64,000 nucleotides of DNA, taken from contig NC_012965.1 in the NCBI RefSeq assembly GCF_000027005.1, positions 1,289,001 to 1,353,000 of the forward strand, given 5' to 3'. The translations under genes and the position numbers were made by a program. The notes below the pieces were generated by a model, which was given only the letters and a program-made list of their open reading frames with translations, did no database searches and was not told the DNA's origin. This DNA comes from Komagataella phaffii GS115. Lineage: Eukaryota > Ascomycota > Pichiomycetes > Pichiales > Pichiaceae. This document shows, one piece after another, positions 1 to 64,000 of the stretch. Each line of letters starts with the position of its first letter. Within the stretch, counting starts at the first letter, position 1.

Positions 1-1
1 T

Positions 2-1951
2 GTATTCAAAGCTAAGGATGAGCTAATCCCTACTCTTTTGAAAAATAAGGTAAATATTTTGATTGGTGAAACAGGTTCTGGTAAATCTACTCAGATTCCT
101 CAGTTTTTAATGCCATTGAACTCAAAGGGTATAGCTGTAACGCAGCCTCGTAGGGTTGCTGCTATCAATTTGGCTACTCGTGTTTCTCAGGAACACGGTT
201 GTGTGCTGGGGACCCACGTCGGTTTTTCCGTAAGGTTCAACAATGCCACGAGAAATGATACAAAGCTAAAATACTTGACGGATGGTATGTTACTGAGAGA
301 ACTGATGATAGATCCTCTTTTGTCTCGCTATTCTACGATTATTATAGATGAAGCCCATGAACGTACCATCCTGACGGACTTGCTTATGGGATTTCTGAAA
401 TCATTAGTAACCGTTGAGAGGAAAGATGACCCCGATTTTAGGGTAATCATCATGTCGGCTACCTTGGATGCTGAAAAGTTTTCCAAATTTTTTGCTGACG
501 CTCCGATTCTATTTGTCGAAGGTAAAATGTACCCGGTGGAACGTTCTTATGTTAAAGCTCCTGTGGATGACATTGTAGACACAGTTGTTAAAACTCTAGT
601 TCACTTGAATCAAGGGGAACAGAAAGGAGATGTCTTGTGCTTTCTTCCAGGCCAGGAAGAGATTGATAAAGCTGAAGCCGTTTTAAACCAACTTGCACCT
701 TTACTTCCTAAGGAAGCGCCGAGGATAGTGCCATTGCCCTTATATGCTGCTCTGCCTTCTGCAAAGCAAGCCAAAGTATTTTTGCCAGTTAAAAACCACC
801 AAAGAAAACTAATCTTAGCCACCAATATTGCTGAAACATCTGTTACCGTTCCGGGCATTAAGTACGTGGTGGACTCAGGCTTAAGAAAGGTCAAGGTTTG
901 GAGACATCAGTTGGGTTTATCCACGCTTCTGACCACTCCCATTTCCAAAGCTTCAGCTACTCAACGAAGTGGAAGAGCAGGAAGAGAATCTGAAGGAAAA
1001 TGCTTCCGATTATACACAGAGTCAGATTACTTTAAATTGATTGAGCAGACGGAACCAGAGATAGTAAGATCAGACATTATATCCCCTGTCTTGATGTTAA
1101 AACGGTTACAAGTGGATGACATTTTGAACTGGCACTGGTTAGAGAATCCAGGCCAAGAAGCTCTCATAGCAGCACTGCAACAATTATACAGTCTTCAAGC
1201 TATTGATGAAGCTGGTAAAATCACCGATCTGGGGGAGAAGATGACCGTTTTGCCTCTTGCTCCACACTTGTCATCGGTCTTGATTACCGGTCACGAGAAT
1301 GGATGCCTGGAGCCAGTCATTGATATCGTTTCTTGCCTCTCTGTTGACAATCTTATTTTGAACCCAGCCAGCGACAGAAGAGATGAAGTTAATGAAAGGA
1401 GAAGAGCTGTATGTAACCTGGGTAACCGATATGGGGATCTGATGATGATGAAAGAGCTTTTTGATATGTATTTGGATATGCCGGACTCTTCAGAGAGAAA
1501 GAGATGGTGCAAAGAACTAGATTTGTCCTTCAAAGGGTTCAAGAATGTGCTCCGAGTCCGGGAGCAGCTTCGTCAGTATATGAATAATCTTTATTCGAAG
1601 GAAGGTGCATCAATTCTTGCTCAAGAGTCGGAGGAGTATGATGAAGAGCTAGGTATCACGACAAGCAACAAACCCATGGACGTGGATTCTATACTGAAAT
1701 CTTTTTTGAAAGGGTTCATCAACAATACAGCGATTGGAATGCCGGATCGATCTTACAGGACAGTCACTACAGGTCAATTGATCGCCATACACCCATCCTC
1801 CATGGTATTTGGAAAGAAGCTTGATGCAATCATGTACATAGAATACGTTTACACAACCAGAGGCTATGCCAGAAATGTCTCCAGCGTGCAATTAGAGTGG
1901 CTTCAAGAAGTGGCACCCCATCTTCTTGGAACTCGAACATCCATAAACTAA
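2..1951 (+). CDS. DHR2: DEAH-box RNA helicase, probable Dhr2 (5' end outside window)
   Basis: The reading frame is already open at the left edge and no ATG is visible, so the N-terminus is missing. It carries DEAH helicase motifs in order: Walker A GETGSGKST (about nt 68-94), TQPRR, DEAHER (about 348-365), SAT, and motif VI RSGRAGR (about 966-986). The winged-helix/ratchet and OB-fold regions follow, ending near IHPSS. Dhr2 and human DHX33 are nucleolar helicases for small-subunit rRNA processing. The visible length of about 650 residues suits Dhr2 (about 735) rather than the larger Prp2, Prp16 or Prp22. The family call is certain from the motifs. The choice of Dhr2 over Prp43 is inferred from the C-terminal OB-fold wording and is moderately secure. 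Confidence 0.7.
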   Translation, partial: VFKAKDELIPTLLKNKVNILIGETGSGKSTQIPQFLMPLNSKGIAVTQPRRVAAINLATRVSQEHGCVLGTHVGFSVRFNNATRNDTKLKYLTDGMLLRELMIDPLLSRYSTIIIDEAHERTILTDLLMGFLKSLVTVERKDDPDFRVIIMSATLDAEKFSKFFADAPILFVEGKMYPVERSYVKAPVDDIVDTVVKTLVHLNQGEQKGDVLCFLPGQEEIDKAEAVLNQLAPLLPKEAPRIVPLPLYAALPSAKQAKVFLPVKNHQRKLILATNIAETSVTVPGIKYVVDSGLRKVKVWRHQLGLSTLLTTPISKASATQRSGRAGRESEGKCFRLYTESDYFKLIEQTEPEIVRSDIISPVLMLKRLQVDDILNWHWLENPGQEALIAALQQLYSLQAIDEAGKITDLGEKMTVLPLAPHLSSVLITGHENGCLEPVIDIVSCLSVDNLILNPASDRRDEVNERRRAVCNLGNRYGDLMMMKELFDMYLDMPDSSERKRWCKELDLSFKGFKNVLRVREQLRQYMNNLYSKEGASILAQESEEYDEELGITTSNKPMDVDSILKSFLKGFINNTAIGMPDRSYRTVTTGQLIAIHPSSMVFGKKLDAIMYIEYVYTTRGYARNVSSVQLEWLQEVAPHLLGTRTSIN

Positions 1952-2278
1952 ATATAGTAACATCTCAACCCAACCAGCCACCTGAAAGTGCGCGCCTGTG
2001 CAGAGCCTAGACTTTTTTGGTCATTCTATGTCCCTCCTTCCAGATCTTACACGTCCCCGTACAATTATTGGGAGCGCAAGGGTAGGAAATTTCTGTTTCC
2101 ACCAGGTTTTCTCTTTGCATCAAACACCAAAAAAACAGTTGAAAATCCTACCCCTAACTTAATCTCCAGCACTTCAGCATTCAGCTCTAGCTCAAAGTAC
2201 TTAATTTGTGACTATTGACGAAACTATAGTATCCCCCTATAATATCCCTTCATTTAATATCCCCAGAGTCAGGAAGTC
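1952..2278. promoter_or_regulatory. Intergenic region upstream of the WSC sensor gene
   Basis: No convincing gene is present. Just before the WSC start there is a CCCCT stress-element-like pentamer (2234-2238), followed directly by the AT-rich block ATAATA. This could be promoter sequence. It also contains the 3' end of the helicase transcript. Confidence 0.3.
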
Positions 2279-3235
2279 ATGTTGAGATTACGAATATTAG
2301 CCCTGGCTGCAATTTTTATGACGGTCGAGGCGTACAAGCTTCAAGGATGTTTTGAAGATTTACCCTCATCATTTAGCTTTGCTAACGAATACGTATATCA
2401 AAGTTCAGGTGAATGTGCAAAGACTTGTGCCAACTACGATTTTTTTGCTTTAACTGAGGGTAACAAATGCTATTGTGGGTCTTCTGCCTCTTCATTAGCG
2501 GATGAAGATACCTCCGATGAGTGTACCGTTCCTTGCGTCGGATATCCGCAGGAAATCTGTGGTGGTGATGATGACGCGTACACTGTGTATTCTATGAGCG
2601 ATAGCTTCGTGCTGGGAAGCAGTGGCAGTTCGGGCTCTTCATCCTCATCTTCGTCTCGAACCAGTTCGCAATCGACCTCCAGTAGTTCAAGAACAAGCTC
2701 TTCAACTTCATCTACCACAGATACCACATCAAGCTCGAGCGTGGCAACAACGTCAGCTGCTTCGAACTCAGACGAATCAACGTCAGTTCAAATGTATACC
2801 TCGGTGGTAACACATTCAGGCTCGGATCCTGTTACTTCTGTAGTGTATGTCACTTCAGTTTCTACGCCAAGTGCAGAATCCAGCGGAAATAGCGGTGGAG
2901 GATCCAACAGAGGAGCATTAATTGGAGGTGCTGTAGGCGGTGTTGTTGGTGCCCTGATCATATTTTCCCTGGCTTTCTTCTTCACGTGGCGTCGTATACA
3001 CAACAACAAATCAGACTTATCGTCCTCTTCCACTATTGATGCCATTTACGACGAAGCAAAGAAACGAAATCCGAAGTTGGCCACTAACCCTTTTGAGGAC
3101 CCAAACCAAGAGTATACAGATCATCAAATGAACCCCGTGGCCTTAGGAAGGCGGAGGCTGTCAGAAGGTTCTCTAGCAGATGAAGCAGATTACTCCAGGA
3201 AGGTGTTACGGGTAGCAAATCCTGATGATGCTTAA
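2279..3235 (+). CDS. WSC-type cell wall stress sensor
   Basis: The 318-residue protein has the full architecture of a Wsc/Slg1 sensor of the cell wall integrity pathway. A signal peptide spans about residues 1-18. A Cys-rich WSC domain (about 20-106) has eight cysteines and the YCG and EICGG signatures. A Ser/Thr-rich rod (about 113-205) is presumably O-mannosylated. One transmembrane helix lies at about 213-236, followed by a cytoplasmic tail of about 80 residues ending in NPDDA, which recalls the acidic Asn-Pro tail motifs of Wsc proteins that engage Rom2. The protein should sit in the plasma membrane and signal to Rho1 and Pkc1. Which paralogue it is (Wsc1, 2, 3 or 4 type) cannot be decided here. 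Confidence 0.85.
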   Translation: MLRLRILALAAIFMTVEAYKLQGCFEDLPSSFSFANEYVYQSSGECAKTCANYDFFALTEGNKCYCGSSASSLADEDTSDECTVPCVGYPQEICGGDDDAYTVYSMSDSFVLGSSGSSGSSSSSSSRTSSQSTSSSSRTSSSTSSTTDTTSSSSVATTSAASNSDESTSVQMYTSVVTHSGSDPVTSVVYVTSVSTPSAESSGNSGGGSNRGALIGGAVGGVVGALIIFSLAFFFTWRRIHNNKSDLSSSSTIDAIYDEAKKRNPKLATNPFEDPNQEYTDHQMNPVALGRRRLSEGSLADEADYSRKVLRVANPDDA

Positions 3236-3270
3236 ATATAGAAGATAATAATATAAAAGGCTAACTGGTT

Positions 3271-4843
3271 TTACACATATTTGTAGGGGTTCAGAATCCC
3301 GTTGGGGTCATAAAGGTTCTTGAGCTGTTTAATCAACTTGATCTCATTTTCCGTCTTGGTGTATCCGATGTAGTTCTTTTTCTGGAATCCCAATCCGTGT
3401 TCAGCACTGATAGAACCATGATGCTCAGAGATCCATTCATAAACAAATGGCTCCAGGCATTTCTCCACTTCCTTAGTGTAACGTCTAACTGCAACATTCA
3501 AGTGCAAGTTACCATCACCAACATGGCCATATCCAAGGACCCTAAGAACTGGGAAGTCATCGGTCTCGCCTATGAGATTGGCCTCTTCCAATCGTTCCCT
3601 TGCAGCTTCTACAAGACCGTATAAGTCTTTCAACGGAATGGAGACGTCATATTTGTAAACTCCACCCCCAATTGTCGAAGCTTCACTGACACCTTCTCTC
3701 CAATACCATAAAGTTTTCAGTTGAGCTTCGTCCTGGGCGACGGTACCATCGCTCACAATACCATTTTCCATAGAAGTCTCTAAGAAGGTTTCCAATTTGG
3801 CGTCGTCATGTTCTTTGTTTGATCCTGAAGTTTCAATAAGGACGTAGAATGGATAAGTCTCCTCCAAAGGATGTGTCTGTTTTATGAACTTACGGGCCAA
3901 ATCTTGAGAATCTTCATCCATAAATTCAAATGCTGATAAGATTTCTCCCAGTTCATTCTTGGCTTGTGTAAAGCAATGCTGTACAGCTTCGTAGGACTCA
4001 AGACCCAAGAAGGCAATATTAGTAAATCTCGGACGAGCTGGGCATAAAATGGAGACTCCAGTAATGACTCCCAAAGTACCCTCAGACCCAATAAATAATT
4101 GCTTGGTGTCATATCCGGTGTTGTCTTTACGCAAGGAATGCATAGAGTCCACGATAGTACCGTCAGCAAGTACAACCTCCAACCCTAAAACACTTCCATG
4201 CAAGGATCCATATCTCAACAATCTGAGACCACCAGCATTACAAGCTACATTACCACCAACATGACAGGAGCCTTTGGCCCCCAGATCCAGTGGGAAAATG
4301 TAACCCTGTTCAGCAAGATACTGATCAGCTATTTCCAAGATCACACCGGCATCCAATTTGAAGATTCCACTAACATTATCAAACGATCTGATTTTGTTCA
4401 TGTTCGCCAAAGAAAGAACCACTTCATCGAAGACAGGNNNAGAACCCCCAACCTAATCCTGTGTTACCACCTTGCGGTACAACGGCGATCTTTTTCTCAT
4501 TACAATACTTCAATATCTGGGAAACCTGTTGAGTTGTTTGGGGTTTAAGCACGCATTTCGATTCTCCACGGTACTTTCTCATCCAATCCTCGTTGAAAAA
4601 TTCCAGATCTGTGGCATCAGTTAGGACATTCTTATCCGACAAAATCTTCTTGAATTCTCCAATATCATCTGAGCTCAAGCGGGCAAAAGCTTGGTTTCTA
4701 GCAGTACTTGGGTAAGTCTCTTTAGTCAAGGGAACGACTTTCTGAGAGTATGATCGGCAAGCTAATCTCGGAAGGCTCCTCAGACACCTCGAGAGATTAA
4801 CTCTCAACCCAAAAACAGCTCTACTGGTGGGATTGATCATCAT
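3271..4843 (-). CDS. DLD2: D-lactate / D-2-hydroxyglutarate dehydrogenase (FAD-linked, Dld2/Dld3 type), broken by N gap and frameshift
   Basis: Two ORFs (3271-4422 and 4424-4969) are the halves of one FAD-binding PCMH-type dehydrogenase. The N-terminal half carries the FAD motif PQGGNTGL. The C-terminal half carries [11 protein letters not shown], the AEHGLG motif and the family ending LNPYKY. Three Ns at 4438-4440 and one surplus C at 4452 or 4453 break the frame. Removing one base gives 523 codons plus stop, close to yeast Dld2 (about 530). I chose the start at 4843 because it opens a basic, Ser-rich presequence (MINPTSR... to RSYSQ), implying mitochondrial import; an upstream in-frame ATG at 4969 is less likely. 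The enzyme oxidises D-lactate or D-2-hydroxyglutarate. The break is very likely an assembly error. Confidence 0.85.
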
Positions 4844-4974
4844 CCTTCTAACTTGTCTCAAAGAATAAACAACAACAAAAAAAGGGGAAGCTATAGAGTA
4901 ACTTGCAAGATGACCAAGTTTCAACCCATTTAATTTTTTTACTATCTCACAGAAACTTCGAAAAAACATTCCAT

Positions 4975-4980
4975 CACGTG
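4975..4980. promoter_or_regulatory. CACGTG E-box in the DLD2-CUB1 divergent promoter
   Basis: A perfect palindromic CACGTG lies between the divergent dehydrogenase and CUB1-like genes. It is the core site of Cbf1/Pho4-type bHLH factors. Function is inferred from the motif alone. Confidence 0.35.
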
Positions 4981-5091
4981 ACTTTTAGCTGAGCCTGGGG
5001 TCAAGCAAATCGCTCAAAATCAGATGTTCTGGCTACGACAGAAAGGAGAAATCACTTAATCTTTTTTCTTCCAATCATACGTATCAGAGTC

Positions 5092-6660
5092 ATGGTTAAT
5101 TCGAATGAAATCCCTAAAGTAGAGCAACCAATATATGATAAAATTGGTGAATATCGTGAGCAGCTAACCGCGCTCAAGATGGACCACTCCAAGTTCATGA
5201 AATCTACAGATATTGTCCCTATATACCGGAAGATGATAGCCACTATTAACGAATTGAAGGTTATTCGAAGACAGGAAAAGGCTGATTTGCACCTGGAACA
5301 TTTGGATCTTCCTAACAAAGTTGATCTTTTGATCGACGAAACGTTTCAGGTCGTCAGTCTATGTTTAATGACCGTCGGCTTGACCCGCACTGCTCCGGCA
5401 ACGTACGTGTCTTTATCCACTGTTCAACGCCTGTTAGAACATATTGGTGAGTCAGAGATATACACACATCTAGATTTGGTTCCCATTGAAAAGAGATTGA
5501 AGGAGATTGAAGATATCATATCGCAGGACGAGGCGGACCAGAGTTTGGCAGACAGAGAGGACGAACACGAACTATTGAAGTTTAAACTTAAACAATGCAA
5601 GAACGAATATAATTCTTTGCTGAAGGTTCTTGAAAAGGTCCCAAAGAGTTTGGAGCCAATTTTGAACAGTTTGATCTCTATCCGCAGAGCTTTAATGAGT
5701 ATACTGGCACATACCAAGGTCATTCAATCGGATGATGAGTTACATGTTATACAGAAGGAGTTGAATGAAATTAAGACCCAAAATATCGACAAAGAGGGAA
5801 ATTTCCTTGATCCGGAGACGAAGGAAGTTGTCGTGGAATCCCAAGGGCTCCTGAAAGGGTTATATTATGACTGCATGGTCCTAGTGAAAGACATCTTATT
5901 CAACGATGATAAAGTAGACCCTGCACTCAAAGAGATTTTTAATACTCTTTTGGAGATAAAATCTAACTTGGAAGGTCTTTTGATAACAAGCCGCTGGACT
6001 TTGCGTAAGACAGATTTGTTCCAATATCAGAAACAGTTGGATGCAATTGACAACGCCCGCCAGAACGGCTACTTTGTTGCTCCTGACGGTTCAACTCCCA
6101 AAAAGGGACAGATCATTCTTTTGTATTTGCTCAGAAGATCCTACGCCACCATTTACAAATTACTGGAAAGTTCCGAGCCTGTCAGTGAAGCATTACAGCC
6201 ATTACACAACCAACTGACAACGGTACGCCGATGCTTGATCGATCTCAAGACGATGGGAGGGATTTCCTCACTGCGTGAGCTATACCCATATCAACTCAAG
6301 CTGGCTTCGTTGGACAATCTCAGGGTTGATGGAAAGTTTATGGTTGACGGTGAGATTCCAGAGGGGCAGGGAACCCTAAATGCTCTATTGTCCGAATGTT
6401 TTGACATTACCCATGAACTAACTATTGAGATGTACGAGAGAAATGAGAATTCTGATGATCAGGACGCTCCTGTGGAAGGTCTCGTTATTGGCACCAAGGG
6501 CAACGGCGAGAATAGAGAGCAGAATTATGATTATGAAGATCCCAATGCTCAAGGGCACGAGAATGAAGATGACGAGGAAGATGAAGAAGATGACGAGGAC
6601 TCTGAGGAACTTCCAAGCTATGCTCCCACGCCAAATGAAAGCGACGCAGATTCAACGTAG
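5092..6660 (+). CDS. CUB1: DUF2408 / UPF0662 family protein (CUB1/YPL260W-like)
   Basis: This is a 522-residue, mostly helical soluble protein. Its opening (IYDKIGEYREQL) and the later repeat-like segments (IPIYRKMIATINELK..., LYDCMVLVKDIL) recall the fungal DUF2408 family typified by S. cerevisiae Cub1 (YPL260W), a conserved protein of unclear role. No signal peptide or membrane helix is visible. The last 45 or so residues are a strongly acidic Glu/Asp run, as in many nuclear or chaperone-like proteins. It is divergent from the dehydrogenase gene across about 250 bp. The family match is from memory, so the symbol is tentative. Confidence 0.6.
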   Translation: MVNSNEIPKVEQPIYDKIGEYREQLTALKMDHSKFMKSTDIVPIYRKMIATINELKVIRRQEKADLHLEHLDLPNKVDLLIDETFQVVSLCLMTVGLTRTAPATYVSLSTVQRLLEHIGESEIYTHLDLVPIEKRLKEIEDIISQDEADQSLADREDEHELLKFKLKQCKNEYNSLLKVLEKVPKSLEPILNSLISIRRALMSILAHTKVIQSDDELHVIQKELNEIKTQNIDKEGNFLDPETKEVVVESQGLLKGLYYDCMVLVKDILFNDDKVDPALKEIFNTLLEIKSNLEGLLITSRWTLRKTDLFQYQKQLDAIDNARQNGYFVAPDGSTPKKGQIILLYLLRRSYATIYKLLESSEPVSEALQPLHNQLTTVRRCLIDLKTMGGISSLRELYPYQLKLASLDNLRVDGKFMVDGEIPEGQGTLNALLSECFDITHELTIEMYERNENSDDQDAPVEGLVIGTKGNGENREQNYDYEDPNAQGHENEDDEEDEEDDEDSEELPSYAPTPNESDADST

Positions 6661-7087
6661 ACATCGAGATTACTTGCTGTGTTCAAATGCCATCTCATTG
6701 CAGTTTATCACCTGACAGATTAGATAGATAAGCCCGAATATCAAATTGTTTAAAGCTCGCGACAGCCTACCTCGGAACCTAGACCCATTTTTGGAGGGCA
6801 ATCAGGGAAATTACACCGTTGTATAAAAAAAAACAAACAAACTTCTAGCCTTCAATAGACAAACGAGTTCCACATTTGTGGACCAAGTACTACTTTTGAC
6901 GCATCCGAAAGGAATTTTTAGCTCTAAAAATCAAAGAATTCTGTGTATACTCGTAAACATATTCCGTTATGCGTATTCAAGGCAATGCGCGAAACTTCTC
7001 AAGTCCGTCCATAATGACTCAAATTTTTTCATCGCTATCCTAGATAAATACCTGAGAATCTACCAGAAACTTTGACCCAGAACAAAC
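6661..7087. promoter_or_regulatory. ASN1 promoter with Gcn4-type TGACTC
   Basis: This is the intergenic region between CUB1 and ASN1. It holds a TGACTC(A) element at 7015-7020, the core binding site of Gcn4, which activates amino-acid biosynthesis genes in yeasts. The element lies 68 bp from the ASN1 ATG, closer than usual. No supported coding sequence is present. Confidence 0.4.
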
Positions 7088-8818
7088 ATGTGTGGTATTT
7101 TTGCAGCATACAGAGTTGACGATGTCGACTCGTTCAAAGAGAAAGCTTTGCGTTACTCTAAGAGAATTCGCCACCGTGGTCCTGATTGGTCAGGAAACCG
7201 CATTGACAACAGTACTATCATCTGCCACGAGAGACTGGCCATCGTTGGTATTGAGTCTGGTGCTCAACCAATAGTTTCTCCAGATGACAACTACTCTTTG
7301 GGTGTCAATGGAGAGATTTATAACCACATTCATCTGAGAGAGGAATTCAAAGACTACCCATTCAAGACCTTCTCCGACTGTGAACCCATCATTCCATTGT
7401 ACAAGAAGTACGGAATCGATGCCCCAAAGTACTTGGACGGTATGTTCGCCTGGGCTTTGTACGACAAGAAAAAAGACCGCATTGTCGCTGCTCGTGACCC
7501 TATTGGGATCACTACTCTATATATGGGTCGTTCATCAGCTCATCCTAGAACCGTTTTCTTTGCTTCTGAGATGAAATGTTTGGTCGACGAGTGTGACGAT
7601 ATCATTTCGTTCCCTCCAGGTCACGTTTACGACTCAGAGACTGACAAAATCACACGTTACTTCGAACCATCTTGGTGGGATGAGAACAAGATTCCTAACA
7701 CTCCCGTTGATTACAAGAAAGTCAGAGAGACTTTGGAGATGGCTGTCAGAAAGAGACTGATGTCCGAAGTTCCATATGGTGTTTTACTGTCTGGAGGTCT
7801 GGACTCTTCATTAATTGCTTCTATTGCTGCCCGCGAGTCAGAAAGAGCAGCTGAAAACGCTCTCAATAGTGACATTGTTGATGCTTCCCACGTCCTGACT
7901 GGTGTTGACGACACCGGTCGTCTTACCTCCAATGGATGGGCTAGAGTCCATTCTTTTGCAATTGGTTTACCAGGAGCTCCTGATCTGAAGGCAGCTGAGA
8001 AGGTTGCCAAATTCATCGGAACCGTTCATCATGAACACACTTTTACCGTCGAGGAAGGTCTTGATGCCCTCTCTGACGTAATCTACCATTTGGAGACTTT
8101 CGATGTCACAACCATTCGTGCTTCCACTCCCATGTACTTGCTTTCCAGAAAGATCAAGGCTCAGGGTGTCAAGATGGTTTTAAGTGGTGAAGGATCTGAT
8201 GAGATCTTTGGAGGCTATCTATATTTTGCTGCTGCTCCATCCGCTCCTGAATTCCACACTGAATGTGTTAAGCGTGTCAAAAACTTACACCTTGCTGATT
8301 GCTTGCGTGCCAACAAGTCTACGATGGCTTGGGGTCTTGAAGCCCGTGTTCCCTTCCTAGACAAACAATTTTTGGAACTTTGCATGAACATTGACCCAGC
8401 TGACAAACTGATTGATCCAAAAACTGGACACATTGAAAAATACATTTTGAGAAAGGCCTTTGACACTTCTGACGACCCAACTACTAAACCATACTTGCCA
8501 GAAGAGATCTTATGGCGTCAAAAGGAACAATTCTCCGATGGTGTTGGATACTCATGGATCGATGGTTTAAAGGATGCTGCTGAAAAGATTATTTCAGACG
8601 AACAATTGGCTAACCCTAAGCCTGAATGGGGTGATGACATTCCAAAGACCAAGGAAGCATACTGGTACAGACTCAAGTTTGATGAATTTTTCCCACAACC
8701 TGCCGCTGCTAAGACGGTTATGCGTTGGGTTCCAAAATCTGAGTGGGGTTGTCACGAAGACCCTTCCGGACGTTATCAAGCTACTCATGCTTCCGCTGTA
8801 GATGAAATTAAGAAATAG
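7088..8818 (+). CDS. ASN1: Asparagine synthetase (glutamine-hydrolysing)
   Basis: The protein makes asparagine from aspartate, glutamine and ATP in the cytosol. It starts MCGIFA, so Cys2 is the glutaminase nucleophile once Met is removed. The N-terminal class II amidotransferase domain runs to about residue 190 ([20 protein letters not shown] motifs). The ATP-pyrophosphatase synthetase domain carries the PP-loop SGGLDSS and later [12 protein letters not shown]. The 576 residues match the yeast enzymes (about 572), so the start is secure. A Gcn4-type site upstream fits general amino-acid control. Confidence 0.97.
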
Positions 8819-9041
8819 ACTGGGTTTTTAGTGAACCTTTCACCTGCCATTTCCCCTTACTTAGAGTGTTCTATTAATAGTAATGTAGTAATTATACTGT
8901 ATATTGACTCGCTTACCATTAAAGATCCTATTTGATATTTTGATCTATCGCGCCTTCCTCTATTTGTATGTGGACCAATGTCTGATTTCTCCCTCCCGCC
9001 CAACCTTCATTCCAAGCTTACGTTGTTCCTTTAGGTACTAA

Positions 9042-10474
<1,433 letters not shown>

Positions 10475-10482
10475 AGATACAC

Positions 10483-11349
10483 TTACTCTCTGAGATACTT
10501 TATCCTATGGAAAATCCAATTTCTTAGCTCACTGAACGAAATGTTACTGAGCACAGTTATTTCATAAACTTTCACATTAGATTGATAACCATCCTCAAAA
10601 ACATCGGTTCTTTCATCACCGTCTATGACGTAACCTTCTATATCTACTCTCTGACTATTATCTTGGCCGTTAGCTAGTGTAAAACTTTTGGTATTTAATG
10701 TCAGCATTACTAATTGGAGGACTAGGATAAATAATTCATTGAATATAAATTGATATCTGCTCCAATCAGCCAATTGTCCGATTAAAGAGATGTTTATAGT
10801 TCTTATTTTGGCTGTTTGATAGACGTAGGAAGCATCTGAGTGGTATAATGCCAACTTGGTATTGTGGTTGTTTATAAAGGACTTCAGAACTGATAAGCTG
10901 TCGTGAACTTGGGGAGGAAGATTAGGGACAGACACCTTACTAATGAAATCACTCAATGGAACGTCATAAATATTGAAAATATGACCTCTCCCATCACTTA
11001 CCATGTAAAAAGAATGCCAAAATACCAGACAGAAATATTTGAAGACGGAATCCTGAGTGAAATCATATCTTCCTGTGTTTATATCTGGTAGTTCTGCAAC
11101 AAGTTGGAAAGATGCAATTATTATCAGCCTTAAAATGCTGGAATGATGGTAAAATGAAGCTAAAATTTCTATAACTGTAAGTACTGACAAAACATACAAG
11201 AACTCCCTCTGAAGAGTCCTGCGTTGAAATTTGAACTGGTTTATAACGTTGATTGTTACTGTGCGGGTTGATCTTGGGTCAACAGGGAACGCACCGGGCA
11301 TTACAATTTGGTCTGTAGAACCATAGTCAAAATCCCGATAAGAACTCAT
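10483..11349 (-). CDS. DUF1746 membrane protein, possible Dsc4/Vld1-like Dsc E3 ligase subunit
   Basis: The 288-residue protein has two N-terminal hydrophobic helices (about 45-60 and 70-88), another at about 104-120, and one at about 203-220. The wording around the first pair and the later segment ISLIGQLADWSRY...LFILVLQLVML resembles the fungal DUF1746 family. That family includes S. pombe Dsc4 and the vacuolar adaptor Vld1 of the Dsc/Tul1 ubiquitin ligase. If right, it would work in membrane-protein degradation or SREBP cleavage. It converges on QRI1 with the stop codons 8 bp apart. The assignment is pattern-based; no catalytic residues are expected to confirm it. Confidence 0.45.
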   Translation of the reverse strand: MSSYRDFDYGSTDQIVMPGAFPVDPRSTRTVTINVINQFKFQRRTLQREFLYVLSVLTVIEILASFYHHSSILRLIIIASFQLVAELPDINTGRYDFTQDSVFKYFCLVFWHSFYMVSDGRGHIFNIYDVPLSDFISKVSVPNLPPQVHDSLSVLKSFINNHNTKLALYHSDASYVYQTAKIRTINISLIGQLADWSRYQFIFNELFILVLQLVMLTLNTKSFTLANGQDNSQRVDIEGYVIDGDERTDVFEDGYQSNVKVYEITVLSNISFSELRNWIFHRIKYLRE

Positions 11350-11566
11350 CTGATAGCTCTAATAGTCGACCCAAACAAAACGATGCTATCCAGCCAAAAG
11401 GTCACAGTCCTTCGCAATTCTCCGATCAGGTCAGTATCAGGATAGTAAAGCTTGATAAAGCCTGTCAAATTTGGCAATCTGATTGTGGTACACGACCAAA
11501 AATTGCCCTATACCCTACTCTCTTTTTCCTCGGTTTTCTGCAATCGCAACTGCTTACAAGGAAAAC

Positions 11567-11576
11567 TTTTGCCCCC
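11567..11576 (-). promoter_or_regulatory. PACE-like Rpn4 box upstream of STS1
   Basis: On the minus strand the site reads GGGGGCAAAA, one mismatch from the S. cerevisiae proteasome element GGTGGCAAAA. It lies 34 bp before the STS1 ATG, so it may fall in the 5' leader. The match is suggestive only. Confidence 0.3.
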
Positions 11577-11610
11577 AAATCACACACAACAGAACGCCAA
11601 CCAATCTAGA

Positions 11611-12486
11611 ATGTCATCTTTACAGACGTCGTTTCCTTGGGGGTTTAAGAAAGCTGTAATTTCGAAACCAACTAAGAATAAGAGGAAAATCCAGGAAGAT
11701 ATAGATACTTTGGGAGATGCGAAATCCAGAACCAAATTTCATCCCAACAATAGTAACAGCACAAGTAGAAAACACAGAACACATGCCATCATGGGGACAA
11801 AATTGCCGCTCAATACTTTAATAGAGACGCTGGACCATGAATCATTACAGAAACTGGTAAAAAGTCTAGTAGAACAACGTCCCGATGTGCAAGAGGCATT
11901 GTATAATGCAGCACCCACAGTTACCGTACAGGTTTGCATCGATAAGTTAACAGATAAGGTGGAAAACATCAAGTGTAATTTGCCTTATAAGGTTGACACT
12001 GAATGTGATTATACATACCTCAGGGTAAAGGCTCTGGTGCATGAGTTTTTTCAAGCATTGTCAGACTACATGTTGAACTTTCTTCCTCCTCAAGAATATG
12101 ATGTTTCAAAATCAATTGAATTTTTGAATGGATTCTTGCTCAAGGTGTTACTCAAGATGCCCATGTTTAGTCACATGGAGTTCAAGTACTACTATAAGTT
12201 GACCTTAGACAAACTAAACACAGTCTATGTTAACCTGATAGCAGATTTTATACAACAGAAACCCACAAACATTTTATTATTGAAAGACTCTGACTTGGCA
12301 GAGAAGCTACTAGAAATTAACAAACATTATGAAGATTACTTTGAACAAGTTTCCCAACTGTTGTCTCAAGACGAAGGTTCCGATATCCCAGAAAGGTTGC
12401 AAGGTTTATCAAACCTACTTAATTTCTCATCTGAGAACAATCCGCTGAATGGAGGTGTAGTCAGCAGTGTAAAAGGCAGTTGGTAG
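11611..12486 (+). CDS. STS1: Sts1/Cut8-family nuclear proteasome tether
   Basis: The 291-residue protein starts MSSLQTSFPWGFK with a basic N-terminus, then a Ser-rich linker. The helical core (LIETLDHESLQKLV..., LTDKVENIKCNLPY...CDYTYLRV, HEFFQALSDYML) is typical of Sts1/Cut8, which binds the 26S proteasome and helps hold it in the nucleus. The frame is open upstream to 11452, but ATG 11611 matches the family start. S. cerevisiae Sts1 is about 319 residues. Together with RPN4, PRE10 and the E2 genes it adds to the ubiquitin-proteasome content of the window. Confidence 0.85.
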   Translation: MSSLQTSFPWGFKKAVISKPTKNKRKIQEDIDTLGDAKSRTKFHPNNSNSTSRKHRTHAIMGTKLPLNTLIETLDHESLQKLVKSLVEQRPDVQEALYNAAPTVTVQVCIDKLTDKVENIKCNLPYKVDTECDYTYLRVKALVHEFFQALSDYMLNFLPPQEYDVSKSIEFLNGFLLKVLLKMPMFSHMEFKYYYKLTLDKLNTVYVNLIADFIQQKPTNILLLKDSDLAEKLLEINKHYEDYFEQVSQLLSQDEGSDIPERLQGLSNLLNFSSENNPLNGGVVSSVKGSW

Positions 12487-12704
12487 AGAACCGTCCATCT
12501 ACGTACTCATTAGTCAGAAGCATTACGTATCATTTATAGCTAGGAAGATAACATATTTAAGCATTTTTTCTTTCCCATGAACCGTTTCATCCTCGGTCTT
12601 TGTGTGAGGGATATGTTTTGATAGCTCGATATTTATGATTATTTAATCACTTGGCTCCGACTTGACTCAACGACCAATCTCATACTCAGCCTGAAAACAC
12701 CTAG

Positions 12705-13055
12705 ATGAGTCAACAGGGTAACACTCAAAGGTTAGAACGATTACAAGAAGTTATTTTCAAGAACATTTTCATTGGAGCCCTTTATGGTTCGTTGATCGCA
12801 ATTCCCACGGACATGTTACTGAGATGGAAGTCGCCAATGTACAGATGGCTGGGAACCCGGGGAAGGGTGTTTTACTACACAATTTGGATGGCCTCATGCG
12901 CCAACTTTTTAACTGAAAGACAGGTTATGAAGTTTGAGGAAGTCACCAGATTTGAAGACGAACAAAAGAAACGAAGATTACTAGAGTTGAGTGTAGCCAA
13001 TGGTTCATATTATGGGGACGATACCGACATGATAAAGATTCCAAAGAGAAAGTAA
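12705..13055 (+). CDS. Small predicted two-helix membrane protein, unidentified
   Basis: This is a 116-residue basic protein with a good ATG. It has a hydrophobic helix at about 20-40 (IFIGALYGSLIAIPTDML) and a second at about 55-75 (VFYYTIWMASCANFL). A charged helix (RFEDEQKKRRLLEL) follows, then a Lys/Arg-rich C-terminus (KIPKRK). The layout suits a small mitochondrial inner-membrane or ER protein, but I do not recognise the family. It lies between STS1 and the convergent gene at 13114, with clear spacing on both sides. Confidence 0.6.
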   Translation: MSQQGNTQRLERLQEVIFKNIFIGALYGSLIAIPTDMLLRWKSPMYRWLGTRGRVFYYTIWMASCANFLTERQVMKFEEVTRFEDEQKKRRLLELSVANGSYYGDDTDMIKIPKRK

Positions 13056-13113
13056 AAGTTGAAAATGGGCAAGGGACATTGTAGATTAATTAGGCCCTCT
13101 TGTACATAGTGTA

Positions 13114-14439
13114 CTACTTATCCAAAAATACAGTTAGTGTGGAATTCATTTTAATGCTCTGATCCAAGTCCATCAATTGGAATGCTTTGAATTCTTCGTC
13201 GTCGTTATGCATAGATACAGGCTGTCTAACAGTTAGCGTAGATTCTTGCTCAGGTACAGAAACTGTGTACCTATCCATCTTCAGGGGGTTTTTGAGTAAT
13301 AAATCAATTTCAGTGGGCGTGACATCGATTACCTGGAAAGATGTCACATCTTCGTGGCTAATAACATCCTTGATGGTTATATCCTGCTTTTCTATTGTGA
13401 TTATAATAAGACTAGAAAGGGTAAGGATCAAAAGAATGTTAGAATCTTGCACAAGTTCAACTTGAAGGCTTTCTTCGGGTAGACGAATAATTTTCCTTGA
13501 TATCTCTCCAAACCACACAAATACGTACCTGAAATGTCCTTGCAGTTGTGATATAATAGTTGTTAAGCCATCTAAAATCGTGACTGAAAGATATGACACG
13601 CATTCTCTAAATGTGTCGTATTCTAGTGGAGATTTTTCAGAGACAAAGTCTGATACGGAGACCAATTCCTCAGCTCTGAATTTCTCGTGAACAAGAACAA
13701 ACTCTAGTTGCAACCCAAGTATCGTATCAAAACTGTAAATTGACCCATTCGTATCAGTAACAACTAATCTTTTTCCCACTGTATACACATCTGTAGGCAC
13801 TGACGTGGAATGACATTCATAATTGAAAGCACATTGACCAAATATGTTGTACAATCTCAACTGTATTCCACCCAATAGTGATTTATCCAATGTGTACAAA
13901 TGATTTCCTATCCACCCGAAAGTAACACACCCCAAACATTCAATCAATGGGAAACTACCTATCAATTCAGATTGACCATGGTCCAAACGATCAACGAAAT
14001 TGAAAATCGTCTCTTTATGCTCAAATCTGACCAGCAGACTCGCAATGGAATATTCTTTTCGCCGTTTGAATTGTACAAATGGCCGTGTGCTGCTAGAAAT
14101 CTTGAATATCATTCTGAGATTGTTTTCCTCATACTGGTATATTTCACAAGTTCCATTGGTGAAAAACAAAAACAGTAGCTTGTTTGCACCCCAAAAACAG
14201 TCTTCCAGCGTACAGTCACAGTTTATAGTAAACCAACTATCCAGATCCGTGATCTTAACAGACTTCTCAGAGACAACCAGCAAAAGTGTCTTATCATTAC
14301 GATGATGTATCTTTACTTGAGTGTGCTTACAGCTGAAACTAGATTTCAGATCCAATGAATTTTCATAAACTTTTATCTCATCTTTGCTTGAATTTGATAC
14401 AACGACTAAACCTGAATGGACATCATATTGCTGGTTCAT
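13114..14439 (-). CDS. Unidentified 441-residue protein, beta-propeller-like
   Basis: The protein is rich in alternating hydrophobic beta-strand patterns (for example LLLVVSEKSVKITDL, RLVVTDTNGSIYSFD, NILLILTLSSLIII) with few charged helices. This is what a WD40-type propeller looks like when the WD signatures have eroded. There is no signal peptide or clear membrane span. It is transcribed divergently from REX2 across about 120 bp. I do not recognise an orthologue. Length and uninterrupted frame support a real gene. Confidence 0.65.
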   Translation of the reverse strand: MNQQYDVHSGLVVVSNSSKDEIKVYENSLDLKSSFSCKHTQVKIHHRNDKTLLLVVSEKSVKITDLDSWFTINCDCTLEDCFWGANKLLFLFFTNGTCEIYQYEENNLRMIFKISSSTRPFVQFKRRKEYSIASLLVRFEHKETIFNFVDRLDHGQSELIGSFPLIECLGCVTFGWIGNHLYTLDKSLLGGIQLRLYNIFGQCAFNYECHSTSVPTDVYTVGKRLVVTDTNGSIYSFDTILGLQLEFVLVHEKFRAEELVSVSDFVSEKSPLEYDTFRECVSYLSVTILDGLTTIISQLQGHFRYVFVWFGEISRKIIRLPEESLQVELVQDSNILLILTLSSLIIITIEKQDITIKDVISHEDVTSFQVIDVTPTEIDLLLKNPLKMDRYTVSVPEQESTLTVRQPVSMHNDDEEFKAFQLMDLDQSIKMNSTLTVFLDK

Positions 14440-14561
14440 CTACACGAAGTATCATGTAGTCTGTTATGAAGTTGATTTCCCGTACGCAGATTCGAGACGC
14501 ATTTGCATATTATCTTAGTGTGACTATTCTCTTCTCTATTGACACTACTTCAACACCTCAA

Positions 14562-15203
14562 ATGCGGGCGTTTCGTTCCTTAACCAGCCTCTTCCGGAGA
14601 AATGTGTCCCAGGAAGTACTAGCTCCCAATACAGCTAACTCTAAGCTCCCAAGTTCCCCCCTCCAGCAACCGATAGTATGGATAGACTGCGAGATGACAG
14701 GTCTTGATATCTACAATGACCATATCGTGGAAATATGTTGTATTATTACAGACCAAAATCTTGAGGTGGTTGACGAAGGATATGAGTCAGTGATTCATTA
14801 CGATAATGATGTGATGAGTAAGATGAACGAATGGTGCATAGAACATCATGGAACGAGTGGTCTGACAAAGAAAGTTCTTGAATCTACTAAAACTTTACCG
14901 CAGGTCGAGTCAGAACTTCTGAGCTATATTTCCCAGCATATCGAACCAAACACTGGTGTCATGGCTGGAAACTCGATCCATATGGATAAATTTTTTATGT
15001 ACAGAGAATTTCCCAAAGTTATCGACTATTTGTTTTATCGTCTGATAGACGTCAGTACGATCTATGAGGTATGCAAGAGGCACAACCCAGCTCTTTTGAG
15101 AACTGCACCAAGGAAAAAGGCAGCACATACTGCCAAGGCTGACATTTTGGAGAGTATTCAACAGCTCAAGTGGTTTCAGACTCATTATTTGAAGAGCGGC
15201 TAA
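14562..15203 (+). CDS. REX2: Oligoribonuclease, DEDD 3'-5' exonuclease (mitochondrial)
   Basis: The protein degrades short RNA oligonucleotides 3' to 5', probably in mitochondria. It has the oligoribonuclease signatures: Exo I WIDCEMTGLD, AGNSIHMDKFFM (Exo II), and Exo III RTAPRKKAAHTAKADI with the acidic Asp, giving a DEDDh core. I chose the start at 14562 (MRAFRSLTSLFRRN), which begins an Arg/Ser-rich mitochondrial presequence; an in-frame ATG at 14466 adds 32 less typical residues. The product is then 213 residues. Its last 38 bases overlap the convergent OCA4-like gene. Confidence 0.9.
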   Translation: MRAFRSLTSLFRRNVSQEVLAPNTANSKLPSSPLQQPIVWIDCEMTGLDIYNDHIVEICCIITDQNLEVVDEGYESVIHYDNDVMSKMNEWCIEHHGTSGLTKKVLESTKTLPQVESELLSYISQHIEPNTGVMAGNSIHMDKFFMYREFPKVIDYLFYRLIDVSTIYEVCKRHNPALLRTAPRKKAAHTAKADILESIQQLKWFQTHYLKSG

Positions 15204-16188
15204 TCTTACTGTTACCATTGAGAGCTTCCCACAAATCCCTCCCTCTAATAAACCATTCGGGAAGATACTCTTCCTGTGGAAGCTTAACTTTTAGCACCAC
15301 ATCCTTTTGAATGTATCCATAGTTATTACTTTTGTAATATCGGTAATCTTCAGTTTCGGATTCTGATTCACTTGATGCTTTGTACTTCTTTTGTTTTCTC
15401 TGTTCAACCCGTCTTAGCAAATTTTTAGGAATTTGAGGAGAAACAGATAATGATAATCTTTTTCCCAACGACTCTGATAAATCTTCTTCTACCGCATTAT
15501 CTGCACCATCACTGGAAAGCTTCCTTTCTAAGCTGTTCCTAAATTTGTTGAAGCTATTTCCGTGACTCATTCGCCTGTAATGATTGCTGGGAATCGATAT
15601 TGCTTCGGATTCGGCCTCAGGAGTAGCTGAAGGAGAAGCCTTGGTTTGTTTGTCATCAGCTGTTTCAGCTTCGGGATCTTCTTGAGTTGGGACCTCCTCC
15701 CTATACGACTTCAGCTCAACAGTGATTAGTTCCAAAAAGTTCTCGGCAAAATAATTATATTTACCACCAGCATTCAATCTATACTCTTCAATAATACTAG
15801 AAAAACTCCATTTTTGAATTCGTCGAAGTATACCAACAACAGTTTCAGTCTTGTCAACGATTAATATATTGTAATTTCTTTGGTCTAATATCAGTTCAAA
15901 TATGCGAATGACCATTGTTGGCTTTAAAAGCATCCAGTCTTGTTTTTTTATACTAAAATCTTGAACAGGATTCATACTATTGCTGTTTCCTATCCCACCA
16001 AGGTGATGCAAAACTATTCCCTGTTCCTCTGCCCATTGTCTGAGCTTTTTGTGGGGTTTCTCAGGATCTAACAAAATGATTGATTGCAGTCTCAAAGTTT
16101 CCAAAAATGCACAATTAAGGGCATCTAGCTTGCTACATCTATAGAGTCCATCCTCAACCAGACCATAGTTATCAGGTGGTACCAACAT
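15166..16188 (-). CDS. OCA4: Oca4-like PFA-DSP family protein lacking the catalytic Cys loop
   Basis: The start MLVPPDNYGLVEDGLYRCSK and the following LNCAFLETLRLQSIILLDPE are hallmarks of the Siw14/Oca family of atypical dual-specificity phosphatases. The segment where active members have the P-loop HCxxGxxRT reads ILIVDKTETVVGILRR, with neither Cys nor the loop Arg, so this looks like a pseudophosphatase. Flanking family sequence is intact (RRIQKW, EEYR). S. cerevisiae Oca4 is of similar size (about 362) and belongs to the Oca complex involved in inositol pyrophosphate-linked signalling. The tail beyond about residue 170 is acidic/Ser-rich and low complexity. It overlaps REX2 tail to tail. 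Confidence 0.75.
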   Translation of the reverse strand: MLVPPDNYGLVEDGLYRCSKLDALNCAFLETLRLQSIILLDPEKPHKKLRQWAEEQGIVLHHLGGIGNSNSMNPVQDFSIKKQDWMLLKPTMVIRIFELILDQRNYNILIVDKTETVVGILRRIQKWSFSSIIEEYRLNAGGKYNYFAENFLELITVELKSYREEVPTQEDPEAETADDKQTKASPSATPEAESEAISIPSNHYRRMSHGNSFNKFRNSLERKLSSDGADNAVEEDLSESLGKRLSLSVSPQIPKNLLRRVEQRKQKKYKASSESESETEDYRYYKSNNYGYIQKDVVLKVKLPQEEYLPEWFIRGRDLWEALNGNSKISRSSNNESETT

Positions 16189-16363
16189 AGTTGGATGTAA
16201 GCAACGTGCGACGCTAAATTAGAAAGTACTCAATTTGAGGTGGTGGAAGGTAATCGCGAAGCAGAAGATAGATGATACTGGAACCAGGCAATCTGGAAAA
16301 TGGATACTACAAGATACAGCACTGTTTTCACTGATATTACAAGTTTATGACATTTGTGTTCTA

Positions 16364-17239
16364 TTAATCATCTTGGGAATGTTGCTCAAATTCTTCAACC
16401 GCTTGTGCAGATGTTTCTGCGTGAGTGCCCACATGATCGGCCTCATTATTCTGCTGAGACTTTTCGTCAGATTTTTCTTTAGACTTTTCTTCTGGCTTTT
16501 CTCCGCTCTTTCCATGCTTCCGCCTTCTTTTCTTCGGCTGCGCTTCCTCAGTATTTCCAGGCTTGCTTGCGTTTTCTTTATCATTGAGAGGTTTGGGTTC
16601 CTTCTTCTTCTTTTTCACACTAAGAGGATTGGGACCTTTGGGACCAGATCTTTTTTTCGACTTTGGAGCACCTTCAGCCTCCAACCCATCATCCTTTTGT
16701 CTCAAACCAGCGAGCTTCGCATCATTCAAACCTCCAGTCAGTTTGCCTGATTCAACAGCTATTTGCACCGCTTTGCTAGCCTTACTCAAAGGCTCCATGA
16801 TCATAACTGATCTGTTTATATAAATCAGTGGCACACCAGGAATCACTCTAAGTGCGTTTCTAAGTCCCTCATCCAATGTAGCCACAACATACCTATGTTT
16901 ATTTTTTCCATCCACCACTACAACGTCCTCAATACATTCAGATGGGGTCTTGGGCTCTTTGTAATTGTGGTTGCAACGACGTCTTTCAAACCTTTTGGCC
17001 ATCTCAATAGCACCTTCGTCACGAGACATGTATAAAGCTTGCATGCAGCATTGTGTTATCATGGGTTTCACTTCACTTTGCACCGTTCTATTCAGTCCCT
17101 TTTCAAGATCAAATGCTGTTCTATGACATTGAAGTATAATTTGGTCGTCCAATAAAGTCTGGTACGGCTCCCTAAATTTAAAGGCGTGTAAATACACCCC
17201 CATCTGTTTTCTATAAGACTTTGCTCTTTTCTGTCTCAT
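16364..17239 (-). CDS. UTP23: Utp23, SSU processome component (PIN-like)
   Basis: The 291-residue protein begins MRQKRAKSYRKQMGVYL and has the family core PYQTLLDDQI, QCCMQALY and CNHNYKEPKTPSECI. This PIN-like fold has the Cys/His zinc site typical of Utp23, which helps release snR30 during early 18S rRNA processing. The C-terminal 90 residues are Lys/Glu-rich and low complexity, making it longer than S. cerevisiae Utp23 (254). It shares a 124-bp divergent promoter with NOC3, another ribosome-synthesis gene. Confidence 0.9.
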   Translation of the reverse strand: MRQKRAKSYRKQMGVYLHAFKFREPYQTLLDDQIILQCHRTAFDLEKGLNRTVQSEVKPMITQCCMQALYMSRDEGAIEMAKRFERRRCNHNYKEPKTPSECIEDVVVVDGKNKHRYVVATLDEGLRNALRVIPGVPLIYINRSVMIMEPLSKASKAVQIAVESGKLTGGLNDAKLAGLRQKDDGLEAEGAPKSKKRSGPKGPNPLSVKKKKKEPKPLNDKENASKPGNTEEAQPKKRRRKHGKSGEKPEEKSKEKSDEKSQQNNEADHVGTHAETSAQAVEEFEQHSQDD

Positions 17240-17363
17240 TTTATTCCCTTTTGCTATACAGATGAGTTCCTTCTTGCACTAGGAAAAAAAATACTTAGGT
17301 AGGTGTGTTCTAATTTTTCAGACACAGTACACGACCGTTTAAAATAATTTTTTCCCTCTTAAG

Positions 17364-19385
17364 ATGAGCCAGGCTCTAGATACAACTATGGCTAAAAGAA
17401 GAGAGAAGACTACCGGGTCTGGTAACAAGAAAAGACAAAAACCGAATCCTAACGGTGAGATAAAGCTAGGTGTATTTACTCGTAACAATTCTACTCAACC
17501 AAGAAATGACAACTGGGAAAATGAAGAGCAGGACTACGAGTTGCAGTCTAGATCTTTGAATTACTCTAATGAGCAGGAAGAAGGTCTTCCCATCAAGCGA
17601 CAAGACGGTCGTGTTGAAAGAAAAATGAGAGACAAACAGGTTACTAAAAAAGCTTCTCTTGAGAACGTAGAAGAACAGGAAGAACAACATCCAAAAGATC
17701 TGTCCAAGGAGGTAGCCAAATCTCAAACGACCTACTCTGTTGACCCATTAGAAAAGAAGAACCAAGTTAAAGAAGAAATTTCCAAAATTGCAGAGCTTCT
17801 ATTAGAGGATTCAGAGGAACATATTGATTCAATTACTAAAGTCTTAAAGATGGCACAATCAAAGGACACCACCGTATCGAAACTTGCATTACTAGCATTG
17901 ACACCTATTTTCAAGAACATGGCTCCCTCGTATCGAATAAGGCCGCTTACAGATTTGGAGAAGAAAGAGAAGGTTTCCAAAGACGTTGGAAGACTTCGTC
18001 ATTTTGAGCAAAGCTTGGTAATTCATTTCAAAACATATTTGGATCTTTTAGACAAAGCTACCAGAACATTCTCCACCACTACAAACGCCACTCCACATCA
18101 AATTAGCTTGGGTAGAAGTTCAAGTATAGCTGTTTGCGAACTTGCCCAGTCGATGAAATTTTTTAATTATCGTGCGGAGTTGATAGATATCCTGATAAAA
18201 CGTGTTTGTAGGAAACCTCAAGGAGAGAAAGATCTTCAGGTCTTCAAGAAATGTGTTGAGACTTTGGAAAATCTCTTGACCGATGATATTGATAGAGGTG
18301 ACATTTCAGCTGACGTTGTTCGAATTTTATCCAAGAGACTTCGATCAAGAAATTACATGGTCGATGAATCACTGGTGAACATATTTCTCTCTGCATCCAT
18401 TTTGAGAGACTACGATCCCATGAGCAAGGAAACGGAAGAGAAGCCCAAGCTAAAGAAGAAAGACAGAGTTCATTTGTCTAATGCACAACGTAAACAGCGC
18501 AAAGAGTTGCAAAAAATTGATGAAGAGCTGAAAAAGGCAGAAGAAGCAGTTACTGCTGAACAGAGAGAAAAATTTCAGGCTGAAATATTAAGAACACTTT
18601 TAAAGCTCTATCTAGATATGCTACAACAGAGACCAGAGTCTCTAATGGCTCCAGTGTTGGAAGGTTTAGCTAGATACGGTCATATGGTCAACTTTGACAT
18701 GTTAGGGGACTTTTTGCAGGTACTGAGAGAACTATCAGGTGGAATACTGAGCACTTCATCAGACAACAACTTAACAGGTGATGAAATTAGGCAAGTGCTT
18801 CTTTGTGTAGTGACTGCATTTGCTCTGTTATCTAACCACTCTCAACATAAGGTGAATATCGATCTGAGCAGTTTTGTTACTACTCTCTACGCCGTGTTAC
18901 CATTGGTAGCTCAAGACCCTGATATAGAGTTTTCCCACAAATCTTTGAGACTAGCTGATCCCCTAACCGGAGTTGATGGTCCTGCCACAAGACCTTCGGT
19001 TAACGTGTCTACCAAGGCTGAATTAGTTCTGAAGGCTTTAGATTCAATCTTCTTTGCGTCCAGATCGTCCACATCTAATCGTGTAATGGCATTCACCAAG
19101 CGACTTTACATGACAATGTTACATACTCCTGAGAAAACGACTATTGCATTGCTGAAGTTCATAGAAAAGCTATCAGGTAGATTTAGTGATGTTGCCGGTC
19201 TCTACTCGACAGAGGATACCATAGCCAACGGAGTCTACAACGCAGAGACAGATAACATTGAAAGAAGTAATGCTGCTTGTGCTATTCTCTGGGAAAACGA
19301 GCTTCTAAGGAATCATTACTGCCCCACTGTCCAATTAGCAGCCCGAACATTAGTCAACCGTTCTCGCAAGAATAATAATAACTAA
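17364..19385 (+). CDS. NOC3: Noc3, nucleolar complex protein for 60S assembly and DNA replication
   Basis: The 673-residue protein has a basic N-terminus with nuclear-localisation-like stretches. The NOC3 core follows (KLALLALTPIFKNMAPSYRIR, LRHFEQSLVIHFKTYLDLL, LLKLYLDMLQQRP). The CBP/NOC-type C-terminal domain contains FFASRSSTSNRVMAF. Length matches yeast Noc3 (663). The protein acts with Noc2 in nucleoplasmic transport of pre-60S particles and also in replication licensing. Two possible starts exist (17364 and the Met at 17388); I kept the first. Confidence 0.92.
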   Translation: MSQALDTTMAKRREKTTGSGNKKRQKPNPNGEIKLGVFTRNNSTQPRNDNWENEEQDYELQSRSLNYSNEQEEGLPIKRQDGRVERKMRDKQVTKKASLENVEEQEEQHPKDLSKEVAKSQTTYSVDPLEKKNQVKEEISKIAELLLEDSEEHIDSITKVLKMAQSKDTTVSKLALLALTPIFKNMAPSYRIRPLTDLEKKEKVSKDVGRLRHFEQSLVIHFKTYLDLLDKATRTFSTTTNATPHQISLGRSSSIAVCELAQSMKFFNYRAELIDILIKRVCRKPQGEKDLQVFKKCVETLENLLTDDIDRGDISADVVRILSKRLRSRNYMVDESLVNIFLSASILRDYDPMSKETEEKPKLKKKDRVHLSNAQRKQRKELQKIDEELKKAEEAVTAEQREKFQAEILRTLLKLYLDMLQQRPESLMAPVLEGLARYGHMVNFDMLGDFLQVLRELSGGILSTSSDNNLTGDEIRQVLLCVVTAFALLSNHSQHKVNIDLSSFVTTLYAVLPLVAQDPDIEFSHKSLRLADPLTGVDGPATRPSVNVSTKAELVLKALDSIFFASRSSTSNRVMAFTKRLYMTMLHTPEKTTIALLKFIEKLSGRFSDVAGLYSTEDTIANGVYNAETDNIERSNAACAILWENELLRNHYCPTVQLAARTLVNRSRKNNNN

Positions 19386-19431
19386 ACCGTAGTGTAATGT
19401 ATTTTTATATATCCATTAGTTTAAAAATAGC

Positions 19432-20067
19432 CTACACCAATTGTTTTCTGGAACCCTTAAAGAACAATTGGACAACAGCAACCTGAAATCCAGCCATTCC
19501 ACACATAAGCAATACATCAAAAATGGAAAAGTAAAAGATACGAGACTCGGTTGATTTAACAGTGGACTGGTTACGGTTGTTTCTTGTTTTATAATACTGG
19601 TAATCCCGAGTGAGAGTTTGTAATTTCTCTTCCAGAGAGTTGATAGTACGGTGAATTTCGTCAGTGGCAACCTGCTGGGAAGGAGCATTAGGTAACGCTG
19701 CCCTGAAATCATCGTCCTCCAACTTGATCTCAAAATCAACGACTTTTTCAGCAAACGTTGACATTCCATTGCTGAAGCAAAACTCGTATTCTCCGTTTTG
19801 ATCAGCATTGAAAACCCAATCACCTTGTCTTTGTTTGTTCTCCTTCACAATAATCTTTCCATTGGGGGCTTTGATTTGGTAGTCAACGTCAAAGGATCCT
19901 CCTGACTGAACAGCAAAGTAATAACCGATGTTACTTCCTGGTTTGTTATTGAAGACGTAATAACATTCCCGGTCTTGGGCTCCCAACACAAATGTGACCT
20001 GCGAACCGAGTGCCAATTGACACAGGGAGATTATTGTCAAAAATACGGAAACCCCAAACTTCATCAC
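19432..20067 (-). CDS. p24-family (Emp24/Erp) COPII/COPI cargo receptor
   Basis: This is a 211-residue type I membrane protein. It has a signal peptide (about 1-21) and a GOLD domain with the paired cysteines (RECYYVF and EYEFCFSN). A short coiled coil (INSLEEKLQTLTRDYQYY) precedes the single transmembrane helix near the C-terminus. The cytosolic tail begins with FF, the p24 COPII-binding signal, and ends KQLV. The protein would cycle between ER and Golgi carrying GPI-anchored and other cargo. The gamma-type (Erp2/Erp4-like) subfamily is likely but not proven. Confidence 0.88.
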   Translation of the reverse strand: MMKFGVSVFLTIISLCQLALGSQVTFVLGAQDRECYYVFNNKPGSNIGYYFAVQSGGSFDVDYQIKAPNGKIIVKENKQRQGDWVFNADQNGEYEFCFSNGMSTFAEKVVDFEIKLEDDDFRAALPNAPSQQVATDEIHRTINSLEEKLQTLTRDYQYYKTRNNRNQSTVKSTESRIFYFSIFDVLLMCGMAGFQVAVVQLFFKGSRKQLV

Positions 20068-20176
20068 GGTGCAAAGTTGAGAGATTGTTAACGTTCAAGA
20101 CAGAGAGCATGAAGAACGCGTGTAAGATCCAGGCCGCGCAAAAAATACACCTAAGATGTTGGATGTCTATTTCAGT

Positions 20177-20620
20177 CTAAGAATTACGACTACTACTATA
20201 ATCAGCTTTCCCTCCCCTTTTTTCGGTCACTTGGACTTCACTAATGATCATGTCTTTGTCGACGGCTTTGCACATGTCGTAAACGGTCAATAGGGAGACT
20301 GTGCATCCGGTTAATGCTTCCATTTCCACACCTGTTTTTCCTTCGCATTCAACAGTGCATTCGGAAGTGACAGAGTTATTCTTGGAATCTAGCTCCAATG
20401 TAACTTTAATCTTGGTTATGCTGATGGGATGGCATAATGGGATCAGCTGGGATGTGTTTTTGACTGCCATTATACCTGAAATGCGACTTACTCCCAAAAC
20501 ATCACCCTTTTTGTTGGAATCTTGTTCAATCAATGATGCCGCAACGTTATTGGAGAACCTAATGATCCCAAATGCCGTTGCTTTTCTATGAGTTATCGAT
20601 TTTTCGTGGATATCGACCAT
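20177..20620 (-). CDS. Cyclic pyranopterin monophosphate synthase (MoaC/Cnx3 type); conserved N-terminus extends to 20653 without ATG
   Basis: The protein converts the MoaA product to cPMP, the second half of step one in molybdenum-cofactor synthesis. Signatures are complete: KKGDVLGVSRISGIMAVKN, LIPLCHPI, GVEMEALTGCTVSLLTVYDM and VTEKRGGK. Reading upstream of the only ATG (20620), the frame continues with LSHTDKKGNAH before MVDI, which is the conserved MoaC opening (THxDxxGxAxMVDV). Beyond that come RSYST and an Arg/Ser/Asn-rich stretch resembling a mitochondrial presequence, up to a stop at 20714-20716. No in-frame ATG occurs there. The true start therefore needs a non-AUG codon or an upstream exon. 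It lies 127 bp downstream of the MoaA gene on the same strand. Confidence 0.85.
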   Translation of the reverse strand: MVDIHEKSITHRKATAFGIIRFSNNVAASLIEQDSNKKGDVLGVSRISGIMAVKNTSQLIPLCHPISITKIKVTLELDSKNNSVTSECTVECEGKTGVEMEALTGCTVSLLTVYDMCKAVDKDMIISEVQVTEKRGGKADYSSSRNS

Positions 20621-20747
20621 ATGGGCATTCCCTTTCTTGTCAGTGTGTGAGAGAGTGCTATACGATCGAATCGAATTATTCCGCTTGATATTGCGGATAT
20701 TATCTTGAGTATGTTAATAAACTACTTTTAGTGTCAGAGAGTTGTGA

Positions 20748-21839
20748 TTATCCACCGATTAAAATCATTGGACGGTTAGGCATGTTTTCAAGGTCTCCAA
20801 GTCCAGCATGGCTCGCCTTTTTAAGTTTCACTGCTGCACCAATGGCCTCAAGCATCCTCTTGTCGGAGGTTCCCTCTCTCAAAAGTGTCTTCAGATCTAG
20901 TTCATCATTACCAAAGAGACACGTTTTCAGATTTCCATCGTTGGTAATCCTCAAACGAGTACATGACGAGCAAAAGTTTTCTGTCATAGATGTAATGAAA
21001 CCTATCGTTCCAAGAAATCCAGGAATTTCAAATAACTTGGCTGTATCTCCTGGTTTGTGGGCAATCCTGCGAATTGAAGGGTAACTGACTCGAATATTGT
21101 CCAGCATATCTTGATAAGTGATCATTTTGTTATTTGACCATTTGTTCCCGTCGAATGGCATGTATTCAATGAACCTGACCTCGATCTGGTTATCTCTGGC
21201 GAGAGCTACGAAGTTCAGCAACTCATCTTCGTTGACACCTTTCATTATTACCACATTGATCTTCAATTTAGGCACGCCCAACTCCAAAGCTTTATTAATC
21301 GACTTTAACACTGCGGATAATCCATTTCTCCTTGTAATTAATAAAAACTTACCTTCCACCAATGTATCCAAACTCAGATTCAATGACGTCAAACCTCCGT
21401 TTCTTATCAATGCAGGTAACTTCCTGTGAAGTGCTAACCCATTAGACGTCATACAGATTTCTTTGATTCCTGGCACTTGTTTGATCGATTGGACTAGATC
21501 AACAATATCAGTTCTGACCGTAGGCTCTCCACCAGTAAGCCTTATCTTAGTAACACCTTGACTGGCAAATAATTTTACAATACGAATAATCTCGTCACTC
21601 GTCAAAGTTTCCTCGGAAGGCGTTAGCTCTACTCCTTCTTCGGGCATACAATAAACGCATCGCAGGTTACATCTTTCTGTAATGGAGATCCTGAGGTAAT
21701 TATGTTTCCTTCCATGTGTATCAGTCAGAAATTCTGAAAATGGTTTTAAAGGTAGACTTCTCAAATTTTGTAGTCTTGGGGAAGCAGACGCCAGGCGATG
21801 CGTAAATCTTTTGGCCAGTATGATTCGATTAAAGAACAT
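20748..21839 (-). CDS. GTP 3',8-cyclase (MoaA/Cnx2/MOCS1A type), radical SAM
   Basis: The 363-residue protein has an N-terminal basic presequence (MFFNRIILAKRFTHRL), implying mitochondrial import as for eukaryotic MoaA. The radical-SAM cluster is C57-x3-C61-x2-C64 (TERCNLRCVYC), followed by LTGGEPTVR. The second 4Fe-4S cluster is C290, C293 and C307 with the CTRLR motif. The C-terminus is the double glycine ILIGG that is functionally required in human MOCS1A. It turns GTP into the cyclic precursor processed by MoaC, whose gene lies directly downstream. Start and stop are unambiguous. Confidence 0.93.
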   Translation of the reverse strand: MFFNRIILAKRFTHRLASASPRLQNLRSLPLKPFSEFLTDTHGRKHNYLRISITERCNLRCVYCMPEEGVELTPSEETLTSDEIIRIVKLFASQGVTKIRLTGGEPTVRTDIVDLVQSIKQVPGIKEICMTSNGLALHRKLPALIRNGGLTSLNLSLDTLVEGKFLLITRRNGLSAVLKSINKALELGVPKLKINVVIMKGVNEDELLNFVALARDNQIEVRFIEYMPFDGNKWSNNKMITYQDMLDNIRVSYPSIRRIAHKPGDTAKLFEIPGFLGTIGFITSMTENFCSSCTRLRITNDGNLKTCLFGNDELDLKTLLREGTSDKRMLEAIGAAVKLKKASHAGLGDLENMPNRPMILIGG

Positions 21840-22236
21840 CCGAATAAAAAACTACTGAACCAGACAGCAAGAAGAGAGTATGAAGAATAGACAAATTTGC
21901 TGTTGAACACAATAATCTTAGGTAAGATAATAGTCAGTCGCCATTTTGCGATAGGCGCGGGTCATCCCGCGGCGGCCTCATCGTTCCTTATCTAATACAT
22001 TTCTCTTCTTCCTCTCTCTTATCCTCTAAGCGTGACACACCAGTACAAAGGTCACACAGAATTAAGATTTATTCAATCAATCGTTAAGAAGCAGCAAGAA
22101 TAAATCCTATCGTTTATTTGATCATTTCCAGCACAAAAAGGGAACCTAATTGAATAACAAGTCAACACTAAAATTACCCCCAACCGCACATATCAAACAC
22201 AGCCAACTTAGAACACTTACTAATCTCCGATACAAA
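21840..22236. promoter_or_regulatory. Divergent promoter between MoaA-type gene and ATG3, with GC-rich palindrome
   Basis: This is a mostly AT-rich intergenic region. It contains one GC-rich perfect inverted repeat (CGCGGG-TCAT-CCCGCG, 21956-21971), within which CGG and CCG triplets are six bases apart, the spacing recognised by Ppr1-like zinc-cluster activators. No gene is seen. Confidence 0.4.
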
Positions 22237-23187
22237 ATGCTACGATCAACCCTAAGCTCGTGGAGAGAGTATCTTACCCCCGTGACTCATAAATCGACTT
22301 TTGAAGAAACCGGAGAAATCACACCAGAAGAGTTTGTGGAGGCTGGTGATTACCTCGTGTATAAGTTCCCCACATGGCAATGGTCATCGGCTCCTCCTAA
22401 CAAAAAGAGAGACTTCCTTCCCGATGATAAGCAGTTTCTAGTCACACATCGTGTTCCATCTTACGCAAGGGCTGCTGAACTAACCGAGGAACAAGCCGAC
22501 GGTGGCGGTCCAGATACAGAGGATGATGACGAGGAAGATGGCTGGACCAACGCCGCTGTAGGATTCAAGAAACTTTCTAGTAAATCTCGTTTACATGATA
22601 ATGGAACGGATTCAACTGATGCCCGTCCAGCTTCGGAAGAAAATAACGATATTGACGCCCTAATAGATGAGTCTGCTGACATTGATAATGAAGACAATGA
22701 CCATCAACACCAACACCATTATAACGCCAACAAACGAAGCTACGACCTGTACATTACGTACTCAACTTCGTATCGAGTGCCAAAGCTTTACCTTGTTGGG
22801 TTTGATGCTGACGGTTCACCTTTGAGCCCAGACCGCATGTTTGAGGACATTTCGCCGGATTACCGACAAAAGACAGCTACCATTGAAAAAGCCCCATTCT
22901 TATCCAATACCACATCTGTGTCAGTTCACCCTTGCAAGCATGCCAACGTAATGCGAGTATTAATGGCCAGAGCAACTCAAAGAAGTATTCAAAATGCTAG
23001 CTCAGTGACGGAGGGAGTGCACAAACTTGGAATTGCCGATAATAATGATGAATGGGAAGATGTGAACACATCAGACACTACCCAGCAAGGAATTCGTGTT
23101 GATCAGTACTTGATAATATTCTTGAAGTTTATTTCTAGTGTTACCCCAGGTATTGAACATGACTACACAATGGATGCCACATTTTAG
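22237..23187 (+). CDS. ATG3: Atg3, E2-like enzyme for Atg8 lipidation
   Basis: The 316-residue protein starts MLRSTLSSWREYLTPV, the amphipathic N-terminal helix of Atg3. It continues with the flexible acidic region (about 84-160, TEDDDEEDGW...). The catalytic E2-like core carries HPCKHA with C233 as thioester cysteine (C234 in S. cerevisiae). A WEDV motif at about 273-276 corresponds to the Atg8-interacting WEDL of yeast Atg3. It transfers Atg8 from Atg7 to phosphatidylethanolamine on the phagophore. The frame is open further upstream to 22150, but the family start is the ATG at 22237. Confidence 0.96.
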   Translation: MLRSTLSSWREYLTPVTHKSTFEETGEITPEEFVEAGDYLVYKFPTWQWSSAPPNKKRDFLPDDKQFLVTHRVPSYARAAELTEEQADGGGPDTEDDDEEDGWTNAAVGFKKLSSKSRLHDNGTDSTDARPASEENNDIDALIDESADIDNEDNDHQHQHHYNANKRSYDLYITYSTSYRVPKLYLVGFDADGSPLSPDRMFEDISPDYRQKTATIEKAPFLSNTTSVSVHPCKHANVMRVLMARATQRSIQNASSVTEGVHKLGIADNNDEWEDVNTSDTTQQGIRVDQYLIIFLKFISSVTPGIEHDYTMDATF

Positions 23188-23981
23188 TTTTTTTACGAAT
23201 ATTAAGTAGAGTTTGAGGGTGATTGACTATCTAGATTTATCAAGTCTGACTATACAATTGAAAAATTATTCTAAGAGTTTACGGTAAATAGGCTTCCTTC
23301 TTTCCTCTAAACGAGGCAAAAGAAGTTGTACAGAGCGTGGTCAACGGTGCAAGTTGTCGTCAGAATTGACGCCTGCACCAGACAGCTGTGGAAGACTCTT
23401 TCAACAGAGAGGAGAAACACGGAAGCACACGGTCCTGAGGTTCATTGCTTATCTTGTCATACTGTTTCAAAATCCTACTACGGTGTCTCAAATCTATTAT
23501 TATCAAACCACCCATAAATAACTCAAAACAGAAATGCATCCACATTGAGTCATCTCCCTCATCTCGTTTGAGAAATACCTTATCTAAATCCGAACCCTGG
23601 AATTCAAAACACCAAAACAACTTCTCATTGGACAGCTGGACCTTGCTTCCTTGCTCGGCCGCACTTCGTAATTCATATTGTATTGTTTGACATGAGACAC
23701 GCCACAACTTCTCGTATAGAACATTCTAGCTTTTCTTACCCCTTTCGGCTTAGAAAATAATCGGTAGTGTACTACCCGTCTCGTATTCCATTACTAATAG
23801 TGAAGATGGAACAAGGAGTTACCATCCAAACTTAACAAGCTACCAAGTGTGGGCAACCAACTTTCTTCTCTACTCTTTCTTTATTTACTTGCAAGAGCTC
23901 AAGCACACGCTCAATAGAGAAACAGCCTACTACCAAACCGATTTATTGCTTACTTTTCATCCACTACAAACTACATCAACC
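23188..23981. promoter_or_regulatory. Long RPN4 upstream region with heat-shock-element-like site
   Basis: About 790 bp separate ATG3 and RPN4. I see no credible gene. A GAAcaTTC inverted pair (23719-23726) resembles a minimal heat-shock element, and GGCAAAA (23315-23321) matches only the core of the Rpn4 box. Hsf1 control of RPN4 is known in S. cerevisiae. The sites here are motif matches only. Confidence 0.35.
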
Positions 23982-25370
23982 ATGACATTTCAAGTAGCCT
24001 TACCGAAACTTAGACGAACTCTCACAGACATAATGGAGGATGAGCTGTATCATGTACCGGATCTTCCAGCGACCGCTGATGCTGATATGACCGAACCATC
24101 TATGTACGCAAGCAACACGAATATTGATACAGAAATGAACCTGTACCAGGATTATTCCCGAGCCCTCAACAGAATAAGCAGCGGATCAAACAGCCCTGTC
24201 GTTTCCCATTCTGGCGCATACTGGTCAAATACTAACTCCATAAATGGGAGCCAGGAGTTCCTAACGATACCGGATACCATGGATGAAGATAAAGATCAAG
24301 ATATGACAGGCATGATGGGTTTGCAACAGAATGATCCGGCTCAACCCCCTTTGGAAGAAGACAATGGTGAGGATGAAGACGACGAATTTGATGATGACGA
24401 GGTAATTTATGATTATGACTACGAGGTCAAACCATTCACCGCATATGCCGATCGTAATGCTCTTAGTTATGGATATGAACCATTTCAAAAAGTTGAGGAT
24501 TATAACAAGAATTACATGCTCAGTTCTTTTAAGGGATTCCCTGAGAAAGCTGATCCACAACTTAGCTTTCCCGATGACGAAATTTTAGGGCGTAATCCGT
24601 TTGATTTTGAAATGAATGACACATCCTCCAAACTCTACATTTATCCCGAGGAAGAAGACAAGGCCGAGATCAATCATTTCGACCTCAAGAAAGAGTTCCT
24701 TGAGGAAGATATTTCTGAGGATGAGAACGATGATACCAACAGAACTAACAACATTGAAAACAATACAACAAGCATGATTAACATCAACCCTGGGTTGGCA
24801 GAAGCTGGCAATTCTGTAATTCCCCCACAATTACTCCGAAGTTCCCCAGTCATTTCCCCCATCTCCAACCAAGCCCAGGAGGCTACCGGTACAAACTCCG
24901 TAAGATCCAATGTTTCTGAGAACAACACCCCCAAGCAGCAAGAAATCAAGTTCAAGATTCCATCGTCTCCTTCCGGGGAAGAAGACGTCCACCAGTGTCA
25001 ACTTGTAAATCCTACCACCGGTCAGAAATGTTTCAAGCAGTTTTCTAGACCCTATGATTTAATCAGACATCAAGAAACCATCCATGCGGAACGCAAGAAG
25101 ATTTTTCGATGTATTCTGTGTGAAACGGATGCTTTAAGACATGAGAATAGAGTTCCCGCCTACTACGATGGGTGCAAGTTCGTTAGTGTTCCTACGGAAT
25201 CAGGGGAATTGGCCCGGGTCGTTCTTCCAGATCAACCCCCTCGTATCTCCAAGAAGACTTTTAGCCGTGGAGATGCTCTTTCTCGACATGTTCGTGTAAA
25301 GCATGGACTTACCGGTACATCTGCAACTGATGCTATAAGATATGCAAAAGATCATGTAGAATACCTTTAG
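23982..25370 (+). CDS. RPN4: Rpn4, proteasome gene transcription activator
   Basis: The start at 23982 gives a 462-residue protein. Near its N-terminus is RRTLTDIMEDELYH, almost identical to S. cerevisiae Rpn4 (KRTLTDILEDELYH), the region that also governs its rapid turnover. The middle is acidic and Asn/Ser-rich. The C-terminus has the split C2H2 fingers: C-x8-C-x-QFSRPYDLIRH-x4-H, then CILC followed after a long insert by TFSRGDALSRHVRVKH, and the ending AKDHVEYL. Rpn4 activates proteasome genes through PACE boxes and is itself degraded by the proteasome. The frame is open upstream to 23847, but the family start is clear. Confidence 0.93.
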   Translation: MTFQVALPKLRRTLTDIMEDELYHVPDLPATADADMTEPSMYASNTNIDTEMNLYQDYSRALNRISSGSNSPVVSHSGAYWSNTNSINGSQEFLTIPDTMDEDKDQDMTGMMGLQQNDPAQPPLEEDNGEDEDDEFDDDEVIYDYDYEVKPFTAYADRNALSYGYEPFQKVEDYNKNYMLSSFKGFPEKADPQLSFPDDEILGRNPFDFEMNDTSSKLYIYPEEEDKAEINHFDLKKEFLEEDISEDENDDTNRTNNIENNTTSMININPGLAEAGNSVIPPQLLRSSPVISPISNQAQEATGTNSVRSNVSENNTPKQQEIKFKIPSSPSGEEDVHQCQLVNPTTGQKCFKQFSRPYDLIRHQETIHAERKKIFRCILCETDALRHENRVPAYYDGCKFVSVPTESGELARVVLPDQPPRISKKTFSRGDALSRHVRVKHGLTGTSATDAIRYAKDHVEYL

Positions 25371-25531
25371 ACTATATATCACTAAATTGAATTTGGGATT
25401 TATTCTTCCCTTCAGTATATTCTTGATCAAACTTGTGTTTGATTTGGTGCGCAACCTTCGAAATCTGTGTTACCTGCCACCGCCTCTATCGCGCCACGTA
25501 TTGAGGCTCATTCCATTCAACTACAACAACC

Positions 25532-26498
25532 ATGGATTCATTCTCTGACAGCGGTGGTAAGTTCATTTAACTTTTCAATGACAGGATAGCACTGTTTACC
25601 GTTGTTTTCAACTGTATTTGACTAACATCGTCCTTTTTTAGAGCTCTATCAAATTAGACAGCAGTTTTTCACTGGTCAATACGTCAATGTCATCGAATCA
25701 GACTTGTTATCCTTTTCGGAGACAAACAGAGAGAAAGCTCTAGAGTACATTGTAAGAGCTTACATCGGACTTGGGAAATACCAGAAAGCCCGTGATTTGT
25801 CACTGGATTCGGAATCCTCTCAACTTTTTCAAGACTTTGTTGACTTTCTGGAATTAGGTGCTGATTCTGAGAACGCTGGGATAGAAGCTGTTATACAAAG
25901 CCCTCCACATTCAGAGCTGAGTCTGGTTCTTGGAGGAATATATCTGGCTAAGTTGGGGCGTGTTGAGGAAAGTCTGGCACTGCTTCACTTGCATCAAAAT
26001 TCGTTAGAGTGTGTTTCCCTAATAGTCCAGTTATACTTGATTACCAATCGGGTTAAAAAGGCTCAACAAGAACTGGAAATCTCATCGAGATGGGCTCAAG
26101 ATAGCATTGTACACAATTTGGCAGAAAGTTGGGTCAACCTCACACTTGGGGGATCTCTATACCAGTCCAGCTTTTACTTTTTTGAAGAGATCTCTCAACA
26201 ACACACGTCTATTGAAACTTTACTAGGACTGTTGGTTGTTAGTTTACAATTACACCATGTTGAAGAATCTGCCGATATCGTTACCCAATTGTATGAAGTG
26301 GCCCAGTTACACGGAATACAACTGGATCCAAGCGTGTACGCCAATGAAATTACGATAGGAATCCTCAAGGGAGATACTTCGAAGCAAGAAGAATTGAGAG
26401 AAAAGATTAAGCAATCCAACCCCAACCACCCATATCTCTTAGATTATGAGGCTAGGGTTGAACAATTTGATGCTATTGTGGCCAGATATCATGAATAG
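25532..26498 (+). CDS. SEC28: Sec28, epsilon-COP subunit of coatomer (one intron)
   Basis: The gene has two exons: 25532-25556 and 25642-26498. The 85-nt intron starts GTAAGT, has a GACTAAC branch point (25620-25626) and ends TTTTTTAG. The spliced product is 293 residues (yeast Sec28 is 296), starting MDSFSDSGELYQIRQQFFTGQY, with the TPR-like helices expected of epsilon-COP (ALEYIVRAYIGLGKYQKA, FYFFEEISQQHTSIETLLGL). It is part of the COPI coat for Golgi-to-ER transport. An unspliced reading would begin only at a non-ATG codon at 25704 and miss the conserved N-terminus. Confidence 0.92.
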
Positions 26499-26533
26499 AA
26501 TAAATAATTTTTGTTTCGAGAGTATAGTGAACA

Positions 26534-26899
26534 CTATTTAACTTCATACTCCTTCTTTTCCCTAAAGAAAGAAAAAAAGTCTCTGATAATATCGAGAGTC
26601 ACTGGTATATCAGCATTTTTAAGTTCCTTCTTGACCCTATCCATAGCTGTTCGAATATCTGAATCGGCAACCAGCAGCAATTGTTGTTGCATGGAAAGGT
26701 CCGGCCCGCCGAGAATACCCTTTTCGGCCAATACTAGTGAGGTTTCATTGAGAGCTTTGTAAACTGATGGGTTCTTGTGTACTTTGTAGAAAAATTCAAC
26801 GGCGTTTCGATCCGCATCGGAGGTGATTGAAGCTTTCCTAATGGCCAAAACAGTTCTCAAAGTCCTTGTTGAGGAGATGCTGGAGCGGAGAAGAGACAT
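26534..26899 (-). CDS. Small predicted mitochondrial protein, unidentified
   Basis: Starting at the Met at 26899 gives 121 residues. They open with a Ser/Arg-rich, acid-free stretch (MSLLRSSISSTRTLRTVLAIRK) typical of a mitochondrial presequence. The rest is helical and charged (ADRNAVEFFYKVHKNPSVYKAL, ILGGPDLSMQQQLLL). The frame is open to 27019, but the upstream part looks like promoter. It converges with SEC28, stops 35 bp apart. I do not recognise the family. Confidence 0.6.
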   Translation of the reverse strand: MSLLRSSISSTRTLRTVLAIRKASITSDADRNAVEFFYKVHKNPSVYKALNETSLVLAEKGILGGPDLSMQQQLLLVADSDIRTAMDRVKKELKNADIPVTLDIIRDFFSFFREKKEYEVK

Positions 26900-27318
26900 G
26901 AGTAAAGATGGAACTGTAAGGCCCAGGTGTTTTACGTGGAAACCAGAGATGAGCCTGGTTAGACGTTGAATGATTGTGCAATAAGGCAGTTCGATTAGGC
27001 ACAGCACAGAGATAACCAAGCATCGTGACCAGAATAATACATCTCTACACCATGCCCACCAGTGATCGGGGATTCATACCGGATTAACCTTTGGAATGAA
27101 TGTCTTTAAAGAGCTAACAAGTATCGTAGACCAGCAAATCACAAATATACTATCCATATTTAGAGTAATTTAAGCACTGTACGTTTGGTTACCAAACTAT
27201 AACAAAAAAGTTAAAACGAAAAGCTGAAGTGCGGGAAGTTTTAGCAAACTCCCCTTAAGGAACCACTTAATCTTTGGATAAGGTGGACGATTAGGTTTCA
27301 CCTTCGTAATTGCATAAT
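26900..27318. other. Intergenic region between the mitochondrial-type gene and the bacterial-type pair
   Basis: No gene is seen. The left half is upstream sequence of the gene at 26534. The right half (about 27150-27318) is A/T-rich and precedes the stop of the Hsp31-like ORF, so one junction of the presumed insertion should lie here. No flanking repeat or transposon end is visible. Confidence 0.4.
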
Positions 27319-28008
27319 TTATTGCTTCAGTTGTTCCATTACCACTTTCGCAATTTCTTTTGAACTGAATGGGTTCTGTCCTGTGATTAAGTTCCCGTCC
27401 ACGACCACTTTTGACGTCATTGGGATAAAAGCTTTCTCGTATTTTGAAGTTTTTTTATTCAATTCTGCTTCAAGGTTGAACGGTACTTCTTTTCTGCGTC
27501 CTGCTATAGCTTCTTCAAACCAATTAAATCCTGTAATGGCCTTGTCTTTGATTAGATACTCGCCATCAGACAGTTTTACGTTCAAAAGCCCACAAACTCC
27601 GTGACATACAGCGGCAACAATTTTGCCCGCCTCATAGTGTTCTTTGATGATGTTTTGTAAAACAGTGTTGTTCGGAAAGTCATACATTGTTCCGTGTCCA
27701 CCTGCCAAATAAACAACGTCAAACTGTTGTCCTGTGACTTCACCCAAACTTTTTGTGTTTTGCAACAACTTCATAAAGTCTTGGTTTGTCTCATAATCCT
27801 TTGAAAGCTTGTCAATCAGCATTGATTTCAAGCTTTCAGGGTCAAGCGGAATGTTTCCGCCTTGCGGACTCGCAATCGTCACATCATAGCCGTTCTCTTT
27901 TGCACTATGATACATATGTGTCAACTCACTTAACCACAAGCCTGTTGGCAGCTTTCCGCTTTCATACTTAGCAACACTGGTAACTACAATCAAAATTTGC
28001 ACAGTCAT
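27319..28008 (-). CDS. DJ-1/PfpI (Hsp31-like) protein of bacterial type
   Basis: The 229-residue protein has the Hsp31-like class I amidotransferase fold. It shows E28 in TGLWLSELTHMY, ASPQGG, the GGHG loop (103-106) and the nucleophile elbow AAVCHG with C135-H136. Relatives act as glyoxalase III, deglycase-like or chaperone proteins. The sequence style and use of CCG, GGC and AGC codons look bacterial rather than like the neighbours. Its ATG overlaps the TGA of the upstream SDR gene by ATGA, an arrangement normal in bacterial operons and rare for yeast nuclear genes. Bacteroidetes origin is my guess. No intron or targeting signal is seen. Confidence 0.88.
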   Translation of the reverse strand: MTVQILIVVTSVAKYESGKLPTGLWLSELTHMYHSAKENGYDVTIASPQGGNIPLDPESLKSMLIDKLSKDYETNQDFMKLLQNTKSLGEVTGQQFDVVYLAGGHGTMYDFPNNTVLQNIIKEHYEAGKIVAAVCHGVCGLLNVKLSDGEYLIKDKAITGFNWFEEAIAGRRKEVPFNLEAELNKKTSKYEKAFIPMTSKVVVDGNLITGQNPFSSKEIAKVVMEQLKQ

Positions 28009-28946
28009 AGTTCTTGTTCGTTTTTTTGTTCGTTCAAAATATTAGTAATGCCTTCCGGAAAAGTTGTAACTTTAAATTCGGGAAATCTTTGCTTAAATTT
28101 ATCGGAAACAAAAATGTTATCTGCATTGTATCGCGGTAGGAGTTCCTGCAACTCTTTTGCTTGCTTGCTGAAGAAACTGGCTAATCTAAAAAAGAACATC
28201 TTTATAACGGAATAACTGTACTCTTTTTGGGAAATTTCTGAAGCAAGATCTATCAATTCTTTGTAGGTAAGCCTGTTGTCATCACAAGGCAGGTGCCACG
28301 TTTGGTCGAACGCATCGGGTGTATTACCGATTAGCGCCATCGCACGACTTGCATCAGGGGTAAAAATTAAGGTTCGTTTTGTATTGTCGTTGAGTGGAAC
28401 TTTCAGCTTTTTGCCCTGTTTGATATTGTCAAAAATCAACGTGTTGGTTATGCTTTGTGTTTTTCCTGTGCCATAAAACTCGGGTGCTCTGCAAATAACC
28501 GCTTCAATGCTTTTATTCTTTATTTCGTCTAGTAACATTGTTGCCATTTTTGCCCTCACGGTTGATTTTTGTCCAGCAGGCACAAACGGACTTTCTTCCG
28601 TTTGCGGTTCACTAGTTTTAGCATACATATAGGTATTGTCAAAAAACACCAACTTGCATTTATTTTTCTTACAGGCTTCAATTACGTTTTTCATCATAGT
28701 TGGAAATTGTTCTATCCACAGTTGAGAGTCCATTGGTAAACCTACAGTCAAGTAAGCTATCTCGCTACCTGCAACCGCTTCTTCCGTAGCTTGTAGGTCT
28801 AGTAAGTTTGCAGGGAAGAGTTGGTCGGTGTCATTCACTTTCTTAGGATTTCTGCTTACCAACCTGATGTCAGTCGTATAATTTCTATGCAGTTCCCTTG
28901 CTAATTCTTCAGCTATTTGTCCGTTTGCCCCAAGTATCGTCTGCAT
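28005..28946 (-). CDS. Atypical SDR / NAD(P)-binding epimerase-like protein of bacterial type
   Basis: The 313-residue protein starts with a Rossmann glycine loop (MQTILGANGQIAEELA), has the second strand LVSRNPKKV, and continues in the NmrA/extended-SDR manner (VFFDNTYMYAK, APEFYG, TWHLPCDD). The usual YxxxK catalytic pair is not evident; the corresponding helix reads KSTVRAKMA. It could therefore be a non-catalytic NAD(P)-binding protein or one with a changed mechanism. The stop overlaps the next gene's ATG (ATGA). It is divergent from a phosphoglycerate mutase-like yeast gene, across 229 bp. Substrate unknown. Confidence 0.87.
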   Translation of the reverse strand: MQTILGANGQIAEELARELHRNYTTDIRLVSRNPKKVNDTDQLFPANLLDLQATEEAVAGSEIAYLTVGLPMDSQLWIEQFPTMMKNVIEACKKNKCKLVFFDNTYMYAKTSEPQTEESPFVPAGQKSTVRAKMATMLLDEIKNKSIEAVICRAPEFYGTGKTQSITNTLIFDNIKQGKKLKVPLNDNTKRTLIFTPDASRAMALIGNTPDAFDQTWHLPCDDNRLTYKELIDLASEISQKEYSYSVIKMFFFRLASFFSKQAKELQELLPRYNADNIFVSDKFKQRFPEFKVTTFPEGITNILNEQKNEQEL

Positions 28947-29175
28947 ATTTATGTCTATAACTTATTGATAGGTTATTAAGTTTGGATGAAATTCACTTCA
29001 CATTTTCGTTTCTCATAGTAATTTTTCGCTAGCTCTCACACCCCCACTGGAATCTGCAGCCCGTGGAACCGGATGATTCCCGCACCCCCGGACAGGAAGC
29101 GTCCCCTATAACTCCGTTGATATACCCATCCTATTCCTCATTTCTGCGGACTTCTGCTAGCAAAGCAAAATATAT

Positions 29176-29928
29176 ATGACGGAGGCCAAATACACGATAA
29201 TACTAGTTCGTCACGGCCAATCTCAATGGAATCGGTTGGACAGGTTCTGTGGATGGGAAGATGTCCACTTGTCCACTGAAGGTGCTCGTCAAGCTGAGTA
29301 CTCTGGTAGATTGATCAGGGAATCTGGTATAATCCCAACAGTTCTGCATACTTCAAGATTGACCAGGTCTTGTCAAACAGGAAACATTATTCTAGAGCAA
29401 TTGAATCGCCAATACATTGATATTTATAGGTCTTGGAGACTGAACGAAAGACATTATGGAGCGCTGCAAGGTCGCTTCAAGTCCGATGTTTTGAAAGAAG
29501 TAGGCAAAGAAAAGTACATGGAATGGCGTCGAGCTTACGAAGGATGCCCTCCTTTGCTAGAAGAAGCCGATCATGATGACCGATACAGGAACGTGGACCG
29601 ATCTGAACTTCCCCGAGGCGAGTCTTTAAAAATGGTTCTGGAACGATTTTTACCCTACGTAAACGACGTATTAGTACCTCTTTTGGAAAAGGATCCTTCT
29701 GAGATACCTCTTCTTTCCGTTCATGGATCCATTGTGCGTGCTCTTATCAAGTATTGGTACAGCATATCCGATGAGGATATTTCGGGTATCAATATTCCCA
29801 ACGCGATACCACTGGTGATTACACTGGATAAGGACTTCAAGCCAGTTGGAGCATACAAATATTTAGATCCGCAGTCAGCCTACGTTGAGGCTAACAAGGT
29901 GGCACACCAGGGATTCGGACAGACTTAA
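29176..29928 (+). CDS. Phosphoglycerate mutase-like protein (dPGM family, divergent)
   Basis: The 250-residue protein is a cofactor-dependent phosphoglycerate mutase homologue. It has the phosphohistidine motif VRHGQSQWN, the WRLNERHYGALQG motif with catalytic Glu, and a second His in SVHGS. The same places in Gpm1 read QSEWN and HGNS, so it departs at two positions in conserved motifs. It may be a Gpm2/3-like paralogue or the only enzyme of this type; the window cannot tell. Gpm1 interconverts 3- and 2-phosphoglycerate in glycolysis. It has a good ATG, and its promoter is shared with the bacterial-type SDR gene. Confidence 0.8.
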   Translation: MTEAKYTIILVRHGQSQWNRLDRFCGWEDVHLSTEGARQAEYSGRLIRESGIIPTVLHTSRLTRSCQTGNIILEQLNRQYIDIYRSWRLNERHYGALQGRFKSDVLKEVGKEKYMEWRRAYEGCPPLLEEADHDDRYRNVDRSELPRGESLKMVLERFLPYVNDVLVPLLEKDPSEIPLLSVHGSIVRALIKYWYSISDEDISGINIPNAIPLVITLDKDFKPVGAYKYLDPQSAYVEANKVAHQGFGQT

Positions 29929-30298
29929 GAAACGAGCAAGGATAGAAACGGAAATGGAGAAACTAGTTTGTGTATATTTTTGTCATCTTCCTTTCCCAAC
30001 GATAAGGAAGTGTAGTGAATGTACGGGCTTTCTCACCCAATAACTCTCGCTGATAACCCAACGGCTCATGAGCGTAAAATTCTGTCTGGCTAATTTGCTC
30101 AATGCTCTATTTTTCCGTTTCTATTATTGATTGTGCATGTGTCTAGTCGCACATGGCGTAGATATCAGTATGGTCCAATTTCTAATGGTTTCGCGCCTCG
30201 CTGTCAAAAGTGGTGTGATTTGAACTTTTACCTATCTGCTTACTTTCTTACTGGATGAGTCTCGTAAACTTCTTCCCTTAAGAAAATTATTTCACAAA
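29929..30298. promoter_or_regulatory. Upstream region of the SREBP-like gene
   Basis: This 370-bp intergenic stretch has several CT-rich tracts near the start of the next gene. I see no coding region, RNA gene or recognisable factor site. Confidence 0.3.
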
Positions 30299-32569
30299 AT
30301 GGTTAATGTGAAGTTTGAAGACTACAGCTCTTTGCTGGAGAGTCTTGATCAGAACATAGATCAGGCAAACCGCCGAGAGGACCCGTTCGCCAAACAGATG
30401 CAGGGAGTCAAACCTAGGCTTTCAACGATGAGCTACTCATCGGCTGGTTCATACACCCCTGACTCATCCCCTGATATGATCTTCAATCAAGAGCAGTATA
30501 ATGAGAACCAGTTCAATGAGAACATGTTCAACAATGATCTATACAGCACTTTATCGGAGCTTCCAGAGCTCTCCAACATGAGTAGCAGCATGAGCGGTAC
30601 GAGTGAAAACAACTCACCCCACTCTACCGAGTTAAACGACTTGGGAATGCTAAATGGGATCAATTTTGGATCCTCTGCAGACACCAACAACACCGTTGGT
30701 TCTTCTGTTAACACAACCATTGGGGACCAAGTCTTGCTTCCCGTGGTGGATATGGAAAGAAATGACGCAATTGCAGCCTCGGCTGCGCATCAATCGATAA
30801 AGGACTCAAAAGTGGCCAAACCAAGAAAGAAGATGAAGTCGTCTCACAATTTGATTGAAAAGAAATACAGGACCAACATCAATTCGAAAATCTTGGAATT
30901 AAGGAATTGTGTCCCAACGTTGAGAATAGTTATTTCGAGGAATGGAGGAGGTAACAGTGGTGATGAATTTAGTAAAGATTACGAGGGACTTGGCTACTCT
31001 GATGATGAATCAAAATTGGATGGACTCCAGCCCGCTCGCAAGTTGAACAAAGCCACCATCTTGGCCAAGTCTGTTGAATACATCAAACACTTGGAATACA
31101 GAAACAGCCTCTTAACTACAGAGAATGAGAAACTGAAAGAGATAATTCAAAACAGCGGTGCTGCGACAGACTCTGGTTCGGGTAACATGATGAACAAGCT
31201 GATAATTGGTTCTTTGGCCTGCTTAGCTGGTGGTTCCACGTTAAACGATATGTCCAACGATAGTAGGTCGTTGATGACTATGCCCATATTTATATTTAAC
31301 TCAAACGAAACCACGCTGGCGTTGAAACCATTACTTGGAATAGTGAAGGGATTCCTAGCTATTTATGTTCTTTATTTGGTTATCGCGCCACTATTCCATA
31401 GCTCAACTGTGTGCATAGAGAAAGATGAAAAGACAATTGCCAATGAAAACAATGAATCACCTGACTGGCCACAAGGTAAACAAGGAGGATTCTTTTCTTT
31501 ACTGGTGAATATTGCAACCAGCGGCCTTTCGGTTGCGTTAAACAGGGACCCATATGCCCCCATGATGCAAGCGTTTTACTTTAAGCAGCTATCATTGTAT
31601 GGAAATGGATCGTCTCTAGCATCCTATATTGCTGCATCATACTGGAGATGTGCTCGCCAGTCCCGCAACCAAATTCCAGCAACTGACTCAAAGTCACAAT
31701 ATCTATTGGAGAACTTTGAATACGCTCAAGTGTTTGAAATCAAATCAATGAACACATTGTTGGCCAAGTATCCAAATTTGAAGTTGAATAGAACACATTT
31801 TGTGGAACAAGTCTCTAAATTGTTATGTGATTCCTTGCTTGAGAATTGCATTCATAAGATGATTGAATTGGAAGCACTCAAATTGCAGAAGAAGGAGCAA
31901 CTAGCTGCTGACGATACCGAGCAGGAGGAGCAAACAGAACGAACAATTTCTGAATTCCAAGAACAAAGAGATCAATATCTTAAACATGCTTCACAGCTCT
32001 CATCCACTAATGAGCAATTGCTGAAATGCAAATTGATCAAGTGTATGATTGACACATCTTTGGAAAACTTGCAGGAATGTGGTCGACTGATTCAAACTTT
32101 TACATCCAACAAGCTATCCAAGGATCTGGTAGCATGCTTTACTTGTTGTATCATTTGTGCATTATCCGAAGGCTCTCCTAGCATTGAACAAGTCAATTTG
32201 TTTATTGACAGACTCAATCTTCCTAACTATACCAACGTTTACGTGAAGAACACAAAGGTGTCATTGCTGCTTTACGTTTCCCTGTTAACAATGGTTAACT
32301 CCCTACCTGACAGCACATATAGTCAACGTTTCGTACAGGTTGACTCCGATAGTGACGAGGAAGACGCATTAGATTCAGATTCTGTGGGATCTGGGTCCTA
32401 TGACAACCACTTGGTCAGAGATAAGCTAACGAATATTCTTAGTAACCTGAGAATCATTACGGGTACACCTAAATCTAAGAACGATTTGGCTATTATCGAG
32501 TCGACTACTCTGAAGAGTATTCTCATAGATGGGTTGGTCAGTAGGATAAACCTTCTAGATCATGCCTGA
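30299..32569 (+). CDS. SREBP-like bHLH transcription factor with membrane segments (Sre1/Cph2/Hms1 family)
   Basis: The 756-residue protein has an Asn/Ser-rich acidic N-terminus and a bHLH at about 181-268 (HNLIEKKYRTNINSKI ... LNKATILAKSVEYIKHLE). Y190 replaces the usual Arg, the SREBP hallmark that permits binding to sterol elements. The loop is enlarged to more than 40 residues and contains acidic/Gly tracts. After the leucine-zipper-like stretch come hydrophobic segments at about 299-312 and 346-367, so the factor may be ER-anchored and released by proteolysis. A long C-terminal helical domain follows. Family relatives are Cph2, Hms1 and Sre1; which is orthologous is not clear. Confidence 0.82.
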   Translation: MVNVKFEDYSSLLESLDQNIDQANRREDPFAKQMQGVKPRLSTMSYSSAGSYTPDSSPDMIFNQEQYNENQFNENMFNNDLYSTLSELPELSNMSSSMSGTSENNSPHSTELNDLGMLNGINFGSSADTNNTVGSSVNTTIGDQVLLPVVDMERNDAIAASAAHQSIKDSKVAKPRKKMKSSHNLIEKKYRTNINSKILELRNCVPTLRIVISRNGGGNSGDEFSKDYEGLGYSDDESKLDGLQPARKLNKATILAKSVEYIKHLEYRNSLLTTENEKLKEIIQNSGAATDSGSGNMMNKLIIGSLACLAGGSTLNDMSNDSRSLMTMPIFIFNSNETTLALKPLLGIVKGFLAIYVLYLVIAPLFHSSTVCIEKDEKTIANENNESPDWPQGKQGGFFSLLVNIATSGLSVALNRDPYAPMMQAFYFKQLSLYGNGSSLASYIAASYWRCARQSRNQIPATDSKSQYLLENFEYAQVFEIKSMNTLLAKYPNLKLNRTHFVEQVSKLLCDSLLENCIHKMIELEALKLQKKEQLAADDTEQEEQTERTISEFQEQRDQYLKHASQLSSTNEQLLKCKLIKCMIDTSLENLQECGRLIQTFTSNKLSKDLVACFTCCIICALSEGSPSIEQVNLFIDRLNLPNYTNVYVKNTKVSLLLYVSLLTMVNSLPDSTYSQRFVQVDSDSDEEDALDSDSVGSGSYDNHLVRDKLTNILSNLRIITGTPKSKNDLAIIESTTLKSILIDGLVSRINLLDHA

Positions 32570-32823
32570 AGTTATAATGTGTAGAATAAGGATAAGTATG
32601 GATAATATACTGGGCGAAATTGGGACATTATCTGTTGTGTAAAGTTTGGCCGTCTCGGTTTATTCCAACGGTTTTCGGGATTGTCTAATGAATTATGCAC
32701 TTTTTCCTTTTTCCTCCTTCGAGTGTTCATTTCGCGAAACTTCACTGTTGAGAGTGGCTTCGTCAAATCTATCCAGAGTTGCAATCAACATTTACCTTTT
32801 CTTTCCTTTGTTCATTGTCCAGA

Positions 32824-35800
32824 ATGTACAATCCATATGGAAATGGGGGTTACGGGAATGGAATCCCACAATTCCAGCAGAATGTTTATCAAGGACAGCA
32901 GCAGCCCCAGCAGCAGCCTCAACAACAGGCTCAGCAACAGGCCCAGTTCCAACAACCGCAGCCCACTGGTTTTCAACCCTCTTCCTCCTTTGGTGTAGGC
33001 TTGGTGGCTCAACAAACTGGAATTCAGCCTCAGGGTTTGCAAAACAATCCAGCTATGTTTCAACAGCAGCAATTTCAGCCGGGTCTGCAGTCTCAACAAA
33101 CCGGATTTAACGCTCAAGTTATTCAAAGTCAGCCAACAGGTTATTCTCAACCAACCTCATCGGCTGCTCCAACTCAAAAAGGGCATGAACTGAAGATTCC
33201 TGCTATTAGACTGTCTTTCATTACTCAACAGGACCAAGAGAAATTTGAACAATTGTTCAAGTCTTCTGTTCCTCCTGGTGAAAATGCCATTGATGGCTCA
33301 ACAGCAAGGGACATCCTCCTCCGATCCAACATTCCTTCCTCGCAATTGGCCGAGATTTGGACATTATCTGATACTACTCGTTCAGGTAAACTGCTCTTTC
33401 CAGAATTTGCTCTGGCGCTGCATCTTTGTAATGTTGTCTTGCGAGGTGAGAACTTACCGTTTGAGTTGCCAACGACACTGAAAAATGAAGTTTCAAGTTT
33501 TGTGGATGTTATCAGTTTTGGTGTAGGTGAAGAAGATGACACTCAGAATAACAATACACCTTTTAGTAACGATCTACTGTCTTCAGCGCAAACGAGCCAA
33601 CAGAATCAACAAAACCAACCATTGTCTTTTCAGCAAACTGGATTTCAATCATCTAATCAAGTGCCACAACTTCCACAAACAAGTTTTGGAAATATAGGAA
33701 TACAATCCCAGCCTACTGGACTACAGCCCGTGCCTGCGCAGAAAACGGGTAGTTTAGTACCTGTAGTAACTGGGGGGCTATCAGCACAACAAACTGGATT
33801 TCGACCACTTCAATCTCAATCAACTGGCTATCAGCCACCATTACAGAACCAGACAACTGGTTACCAACTACCATTACAGAACCAAACGACTGGCTATCAG
33901 CCACCATTGCAGAACCAAACGACTGGCTATCAGCCACCATTGCAGAACCAGACAACTGGATATCAGCAACCACTGCAGAACCAAACAACTGGATATCAGG
34001 CACCGCTTCAATCTCAAACAACCGGCTATAAGCCACTACAGGCCCAAACAACTGGGTTTCAGCCTCCATTGCAGAACCAAACCACAGGTTATCAACAGCC
34101 TCTACAAAGTCAGAACACAGGCTTCCAACAGCCTCTACAGTCCCAGACAACAGGCTATCAGCCATTGCAATCTCAAACCACCGGATATCAGCAGCCCCTA
34201 CAGTCTCAGCTTACCGGCTTTCAACAGTCTCTGCAATCCCAACCAACAGGTTTGCAACCGATGCCGACCGGAAAACCAGGTCAATGGGGATTTGTTGCCA
34301 CACCAACTGGTGGGCTCCCAGGCCTAGATATGATGCAGTCGCATTTCATGCCTAACTCTTCCACTCAGCTTTCGCAACTCCAACAACCAATGAATGCTCA
34401 AAGTAACACAAATGTTCCATGGGCAATCACAAAGAATGAGAAGCAAATATATGATAAGATTTTCAAAGAATGGGATCAAGATCATAAAGGCTACATTGAT
34501 GGTCCTAGTGCAATTTCGATTTTTGGCAAGTCAGGCCTTGCGAGACAAGATTTGGAGAAGATTTGGAATTTAGCAGACCAAAATAACAGGGGAAAGTTGA
34601 ATAAGGACGAATTTGCAGTTGCAATGCACTTAGTTTATAGAAGATTGAACGGATTAGACATTCCTAATGTTCTTCCGCCTGAGCTAATCCCTCCCTCATC
34701 CAAGATCTTGAAGGAGAGTCTAAATGATATGAAAAGTAAATTTAGACAATCAAACTTTGGAAGCTCTTCTAATAATTTATCAAAATCTGGAAGAGATGGA
34801 ACCCGATTCAAGAACAATGATGACGATTTTGGGTATGTTAGTAGAGCAAGGCACAGTTCGAAAAAGAGGCTGTATCGGATGAACGCCAGCAAGACCATTC
34901 CAAGAAGAAACTCTCAATCCCGGAATTAAAGAAGCTGGTTCATGAGAAACAAATCATCCTGGATGCTTACGACTCGCAAGATACTGATGTACAGAAGCAA
35001 TCTGATCAACTTACCCAAAAGACAGGCCATGATATAGAGATTCTTAAAGCTAAGATCAAGAACATACAATCTGAACTGAATGAAAAGCAGCCATTTGACT
35101 CGAATGCTCCTGGTTTATCGAAGCGTGATTTGAGGCAAAGAATCGATTCACTTTCTGATAAAGTTTCGCACATAATGGACCAGATATTTAATGTGGAAGA
35201 ACAAATTCAGAACGCTAAAATTGAACAAGCTAGGCTACGCATTGAGGAGGAAAACCCATCTGGAGTCGAACTTAAAGGTACAGGACCAAATGGTATAATT
35301 ACGGAGTCAGATAAGCGCCATGCAAAGTCCCGCGCCATATTGAAATCTCGTATGGCTTCACTTACGGGTAAGACAGCTCCAGATATCAATGCGTTTGAAG
35401 CAAATGAGGAGAAGTTGGCTGAGGAAGTTGTACGCATTAAGGCTCAAACCACAGAAGGCAGGTCTTTGATTGAAGATGTGCAAAACTCGATCAAGGATCT
35501 GAAAGATTCTGCATTGAACTCCCTGGAGGAATCTGTCAGCTCAGAAGTTGGCTTTGAGAAATGGGAAAAAGGACAAGGTGTATCTTCGAAGGAAGTCAAA
35601 GAACTGATCAAGCTACTCAATGACTCGAAACCTAAGGTGGCACCAGTTTCTGTTAAGCAGGATGTTGTTGCTGAGCAAGCACCATCCAAGGTGGCCTCAG
35701 TGCCAGTCTCCCAAGAATCTACTGGATCCAGCAGTGTTGCCTCTGAACCACATGGGACTCCGGATTCTTATTCTTCCTACAAGAACCCTGCAGATAGAGC

Positions 35801-37397
35801 AAAGTATATTAAAGAGCAAGCTGAGAAAAGAATGAATGAAAGGCTGCAAAAGCTCGGAATTTCAAGAAAAGCAAAGAGTTCTTCATCTCCACCAGTGAAC
35901 CAATCTTCCCCACACGACAAAGCTGCCCAGTCACCTATCCGTTCCCCAGTAGGTAATGCTCAAACTTCAGAAGTTATCAAGAAACCAACTGCGACCAGTT
36001 CAGACAACAACGCGGAGCGTCTTCCCGAAAAAGAGACCCCGGCAAAGGAAACTGTATCGGCAAAGAATCCTGAATACAAAGAGGAATCTAGCGATGACGA
36101 CAATGACGAAGAATTGAGGAAACTAATGGAGGAGAAGGCAAGACTGGAAGAACAGCATAAGCAGAAGAAGTTGAAAAAGAAACAGGAGAGAGAAGCAAAA
36201 CTGGCTGAACTTAGGAAACAAATGGAAGAAATGAGGAAGGCTGAAGAATCAGATGATAGTTGGGATGAAAAGACCCCCTCTCAAGTTCCAACCCAACCTC
36301 CTCCTCGTGAAACTCCGGCGCAAGTCCCTGTAGTGAATATTGACTCAGTTAAATCAGTACCCGAGAAGCCCAAAGAAATAGTTAGGGAACCAGTCCCTGT
36401 CGTACGTTCTGCTACTTCAAGCGAGCATAATCCATTTTCCAAACCATCAACAGACACTGCAACTCCAATTCAAGTGGCCTCTTCAAATCCATTTTTCAAG
36501 CCCCAACAATCAGAACCAGTTGTGGATCCAGTTAAGATTGAGGCCCAACGATTGGCTCAACGAGGTGCAGTTGCTAATGACGACGATGACGATTGGGGTG
36601 ATTCAGATGGCAACGATTCTAGTGAGGGTGAAGCACCTACTAGAAATTCAGGACCAGCACATTTAGCAAGTTTATTGTTCCGAAATGGTAGCCTTCCTAA
36701 AGTTCCTACCACAGAAAGCTCTTCTGAAAAGAGAGAGGTTCCTGCTTCATCACAATCCTCGACACTAAATTTGCAACCAGAATCACAAGCACAGCCTACT
36801 AAAATTGAGACATCAAAAGCTGGAAGCTCTGATTCCGATTCTGACTCTCAGTTTGGAACGCCAACTTCTGGAGCAGCAGATGACACTTTCTCACCTCCTC
36901 CTATCCCGGAAGCACCACCAGTTCCCCAAGCGCCACCAATTCCTCAAGGCATCGCACCTCCTCCTGTCCCTCAAACTTCGGCAGGTTCATTTAGTCCCCA
37001 GATTGAAGCTTCACCAGCTCAACCTGGAATAGTGACTAACCATTCTGGAAGTAGTGTGCCTCCTGTTCCGCAAACAAGCGTTCCAGCAGCACCCCCTTCG
37101 GCACCTCCTCTGCCACAGACGAGTGCACCTCCAGCACCTCCTGCTCCGCCCATACCACAGACGAGTGCGCCTCCAGCGCCTCCAGCACCTCCTGCTCCGC
37201 CCATACCACAGATGAGTGCACCTCCAGCACCTCCAACACCACAAATTGCTGCTCCATCTGCTCCCACTCCACCGGCCACTCTTGGAGGTGGACTGTCTGC
37301 TCTTTTGGGGGAAATCCAAGGAGGAAAAGCCCTCAGGAAAGTTGACCCCAGTAGTCAGCACATCAGCGAAGGCACAACTGTTGGTAGGGTATTATAG
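32824..37397 (+). CDS. PAN1: Pan1, endocytic actin-patch scaffold (frameshifted in this sequence)
   Basis: Two ORFs (to 34929 and from 35130) form one Pan1. The N-half has a Gln-rich start, EH domain 1 (about residues 135-225), fourteen LQxQxTG repeats and EH domain 2 (about 535-625). In the other frame the coding continues without stop from 34860 (KLVHEKQIILDAYDSQD) through a coiled coil, acidic DDDDDWGDSD, a proline-rich tail and a C-terminal WH2-like ALLGEIQGGKALRKV. The frame changes at the A5 run at 34861-34865. One extra A yields 1524 residues, near yeast Pan1 (1480). Pan1 activates Arp2/3 at endocytic sites and is switched off by Prk1 phosphorylating LxxQxTG threonines. I chose ATG 32824 (MYNPYGNGG). 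Confidence 0.93.
33809..34251 (+). repeat. Tandem LQxQxTG-coding repeats in PAN1
   Basis: Fourteen near-contiguous copies of a 30-36-nt unit encode variants of QPPLQNQTTGY. Each has the Prk1/Ark1 target pattern LxxQxTG. Four to five consecutive copies are almost identical at the DNA level (33840-33990), suggesting recent duplication, and such tracts could be miscounted in assembly. Confidence 0.9.
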
Positions 37398-37518
37398 ATT
37401 TATATGCTAAGGTAAACTAATTGATTATGTCAGCTCAAGTAAGTTTCTGGATCTTCTTTCGCGGATCTTATATCAGAATTGAAGCCTGTTTTGTTACATA
37501 TCAAAGTCATAATCTTCA

Positions 37519-39138
37519 ATGGTGAAGCCTCCATGTAAATTTTACCAACAAGGACGCTGTAATAAAGGAAATGCATGTAACTTTTCTCATATATTGACCA
37601 ACAATAGTTCAACATTGAACGCAAAAGTTCAAGAAATCGAGAATGATTTGGGAGATACGAGCAACTTCCAACTGACACCCCTCTGTTCCTCCCTGGGCTA
37701 CGGTACTGTCAGCCTCATTCCCAATAGAGACTACTCATTTGAGGAACTTCGTTTGGAATTTTACCAGCAAAGGGATATTAATCGTTTGGATTTATACCAG
37801 CACATGCTAAATGCTAGGAAACTAGATATGGACAGGTGCCTGCAAACAGTTAGATCTGATACTCAAAGGGCAGCGAGATATGTACTGGAGTCTAAGGAAA
37901 ATAACTCATTGAGTCCTATTATTAATTGGGAAGTCAACTTGACGGATGGTCGCTCCACTTCTTGGGGTCAGAATCAGAATCAGCACAGAGGTGGAGGAAT
38001 CTTTGGAAATTTTTCAGCTGCTACTAATAACAACAATGTCGCTGCAAACCCATTTGGGGCATCTGCTGCTAGCAGCTCACTTGCAACAAAAAATACAGGA
38101 GCTTTTGGCGCATTTGGTGGAGCAGCAAATGCGACTTCATCTGCTTTTGGAGCTGCTGCCCGCACTACAAATAGTGCATTCGGCTCCACAAGTTTTGACA
38201 GTTCAAATAAAAACGCTGCATTTGGGGGACAATCATTTGGCAAATCTGCCTTTGGAGGAACTTCAGGGGGTTCTGGAGCATTTGGCGCTTTTGCAAAAGC
38301 TGCGAATCCGGTAAACCCTGGTAACTCAACAAATACGAGTGCCTTTCGTGCATCTGCAACGGGGAATCCTAATCCTTCGTTTGGATCCTCTGGATTTGGG
38401 TCGTCTGGATTTGGTAACACTCAATCTCCCGCTTTTGGATCCACTGGGTTTGGGAGTAGTGGATCTCCGGCTTTTGGCTCTACTGGGTTTGGGAGCACTG
38501 GATCCTCAGCCTTTGGCTCTACTGGGTTCGGAAGTACTGGAGCTCCGGCTTTTGGTTCTACTGGGTTTGGCAGTCCTGCCAAATCTCCTTTCGCTGTGGC
38601 GGCTGGAACCACAGCACAACCGTCAACGTCGAATAGTCAAAATGCTTTCGGCTCCAAAGCTTCTCCATTTGCATCGACAACTGCTCAACCTCAGACAGAG
38701 TCATTTAACTCCGGTTCTCCATTTGGAAGCATCGCAAATAAAAACAATGCATTCAGTTCGGCGCCAGCGGTAGCGTCCAGCTCTTCTCCTTTTGGTTCTA
38801 CAACGGACCAGAATCCTTTCGCCCAACCTACAAACAATAATAATGTATTTGGATCTAATCCACAGCATTCAGCATTTGCGAACTCACCAGCAATCACATC
38901 TTCTCAAAATCAGAAGACGGCATTTAGCGCCCAACCGCAGCAAAACTCGTTTGGAGGCACCTCATCGTTCAATGGTTCTAATACTCTAAACCTTCAATCT
39001 CCGTCTACCAACCCAACTGGACCAAAACACGTTTACACAGATCAAGAGACATTACCAGCAGAGACTTTGAGATTATTTAAAGAAGCGTTTAGACTCGGGA
39101 CTGTACCAGAATGTCCACCACCGATTGAATTATGTTAA
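37519..39138 (+). CDS. NUP42: Nup42-like FG nucleoporin with CCCH zinc finger
   Basis: The 539-residue protein starts MVKPPCKFYQQGRCNKGNAC, a CCCH zinc finger, followed by a helical region. A long FG/GFG-repeat domain (about residues 165-480; motifs FGxxxFG, GFGSTG) comes next. The C-terminal end FKEAFRLGTVPECPPP is the Gle1-binding tail known from Nup42 and human NUPL2 (hCG1). It would sit on the cytoplasmic face of the pore and stimulate mRNA export with Gle1 and Dbp5. It is longer than S. cerevisiae Nup42 (430). A run of tandem FGSTGFGS units lies at about 38385-38580. Confidence 0.88.
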   Translation: MVKPPCKFYQQGRCNKGNACNFSHILTNNSSTLNAKVQEIENDLGDTSNFQLTPLCSSLGYGTVSLIPNRDYSFEELRLEFYQQRDINRLDLYQHMLNARKLDMDRCLQTVRSDTQRAARYVLESKENNSLSPIINWEVNLTDGRSTSWGQNQNQHRGGGIFGNFSAATNNNNVAANPFGASAASSSLATKNTGAFGAFGGAANATSSAFGAAARTTNSAFGSTSFDSSNKNAAFGGQSFGKSAFGGTSGGSGAFGAFAKAANPVNPGNSTNTSAFRASATGNPNPSFGSSGFGSSGFGNTQSPAFGSTGFGSSGSPAFGSTGFGSTGSSAFGSTGFGSTGAPAFGSTGFGSPAKSPFAVAAGTTAQPSTSNSQNAFGSKASPFASTTAQPQTESFNSGSPFGSIANKNNAFSSAPAVASSSSPFGSTTDQNPFAQPTNNNNVFGSNPQHSAFANSPAITSSQNQKTAFSAQPQQNSFGGTSSFNGSNTLNLQSPSTNPTGPKHVYTDQETLPAETLRLFKEAFRLGTVPECPPPIELC

Positions 39139-39170
39139 TAATACGAAAATACAGCTTTAACTACGTACGA

Positions 39171-39875
39171 TTATAGCAAGAGTGCGGCAGCGGCACCAAT
39201 AGCACCAACGATACCTGCACCATATTGAAGTTTAGCAGCACCGTCTGTAGCTGAGGTAGTTTCACCCTCAGTCGTAGTGCCGGAGCTAGTTGATCCTGAA
39301 CCGGTTGTGGAACTTGAAGTCGAATTTGATGATGCTGAAGTTGTTGAGTTGGAACTATTATTGCTGGTTGCAACCCCGGTTTCAGATACAGGATAGGTGG
39401 TCAAGGAAAGGGCGGCTAATGTGGCTGAAATTTGAGCGGAGACTCTGGCTGTAGCAGAAGAAGCCACTTCAGAACATAGAGTTCCAGTTGGAAGAGTAGT
39501 GTGACCACACTCTTCCAAAGGAGCGACCAAATACTTTCCGTAGTCGGCCCACAAGCACCATCCACATTCCAAACATGGCTCAACTAATTCTTCAAACCCA
39601 CCTTGGTCTGTACAGAGACAGTCTGTGTCCCAAGGACCAAAATCAACACCAGGAGCATTTGAATCAGGAGCACATGCTCTGGCCGCAAGGATCATGTAAC
39701 CACAAGACTCGTGGCAACTGAAAGAGGCCAAATCCTCTTGAGCAAGAGCTTGGGCCATAGCTTCAGCGATAGGAGCTGGGAGGGCAGCTGCAAGGGCCTC
39801 AGCATCGGCCTTAGGAGCAGCATTAGCCAGTGCCAGACTGGAAACGATTGACAAAATCAAAGATCTGGATTGCAT
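39171..39875 (-). CDS. Secreted, probably GPI-anchored Cys-rich wall protein
   Basis: This is a 234-residue protein. It has a signal peptide (about 1-19), then an acidic/Ala-rich pro-like stretch. A cysteine-rich domain with about ten cysteines follows (SCHESCGYMILAARACAP, CLCTDQGG, CLECGWCLW). A Ser/Thr/Asn-rich linker leads to a C-terminal hydrophobic tail after a Gly-Ala-Ala stretch, the usual pattern for GPI attachment. It resembles fungal CFEM-like surface proteins, though spacing of the cysteines does not clearly match CFEM. Ligand or role is unknown. A TATATATA box lies about 60 bp upstream. Confidence 0.8.
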   Translation of the reverse strand: MQSRSLILSIVSSLALANAAPKADAEALAAALPAPIAEAMAQALAQEDLASFSCHESCGYMILAARACAPDSNAPGVDFGPWDTDCLCTDQGGFEELVEPCLECGWCLWADYGKYLVAPLEECGHTTLPTGTLCSEVASSATARVSAQISATLAALSLTTYPVSETGVATSNNSSNSTTSASSNSTSSSTTGSGSTSSGTTTEGETTSATDGAAKLQYGAGIVGAIGAAAALLL

Positions 39876-40392
39876 GATTTATGGCTTATTGATTAAGTTT
39901 ACAGGAAATTTTCACCCACCCGAACTGGCTGTCTATATATACATATGTATCGGGGTTTTTTTAATTACTACTCCTAACCCCATCTGGAATAATTTAAAGG
40001 ACTTTTCGGCTCTAGTGTGCTCAAAAATTCAGGGATCTGGGGTCACGTGTAGCATAAAATTGGTTTGAAGACTATTATATGCCTTCCAAAGGTAGCCTTT
40101 TGTGTGGGACAAAGAAACGAAAAACGAGAACGAATAAAAGGCGAGGATCCCGAAAAATGGACGCGCAGGGGCCTCATGTGTGCCAAAAGCTGTTGACAAC
40201 ACAATATGCGAGTTCTCTTGGCTAAACAGCATTTCAATCTTAAAAGCTGTAGCTTACTCAGAAACATGTGAAGTTAATGAAATGAAATATCACCTACGAT
40301 TTCTGGAGAATAATTGAATCTAATCTTCAACGTTCATGCACTCTTCTGCATACGAGCAAAGAAAAAGCCGTAGAAGGACTGTTTGGACCGTG
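39876..40392. promoter_or_regulatory. Promoter of the GPI wall protein
   Basis: This 517-bp region lies upstream of the minus-strand wall-protein gene. It contains a TATATATA box (39934-39941), about 60 bp before the ATG, and a CACGTG E-box (40044-40049). The distal part also carries the 3' end of GEM1. No gene is seen. Confidence 0.5.
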
Positions 40393-42282
40393 TTATTTTC
40401 CTCTGTAATACCAAATGCTAGCTAGAATCACTCCGCTTATGACACTCGCTACAATAGCAATTGAATTGATAGAGTCGTTCTCCTGATCTTGCTCAATTCC
40501 TGGTGTAGAAAGTTTAGGATTGACAGCAGTTTCAACTAGTTGAATAAACAACTCGTTCAGAGATGAACCCCAAGAAAATGATATATGTAATGGGGGTTGG
40601 ATTAACAGTGATTTTGTGTAGGAATCAGGTTGATGCTTACATCTCTGTTGCTGCCTATCTAAGTCTGCCTTCAAAGCAACAAAGACTACCGGCAATTCAT
40701 CTAGCTTCGGGTATTTTTCACGTAAATCTACCAATTCTTGAAATGAGTCTGGATCAGCAGAATCGTAGGTATAGCATAAAATGTCACATTGATTCAGTCT
40801 TGTTTGATTTTCCAATACTGCTGGAGTCAATTCTCCTAATTCCTCCAAGATCAAGTAGCATTGTTTGCCACCTTTCACTTCAACGCTATTTACCACCATT
40901 CTTGGTTTGATTGTAGGGGAGTACGTTTCATGAAAGTTTCTCTCCAAAAAGGCTTCAAGGAGAGAGGTCTTTCCACTTTTGGGTGCCCCCAAAACAAAGC
41001 AATTGAAGACAGTTCGATCGTTGGTCGCACATCGATATGATTTTCCATCTTTTGTGCGTGTTTTCCTTGGTTTGGTGACTCTAAGTGCGGCAACAGAGCC
41101 TCTTGGTGACTCAAATCCCAAGTATCCCAAATAAGCCAATGTCACTTTGTAGTCTAAAAACGTTGTCATGCACCACTGAGCTAACCACCCTTGTAAAGTA
41201 ACATATCCTTGTTCATTGCACACCACGGTACGTGGGAAGTTTGAGTCCTTCCACAGTTCTGGGATGCCTGGGGTGGGCTTGAATAAATTGTCCAACTCCT
41301 GATCACTCAGGCCTCCATCGTTATCAGTATCCGACAACACAAATAAGTTGACCAAAAACTCATAACCAATGGGAGACAGCTCAACACTGGAATGCACGTT
41401 GACATCTAATCTGGGATATAAAACTTTATCACTAAGAGATAAAGAATCCGTATAGTGAAATGTCCTCAGAATACCCCATATTGTTTCGTGGCGACCTGTT
41501 TGTGCATAGTACTTGCACAAAGCTAGGAAACCTTCTTCAGTAAGACCATGGAAGGTGCCTACCGCACAAATTCCCTCAACGGTGGATTTTATTTTTTGCA
41601 ACTCATTAATATCTATAGTTTTATGAAAACATTTGGTCTGCAGTACTTCCAGTTCGTGATCGTTCAAAACTTCATCGTGGTCTTTGTCCGAAAGATAGAA
41701 TACTCTCTTGAGGGCCAATATGGCCTGTGATTTCAACTCTCCTTCTTTGTAATCGTACAAGGGAGAGATAGGATATGTCACAGCCCTTTGACATAAGTAG
41801 GATGCTTGAACAACATTGTAGTTTAGTTTAGCACTGCAACGGATGCAAGACTCCACCTCTTTAAATTCCTTGAGTATAGGAATCATCTCATCAATAATAG
41901 CTTGCTCCCTTTCTTCTGGGCCTGAGTTTTCTAGATCACATTTGTTATTGCATAGTACAACCGGCAGATTGACACCCAAAGAACGAAACATGTTGAGCCA
42001 ATAAAGTGAGATCCTTTCATAGCTATAATTATCCGAGTATACAAGCCAGATCACGTCAGCCTGTCGTATCTCTTTTTGTAAAGTGGCGATATCTGAACTG
42101 TCTGTATCAACTAGAATTGTTATATCTGGGGTATAAGGAGATGAGGAATAGTCTCTTGGTATGCTCACAGGAGGCAAAAGATGCTGAATGTTTTCAACAA
42201 ATTTCTCTTTGAGTAACGAAGTAATAAGACTACTCTTTCCTACTCCCTCATCACCACAGACAACCACCCTGATCTCATTCAT
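40393..42282 (-). CDS. GEM1: Gem1/Miro, mitochondrial outer-membrane GTPase
   Basis: The 629-residue protein has the Miro order. The N-terminal GTPase carries GDEGVGKSS and NKCD. EF-hand pairs include DKDHDEVLNDHE and DTDNDGGLSDQE. The second GTPase domain has GAPKSGKTS, and a C-terminal transmembrane anchor (IAIVASVISGVILASIWYY) ends in a short basic tail. It is an outer-membrane regulator of mitochondrial shape and inheritance and a part of ER-mitochondria contacts. Yeast Gem1 is 662 residues. Confidence 0.96.
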   Translation of the reverse strand: MNEIRVVVCGDEGVGKSSLITSLLKEKFVENIQHLLPPVSIPRDYSSSPYTPDITILVDTDSSDIATLQKEIRQADVIWLVYSDNYSYERISLYWLNMFRSLGVNLPVVLCNNKCDLENSGPEEREQAIIDEMIPILKEFKEVESCIRCSAKLNYNVVQASYLCQRAVTYPISPLYDYKEGELKSQAILALKRVFYLSDKDHDEVLNDHELEVLQTKCFHKTIDINELQKIKSTVEGICAVGTFHGLTEEGFLALCKYYAQTGRHETIWGILRTFHYTDSLSLSDKVLYPRLDVNVHSSVELSPIGYEFLVNLFVLSDTDNDGGLSDQELDNLFKPTPGIPELWKDSNFPRTVVCNEQGYVTLQGWLAQWCMTTFLDYKVTLAYLGYLGFESPRGSVAALRVTKPRKTRTKDGKSYRCATNDRTVFNCFVLGAPKSGKTSLLEAFLERNFHETYSPTIKPRMVVNSVEVKGGKQCYLILEELGELTPAVLENQTRLNQCDILCYTYDSADPDSFQELVDLREKYPKLDELPVVFVALKADLDRQQQRCKHQPDSYTKSLLIQPPLHISFSWGSSLNELFIQLVETAVNPKLSTPGIEQDQENDSINSIAIVASVISGVILASIWYYRGK

Positions 42283-42380
42283 TGGGGGAGAGTAAGGAGT
42301 TTAGACAATCACTTAATCCCGAAGTTTAAGCTAGATCGCACTGGTATCGAGCCGAACCAAAATATTCGAGAAACAATTTG

Positions 42381-42389
42381 GAAGGCAAA
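42381..42389 (+). promoter_or_regulatory. Candida-type Rpn4 box (GAAGGCAAA) before PRE10
   Basis: GAAGGCAAAC stands 71 bp upstream of the PRE10 ATG. It matches nine of ten bases of the GAAGGCAAAA element reported as enriched before proteasome genes in Candida albicans, the counterpart of PACE. RPN4 itself lies in this window. Confidence 0.55.
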
Positions 42390-42459
42390 CTGGTTGATAC
42401 TCTTTTCCATCAAGATCCTTAACTAAAACCAAGTCAATAGCGAGAAATAACGAATAATC

Positions 42460-43347
42460 ATGGTAAGTTCAATTATTTTAAAAGGACTATGACTAGTGCA
42501 ATCCTTGATTTGAAGGTATGGTTCATTGAGTCCCTTTAATATGACAATTTCCAATACTAACTACTCGCCACCTCAGTCGTCTATTGGTACTGGATATGAT
42601 CTTTCAAACGCCATTTTCTCCCCAGATGGTCGTAATTTCCAAGTGGAATACGCTTCTAAAGCAGTAGAAAATGCTGGTACCTCAATTGGTATTAAATGTA
42701 GAGACGGTGTGGTTCTTGCCGTTGAAAAAATCCAAACATCTAAATTATTGGTAGCTGGTAGAAACAAACGAATTCAATCCATAGACAGACATATCGGAGT
42801 GGCTTACTCTGGAATTATCCCAGATGGCCGCCATTTTGTTAACAGGGGACGAGACGAAGCCCAATCTTTCAAATCTTTGTATAAAGATCCCATCAAAGTT
42901 CCTAACTTGATAGACAGGGTTGGTCTCTACGTCCAAAACTACACATGCGCTAACTCCGTTCGTCCATTTGGAATCAATGCAATCGTTGGAGGCGTTGATG
43001 ATGATGGCGCTCACCTTTACATGATTGAGCCAAGTGGAGTTTATTGGGGCTATTGTGGTACCGCTATTGGCAAGGGAAGGCAGACGGCTAAAGCTGAGTT
43101 AGAGAAACTGGACCTGCCTAATATTTCAGTTAAAGATGGTGTTAAGGAAGCTGCTAGAATCATATATTTGGCTCATGAGGATAACAAAGATAAAGAATTC
43201 GAATTAGAGATTTCCTGGGTCAGCCAAAGTGAAACTGGTGGGCGACATGAATTCATTCCACAGGAACTGTTTGACGCAGCCGTGCAGTATGCTCAAGAAG
43301 AAGACGATGATGAAGAAGAAGAGGATGAAGATGTTGAAGTTCAATAG
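42460..43347 (+). CDS. PRE10: Pre10, 20S proteasome alpha-type subunit (alpha7/PSMA3), one intron
   Basis: Exon 1 is just the ATG (42460-42462). The 114-nt intron starts GTAAGT, has a perfect TACTAAC branch point (42555-42561) and ends CAG at 42576. Exon 2 (42577-43347) restores the family start MSSIGTGYDLS. The 257-residue product has the alpha-subunit signature SNAIFSPDGRNFQVEYA, GRHFVNRGR and HEDNKDKEFELEISW. The C-terminus is acidic, as in the yeast orthologue. An unspliced reading beginning inside the intron would add unrelated residues. It is an outer-ring subunit of the proteasome core. Confidence 0.93.
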
Positions 43348-43392
43348 TAAATACTGAGCCAAAATAAAATTTCTGGATAATTTATTATTCTA

Positions 43393-45033
43393 TTACTCCT
43401 TTCTCAAACTAGCTATGATTGTCTTGAGTTTGTCGTTTTCAGATTCGACTTCCTTTAGCCTTCTTCTAGCTTGTTCGTTTTCGTAACTACGAGCTTCTCT
43501 TTCATTTTTCCATTTCTTGGTCAACTCTTCAATTCGCATTCGTGCGAGTTCATCTACGGTGGAAGACTGATCTATGAAAGATTGAACATGCTGTTCCAGA
43601 GCGCTATTCTCTTCTTGTAATTCGTGAACTTGATTATCTATTGGATTAGCTTCCTTTAGTAGTAGCTGGCTATGCTGATCCACAATAGTTTTGATCGCTA
43701 CGTTGAAGTAGCGCAGAATGGAGCTTGTAATACCTGATATTTTTGCATGATTAGGTGATGTTGTTGTTAAACTTTGCAGACGCTTAATACGGGATACTGC
43801 TTCGTTTATGGATTCTCCATCTAAAATTTCACTGAAACTCGTAATAAACTTGGAAAATGCGTCTATGTTGAGTTTACAGGCTTGCAGATAGTGGGATCTC
43901 CAAACAATTTCATGCTTTTGGTTAAGAATAGCATTACTTCGTTCACTTGCCAGATGATTTAGTTTTTCATTAAGTTGGTTTTTTTCTGTGTTTAAGTGGG
44001 TCTCTCTAGTCGTTGCTTCCGCTAACAATGCTTGCAATGTGACTATTCTATCAGCCTCGGATTGACTGTTGTCATCGATCCGATCTTCTTGCTTGAATGA
44101 TTGTTTGTGAATATGGTTATTGTTTAATTCTTCATTCTTTTTCAAGTCTGATTCTTTATTTTTCAGCTTAATGGTTAGTTCATTTATTAGTTTGTCTTTT
44201 TCATCCTTGATGGCATTTAGTTTTGCCTGAACCAAAGGAAACAATTGATCTAGTTTTTCTTCTGTTGTCAAGCCTAAAAAGTTTGATTTATCTTTGTCCT
44301 CAAACAAACCTATTATCGAGTTGATCACCTTGTTTACACTCTTTTGAGCCTGAATGAGATTGTGTACTTCATCCTGTTGAGACTCAAAGCTATCAATTAT
44401 GGCGCGTAATTCGGTATCGAGCTCTACATTGGCCTTTTCCAATCTCTCTACTTGGTGACTCTTTTCCTCACAATGTTCACAATGTGGATTGAACAGCAGA
44501 AACTCATTCTCGAGTGTATTGATAAGATCTTGCTTTACCTCTTCACCATGTTCACAAGTCTCGATCACCTTTCTGGCAAATTCACTCAATAACCGAAGCT
44601 GTAACTGATAGTTTAGCTTTTCCCTCTTCAATTTGTCTACTTCATTGTCATTGGAAGACCGTTTTCCCCTCACAGACATGGTTGAAAACTTCTCTGTGAC
44701 ACTTTCTACCGGTGAATAAGGAACCTCATAATCTAGGAGATCTTGCCCCAAACCTCCGACATGAAAGGCCAGATTTCCTTCTTCTTCAAACTCTTCGTCA
44801 TCCGTCTCCGCATCCTCTGTGTCTTGATTGTTATTGTTTTGACTATCCAGGTTCGTGAATGAGACATCAGTTACTTGTCTTTTGAACATCTGAGACCGAC
44901 GCCTATTCTTGTTTCCATCATATAAAGAGCCAATTCTAGTGGGTGTACTTAATACGGAAATCGATTCCGCCATCTCCTTTTCACCAGATGGGGATTGCAG
45001 CTCCCCCATGATTACAGCGTGTTGTTTAATCAA
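43393..45033 (-). CDS. Long coiled-coil protein, unidentified
   Basis: This 546-residue acidic protein (start possibly at the second Met, 45009) has an N-terminal disordered region with SPSGEK, LSTPTR and an acidic run (TEDAETDDEEFEEEG). Heptad-rich coiled coil then extends to the C-terminus (LNTEKNQLNEKLNHL, EELTKKWKNEREARSY). A conserved-looking globular insert lies at about 375-450. The pattern fits spindle-pole, cytoskeletal or membrane-tether proteins. I cannot assign a family. It converges on PRE10. Confidence 0.7.
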   Translation of the reverse strand: MIKQHAVIMGELQSPSGEKEMAESISVLSTPTRIGSLYDGNKNRRRSQMFKRQVTDVSFTNLDSQNNNNQDTEDAETDDEEFEEEGNLAFHVGGLGQDLLDYEVPYSPVESVTEKFSTMSVRGKRSSNDNEVDKLKREKLNYQLQLRLLSEFARKVIETCEHGEEVKQDLINTLENEFLLFNPHCEHCEEKSHQVERLEKANVELDTELRAIIDSFESQQDEVHNLIQAQKSVNKVINSIIGLFEDKDKSNFLGLTTEEKLDQLFPLVQAKLNAIKDEKDKLINELTIKLKNKESDLKKNEELNNNHIHKQSFKQEDRIDDNSQSEADRIVTLQALLAEATTRETHLNTEKNQLNEKLNHLASERSNAILNQKHEIVWRSHYLQACKLNIDAFSKFITSFSEILDGESINEAVSRIKRLQSLTTTSPNHAKISGITSSILRYFNVAIKTIVDQHSQLLLKEANPIDNQVHELQEENSALEQHVQSFIDQSSTVDELARMRIEELTKKWKNEREARSYENEQARRRLKEVESENDKLKTIIASLRKE

Positions 45034-45352
45034 CTTATTGTGATAAAGCGCGGAGGTCTAATGTCGGGGAAGAGTGTGAACACCTAGAGATGCTACGTTA
45101 CAATTTTGAGTATGATAACTAGAACTGCTTGAATGAAACGAAATACTAGAGGACTTTCTTGCGTGCCCAGCTTCCTCTTACTCTATCAAGTTCGGAGCTT
45201 TTGTTCTGAATCCAATGCTTCACAACGAACCCTTCTACCGTCCTTCCGCGTTTCTGGAGGCAGGTGTTTCTTTGCAAAATTCCTCTTCCCACAACCGCGA
45301 GGTGGGACTTTTATGCTCAGAAAAATTTTATTCGATCTTTCATCGACCAACA

Positions 45353-47500
45353 ATGACAAACGAACCAGAAATCGATATCAGTAGCATCGACTTCTCCGAT
45401 TTGGAAAAGAAATACACCGTTGAGGATGATGGTTCTTACATGAACAAGTTCATTATTGTCGACGGGGCACCTATTGCCCCTGAATCGAAAGTCCCTATCT
45501 TAACCAAAGTGCTGAAGAAGTTATTCAGTGCTGTTGGTGAACTGCAAGATGATTCCATACACATGCCTTTGGAGGACGGAAAGACTAAAGGGTATCTCTT
45601 TATTGGATATAAGACAGCAGAGGGTGCCAATGAGGCTGTCAAGAAGTTGCACGGAAAAAAATTAGACCAACAGCACAGGTTGTTGGTCAATAAGTTTTCT
45701 GACATGGACGAGTACTTAACCGATTTCAACGATGAATTCAAAGAGCCTGCCACCTACAAACTCCCAAGCACCAAAGTCTTGGACTCTTGGTTATTAGATG
45801 AACAAGCAAGAGATCAATTTTCTTTGGAAATGGGCAACATTGCTGGTATTTATTGGTACAAGCATGGATTTCCTCCAACTCCTGTCGTTGAGCCAAGGGT
45901 CAACTGGACTGAACTTTTCACAAAGTTTTCTCCCAAAGGTTCTTACTTTTTATCTGTTCACAAGCTAGGTATCCATGCTTGGGGAGGAGAGGACTTCAAG
46001 TCTATTCACAAGTTCTACCACCCAGGCGTTAGGTTGATTGATTTCTCTCCCGATGAAAGATACTTGGTTACTTTGTCACCAGAGCCGATTACACTCCCTG
46101 CTAAAAACCACCCTGCACGCGCTTCCTTCCCTTTCAAACAGGAAGATGTTGGAAACAAGCTGGTTATCTGGGATTTCCAAACCGGTCTTCCTTGTAGAAC
46201 ATTTGCTTTGCCTCCTGACCTGGAAAAGGAGAAAAAAATGACCTGGCCTTTGGTTAAGTGGTCATATGATTCTAAATATTGTGCAAGAAAAGGTCCAGGT
46301 GCGATTGCTGTATATGAGGCTCCATCATTCCAATTGGTAAACAAGAAGCTTCTCAATGCTCCCGGTGTCGCTGAGTTTGAGTGGGCCCCTGCAGGTGTTA
46401 GAACAGAAACTCAAAAGAAGGGCGAAGAACCAGAACATCTCTTGGCGTACTGGTCGCCTGAGCAAATTAACTTGCCCGCTAAGGTTGCTGTCGTTCAAGT
46501 GCCTACTAATTCAATCGTGCGAACTGTTAACTTAACTAACGTGACAGACTGTAAACTATACTGGCATGATAACGGTTCTTACTTGTGCTGTAAGGTCGAC
46601 CGTCATACTAGATCCAAGAAAACCATTTTCTCGTACCTGGAGTTCTTCAAGGTTACCAAGAAAGACATTCCTGTCATCAAATTAGAATTGAAGGAAGCTG
46701 TAACAACTTTTGCTTGGGAGCCCACCAGTGAAAGGTTTGGTATCATCACAACTGATGACGTTCAAGGTACCACTCCTAACAAGATGAATGTTAGTTTCTA
46801 TGCTCCTGAAATTTCCAAGGGTAAAGTCAACACGGAGACTGTATGGAGGCCTTTCCGAACTATTGGGGGGAAGAATAGTAATGCTATTGTGTTCTCTCCT
46901 AAGGGTCGTTTTGTTGTTGCTGCAACTTTGAATGCAGGCTCTGGAGACCTTGACTTTTATGATCTCGACTTTGAAGGAGAGCGCAATGAGAATGACACCA
47001 AGTTCAAGGTGAAGGCTTCTTTCAAACAACTAGCTCATCACGGATATCACGGAATCACCCATCTTCAATGGGAGGATTCTGGCCGTTTCGTTGCCGGATG
47101 GTCTTCCGTATGGAAACATACAAGTGACAACGGTTTTAAAATCTACAACTTTGCTGGTATCCTTCAGATCGAGGACCAAGTTGAGGCATTCAAGAAATTC
47201 TCATGGAGAGCAAGGCCTAAATCTATTTTGACAGAGGAGGACAAGAAGAAAGTGGAAGAGAACTTGGAACAATATAGCGCACAATTTGAGGAGCTGGATT
47301 CTATGGAAGCCGATGCTAATTTGAGAGAGATCATTATGAGAAGAAAGAAGCTGCTCAAAGAATGGAAAGAGTACAGAGATTTCGTAGAAGCTCATCTAAA
47401 GGAGCTGGGACTGTACGAAGAGGAGAAGAAGGAAGATGTTGAGGTGATCGAGGAAGTAAGGGAGGAGATTCTGGAAGAGAAAGAAGAAATTGTGGATTAG
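45353..47500 (+). CDS. PRT1: eIF3b (Prt1), translation initiation factor 3 subunit
   Basis: ATG 45353 gives 715 residues. The N-terminal RRM (FIIVDGAPIAPESK, GYLFIGYKTAEGANEAVKKL) is followed by the eIF3b beta-propeller (for example GGEDFKSIHKFYHPGVRLIDFSPDERYLVT, AVYEAPSFQLVNKK). The C-terminal charged helix (RRKKLLKEWKEYRDFVEAHL) binds eIF3g and eIF3i. The frame is open upstream to 45215, but the family start is MTNEPEID. It scaffolds eIF3 on the 40S subunit. Confidence 0.96.
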   Translation: MTNEPEIDISSIDFSDLEKKYTVEDDGSYMNKFIIVDGAPIAPESKVPILTKVLKKLFSAVGELQDDSIHMPLEDGKTKGYLFIGYKTAEGANEAVKKLHGKKLDQQHRLLVNKFSDMDEYLTDFNDEFKEPATYKLPSTKVLDSWLLDEQARDQFSLEMGNIAGIYWYKHGFPPTPVVEPRVNWTELFTKFSPKGSYFLSVHKLGIHAWGGEDFKSIHKFYHPGVRLIDFSPDERYLVTLSPEPITLPAKNHPARASFPFKQEDVGNKLVIWDFQTGLPCRTFALPPDLEKEKKMTWPLVKWSYDSKYCARKGPGAIAVYEAPSFQLVNKKLLNAPGVAEFEWAPAGVRTETQKKGEEPEHLLAYWSPEQINLPAKVAVVQVPTNSIVRTVNLTNVTDCKLYWHDNGSYLCCKVDRHTRSKKTIFSYLEFFKVTKKDIPVIKLELKEAVTTFAWEPTSERFGIITTDDVQGTTPNKMNVSFYAPEISKGKVNTETVWRPFRTIGGKNSNAIVFSPKGRFVVAATLNAGSGDLDFYDLDFEGERNENDTKFKVKASFKQLAHHGYHGITHLQWEDSGRFVAGWSSVWKHTSDNGFKIYNFAGILQIEDQVEAFKKFSWRARPKSILTEEDKKKVEENLEQYSAQFEELDSMEADANLREIIMRRKKLLKEWKEYRDFVEAHLKELGLYEEEKKEDVEVIEEVREEILEEKEEIVD

Positions 47501-47593
47501 ATAAATAAATAAAGTTAAGACTAATGCCCTATTATATGTACAAGTAGAGACTTATTGTGCCAGAAATGCTTTGGGGAAAGCATATTCAAATGT

Positions 47594-47953
47594 CTAGGAG
47601 GAAGCTTTTGTTTTTAGTTGCAAGCCATGCCATTGAGATATCTCATCCTTCAGCAATTCATTTACCAGACGATGTTGTTTCACCATCGGTATCCCCTTAA
47701 ACTTTGCGCTTTCAACTTGAATGGCAAACATAGATCCGCATCCACCACTTACGTCTCTCACCGATAGGATTGTAGGGTTAAACTCTTTTTGAAGCATGTC
47801 AGCAATTTTCTGCTCATATTCATCAAGTGCCACTTTGGTAGATTGCAACCGAATATTCCACAAGCCTTTCACTAGAGGCGCAGATATTGCTGATGTCGTA
47901 CAAAAGGAAGTCTTGGACCTGAGCAGCCCCCTGGTGGATAACACGCTAAACAT
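47594..47953 (-). CDS. BOL3: Bol3, mitochondrial BolA-like protein
   Basis: The 119-residue protein has a mitochondrial presequence (about 1-37, SVLSTRGLLRSKTSF... RLQST), then a BolA domain with LSVRDVSGGCGSMFAIQVES, GIPMVKQHRLVNELLK and the C-terminal HGLQLKT. The Cys in GGCGSMF and the His of the KQHRLV helix are typical ligands used with monothiol glutaredoxin Grx5. Yeast Bol3 (Aim1) is 118 residues and helps pass 4Fe-4S clusters to mitochondrial enzymes. Confidence 0.9.
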   Translation of the reverse strand: MFSVLSTRGLLRSKTSFCTTSAISAPLVKGLWNIRLQSTKVALDEYEQKIADMLQKEFNPTILSVRDVSGGCGSMFAIQVESAKFKGIPMVKQHRLVNELLKDEISQWHGLQLKTKASS

Positions 47954-48055
47954 TACTAAGAAAGAAATCTGTCATGGAATTGAAATCTAAGACTAAATGA
48001 ACTTCGCGAGATTCATCTATAAATGAAAGAAAATAATGCTTATATAATCGGTACC

Positions 48056-49663
48056 TTATATGTTTCTAGTCATTTGTTTTATCCTGTCTAACTCGGCTTG
48101 CAACGACTGCAAATCTCCAAGAATATCCGCAGAGCTGTTATTTGAGAGAACCTGTCTCATGTCAGTAGTATTTTCCTCTTGAGATTTGGTGCGATAAGCC
48201 AAATTGTCATCACTTGCAGAAACGAAATTTTGAGGTGCCAAAACATGTGAGTGTGAGCGTAGAGTAGGTGGCTGTTGTATTTGTATCTCAGCGTTGGAAC
48301 GCGACCTTCGACTTGGTGGTGGAAGAGGTGGAACTGTAGGAGCTTGTGAACTTGGTTGTGGGGATGCACCATGTGCCTCTCGTTGAGTTCTATCTTCAAA
48401 ATTAATGTCCAGCGATTTAGATCTTTGACGTGAAACTGGAGGTGGAGGTGGAGGTGAACGTATAGATTGACGAACTTGCTTAGGAGCGCTTCCCGTTAAA
48501 TGTGGTTGCAAGAAATTTCCCTGTGTGGGAGACAAAGTATCTATATTAGGAAAGTAGAGTGGTCTATCGTCTCCAGATTCAGAGGAAACCTTAACTTCAG
48601 GGAGAGTGGTATGTGCACCATCTAGTAACACGCTATCTATTTTAACATTCTGGAAGTGGTTGATAGAGTCTCCCATTTCTTTTAATTCTTCCTCTTCGTC
48701 TTCCTCTTCATCCTCGTCATGGGTATGCTGAAAATGCGATACGTTTTGTGGTGGAACTCTACCCAGTAATTGTTCCATTGGTAGCGTGAAATCTATGTTG
48801 GAATTATCACCCTCATTAAGATGTCCATTATCTTGAATTATTAGCTGGTCAGAAAATTTTACTGATTTGGCATTTTTTTTCCTTCTTTTCGTTTCTTCTC
48901 TTGGTTTCTCTCCAGTCAATAAAAACTGTGTAAAGCTGTCAAGGTCCAACTTTCTATTAGAATTTTTATCTGGTAGTGATTCCTGACCATCCATTTCTTC
49001 GTCAATCTCTGATTCTTCATCTTCTATCTGCTGTCTCTTGCGAGAAGCAAGGATTGACACCGGCTTGGGGATTGGCGCAATTACTTTGATCATTGATCTT
49101 AAGGGATATTTGCCTAATATAACATGAGAAATAAGTCTCAAGAGCGCAAAAAATTGTCCTATATTCAAACCGTTGAGGCAAGAGTTAAATAACTTGCGGA
49201 TCTTATCTTTATGTTCTATTCGAAAATTGTTCATGAATTTGAACACATCATCAATGGATACAGTTTTCGTGCCTCTACTGGTGACAATGTCATTATACCA
49301 CCGTAAGTAGGTCTTAACTTCTTCTTCCGATAGCTGGTTTGCTGTCAACGACAGGGGGACGGAAACGTCATTCTCTATATCAGGGGAATCTCTGGAACTT
49401 GTGACCCCCTGGGTGGTACTATCCTTAGAAGCTGAAGAAATTGAGTTCAACGATTCTTTGCTAGCAGATTGTTCCGATTTAATGCTACTATTGATCCGGT
49501 CAAACAACGCATCAAACTGTTGATGCCGAGGATTGGAATTCGGTTTTGGTTCATGTGAAGGGGTTGGATTGGATGCGCCGAAGGAAACATTAGGAGGAGG
49601 AGGGGTAGTTCCTTCACGTGATGGAGGAATTCCAGGCACGTTCAAAAAATCAAACCCTGGCAT
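48056..49663 (-). CDS. Proline/serine-rich protein with EH-like helical domain, unidentified
   Basis: This is a 535-residue, mostly disordered protein with Pro-rich tracts (TPPPPNVSF, SPPPPPPVSR, VPPLPPPSRR) that look like SH3 or profilin ligands. It has one ordered region (about 108-200) beginning LSEEEVKTYLRWYNDIV and carrying SIDDVFKFMNNFRI and IGQFFALLRLISHVI. This resembles an EH/EF-hand-like helical pair. A short coiled coil (LQSLQAELDRIKQM) ends the protein. The features suggest an endocytic or cortical-actin adaptor, which is inference. It is divergent from the NSRP1-like gene. Confidence 0.7.
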   Translation of the reverse strand: MPGFDFLNVPGIPPSREGTTPPPPNVSFGASNPTPSHEPKPNSNPRHQQFDALFDRINSSIKSEQSASKESLNSISSASKDSTTQGVTSSRDSPDIENDVSVPLSLTANQLSEEEVKTYLRWYNDIVTSRGTKTVSIDDVFKFMNNFRIEHKDKIRKLFNSCLNGLNIGQFFALLRLISHVILGKYPLRSMIKVIAPIPKPVSILASRKRQQIEDEESEIDEEMDGQESLPDKNSNRKLDLDSFTQFLLTGEKPREETKRRKKNAKSVKFSDQLIIQDNGHLNEGDNSNIDFTLPMEQLLGRVPPQNVSHFQHTHDEDEEEDEEEELKEMGDSINHFQNVKIDSVLLDGAHTTLPEVKVSSESGDDRPLYFPNIDTLSPTQGNFLQPHLTGSAPKQVRQSIRSPPPPPPVSRQRSKSLDINFEDRTQREAHGASPQPSSQAPTVPPLPPPSRRSRSNAEIQIQQPPTLRSHSHVLAPQNFVSASDDNLAYRTKSQEENTTDMRQVLSNNSSADILGDLQSLQAELDRIKQMTRNI

Positions 49664-49872
49664 GTACTTGACGAACCGTGAATTTTGGTTTTTGAGAGCA
49701 GTACCTTTTTTGTTATCGGAAAGGAATAATTCTATGAGATATTCGGATGTGGCCTCAGCGATGGTTTTGGGAGAATCTTCTGGTATTGTCTTGCTAGTAA
49801 ATACTCCCGTCGCGAATTATTCCACTATCTAAGACTTATCAGAAGCTCCCTTGATTTTTTGACCCCTTCGTA

Positions 49873-50625
49873 ATGAAGCTCAAAAAGGTTAAAAAGACCA
49901 GTGTCCTTGCTTTGCAGAATGACAGTGACGAAGATAAAGATGAAGAGAAGCTTATGAGAGAGCATTTGAAAAAGGAAAATGAGCGCAATGCTCTGAAGGT
50001 GGATAGATTAGAGAAGAAGTTAAACTATGATATTGATCTACCGGATGTCAGTAGGCAATCCAATGCAAACAAATCAAACAATGAAAGTAAATATATTTCC
50101 AATCTCTTGGAAGCTAAGAAACAAAGAGAAAATGATCAATTATTACTACAGAGTTTCAAATTGAAAAAAGAGACAGAGAGTACAGTTGGAGAAAGGATAG
50201 AAACATCAAGTTTCAAGATCTACAAAAACGAAATAAAACGATTAGAGGATAAAGCATCAAAATCACAAGAGAACACAGAAACAGATCCAGGCTCCGAAGG
50301 ATTATTAACCTTCTATAGAACTCAACTGGATTACAGGGAGAACGAAAGATCAACAGAATATGTACCGTTACAGGAATCTCCTCATCCGAATCCCCAAGAT
50401 AAGCCTCTGCAAGTGCCCACCGACCACATCTCTCAGCCAAATACATCTTTCGAATCTACCTTAACTGGTGGCCTCAACATCAGGCAAGAGATTACTAAGG
50501 CAGAGCTTGATCTACTCCATCAAAAACAATCCAAACTTCTATCACTCTTACCACCAGCATATGACCAACATTTTCTAGACGAAGCTAGGCAGAGATATTT
50601 TCGAAGACAGAAAGCTTCGCAATAA
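49873..50625 (+). CDS. NSRP1-like (DUF2040) nuclear coiled-coil protein
   Basis: This is a 250-residue, highly charged helical protein. The central stretch ESKYISNLLEAKKQRENDQ, then KLKKETESTVGERIETSSFKIY, resembles the N-terminal domain of NSRP1/CCDC55 (DUF2040), in which a YISxLL helix is followed by a Glu/Lys helix and a serine/aromatic stretch. NSRP1 is a splicing-speckle protein in animals. It seems absent from S. cerevisiae, so function here is inferred from the domain. The C-terminus has LLHQKQSKLLSLLP and ends in basic residues. Confidence 0.55.
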   Translation: MKLKKVKKTSVLALQNDSDEDKDEEKLMREHLKKENERNALKVDRLEKKLNYDIDLPDVSRQSNANKSNNESKYISNLLEAKKQRENDQLLLQSFKLKKETESTVGERIETSSFKIYKNEIKRLEDKASKSQENTETDPGSEGLLTFYRTQLDYRENERSTEYVPLQESPHPNPQDKPLQVPTDHISQPNTSFESTLTGGLNIRQEITKAELDLLHQKQSKLLSLLPPAYDQHFLDEARQRYFRRQKASQ

Positions 50626-50658
50626 ATTATGATTCTATTTCTATTTACAATCGATGAT

Positions 50659-53600
50659 CTAATGTACAATTAACTCTCCCCTAGAGCGTTTCCATTTGGT
50701 GAACTCCGTCTTATCTTGAGCAATCTGCAGAGAGACCATAAACTTTCTCGTCTTGTCATCCACAGCTTTATCAAACATTTCTATAACCGGAGTTCTTTTT
50801 CGATAATGCACATCATTGAGGTGCATTGTCCGGGGAAAATCAGCCCCTTTTATATCCTCTTGCTGAAGTAGTTCATAAATATCTAAAGATTTTCCACATG
50901 GTATGGGATCGGGATTCGAAGGTGTAACACAATCAAGATCAACTTCTTTCCGTAAAACAAAATCCAAATCAACTGCACTAAAAAAGGCACAAGACTGAGG
51001 GACTTCGTTAATTCCTAATTGTTGACAGAACATGGCCCTAGTCCATAAATTGCTGATTTGCAACGCATAAGCAGCTCTGAACTTATCCTCTTCTTTGACC
51101 AGATACCGAATTTCATCATGTACTGTTATGCACAAGCGGGCATCAATATCAAACAGTTTGATAAGGTAATCCATACTGATTATTAACAGATGCAGATAGT
51201 CAACTCCTGATGATTGAATAGCCCAATTGATACGAGAAGTAAGAAAATTATTGGTACTCAAGTTGGCTTTTTGTAAAGGTGCAGTAATTCCAGCTCCTAG
51301 AACAGGTGTCTTTGGATGGGCCATTTCAGCAATTGCTTCTAATCTGTTGAAAATAATTGATTCAGAACCTCCATACCATATTGATTTCTTGTCATATCTT
51401 CCAGAAATTCCTTTGGTGGCAGTGTACAAAGCATTGGCAGTGGCTTTGGCTTCTGCGTCACTTAATGCGGGATTAAATTTTTTGAGTAAAGTAGTGGTAA
51501 ACTTGATACCAGCACCATAAATTCTCCCATAATTGAAGATCTTTGCTTCATTTCTTGAAATTCCCAGAATCTTTGCGGTTTTTGAATGAAGATCAGTACC
51601 TTCATTCTTAGTACCTTCAAGTGTCATCCACCCAATAGCAGTTCCGCCATGAATTTTGAATACAGAATCTCCAATTAAAGATGCAATCCAAAGCTCTTCA
51701 CTATCAACATCAGCACCAACAAAGCAATAACCCTTGGGAGCTTCTATCAAACTTTTCAACTCAGACCCTAAACGGTTCTTTTTGGCATTCGAAGCTGTCA
51801 GCCAAGTGTTTTCGACGGCTCGTCTTGTAATAGTTCCCATAGGTATAATCTGTGGTAAAATGTACCCCATGTCATCTTCAAAAACTACAAATTGGTTCAT
51901 GATACGTTCTCTTGAGGAAGTCCAATAACTGGATGCAACTGCCATTTGAAGGGCATCTTTAGCAAGAGGATATTGTGAGTTAAGAAACCCTTTTTCAAAA
52001 AAACCTAAGCAACTCTTGGTCATGCAGTTTGTTACTCTAGCTGATGGTCCATCGGGATGAGGAACTTTAACAAACGTGAAATTTTTTAAATCTTCAGCCC
52101 GTATACTTTCAAATCCTGGATCTTCGGATAATTTTTTGAGTGAAACCATAACAAAATTAAGTTTCTCATACTCTTCTGTTTTATTCTTGGGGACTTTGAA
52201 GCACCATCCTTGAGTTTGAATCCAGTAAAGGGGGTTCCCATTCCATGCTAACTTCAACAACAATGGTGAAGTACGTGTCTTGGTCGTGAGCTTCAGCTCA
52301 TTTTTTACAATAAGCTGTTTATACCAATTAGGATACCCTGGAAGCTTTTGATTCTTGTGAATTTCACCCTTCTTGGTAAGCCGTATTGGGTCAATTGTCC
52401 AGTCCAGTTGAGATAACCATGGATCATTCTCCCAGGGCTTCGTAGGATCATCTTTCAACTTGACAGTCTCTTCGCAAATCACATGCAGATTTTTTTCAAT
52501 CATTCTTCTGCTTTCTTGGTATAGTCTCTCTGAAGTTTCTATGTAGTCTTCCCATTTGGTGGTAGTCGGTAGTATACAGGATGAAATATCTTTCAAAGCT
52601 GCTAAGCTGACAGGATGCGGAATCAACTTTTTAAACTTTGGATAAACTTTTTGAAACACTTTGCCTGTGGCAAAAACATCTTTGGCACAGTACTGCATAA
52701 GTTCGTCAAAATTTCCTCTAAGTTCATCCGGATCTTCTGTTGCAAAGCTATTTCTAATATCTTTTTTCAATTTTATTTTACAGTAAAACTCTGCCACTCT
52801 TTCAAGAGAGTTCAGACTACTCTTATTTATCCACGGGTTATCTTCCAACATTGGGTCCTCTATGCTAGTCGAGTCAAGCAATTCTTGTAGTTCTTCATTC
52901 TGCACTTTAGACTTTATACTGGCAACAGACATGGTGTTCTCTTGCTCTTTCTTGTTATGTTTAATCCAAGTTCCTCTTTGTCTTGTGCACATGCCTGAAA
53001 CTGATACATGAAGAGCCATGGTATCCATCCAGAAAGCTTTCGTTTGTTTCAAGTTGTACTCTTCCAGGGCTCTAGCTCTATCATAGGATACATTATGACC
53101 CACAATAAATTTTTCAGTCTCAAAAGTATTCAGGGGGATTAAATGGTCATTAGTTGTTGATTCTTCTGTAAGATATGGAGAAACCCAGCCGTACCAGGCT
53201 TTATCAGATAAAGCTACTGCCATTACAGGATATTGAGATACTTTATACATGGTTTCCACGTCGAAAAAATACGAATCTTCTAAAGGATAAGGTACCTTTT
53301 CCGAAGGCTCTCCAGGAGCATAACGAGTCCAACCTGATTGGAATGCAAATTCAAACTGAGGCTCTATGATATTCAAATTTAAAAGTTCGTCTATCAGTGG
53401 GTTATAAGGTTCCAAGCTAGCGGATCCAAGCTTGTAGAAGTGTTCATCTAATGTGTTACCTTGCAATGATGGTAGTTGTATCTCAATTGGGTCGTTCAAA
53501 GAGGATTTCTTACCTATAAGGTTGTTTGACTTGAGATGTCTTTTTGCCATATTTATCAGATCTTCGTCAAGCCGCGGACTACTCTTACCAAACAATTGGT

Positions 53601-53697
53601 TTTGAAGAGAAGGAGCTAAATGTTGAATTCCCACGGCATTTATCCGAATTGAACTTTTACTGGTGGACAAATGCCTTACGAACCTCCTTATAATCAT
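50659..53697 (-). CDS. MIP1: Mitochondrial DNA polymerase gamma
   Basis: The 1012-residue protein is a family-A polymerase. The N-terminus is a basic presequence (MIIRRFVRHLSTSKSS). The 3'-5' exonuclease domain has Exo I FFDVETMY and the Exo III region YCAKDV. The polymerase domain contains motif A (FVGADVDSEELWIAS), motif B (RNEAKIFNYGRIYGAG) and motif C (TVHDEIRYLV), with the catalytic Asp pair. It replicates mtDNA. It is shorter than S. cerevisiae Mip1 (1254) because that species has a C-terminal extension. Stops are close to the convergent NSRP1-like gene (33 bp). Confidence 0.96.
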   Translation of the reverse strand: MIIRRFVRHLSTSKSSIRINAVGIQHLAPSLQNQLFGKSSPRLDEDLINMAKRHLKSNNLIGKKSSLNDPIEIQLPSLQGNTLDEHFYKLGSASLEPYNPLIDELLNLNIIEPQFEFAFQSGWTRYAPGEPSEKVPYPLEDSYFFDVETMYKVSQYPVMAVALSDKAWYGWVSPYLTEESTTNDHLIPLNTFETEKFIVGHNVSYDRARALEEYNLKQTKAFWMDTMALHVSVSGMCTRQRGTWIKHNKKEQENTMSVASIKSKVQNEELQELLDSTSIEDPMLEDNPWINKSSLNSLERVAEFYCKIKLKKDIRNSFATEDPDELRGNFDELMQYCAKDVFATGKVFQKVYPKFKKLIPHPVSLAALKDISSCILPTTTKWEDYIETSERLYQESRRMIEKNLHVICEETVKLKDDPTKPWENDPWLSQLDWTIDPIRLTKKGEIHKNQKLPGYPNWYKQLIVKNELKLTTKTRTSPLLLKLAWNGNPLYWIQTQGWCFKVPKNKTEEYEKLNFVMVSLKKLSEDPGFESIRAEDLKNFTFVKVPHPDGPSARVTNCMTKSCLGFFEKGFLNSQYPLAKDALQMAVASSYWTSSRERIMNQFVVFEDDMGYILPQIIPMGTITRRAVENTWLTASNAKKNRLGSELKSLIEAPKGYCFVGADVDSEELWIASLIGDSVFKIHGGTAIGWMTLEGTKNEGTDLHSKTAKILGISRNEAKIFNYGRIYGAGIKFTTTLLKKFNPALSDAEAKATANALYTATKGISGRYDKKSIWYGGSESIIFNRLEAIAEMAHPKTPVLGAGITAPLQKANLSTNNFLTSRINWAIQSSGVDYLHLLIISMDYLIKLFDIDARLCITVHDEIRYLVKEEDKFRAAYALQISNLWTRAMFCQQLGINEVPQSCAFFSAVDLDFVLRKEVDLDCVTPSNPDPIPCGKSLDIYELLQQEDIKGADFPRTMHLNDVHYRKRTPVIEMFDKAVDDKTRKFMVSLQIAQDKTEFTKWKRSRGELIVH

Positions 53698-54064
53698 AAA
53701 CTTCTATCTGAATATTTGTCAGATGCTAGATTTCCAAAGAAAAAAAAATGGAGAAAATATGTACTAATTGGGAATCGTACGGGTTAGTGCCTAATTAGGA
53801 AGGGCAATCTAAGAACCGATTCAATTAATCCTAATAGTGGGAAGAACTATTTGATAATACCCTGATATCAAGAGTGTATCGTTCTCTAGTAACTATCGGC
53901 TCCAATCACCGTATGGTCCCGTAATTGCCCCTGTTGACTCCCCTCTGGGATCTCATCATAGAGCAAAAAATATTCATCCTAACACCAGTGTAGTTGCTGC
54001 TTTTATCTCGATCGACAGTCGAGAGACTCCATCTACAACTGTATTCCATCGTATTACCAGGGGA
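53698..54064. promoter_or_regulatory. MIP1-VMA4 divergent intergenic region
   Basis: This 367-bp region holds the promoters of MIP1 (minus) and VMA4 (plus). It has A-rich stretches near MIP1, but I see no recognisable factor site, tRNA or small RNA. Confidence 0.3.
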
Positions 54065-54819
54065 ATGTCATCCAACAGAGCTCTTAGTGACGAGCAGGTA
54101 AGTTTGATTGCTTTCAGAGATTTTATGCAATCGGAATCATACTGACATTTCTTGCTCAGGTCGAAAATGAATTGAAGAAGATGGAGGTATTCATAAAGAA
54201 GGAGGCAGAAGAGAAAGCCAAAGAAATTAGATTGAAGGCTGACGAGGAGTATGAAATTGAAAAGGCTTTGATTGTTCGTTCGGAAGCCAACGCAATTGAT
54301 TCTCTATATGATGATAGATTCAAGAAGGCCTCCCTTGCCCAACAAATTAAAAAGTCTACCATAGCAAATAAGAGTAGGCTGAAGGTGTTGGGAGAGAAGG
54401 AGAAAATTTTGGATGATATCTTGGAAACCACACAAGCTAGACTAAAAGATATTTCCAAAGACTCCGCTGCATATGAAGAAGTTCTTGTGGGCCTGATTGA
54501 AGAAGGTGTTCTTGCTCTTTTTGAAAAGGTGGTTACCGTACGTGTTAGAAAACAGGATTTAAAGGTTGCCAAAAAAGCAGCTGAAAAAGCAGCAATTCAA
54601 TTCGAAGAAAAGGCCAAATTTCCTGTTCAGATTGCAGTCTCCGAAAGCGAGTTTTTGAGTGATGACTTAGCTGGTGGTGTTGTCTTGGTTAATGAAGATG
54701 GACGAATTGAAGTAGACAATACTTTGGAAGAAAGATTAAAGTTACTGTCTAGTGGAGCCTTGCCAGCTGTTAGGTTAGAGCTGTTTGGTATCTCCAAAAC
54801 TAGAAAATTTTTTGAGTAA
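54065..54819 (+). CDS. VMA4: Vma4, V-ATPase V1 subunit E (one intron)
   Basis: Exon 1 is 54065-54097 and exon 2 54160-54819. The 62-nt intron starts GTAAGT, has a TACTGAC branch point (54140-54146) and ends TGCTCAG. The spliced protein has 230 residues (yeast 233). It starts MSSNRALSDEQVENELKKM, then the family segments FIKKEAEEKAKEIRLKADEEYEIEK, STIANKSRLKVL and the ending NTLEERLKLLSSGALPAVRLELFG. Subunit E pairs with G in the peripheral stalks of the vacuolar proton pump. An ORF reading without exon 1 would start at a TTG and drop the first helix. Confidence 0.94.
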
Positions 54820-54893
54820 AATCTATATTTACATTCCATTAACAATAGTATACAAAGAATACTTGTACTTTATAGTCATTCCCTTTTTTTTCT

Positions 54894-57470
54894 TTATGCT
54901 GGGGACCCTTTCTTGAATAATCTACCAAACTTTGATTTTCGGTTTGTAGGTTGGTTAATGGCACTCATCATTGAAACTTTTCCATTAGCGTCAACGGGGA
55001 AGACTGCATCTGCACCTCTGCTGAAACCTTCAAAATCATAATCTTCTTTACCATGAAGTCTTCTGAAAGCTAGACCCTCCTGAGCAGTCAACATCTTTTC
55101 TTTCTTTCTGACTCCACCAAGTCCAGGAGCTCTAGAAACAAACTGGCGAAATTGTTTAAGATTTTGGTTTACTGATGGCTTGTCTTCTGCTTCCGAATAC
55201 TCAGGAACACCGGTAAACCTCACCTTCTTGTTTGTGAGATCATCATTAGATAAAACAGATTTCACGACCTCCAAGTTACCAACCGTTTCATAGCTTTTAT
55301 TGCTGACATTTGAACTAGCTCGGGAACGGCCTCTTGTAGCAGTTAATGTCGTTTTAGCCTTGCTTGCTGTTTGTGATGCTTTCTCTTGAAACTTCTCGTG
55401 CACCGTATCCTCATTAATACTGGTAATGTGTATATCTGGTTTCCGGGAAATACTACCTCGTCTAGCTACAGTTCCATTATTACTTGTGGTAGCGGGCTCG
55501 TTAGAAATACTATTGGAAGGAGTTTTTTGTATGTTCTCTCTCAACGAATTGTTTCTACTACTTTGGATTGAACTATTCCTGCTTGAAATCGGATTCTCCA
55601 ATGCACTTTGGAATGAATTGTTTCTGCTACCATTGCTAGCACTTTTGTGATTCCTAGGGTCATAATTTTGAGAATATTCATTGAATGGCTTGGATTGAAT
55701 TGTTCCTCGTTTCGAGCCATTGAGAATGTGTTGTTGAAGTCTCTGCTGGGCCGTCAGCGGCTTTGCTTGTTCCTTGATTTGGTTAGACAAGGGAGCTTTA
55801 ACAGGGTCTTTCCGCGTCGGTGAAGGTGTTGGAGACGTTGAAGGCGACTTTTTGGCCAAAGTTGCACTTTTAGAAGCAACAACTGCAGACGGTGTCGGCG
55901 ATAGTTTAGATCTAGGAGAGCTTAGATTGACGGAATGTCTTCTAGAAAGGGGACTTTTGTTGGGATTGGAGTTTGCAGATGGTGTGGGGGACGTCCATGA
56001 ATCAGGAACAGCTAATGAACGGCGGTTTTGACTGGTGATGGAACCATTTCTTTGCAATTGTGGAGACAATCGACTACCTAAGGAAGACGTCCTACTTAAT
56101 GTAGAGCTTGCTGAGTTAACGGAGGAAGATCTAGATCTATTTGCAGGGACAGCAGAATCAGGTTGGGATAAATGCTCTGAGACTTGTATGCGAGGGGTAG
56201 AATCAGCCGTTTCCTTTAGGGATCCAAGTCTCGATGACTCCAAATCACTTGTAATACTATTAACTCCACTTGTCTTTTTGTTGTCAACTTGAGAACTTTC
56301 AATTGGAGAAGAGGTGATTTTCTTACGAGATAACTCTACCGTCGGACCCCAGTGAATATTGATCTTCTCCAACACCAAATAGACGCTCCTCACAAGATTG
56401 TAACAATCGACAGAGTATTTGGAATACTCTATCGCAGTACTCACACGAACAGGTTCAACGCAACCTTGCCTTGTTAGTCTGTTAATAAGAGACAATAATA
56501 TTCCGTTCTTCTTGGATTGGTTGAAAAAGACATCGGCTTCAATGATTGGTTTTTTCAAAGCGTTATTGTATTTGAGCAGAGTTGTCCAATTCTCATAGTT
56601 ATGAGCAGCTATACGAGATCCAATTTTTCTCATGATTGAATAGAGATCAGCAAGTCTCAATAGTGTGATGAAAATCCTGTGGTTGAGATATTGATGGTGA
56701 GGAGTATTGACTAGTTGGTTGACAGATTTGATCGTTTCTAACTGTTTAATAAATGTGCCCAGAGCATTGAGAGATCGTTCAATGGCGGGAACTACCTGGC
56801 CAACTAAGTAAATTTCAAAATTTCGCAAGGCAATGTCAATTGATTCCTGTGTTGTCTGCGTTCTATTATTGGTAGTGATCAGATTTGGAATGATGGAGAG
56901 TTCTAATGGGAGCATTAAATCTTCCAGCTGTTTAATATCCATAGCAACAGGAGTTCCGGTTATGTCAGGCGTCCTTAGAGCATTGCGTTCATTAGTTGCT
57001 TGGGCAATCTTTTTATTATAAATTTGAACGGCGTTCATGCAGAGATTCTCAAACAGATCTAATGATTGTAAGGAGTCCTTCAAATTGGGTGGTTTCGCAG
57101 ATACGGTAAGATCGTTTAAGTTCTCAATAACATCATAATTGATAGGTTTTGTTACAACGGGTGGGTTTATGACTTGATTACTATTGAACGATCGATCATT
57201 GACCAGCAATGAAAGCCTTGTCAAGAGCTGTTCCTGAACGTTAAAGACATTTCCAGACAAAAGCATGATATAGTGCTGATTCGGGATAAACTGTTTCATT
57301 TTGGCCTTGATTTTTAAACACCGGACCTCTCGTATCATCTTGTCCAATTTCGTCAGGCCATACCGGTATTGAAGGATCTTGCAGTCTAAAGAATCAAGCA
57401 GCACAGTGTTCTTTACACCTGGCGAAGATGCTGCCGCGGCTGCAATTGCCACTACACCTTGCTGGGACAT
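54894..57470 (-). CDS. Large Ser/basic-rich protein with helical N-terminal domain (possible Kar9-like)
   Basis: This is an 858-residue protein. The N-terminal 380 residues are helical and hydrophobic-patterned (LQYRYGLTKLDKMIREVRCL, HRIFITLLRLADLYSIMRKI, SVDCYNLVRSVYLVLEKINI). The remainder is Ser/Pro/Lys/Arg-rich and disordered, with many SPxx motifs (SPTPSPTRK), a pattern seen in the microtubule-tip adaptor Kar9. A C-terminal ordered stretch (AQEGLAFRRLHGKEDYDFEGF) ends in KFGRLFKKGSPA. I can only say it resembles spindle-orientation or cell-polarity adaptors. Identity is open. Confidence 0.65.
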   Translation of the reverse strand: MSQQGVVAIAAAAASSPGVKNTVLLDSLDCKILQYRYGLTKLDKMIREVRCLKIKAKMKQFIPNQHYIMLLSGNVFNVQEQLLTRLSLLVNDRSFNSNQVINPPVVTKPINYDVIENLNDLTVSAKPPNLKDSLQSLDLFENLCMNAVQIYNKKIAQATNERNALRTPDITGTPVAMDIKQLEDLMLPLELSIIPNLITTNNRTQTTQESIDIALRNFEIYLVGQVVPAIERSLNALGTFIKQLETIKSVNQLVNTPHHQYLNHRIFITLLRLADLYSIMRKIGSRIAAHNYENWTTLLKYNNALKKPIIEADVFFNQSKKNGILLSLINRLTRQGCVEPVRVSTAIEYSKYSVDCYNLVRSVYLVLEKINIHWGPTVELSRKKITSSPIESSQVDNKKTSGVNSITSDLESSRLGSLKETADSTPRIQVSEHLSQPDSAVPANRSRSSSVNSASSTLSRTSSLGSRLSPQLQRNGSITSQNRRSLAVPDSWTSPTPSANSNPNKSPLSRRHSVNLSSPRSKLSPTPSAVVASKSATLAKKSPSTSPTPSPTRKDPVKAPLSNQIKEQAKPLTAQQRLQQHILNGSKRGTIQSKPFNEYSQNYDPRNHKSASNGSRNNSFQSALENPISSRNSSIQSSRNNSLRENIQKTPSNSISNEPATTSNNGTVARRGSISRKPDIHITSINEDTVHEKFQEKASQTASKAKTTLTATRGRSRASSNVSNKSYETVGNLEVVKSVLSNDDLTNKKVRFTGVPEYSEAEDKPSVNQNLKQFRQFVSRAPGLGGVRKKEKMLTAQEGLAFRRLHGKEDYDFEGFSRGADAVFPVDANGKVSMMSAINQPTNRKSKFGRLFKKGSPA

Positions 57471-57695
57471 CTGGAGGAAGTGGTCCTGCTAACTTTAATG
57501 CTGATGAGATGGTAGGGCCGCGTTTAGCTTACAGTAAGAAAAACAGAAAGCTAAAACGACTCAAGCAAAAGAGGCAGGTGAGATGTCTGATAAAATTTGG
57601 AACGTATCAGAAAAACTAACACGAGGTTATAGTTTATTATTTATAATGTCGGTATATATTTGATAGAGATCTATATATTTATTCTGTGTATCGAA

Positions 57696-59015
57696 TTACT
57701 TGCCCTTATCGACCAGCCATCTCCAAATCATGTCTCTCTGTTTGGGATCTTTATCGTACAGTGGTTTCTTATGACGAGTTAGCCAGCCTTTCAATCTTCC
57801 AAATCTGGGCGGTTTTGAAGTGTGCTGAGGAATTAGCCTCGATTCAGGACCATTTGGTAACATCATTGTCAACCTTTGAACAGTTCTTAGCCTTTTGAAA
57901 TTCAGAACGGTAATGACCATGGCTCCCAATACGGATAGAATGAAAATGCCCCCGAATCCAAAATTGCTGTCTTCGATGTAGTTCTTCAAGTTCATTCCAT
58001 AAAAGGCAGGAAGAGTAGTAGCTACCGTGAACCCCAGTGTATATATTGTAACCTTCAATTCAAAAAGCATTAACGAGTTTCTGTTAGCGTCCAAAATAAT
58101 GTTGACAATTTCTTCTGTTGATTTGATGTCATTGATCAGAGTTTCAGCCTGCTGGACAAACTCATCACATTGCTTATAATATGCCTCCAAAAGCATTTCA
58201 ATTTCGTCCGTGTTTTCTATAGTTTTGTTGGTATCACTTAGGTACATTCCCAGTAGGTCATCGTCGTTATCTAGAAGCTCATCTAAAACGTTTCTGATTA
58301 GAAGAGCTTTCTGGTAAAATGTTGTCAACGCTTTGGAATTAATCAGTAGGTCTCGTAATTTCACCCTATCAACATTATTCTCTAAATCCAACAAGATGGT
58401 ACCACACTTGTCTACGTGGTGATTTAACTCGGTCTCTAAAGAGGACATGACATTGATTAGGATACTCTCAATGGCTCTAAACTCGTAGAACTCATGACTG
58501 GAATTTTTGTTGGTCAGTTTGGATTCCAAGTCGTACATGAACAGCCCCAGTTTTGAAGCACTGGACACGGTCGAAGTGTCAAATATCATAGTTTTATCCT
58601 TCTTTATAATCGACTTGATATATAACAAATTCACCAAGATGCAATTTGGCCGAACTGCTATAGTTGGAACTACATCAACAGTAGACGTATCAATCTTACG
58701 TAAATCTCTTGGGAACAATCCATTCTCTGTGAGGAATTTCGTCTTGGGGAATTTTTTGGAGATTTCTTTCACTTTACCTGTCTCATCAAAAATAGTACAA
58801 CTGATGTAGCTATCGCTTGGGGCTATAGGTTTCAAAATCTTTGGGATAGCCAGTTCTGGGCCTGGAACCGATGACGGTGATGATGCATGCAATGATGAAG
58901 AGTGATCGCTTTTGGGGGTGATTATAATGGTTCTAAGAGATTGTGGTTTCCATTGCAAGCTCCACATGCACTTCTGGTTCAGTATAGGTCGTATAGTACG
59001 ACCTAATGGTAACAT
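57696..59015 (-). CDS. Mrs2/Mfm1-type mitochondrial Mg2+ channel
   Basis: The 439-residue protein is of the CorA/Mrs2 family: mitochondrial presequence, beta-rich N-terminal domain, long helices (FYEFRAIESILINVMSSLE), then two membrane helices. The first ends in the ion-selectivity motif YGMN (about residue 345). The loop NYIEDSNFGFGG follows, and the second is GGIFILSVLGAMVITVLNF with a basic tail. It imports Mg2+ into the matrix, needed for group II intron splicing and metabolism. Whether it is the Mrs2 or the Lpe10/Mfm1 paralogue is not decided here. Confidence 0.9.
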   Translation of the reverse strand: MLPLGRTIRPILNQKCMWSLQWKPQSLRTIIITPKSDHSSSLHASSPSSVPGPELAIPKILKPIAPSDSYISCTIFDETGKVKEISKKFPKTKFLTENGLFPRDLRKIDTSTVDVVPTIAVRPNCILVNLLYIKSIIKKDKTMIFDTSTVSSASKLGLFMYDLESKLTNKNSSHEFYEFRAIESILINVMSSLETELNHHVDKCGTILLDLENNVDRVKLRDLLINSKALTTFYQKALLIRNVLDELLDNDDDLLGMYLSDTNKTIENTDEIEMLLEAYYKQCDEFVQQAETLINDIKSTEEIVNIILDANRNSLMLFELKVTIYTLGFTVATTLPAFYGMNLKNYIEDSNFGFGGIFILSVLGAMVITVLNFKRLRTVQRLTMMLPNGPESRLIPQHTSKPPRFGRLKGWLTRHKKPLYDKDPKQRDMIWRWLVDKGK

Positions 59016-59313
59016 TATATGGGCCTAGGGAAGGAGATTCACAGAAAAGATCAAAAATATAATAGCTTTCTGCTTCCTCGGTCGTAGGTATACACAGAAG
59101 CACCAAAGATATATTGTGTTCTAACGGATCCGTTATTAATTTGCGGAACCGTTGGGTTGGTACCAGTGTAGTTTGCTTGGTTTATAAATGCAAGCAATCT
59201 TTTCCAATGACACTAGCGGTCTGCAACGGTTTCTTCTGCCTAAGATAGCTTACCTCATCGCGAGTAACAGTGAAATTTTTTTTTCCCTTCGTACTAGACT
59301 TACTACCCTACTA

Positions 59314-60249
59314 ATGAGTAAACGTCCAATAACTGACGAAAAAGAAGATTCAAACAAAAGAAGACTTACAGGAATCATTCCACATAGTAGTAATCCGGTT
59401 AAGAATGGTGTGTCACAATGCTTCTACAGGTTTTCCACAGATTTATATGTATCTCTAGCTCCATGCTATTTTCAAGATCCGGTTAAGGGCATAAGAAAAC
59501 AACATCTGGACTCTTTAATAATGTCATATTTTTCTGAAGCTAAAGGTATAGTGTTAAGTTACAATAATATCCAGTTGAGTCCTGAAAATTTGCAGGATTC
59601 TTATGCTGTGGCTAAAATTTCAGGTGAGTCCCCATTTGCATTTTTGTGGTGTTCTGTTGATTTCCTGATATGGAGACCTCAGGTAGGTGATGTGGTAGAA
59701 GGATGGGCGTATTTGCAAACCCAATCACATATAGGTCTATTGGTTCATGACACTTTCAACGCAACATTAAGGAATTCCAACATTCCGTCCAATTGGAGAT
59801 TTATACCCCACGAAGCAGACGAAGTAGATGAAGATTACGAAGAAGATGGGGTCGGTGAGAATGGTGCCGAGAAGTTTAGATCTCTGGGATACTGGGTCGA
59901 CCAAGATAATAACCCAGTGGATGGAAAAATAAAGTTCACTATTAAATCCATTCACACTGCCGGCAGGGTAGTGTCCCTAGAAGGAACTCTTCTTAAACCA
60001 GAAACGGAAAAGGACTCTTTACCAGTCACAAAAAGTTTCCATAAAAAATTCGACGAAAGGGAGACTGTAGAGTTTAAAGAACCTTCATCTCAATCTCCGA
60101 CCACAACCACCGTGGAGATCAATTTGGATGGGTATCATGAGAATGAAAATGAGGAAGACGAGCAGGTAAAGGACGAAGATGAGGCTGACGGCACGAATGG
60201 AGATGATGAAGTACCCAAATACGAAACTGAATCATCGGACTCGGAATGA
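59314..60249 (+). CDS. RPA43: Rpa43, RNA polymerase I subunit
   Basis: ATG 59314 (MSKRPITDEKEDSNKRR) gives 311 residues, near the yeast length of 326. The core reads GVSQCFYRFSTDLYVSLAPCYFQDP, AVAKISGESPFAFLW, DVVEGWAYLQTQSHIGLLVHDTFNATL, as expected for the Rpb7-like fold with OB domain. Acidic inserts and tail are typical. It pairs with Rpa14 and docks Rrn3 at Pol I. The frame is open upstream to 59188, but that part lacks family sequence. Confidence 0.93.
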   Translation: MSKRPITDEKEDSNKRRLTGIIPHSSNPVKNGVSQCFYRFSTDLYVSLAPCYFQDPVKGIRKQHLDSLIMSYFSEAKGIVLSYNNIQLSPENLQDSYAVAKISGESPFAFLWCSVDFLIWRPQVGDVVEGWAYLQTQSHIGLLVHDTFNATLRNSNIPSNWRFIPHEADEVDEDYEEDGVGENGAEKFRSLGYWVDQDNNPVDGKIKFTIKSIHTAGRVVSLEGTLLKPETEKDSLPVTKSFHKKFDERETVEFKEPSSQSPTTTTVEINLDGYHENENEEDEQVKDEDEADGTNGDDEVPKYETESSDSE

Positions 60250-60366
60250 ACATGACTTGGGGTTCATTAACTCATGTATTATAGCTAGATTATCTAATCA
60301 GAAAATATATCAGCAGCGAAATATAGTAAACATCAACTCTCCTCTTTCACTAACAACGTCACACCC

Positions 60367-61191
60367 ATGTCAATAATAGAAACCAACTCGATACTCACAG
60401 AGCATTTCGATTACCCTCCCATATCAATAATTGATGACATTATCAATGCTGTTAACGACATAATGTATAAATGTACTGCAGCGGTGGACAAATACCTAAA
60501 CACCCATTTTGAAGCTTACAAAGATGAGATCGAGATGGGAACGGGGAAGTTAGAAACGCTTCTGGAAAGCTACATTGACAAGAATTTTGATATTTTTGAG
60601 CTTTATACAGTGAGAAATATACTGAATATACCCGATGATCTGTTGAAGGAACATTGGATAAAGTTATCGCATCATGAAGGACTGAACAACACTGTTTTAA
60701 AAAAGATAGGAGAAGAGACTGAAGCTTTGGATAAGGAGATTTTTCAGTTGAAAAGACAAATAGCAATACAATTGAAAATTCAAAAGTTTTTAAAGGATCA
60801 AATTAGTGCACTTCGACGCAATTTGAAGATTTTAACCAGTTACAGATCGTGTTTGGACTATTTAACAACTAATTACCAGAATGATGATAAACTGTCAAAA
60901 AAAATTGTATCTTCTTTGAAAAAGTTGTCTCCAATAGAAGAAACCTTGTTCTACCTTGTACAGCAAACCAACAATTTGTACCAATCGGTAACACAGTTAA
61001 AATCAGCAATCCTTCCAACAGAAACAGTTCCCAGCGAAAGAGATAAGTTTAATGATACAAAGGCAGCACATTTATTAGACGTGTTGAACCTAAGACCTTC
61101 GACATTGATTGAGGAGCCGAGTGAGCAGGAGTTGGAAAGACTGAAGGAGATAATAGCGAGTGTCAGTGCGAGTGATATCGACTGGGAGTGA
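60367..61191 (+). CDS. MTW1: Mtw1/Mis12, kinetochore MIND complex subunit
   Basis: The 274-residue protein begins MSIIETNSILTEHFDYPPISIIDDIINAV, which is the Mis12 signature (LGYPPISLVDDIINAVNE...). A long coiled coil follows (LDKEIFQLKRQIAIQLKIQKFL), and the C-terminal segment (LERLKEIIASVSASDIDWE) is moderately conserved. It joins Nnf1, Dsn1 and Nsl1 to bridge centromeric chromatin to Ndc80. Yeast Mtw1 is 289 residues. It follows RPA43 in tandem after 117 bp. Confidence 0.93.
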   Translation: MSIIETNSILTEHFDYPPISIIDDIINAVNDIMYKCTAAVDKYLNTHFEAYKDEIEMGTGKLETLLESYIDKNFDIFELYTVRNILNIPDDLLKEHWIKLSHHEGLNNTVLKKIGEETEALDKEIFQLKRQIAIQLKIQKFLKDQISALRRNLKILTSYRSCLDYLTTNYQNDDKLSKKIVSSLKKLSPIEETLFYLVQQTNNLYQSVTQLKSAILPTETVPSERDKFNDTKAAHLLDVLNLRPSTLIEEPSEQELERLKEIIASVSASDIDWE

Positions 61192-61498
61192 CCTATAGTC
61201 GACTGACACTGACAAATCATTCTCAGTTATTTTTCCAAGAACTTCCCCCATACCAAGACAAACATCAACTGACTCACACACATTGTATTTTAGCAACACC
61301 TAGTCCCCGTTATTCTTTACTCCCCATGGCGCTGGATGCCATCCCTCTTCATATGTTTTTAGTTTGGTAACCTTTTCGACATCCGACATCCATATTCCCC
61401 AATATCCGCGAAATGATCTTTATAGAGTCTCACTCACCCAATCAAAAAACATTCATCATCACCTTGCCCAGTAGTAGATTACACTCACACAGATCATA
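61192..61498. promoter_or_regulatory. Upstream region of the complex I subunit gene
   Basis: This region of about 300 bp between MTW1 and the spliced complex I gene has CT/CA-rich tracts and no recognisable factor site. Confidence 0.3.
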
Positions 61499-61805
61499 AT
61501 GGCAGGCCACGGACCACACTGTAAGTGCTATATTACATTCGAAACTTTTTGCAGCAAGAATTACTAACAGTCGTTTCAAAGTGTTGAGAGAGGACGCCTC
61601 TTTCCAGAGATATGGACAGTTAAGAGACAACCTAGCTACCTACTGGAAGTTCAACAGAAAAGCTGCAAGAAACGTATTCATCTTCTTGGTGGCAGTTCCC
61701 GCAGGTCTAGGTTACTTGGCTTACAATTATGAAGGAAAAACTCCATTCGTTGGCAAAAGAAGAACAGAACCAATTTTTGAACAGGATTATGTTCCACGGA
61801 AGTAG
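61499..61805 (+). CDS. Complex I accessory subunit, NDUFB4/B15-like (one intron, two possible 3' sites)
   Basis: Exon 1 (61499-61520, MAGHGPH) ends at a GTAAGT. The preferred 3' site is TTTCAAAG at 61581, thirteen bases after a perfect TACTAAC branch point (61562-61568), giving an 81-residue protein. An AG at 61554 is also in frame and would give 90 residues, but would leave a 34-nt intron without a branch point. The product has REDASFQRYGQLRDN, a helix with RKAARNVFIFLVAVPAGLGYLAY and a basic tail, matching the fungal B15/NB5M subunit of NADH:ubiquinone oxidoreductase. This fits a yeast with complex I, unlike Saccharomyces. Confidence 0.7.
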
Positions 61806-62053
61806 CACGGGAAACGAACTTTTATTTATTTTACTATTGGATCAACTGATACACCTGTTGTATGTTATTTTTTTTTTCTCATCCGTAAGGAAGAGCCAAA
61901 AGGAAGAACGAAAATACACACGATTTTGTCGTGATTGCTCTGTTACTGTAGGTTTCCTCCTCTTCCCTTTCTCTCCCTTCATTCTTTCCAATAGGCACAC
62001 CTTGAATGTCATTTTTCTCTTGAACTCTGTCTCCCCGTATCGAGCGATAAACG

Positions 62054-62560
62054 CTAATCGTCAATGTCCTCGTAACGGAGCATTAGCAATCGCTTATACT
62101 CGTTCATATCTTCATCCCATAACTGGGCAGCCTGGGCATTCAAAGGAGAACTGTTGTTTGGTTCTCCCAGAAGACTCTGTAAGCTCAGAAGAATTGTCTG
62201 GACGTTATACACGGCAGACCACTTCTCCTTGAGAATATCGAGACAGATGTTTCCACTCATATCCACATTGGGATGCCACATTGGTGATACGAATTTTATA
62301 ACAGGGGCAACGTAAGGATAATTACTGGAAAATTCCAAAGAGATTTTGAAGCGCAGATTTTCATACGGGGTTGCCTTTGGGCCCTCGATGGTACCTTTCC
62401 AGTTAAGCATGTTGGAGTCAGATTCAGGGAAGGCTGAAATACCAGGAGTTTGGGACATCATTAACTGAACCAGTTCGGATTGGAGACGTTTAGTGACCGA
62501 ATGGCCTTCGGGAACGTGGAACTTGTTTCCTTGTACCGTCGATGTGTTGACAGCGCTCAT
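62054..62560 (-). CDS. UBC11: Ubc11/UBE2C-type ubiquitin-conjugating enzyme
   Basis: The start at 62560 gives MSAVNTS... and 168 residues. The E2 core has the HPN box ([14 protein letters not shown]) with the catalytic Cys. The sequence [26 protein letters not shown] is diagnostic for the UBE2C/UbcP4/Ubc11 group that serves the anaphase-promoting complex. The N-terminal extension (residues 1-23) is typical of that group. The frame is open upstream to 62668, but that part lacks E2 homology. Confidence 0.92.
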
Positions 62561-63247
62561 GTCAGGTTTATGGAGGGTTTGTAGAGGATGGATGGAACTT
62601 TTGTGGAAAGTTGCGTAGGTTTCAGAAATAATTATATAGGGATCTACGGTGGTACAAATGACAATCATCTCGATTAGGAAATTGATTAACGATTACCTAA
62701 TGTGGAATACGATAAACATGGAACAATAACAGACCTTGACCATGGAATACCAACGGGTTGGGAGATCAGAGGTCTGTGTAGATATCTGAATAGCACAGTA
62801 GCAAAAGTGGATCCAGTGAAAAAGTCATCCGGAGTCGGTGAAGGCTAGGCAGTGCGATGCAAAATGCATTGATCTGGAACAGATACTGGCAAGCTAAGTC
62901 TCATGCGATAGAGGTACTCGGACACTTATCATGATGGCCACCACCGAAACACCGTGATTAATCTCCAGTGGGCCCTATTTATCAACTAGAGCAGTTTCCG
63001 GTCTAATCAACACGGTTACCAAATGGCCCCGTATAAACTTTAAACCACAACATCCAACATCGAAAACGCGAGCAGTTTGCTTATCAAATAATAACGTAAC
63101 ATTTGTTGCCACCCTTTTCTAGGCAGATGAAATCATCACAAGACACGATCCGCAAACAGCCTTCTCTCAAACTGGCCCTTACTCCTACATGGACTTCGTA
63201 ACCAGTCAGCTATGTTCCACCGTTATGCATTAGATCTATACCCCTAT
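62561..63247. other. Intergenic region between UBC11 and UBC4
   Basis: About 690 bp without a credible gene. It holds the UBC11 promoter on its left and the UBC4 3' end on its right. A GGTGGCAAC (minus strand, near 63109-63117) is one base from the PACE core but lies over 500 bp from the UBC11 start, so I give it little weight. Confidence 0.35.

Positions 63248-64000
<753 letters not shown>

Follow-up and report, generated by a model that had tools for sequence, protein, structure and literature searches.

Bacterial operons have been transferred into yeasts before. The enterobactin (siderophore) operon of yeasts of the Wickerhamiella/Starmerella clade was transferred as a unit (Kominek 2019, as described in excerpts of PMC13376923 and PMC11952965), and thiamine-salvage operons likewise passed horizontally from bacteria to yeasts of that clade (Goncalves and Goncalves 2019, as described in an excerpt of PMC13376923). 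The question of how a transferred operon becomes activated has been approached with a lac-type polycistron in Saccharomyces cerevisiae (Sun, Bock and Li 2025, excerpt of PMC11952965), and according to the same excerpt the operon transfers into yeasts that it cites have in no case retained their polycistronic structure. A further precedent is found in Glarea lozoyensis, whose IGG1/IGG6 bicistrons carry two long ORFs on one fungal transcript, with expression by reinitiation and a reporter version assayed in Pichia pastoris (excerpt of PMC10352335).

Here we describe a pair of genes in Komagataella phaffii that keeps the polycistronic layout at the DNA level, operon transfer into yeasts being itself already known. 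Our literature search returned no paper naming this locus; supplementary lists of horizontally transferred genes lay outside its scope, and the genes may already figure there as candidates. In a review of K. phaffii, horizontal transfer appears only in the title of a reference (PMC8709784). A locus with its bacterial stop-start overlap preserved, in an industrial yeast amenable to genetics, offers a direct way of asking how a second cistron is first handled by a eukaryote.

Locus and genomic setting

The whole stretch analysed, hereafter the window, comprises 64,000 nucleotides of a 2,245,428-bp contig of the K. phaffii genome (9,216,378 bp in four contigs), and all positions given are those of the window. 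ORF1 and ORF2 both lie on the minus strand with intact frames (Table 1), and the ATGA overlap between them, already proposed in a first-pass annotation made from the sequence, was recovered at the same coordinates in the ORF list and in the sequence. A scan of same-strand neighbours, covering arrangements from a 20 nt overlap to a 50-nt gap, identified ORF1 and ORF2 as the sole overlapping same-strand pair among the 42 ATG-initiated ORFs of at least 150 aa in the window, two other pairs being separated by gaps of 22 and 35 nt.

Table 1. Positions of the gene pair and of associated elements in the window.
Feature	Position	Strand	Description
ORF1	28005..28946	-	313 aa, atypical extended SDR (Rossmann, epimerase-like), Bacteroidota origin
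ORF2	27319..28008	-	229 aa, DJ-1/PfpI, Hsp31-like, Bacteroidota origin
ATGA overlap	28005..28008	-	ORF2 start codon shares bases with the ORF1 stop TGA
Divergent intergenic region, 229 bp	28947..29175	-	Between ORF1 and the phosphoglycerate-mutase-type gene; presumed captured ORF1 promoter
TATAAA within ORF1	28201..28206	-	198 nt upstream of the ORF2 ATG; possible, weak internal promoter element
TACTAAT, yeast branch-point-like	28041..28047	-	39 nt before the ORF2 ATG, CAAG downstream; probably chance
Region 3' of ORF2, 419 bp	26900..27318	-	Presumed ORF2 3' UTR/terminator and promoter of the 121-aa gene
Downstream neighbour, 121-aa gene	26534..26899	-	Without Pfam match

The flanking genes are of yeast type on both sides, as had been claimed at first: those relatives of a neighbouring bHLH protein that carry an organism name are fungal, the nearest named one being from Komagataella pastoris (97%), and the Pfam analysis of the other neighbours revealed a histidine-phosphatase/phosphoglycerate-mutase-type protein and a protein with a sub-threshold zinc-finger match. 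In blastn comparisons with 50 bacterial loci, neither side of the pair gave a significant match: the best E was 0.18 for the region 5' of ORF1, set against the flanks of those loci, and 0.029, over 36 nt, for the region 3' of ORF2. A bacterial leader before ORF1 was also considered, as 20 nt there (AGACATAAA) resemble some bacterial leaders; over ten loci, 59-992 of 1000 shuffled sequences matched its score. Since shuffles reach the score of this leader and the blastn comparisons of the flanks gave E values of at least 0.029, we make no claim of bacterial DNA beyond the two ORFs.

Bacterial relatives and origin of the pair

Protein searches returned 4076 relatives of ORF2 and 6834 of ORF1, and the best 120 of each, yeast copy included, were used. 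Among the matches listed (119 non-self per protein), no eukaryote is present in the rows that carry an organism name, which are a minority; in particular, the best hits in other yeasts that the first-pass annotation had named as the evidence against its reading are absent from these named rows. For both proteins, the best named matches listed are Bacteroidota at 83-84% identity (Flavipsychrobacter, Bacteroidetes, Chitinophagaceae, Bacteroidia) and the top identity among the matches listed is 84-85%; the best listed homologues of ORF1 are 83-85% identical and belong to Bacteroidota where named, and the nine best of ORF2 display 82-85% identity. Each row gives the length of its longest contig, and 20 of these lengths recur in both lists; with the same size in bp taken as the same contig, the nearest relatives of ORF1 and ORF2 seem frequently to share a contig. 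A contig of 813,604 bp is shared by P0002 and P0140, both Flavipsychrobacter.

Trees were built from 120 rows each, consisting of the yeast copy and its 119 nearest listed relatives, most of them without organism name. The yeast ORF2 falls inside a 27-row clade (SH-aLRT 99), nearest to P0003/P0002, and ORF1 is nearest to P0123 in a weakly supported placement. Among the matches listed, both yeast proteins nest in bacterial, not fungal, diversity. The ORF2 protein cluster has 3 members. There is a hint that K. pastoris is devoid of ORF1, given that its bHLH match at 97% is present, the ORF1 cluster is single-member, and no named Komagataella row was found. Regarding possible vehicles, relatives of ORF1 were detected in 15 plasmid records (best 63%) and of ORF2 in 40 (best 61%), none of them a near donor, and the search for a phage vector returned a single match, a Listeria phage record (1942 bases, 56%).

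The gene order of the yeast pair, with the DJ-1 gene directly after the SDR gene, was found in five bacterial loci, namely L002 and L003 (Chitinophagaceae), L004 (Bacteroidia), and L025 and L032, taken from a genome sample of one family; L023 and L048 repeat the L003 pair, and L049 repeats that of L025. The 4-nt ATGA overlap is present in 4 of these 5 loci (L003, L004, L025 and L032), and in L002 the SDR frame ends earlier, leaving a 13-nt gap before the DJ-1 start and no overlap. By eye, small indels are the only difference between the yeast junction and the bacterial ones. Since the same overlap occurs in four of the five directly adjacent bacterial loci, the yeast ATGA overlap was most likely inherited from the bacterial operon.

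Other arrangements were also observed. Two ORFs lie between the SDR and DJ-1 genes in L005, and in L030 and L036-L039 the DJ-1 gene is located about 1 kb beyond the SDR gene with another ORF between them, which is AraC-type in the three loci tested (L030, L036 and L039). The order is reversed, with the DJ-1 gene first, in L033, L034 and the Ligilactobacillus plasmid locus L044; L024 carries other sequence after the SDR gene, and both genes are broken in L009. Within the stretch examined, no DJ-1 relative was found in 16 (L006-L008, L010-L022) of one set of 21 loci. Among 394 genomes of one family, strong matches to the SDR (E<=1e-120) were detected in 16, to the DJ-1 protein (E<=1e-100) in 7, and to both in 5, a joint presence with P of about 1.1e-6; the two genes share one contig in 4 of those 5 genomes. 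Among 395 genomes of one class, 2 carried a strong ORF2 match (E<=1e-90), the L004 genome being missed there because its frame is broken. The SDR/DJ-1 combination is a patchy bacterial module that recurs as a pair.

Codon usage was compared by means of a yeast-versus-Bacteroidota log-ratio per codon, which is 0.006 for ORF1 and 0.017 for ORF2. Both values are inside the range of 24 bacterial ORFs from L002-L005 (maximum 0.031), and none of the 37 yeast ORFs of the window used as reference is as low (minimum 0.048); GC3 (0.389 and 0.417) displays no difference from the host median of 0.390. The bacterial codon choice noted at first is right but mild, as CCG and GGC are raised in both ORFs and AGC in ORF1, and AGC hardly in ORF2 (2/14).

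The DNA of ORF1 is 82% identical to both L002 and L003. Its identity at fourfold sites is 0.60 with L002 and 0.48-0.60 over L002-L005, L024 and L025, falling to 0.37 for L026 and 0.30 for L027, which are more distant; bacteria compared among themselves display 0.51-0.64 (four pairs). Pairwise dN/dS is 0.05-0.09 against L002-L005, L024 and L025. Fourfold-site identity is lower for ORF2 (0.35-0.48 with L002, L003, L005 and L025), these loci belonging to another subclade than the nearest protein relatives of ORF2. Codon amelioration, which would argue for selection on ORF2, was considered, and the synonymous changes found only in yeast are not host-directed: their mean log2 gain is -0.52 in ORF1 (n=8, expected -0.30) and -0.26 in ORF2 (n=10, expected -0.34). 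As the fourfold sites of ORF1 are as bacteria-like as those of bacteria among themselves and no host-directed codon drift is seen, the comparison suggests a recent transfer from an unsampled donor species, in agreement with the age first proposed. Because the transfer looks recent, intact frames alone are no proof of selection or use.

Taken together, the homology searches, the trees and the bacterial junctions support the joint Bacteroidota operon transfer, with order and overlap kept, that had been proposed from the sequence. We assign a probability of about 0.93 to the reading that a Bacteroidota operon was transferred as one piece with both frames intact, from a Chitinophagaceae/Flavipsychrobacter-like donor whose exact identity is unsampled (best protein identity 85%); this value refers to origin and intactness, not to the mechanism of translation. 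The two-gene operon would have entered the Komagataella chromosome in one stretch, inserting between two yeast genes in divergent orientation.

The two proteins and their putative function

The identities first assigned to the pair, an SDR and a DJ-1/Hsp31-like protein, were upheld by Pfam matches above their cut-offs: PF01370 (58.6 bits, cut-off 20.9) and PF13460 for ORF1, and PF01965 (72.6 bits, cut-off 26.6) and PF17124 for ORF2. The best listed bacterial homologues cover 98-100% of ORF1 and ORF2; both are therefore free of introns, as had been stated before, and also of N-terminal extensions.

In agreement with an extended SDR, ORF1 combines a Rossmann NAD(P)-binding domain (PF01370) with the corresponding fold, as seen in the comparison of its AlphaFold model (mean pLDDT 81) with the PDB, where the 50 best matches are mostly NAD-dependent nucleotide-sugar epimerases/dehydratases and L-threonine dehydrogenase. 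These matches, at 12-16% identity, name no substrate. The GxxGxxG motif was not found in ORF1, where GANGQIA reads GxxGxxA, with G6, G9 and A12 invariant in 38 rows. The first-pass annotation had seen no evident YxxxK; the letters do occur three times, at 106 (YMYAK), 158 (YGTGK) and 245 (YSVIK); in the 38 rows, Y106, Y158 and K162 are invariant, and the conservation of K110 and of K249 is 90% or higher. That remark was too simple, but none of the three falls in the modelled helix 126-143, where we would presume the catalytic motif to lie from the general SDR layout. We regard ORF1 as a putative NAD(P)-binding oxidoreductase.

ORF2 keeps E28, C135 and H136 invariant in 41 aligned rows, in alignment with Hsp31 and Glx3, and we take these residues to be the Glu, the nucleophilic Cys and the His of the Hsp31 active site. 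In the comparison with the PDB, the ORF2 model (mean pLDDT 87) reaches query TM values of 0.85-0.90 against two fungal proteins, Hsp31 of S. cerevisiae and the glyoxalase III of Candida albicans, which have its fold and the aligned Glu-Cys-His in common with it. Their identity to ORF2 is only about 29-34%, the best PDB matches, bacterial 4p5p and 1u9c, are closer (38-39%), and the Bacteroidota proteins are far closer. Against the HchA/glyoxalase III equivalog NF003168, ORF2 scored 54.3 bits, below the curated cut-off of 365. In the whole yeast genome, ORF2 was the sole match, both in a PF01965 profile search and with Hsp31 as query; the search can be regarded as working, since the tool used did detect other families in this genome, with three Glo1-type matches and several of SDR type. 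A very divergent or intron-split native DJ-1 gene could escape such a search.

Bacterial neighbourhoods offer further clues. An aldehyde dehydrogenase is found in L030 and L038, an old-yellow-enzyme-type protein in L032, and AraC regulators in L030, L033, L036 and L039; in addition, L004 carries DoxX, a flavodoxin-fold protein and two cyclic-nucleotide-binding regulators, and L044 an ArsR regulator. The remaining neighbours are uninformative (a hydrolase in L034, a hexapeptide transferase in L051, GNAT in L005, DUF3788 in L003 and DUF1648 in L002). The Glu-Cys-His of ORF2 and the aldehyde dehydrogenase, old-yellow-enzyme-type and AraC neighbours fit the idea of a carbonyl/aldehyde defence, and the pair probably acts in carbonyl/electrophile defence, ORF2 being a putative Hsp31-type glyoxalase/deglycase. 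K. phaffii, where these searches revealed no second DJ-1/Hsp31 gene, may rely on a bacterial enzyme for the DJ-1/Hsp31 job, which would matter for how a production host grown on methanol deals with stress and carbonyls.

Expression of the second gene and comparison with known systems

With 229 bp between the ORF1 start and the divergent mutase-type gene, a captured promoter beside that gene may plausibly drive ORF1, and the transcript would run on through ORF2. Our leading guess, a tentative one that we hold at somewhat under even odds, is that ORF2 would then be made by termination-reinitiation at the AUGA junction. AUGA is listed as a stop-start geometry for coupled reinitiation in an excerpt of a review, which also calls reinitiation after long ORFs presumably very rare (PMC5972666), and in P. 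pastoris the second cistron of reporter bicistrons joined by the 9-bp IGG6 link is expressed (excerpt of PMC10352335). The known geometry together with the engineered bicistrons makes reinitiation plausible. Leaky scanning is unlikely, as 17 ATGs (that of ORF1 included) precede the ORF2 start, which has an A at -3. No TURBS-like element was found in the 150 nt before the junction when searching for TGGGA, which we take to be the TURBS core. The broader proposal that K. phaffii translates the operon as an operon, from one mRNA by AUGA reinitiation, and depends on ORF2 as its only Hsp31/DJ-1 enzyme, appears doubtful to us.

An internal promoter ranks only a little below reinitiation and is rather unlikely. 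ORF2 would by now be a monocistronic yeast gene, read from a shorter transcript that starts inside ORF1, with the overlap as a relic of the transferred pair. The TATAAA element within ORF1 could serve such a promoter, and the nearest ATG ahead of the ORF2 start is 118 nt away, leaving 115 ATG-free nt, so that a transcript starting after it would present the ORF2 ATG as its first AUG; moreover, in the yeast cases already described, operons became genes that are expressed one by one (excerpt of PMC11952965). However, 9 of 18 intact bacterial ORF1 homologues (the broken L017 left out) also contain TATAAA somewhere, 9 of 18 have, as in the yeast gene, at most one ATG in the last 118 nt, and the junction departs from the bacterial ones by no more than the indels described above.

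A silent or nearly silent ORF2, persisting only because the transfer is recent while ORF1 may be expressed, is less likely still. Second cistrons are normally untranslated in yeast, and in the experimental S. cerevisiae operon the second and third remained so until selection was applied (excerpt of PMC11952965). The lack of codon amelioration and the near-bacterial fourfold sites of ORF1 are consistent with little or no translation, and so are the relatively many nonsynonymous yeast-only changes of ORF2: at codons unanimous in four bacterial relatives, there are 12 nonsynonymous to 10 synonymous, a ratio higher than in those relatives (0.00-0.60), which makes a relaxed constraint on ORF2 possible. 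On the other hand, no yeast deviation was found at the 75 columns conserved at 99% or more in the relatives of ORF2 (0/87 in ORF1), and 2 were found at the 109 conserved at 95% or more (1/143 in ORF1); as the sole DJ-1 family gene found in the genome, ORF2 could also be needed. Expression through splicing, which would make the ORF2 ATG the first one, is very improbable: TACTAAT is present, no GTAAGT, GTATGT or GTACGT donor was found between the mutase gene and ORF2, and TACTAAT-like motifs occur within 60 nt of the ATG in 2 of the 42 window ORFs, ORF2 included.

Two alternatives to the transfer of the operon as one piece are weaker than all of these. Bacterial-like genes in eukaryotes are often contamination, and a contaminated or chimaeric assembly could have put bacterial DNA into the yeast contig. 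Nevertheless, the ORF2 protein is reported in 12 contigs and that of ORF1 in 9, the longest of 2,260,675 and 2,264,935 bp, sizes that differ from the 2,245,428 bp of the contig analysed here. The block therefore seems to be present in other assemblies, whose independence we infer from the differing sizes. As both proteins are found in contigs longer than this one, and with yeast-type genes on both sides and two flanks without significant similarity to the 50 bacterial loci, contamination is extremely improbable. K. phaffii GS115 and the wild type have also been sequenced, with a check for contaminating reads, in a study whose assemblies may be among these contigs (Love et al. 2016, excerpt of PMC4974788). 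Equally negligible is a chance landing of two separate transfers side by side, for which it speaks that the ORF1 and ORF2 trees disagree on the single nearest bacterium, since order and 4-nt overlap are identical to those of four bacterial loci and the tree positions are weakly resolved, with 54/117 and 61/116 inner branches open in the two trees.

The pair transferred as one operon can finally be set beside the systems already described. The enterobactin operon involves other genes and another host clade and is described as adapted to eukaryotic-style expression, whereas the K. phaffii pair has kept its overlap (excerpts of PMC13376923 and PMC11952965); the same differences in genes, host clade and mode of expression separate it from the thiamine-salvage transfers (excerpt of PMC13376923). 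Those earlier cases are stated to have ended as rearranged genes with single expression (excerpt of PMC11952965); the arrangement seen in K. phaffii differs, as the 4-nt overlap persists. The lac-type polycistron of S. cerevisiae was engineered with three yeast markers, in contrast to this natural locus with its stop-start overlap (excerpt of PMC11952965), and the IGG1/IGG6 bicistrons have a 9-bp linker and a filamentous fungus as source, in contrast to the ATGA overlap of the K. phaffii pair (excerpt of PMC10352335). Should the operon indeed be translated as one in K. phaffii, with reinitiation at the inherited AUGA, no earlier case would be known of a transferred bacterial operon functioning in a eukaryote through its original junction.

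Relatives of the SDR/DJ-1 pair in bacteria

In Legionella bozemanae the SDR/DJ-1 pair is present as a broken copy, with 61-71% identity measured over its longer pieces; this copy is another sign that the module moves among distant bacteria. On a Ligilactobacillus acidipiscis plasmid of stingless-bee source, the gene order is reversed, and the successive overlaps of the three-gene row are 4 nt and 1 nt. The genes lying within the operon of a Flavobacteriia genome (L005) suggest, by their position between DJ-1 and SDR, that they arrived by insertion.

Coordinates of the features
Feature	Location	Strand	Source or position
Broken SDR/DJ-1 pair	L009:4001-5548		Legionella bozemanae
DJ-1 and SDR genes with GNAT acetyltransferase and 101-aa ORF between	L005:4001-6571		Flavobacteriia genome
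ArsR regulator, DJ-1 gene, SDR gene, consecutive	L044:2992-4936		Ligilactobacillus acidipiscis plasmid
TACTAAT, yeast branch-point lookalike	window 28041-28047	-	close to ORF1 (SDR) end

Branch-point lookalike in the yeast copy

The TACTAAT motif was not present in the bacterial junctions compared, and no matching donor was found in a search for splice donors.

DJ-1/Hsp31 complement of the yeast

Apart from ORF2 (the Hsp31-like gene of the pair), a whole-genome search of the yeast using PF01965 and an Hsp31 query found no DJ-1/PfpI or Hsp31-like genes. Saccharomyces cerevisiae is described as possessing Hsp31-34 (PMC4605529); a native DJ-1/Hsp31-like gene may have been lost in the yeast studied here, with the bacterial ORF2 as its replacement.
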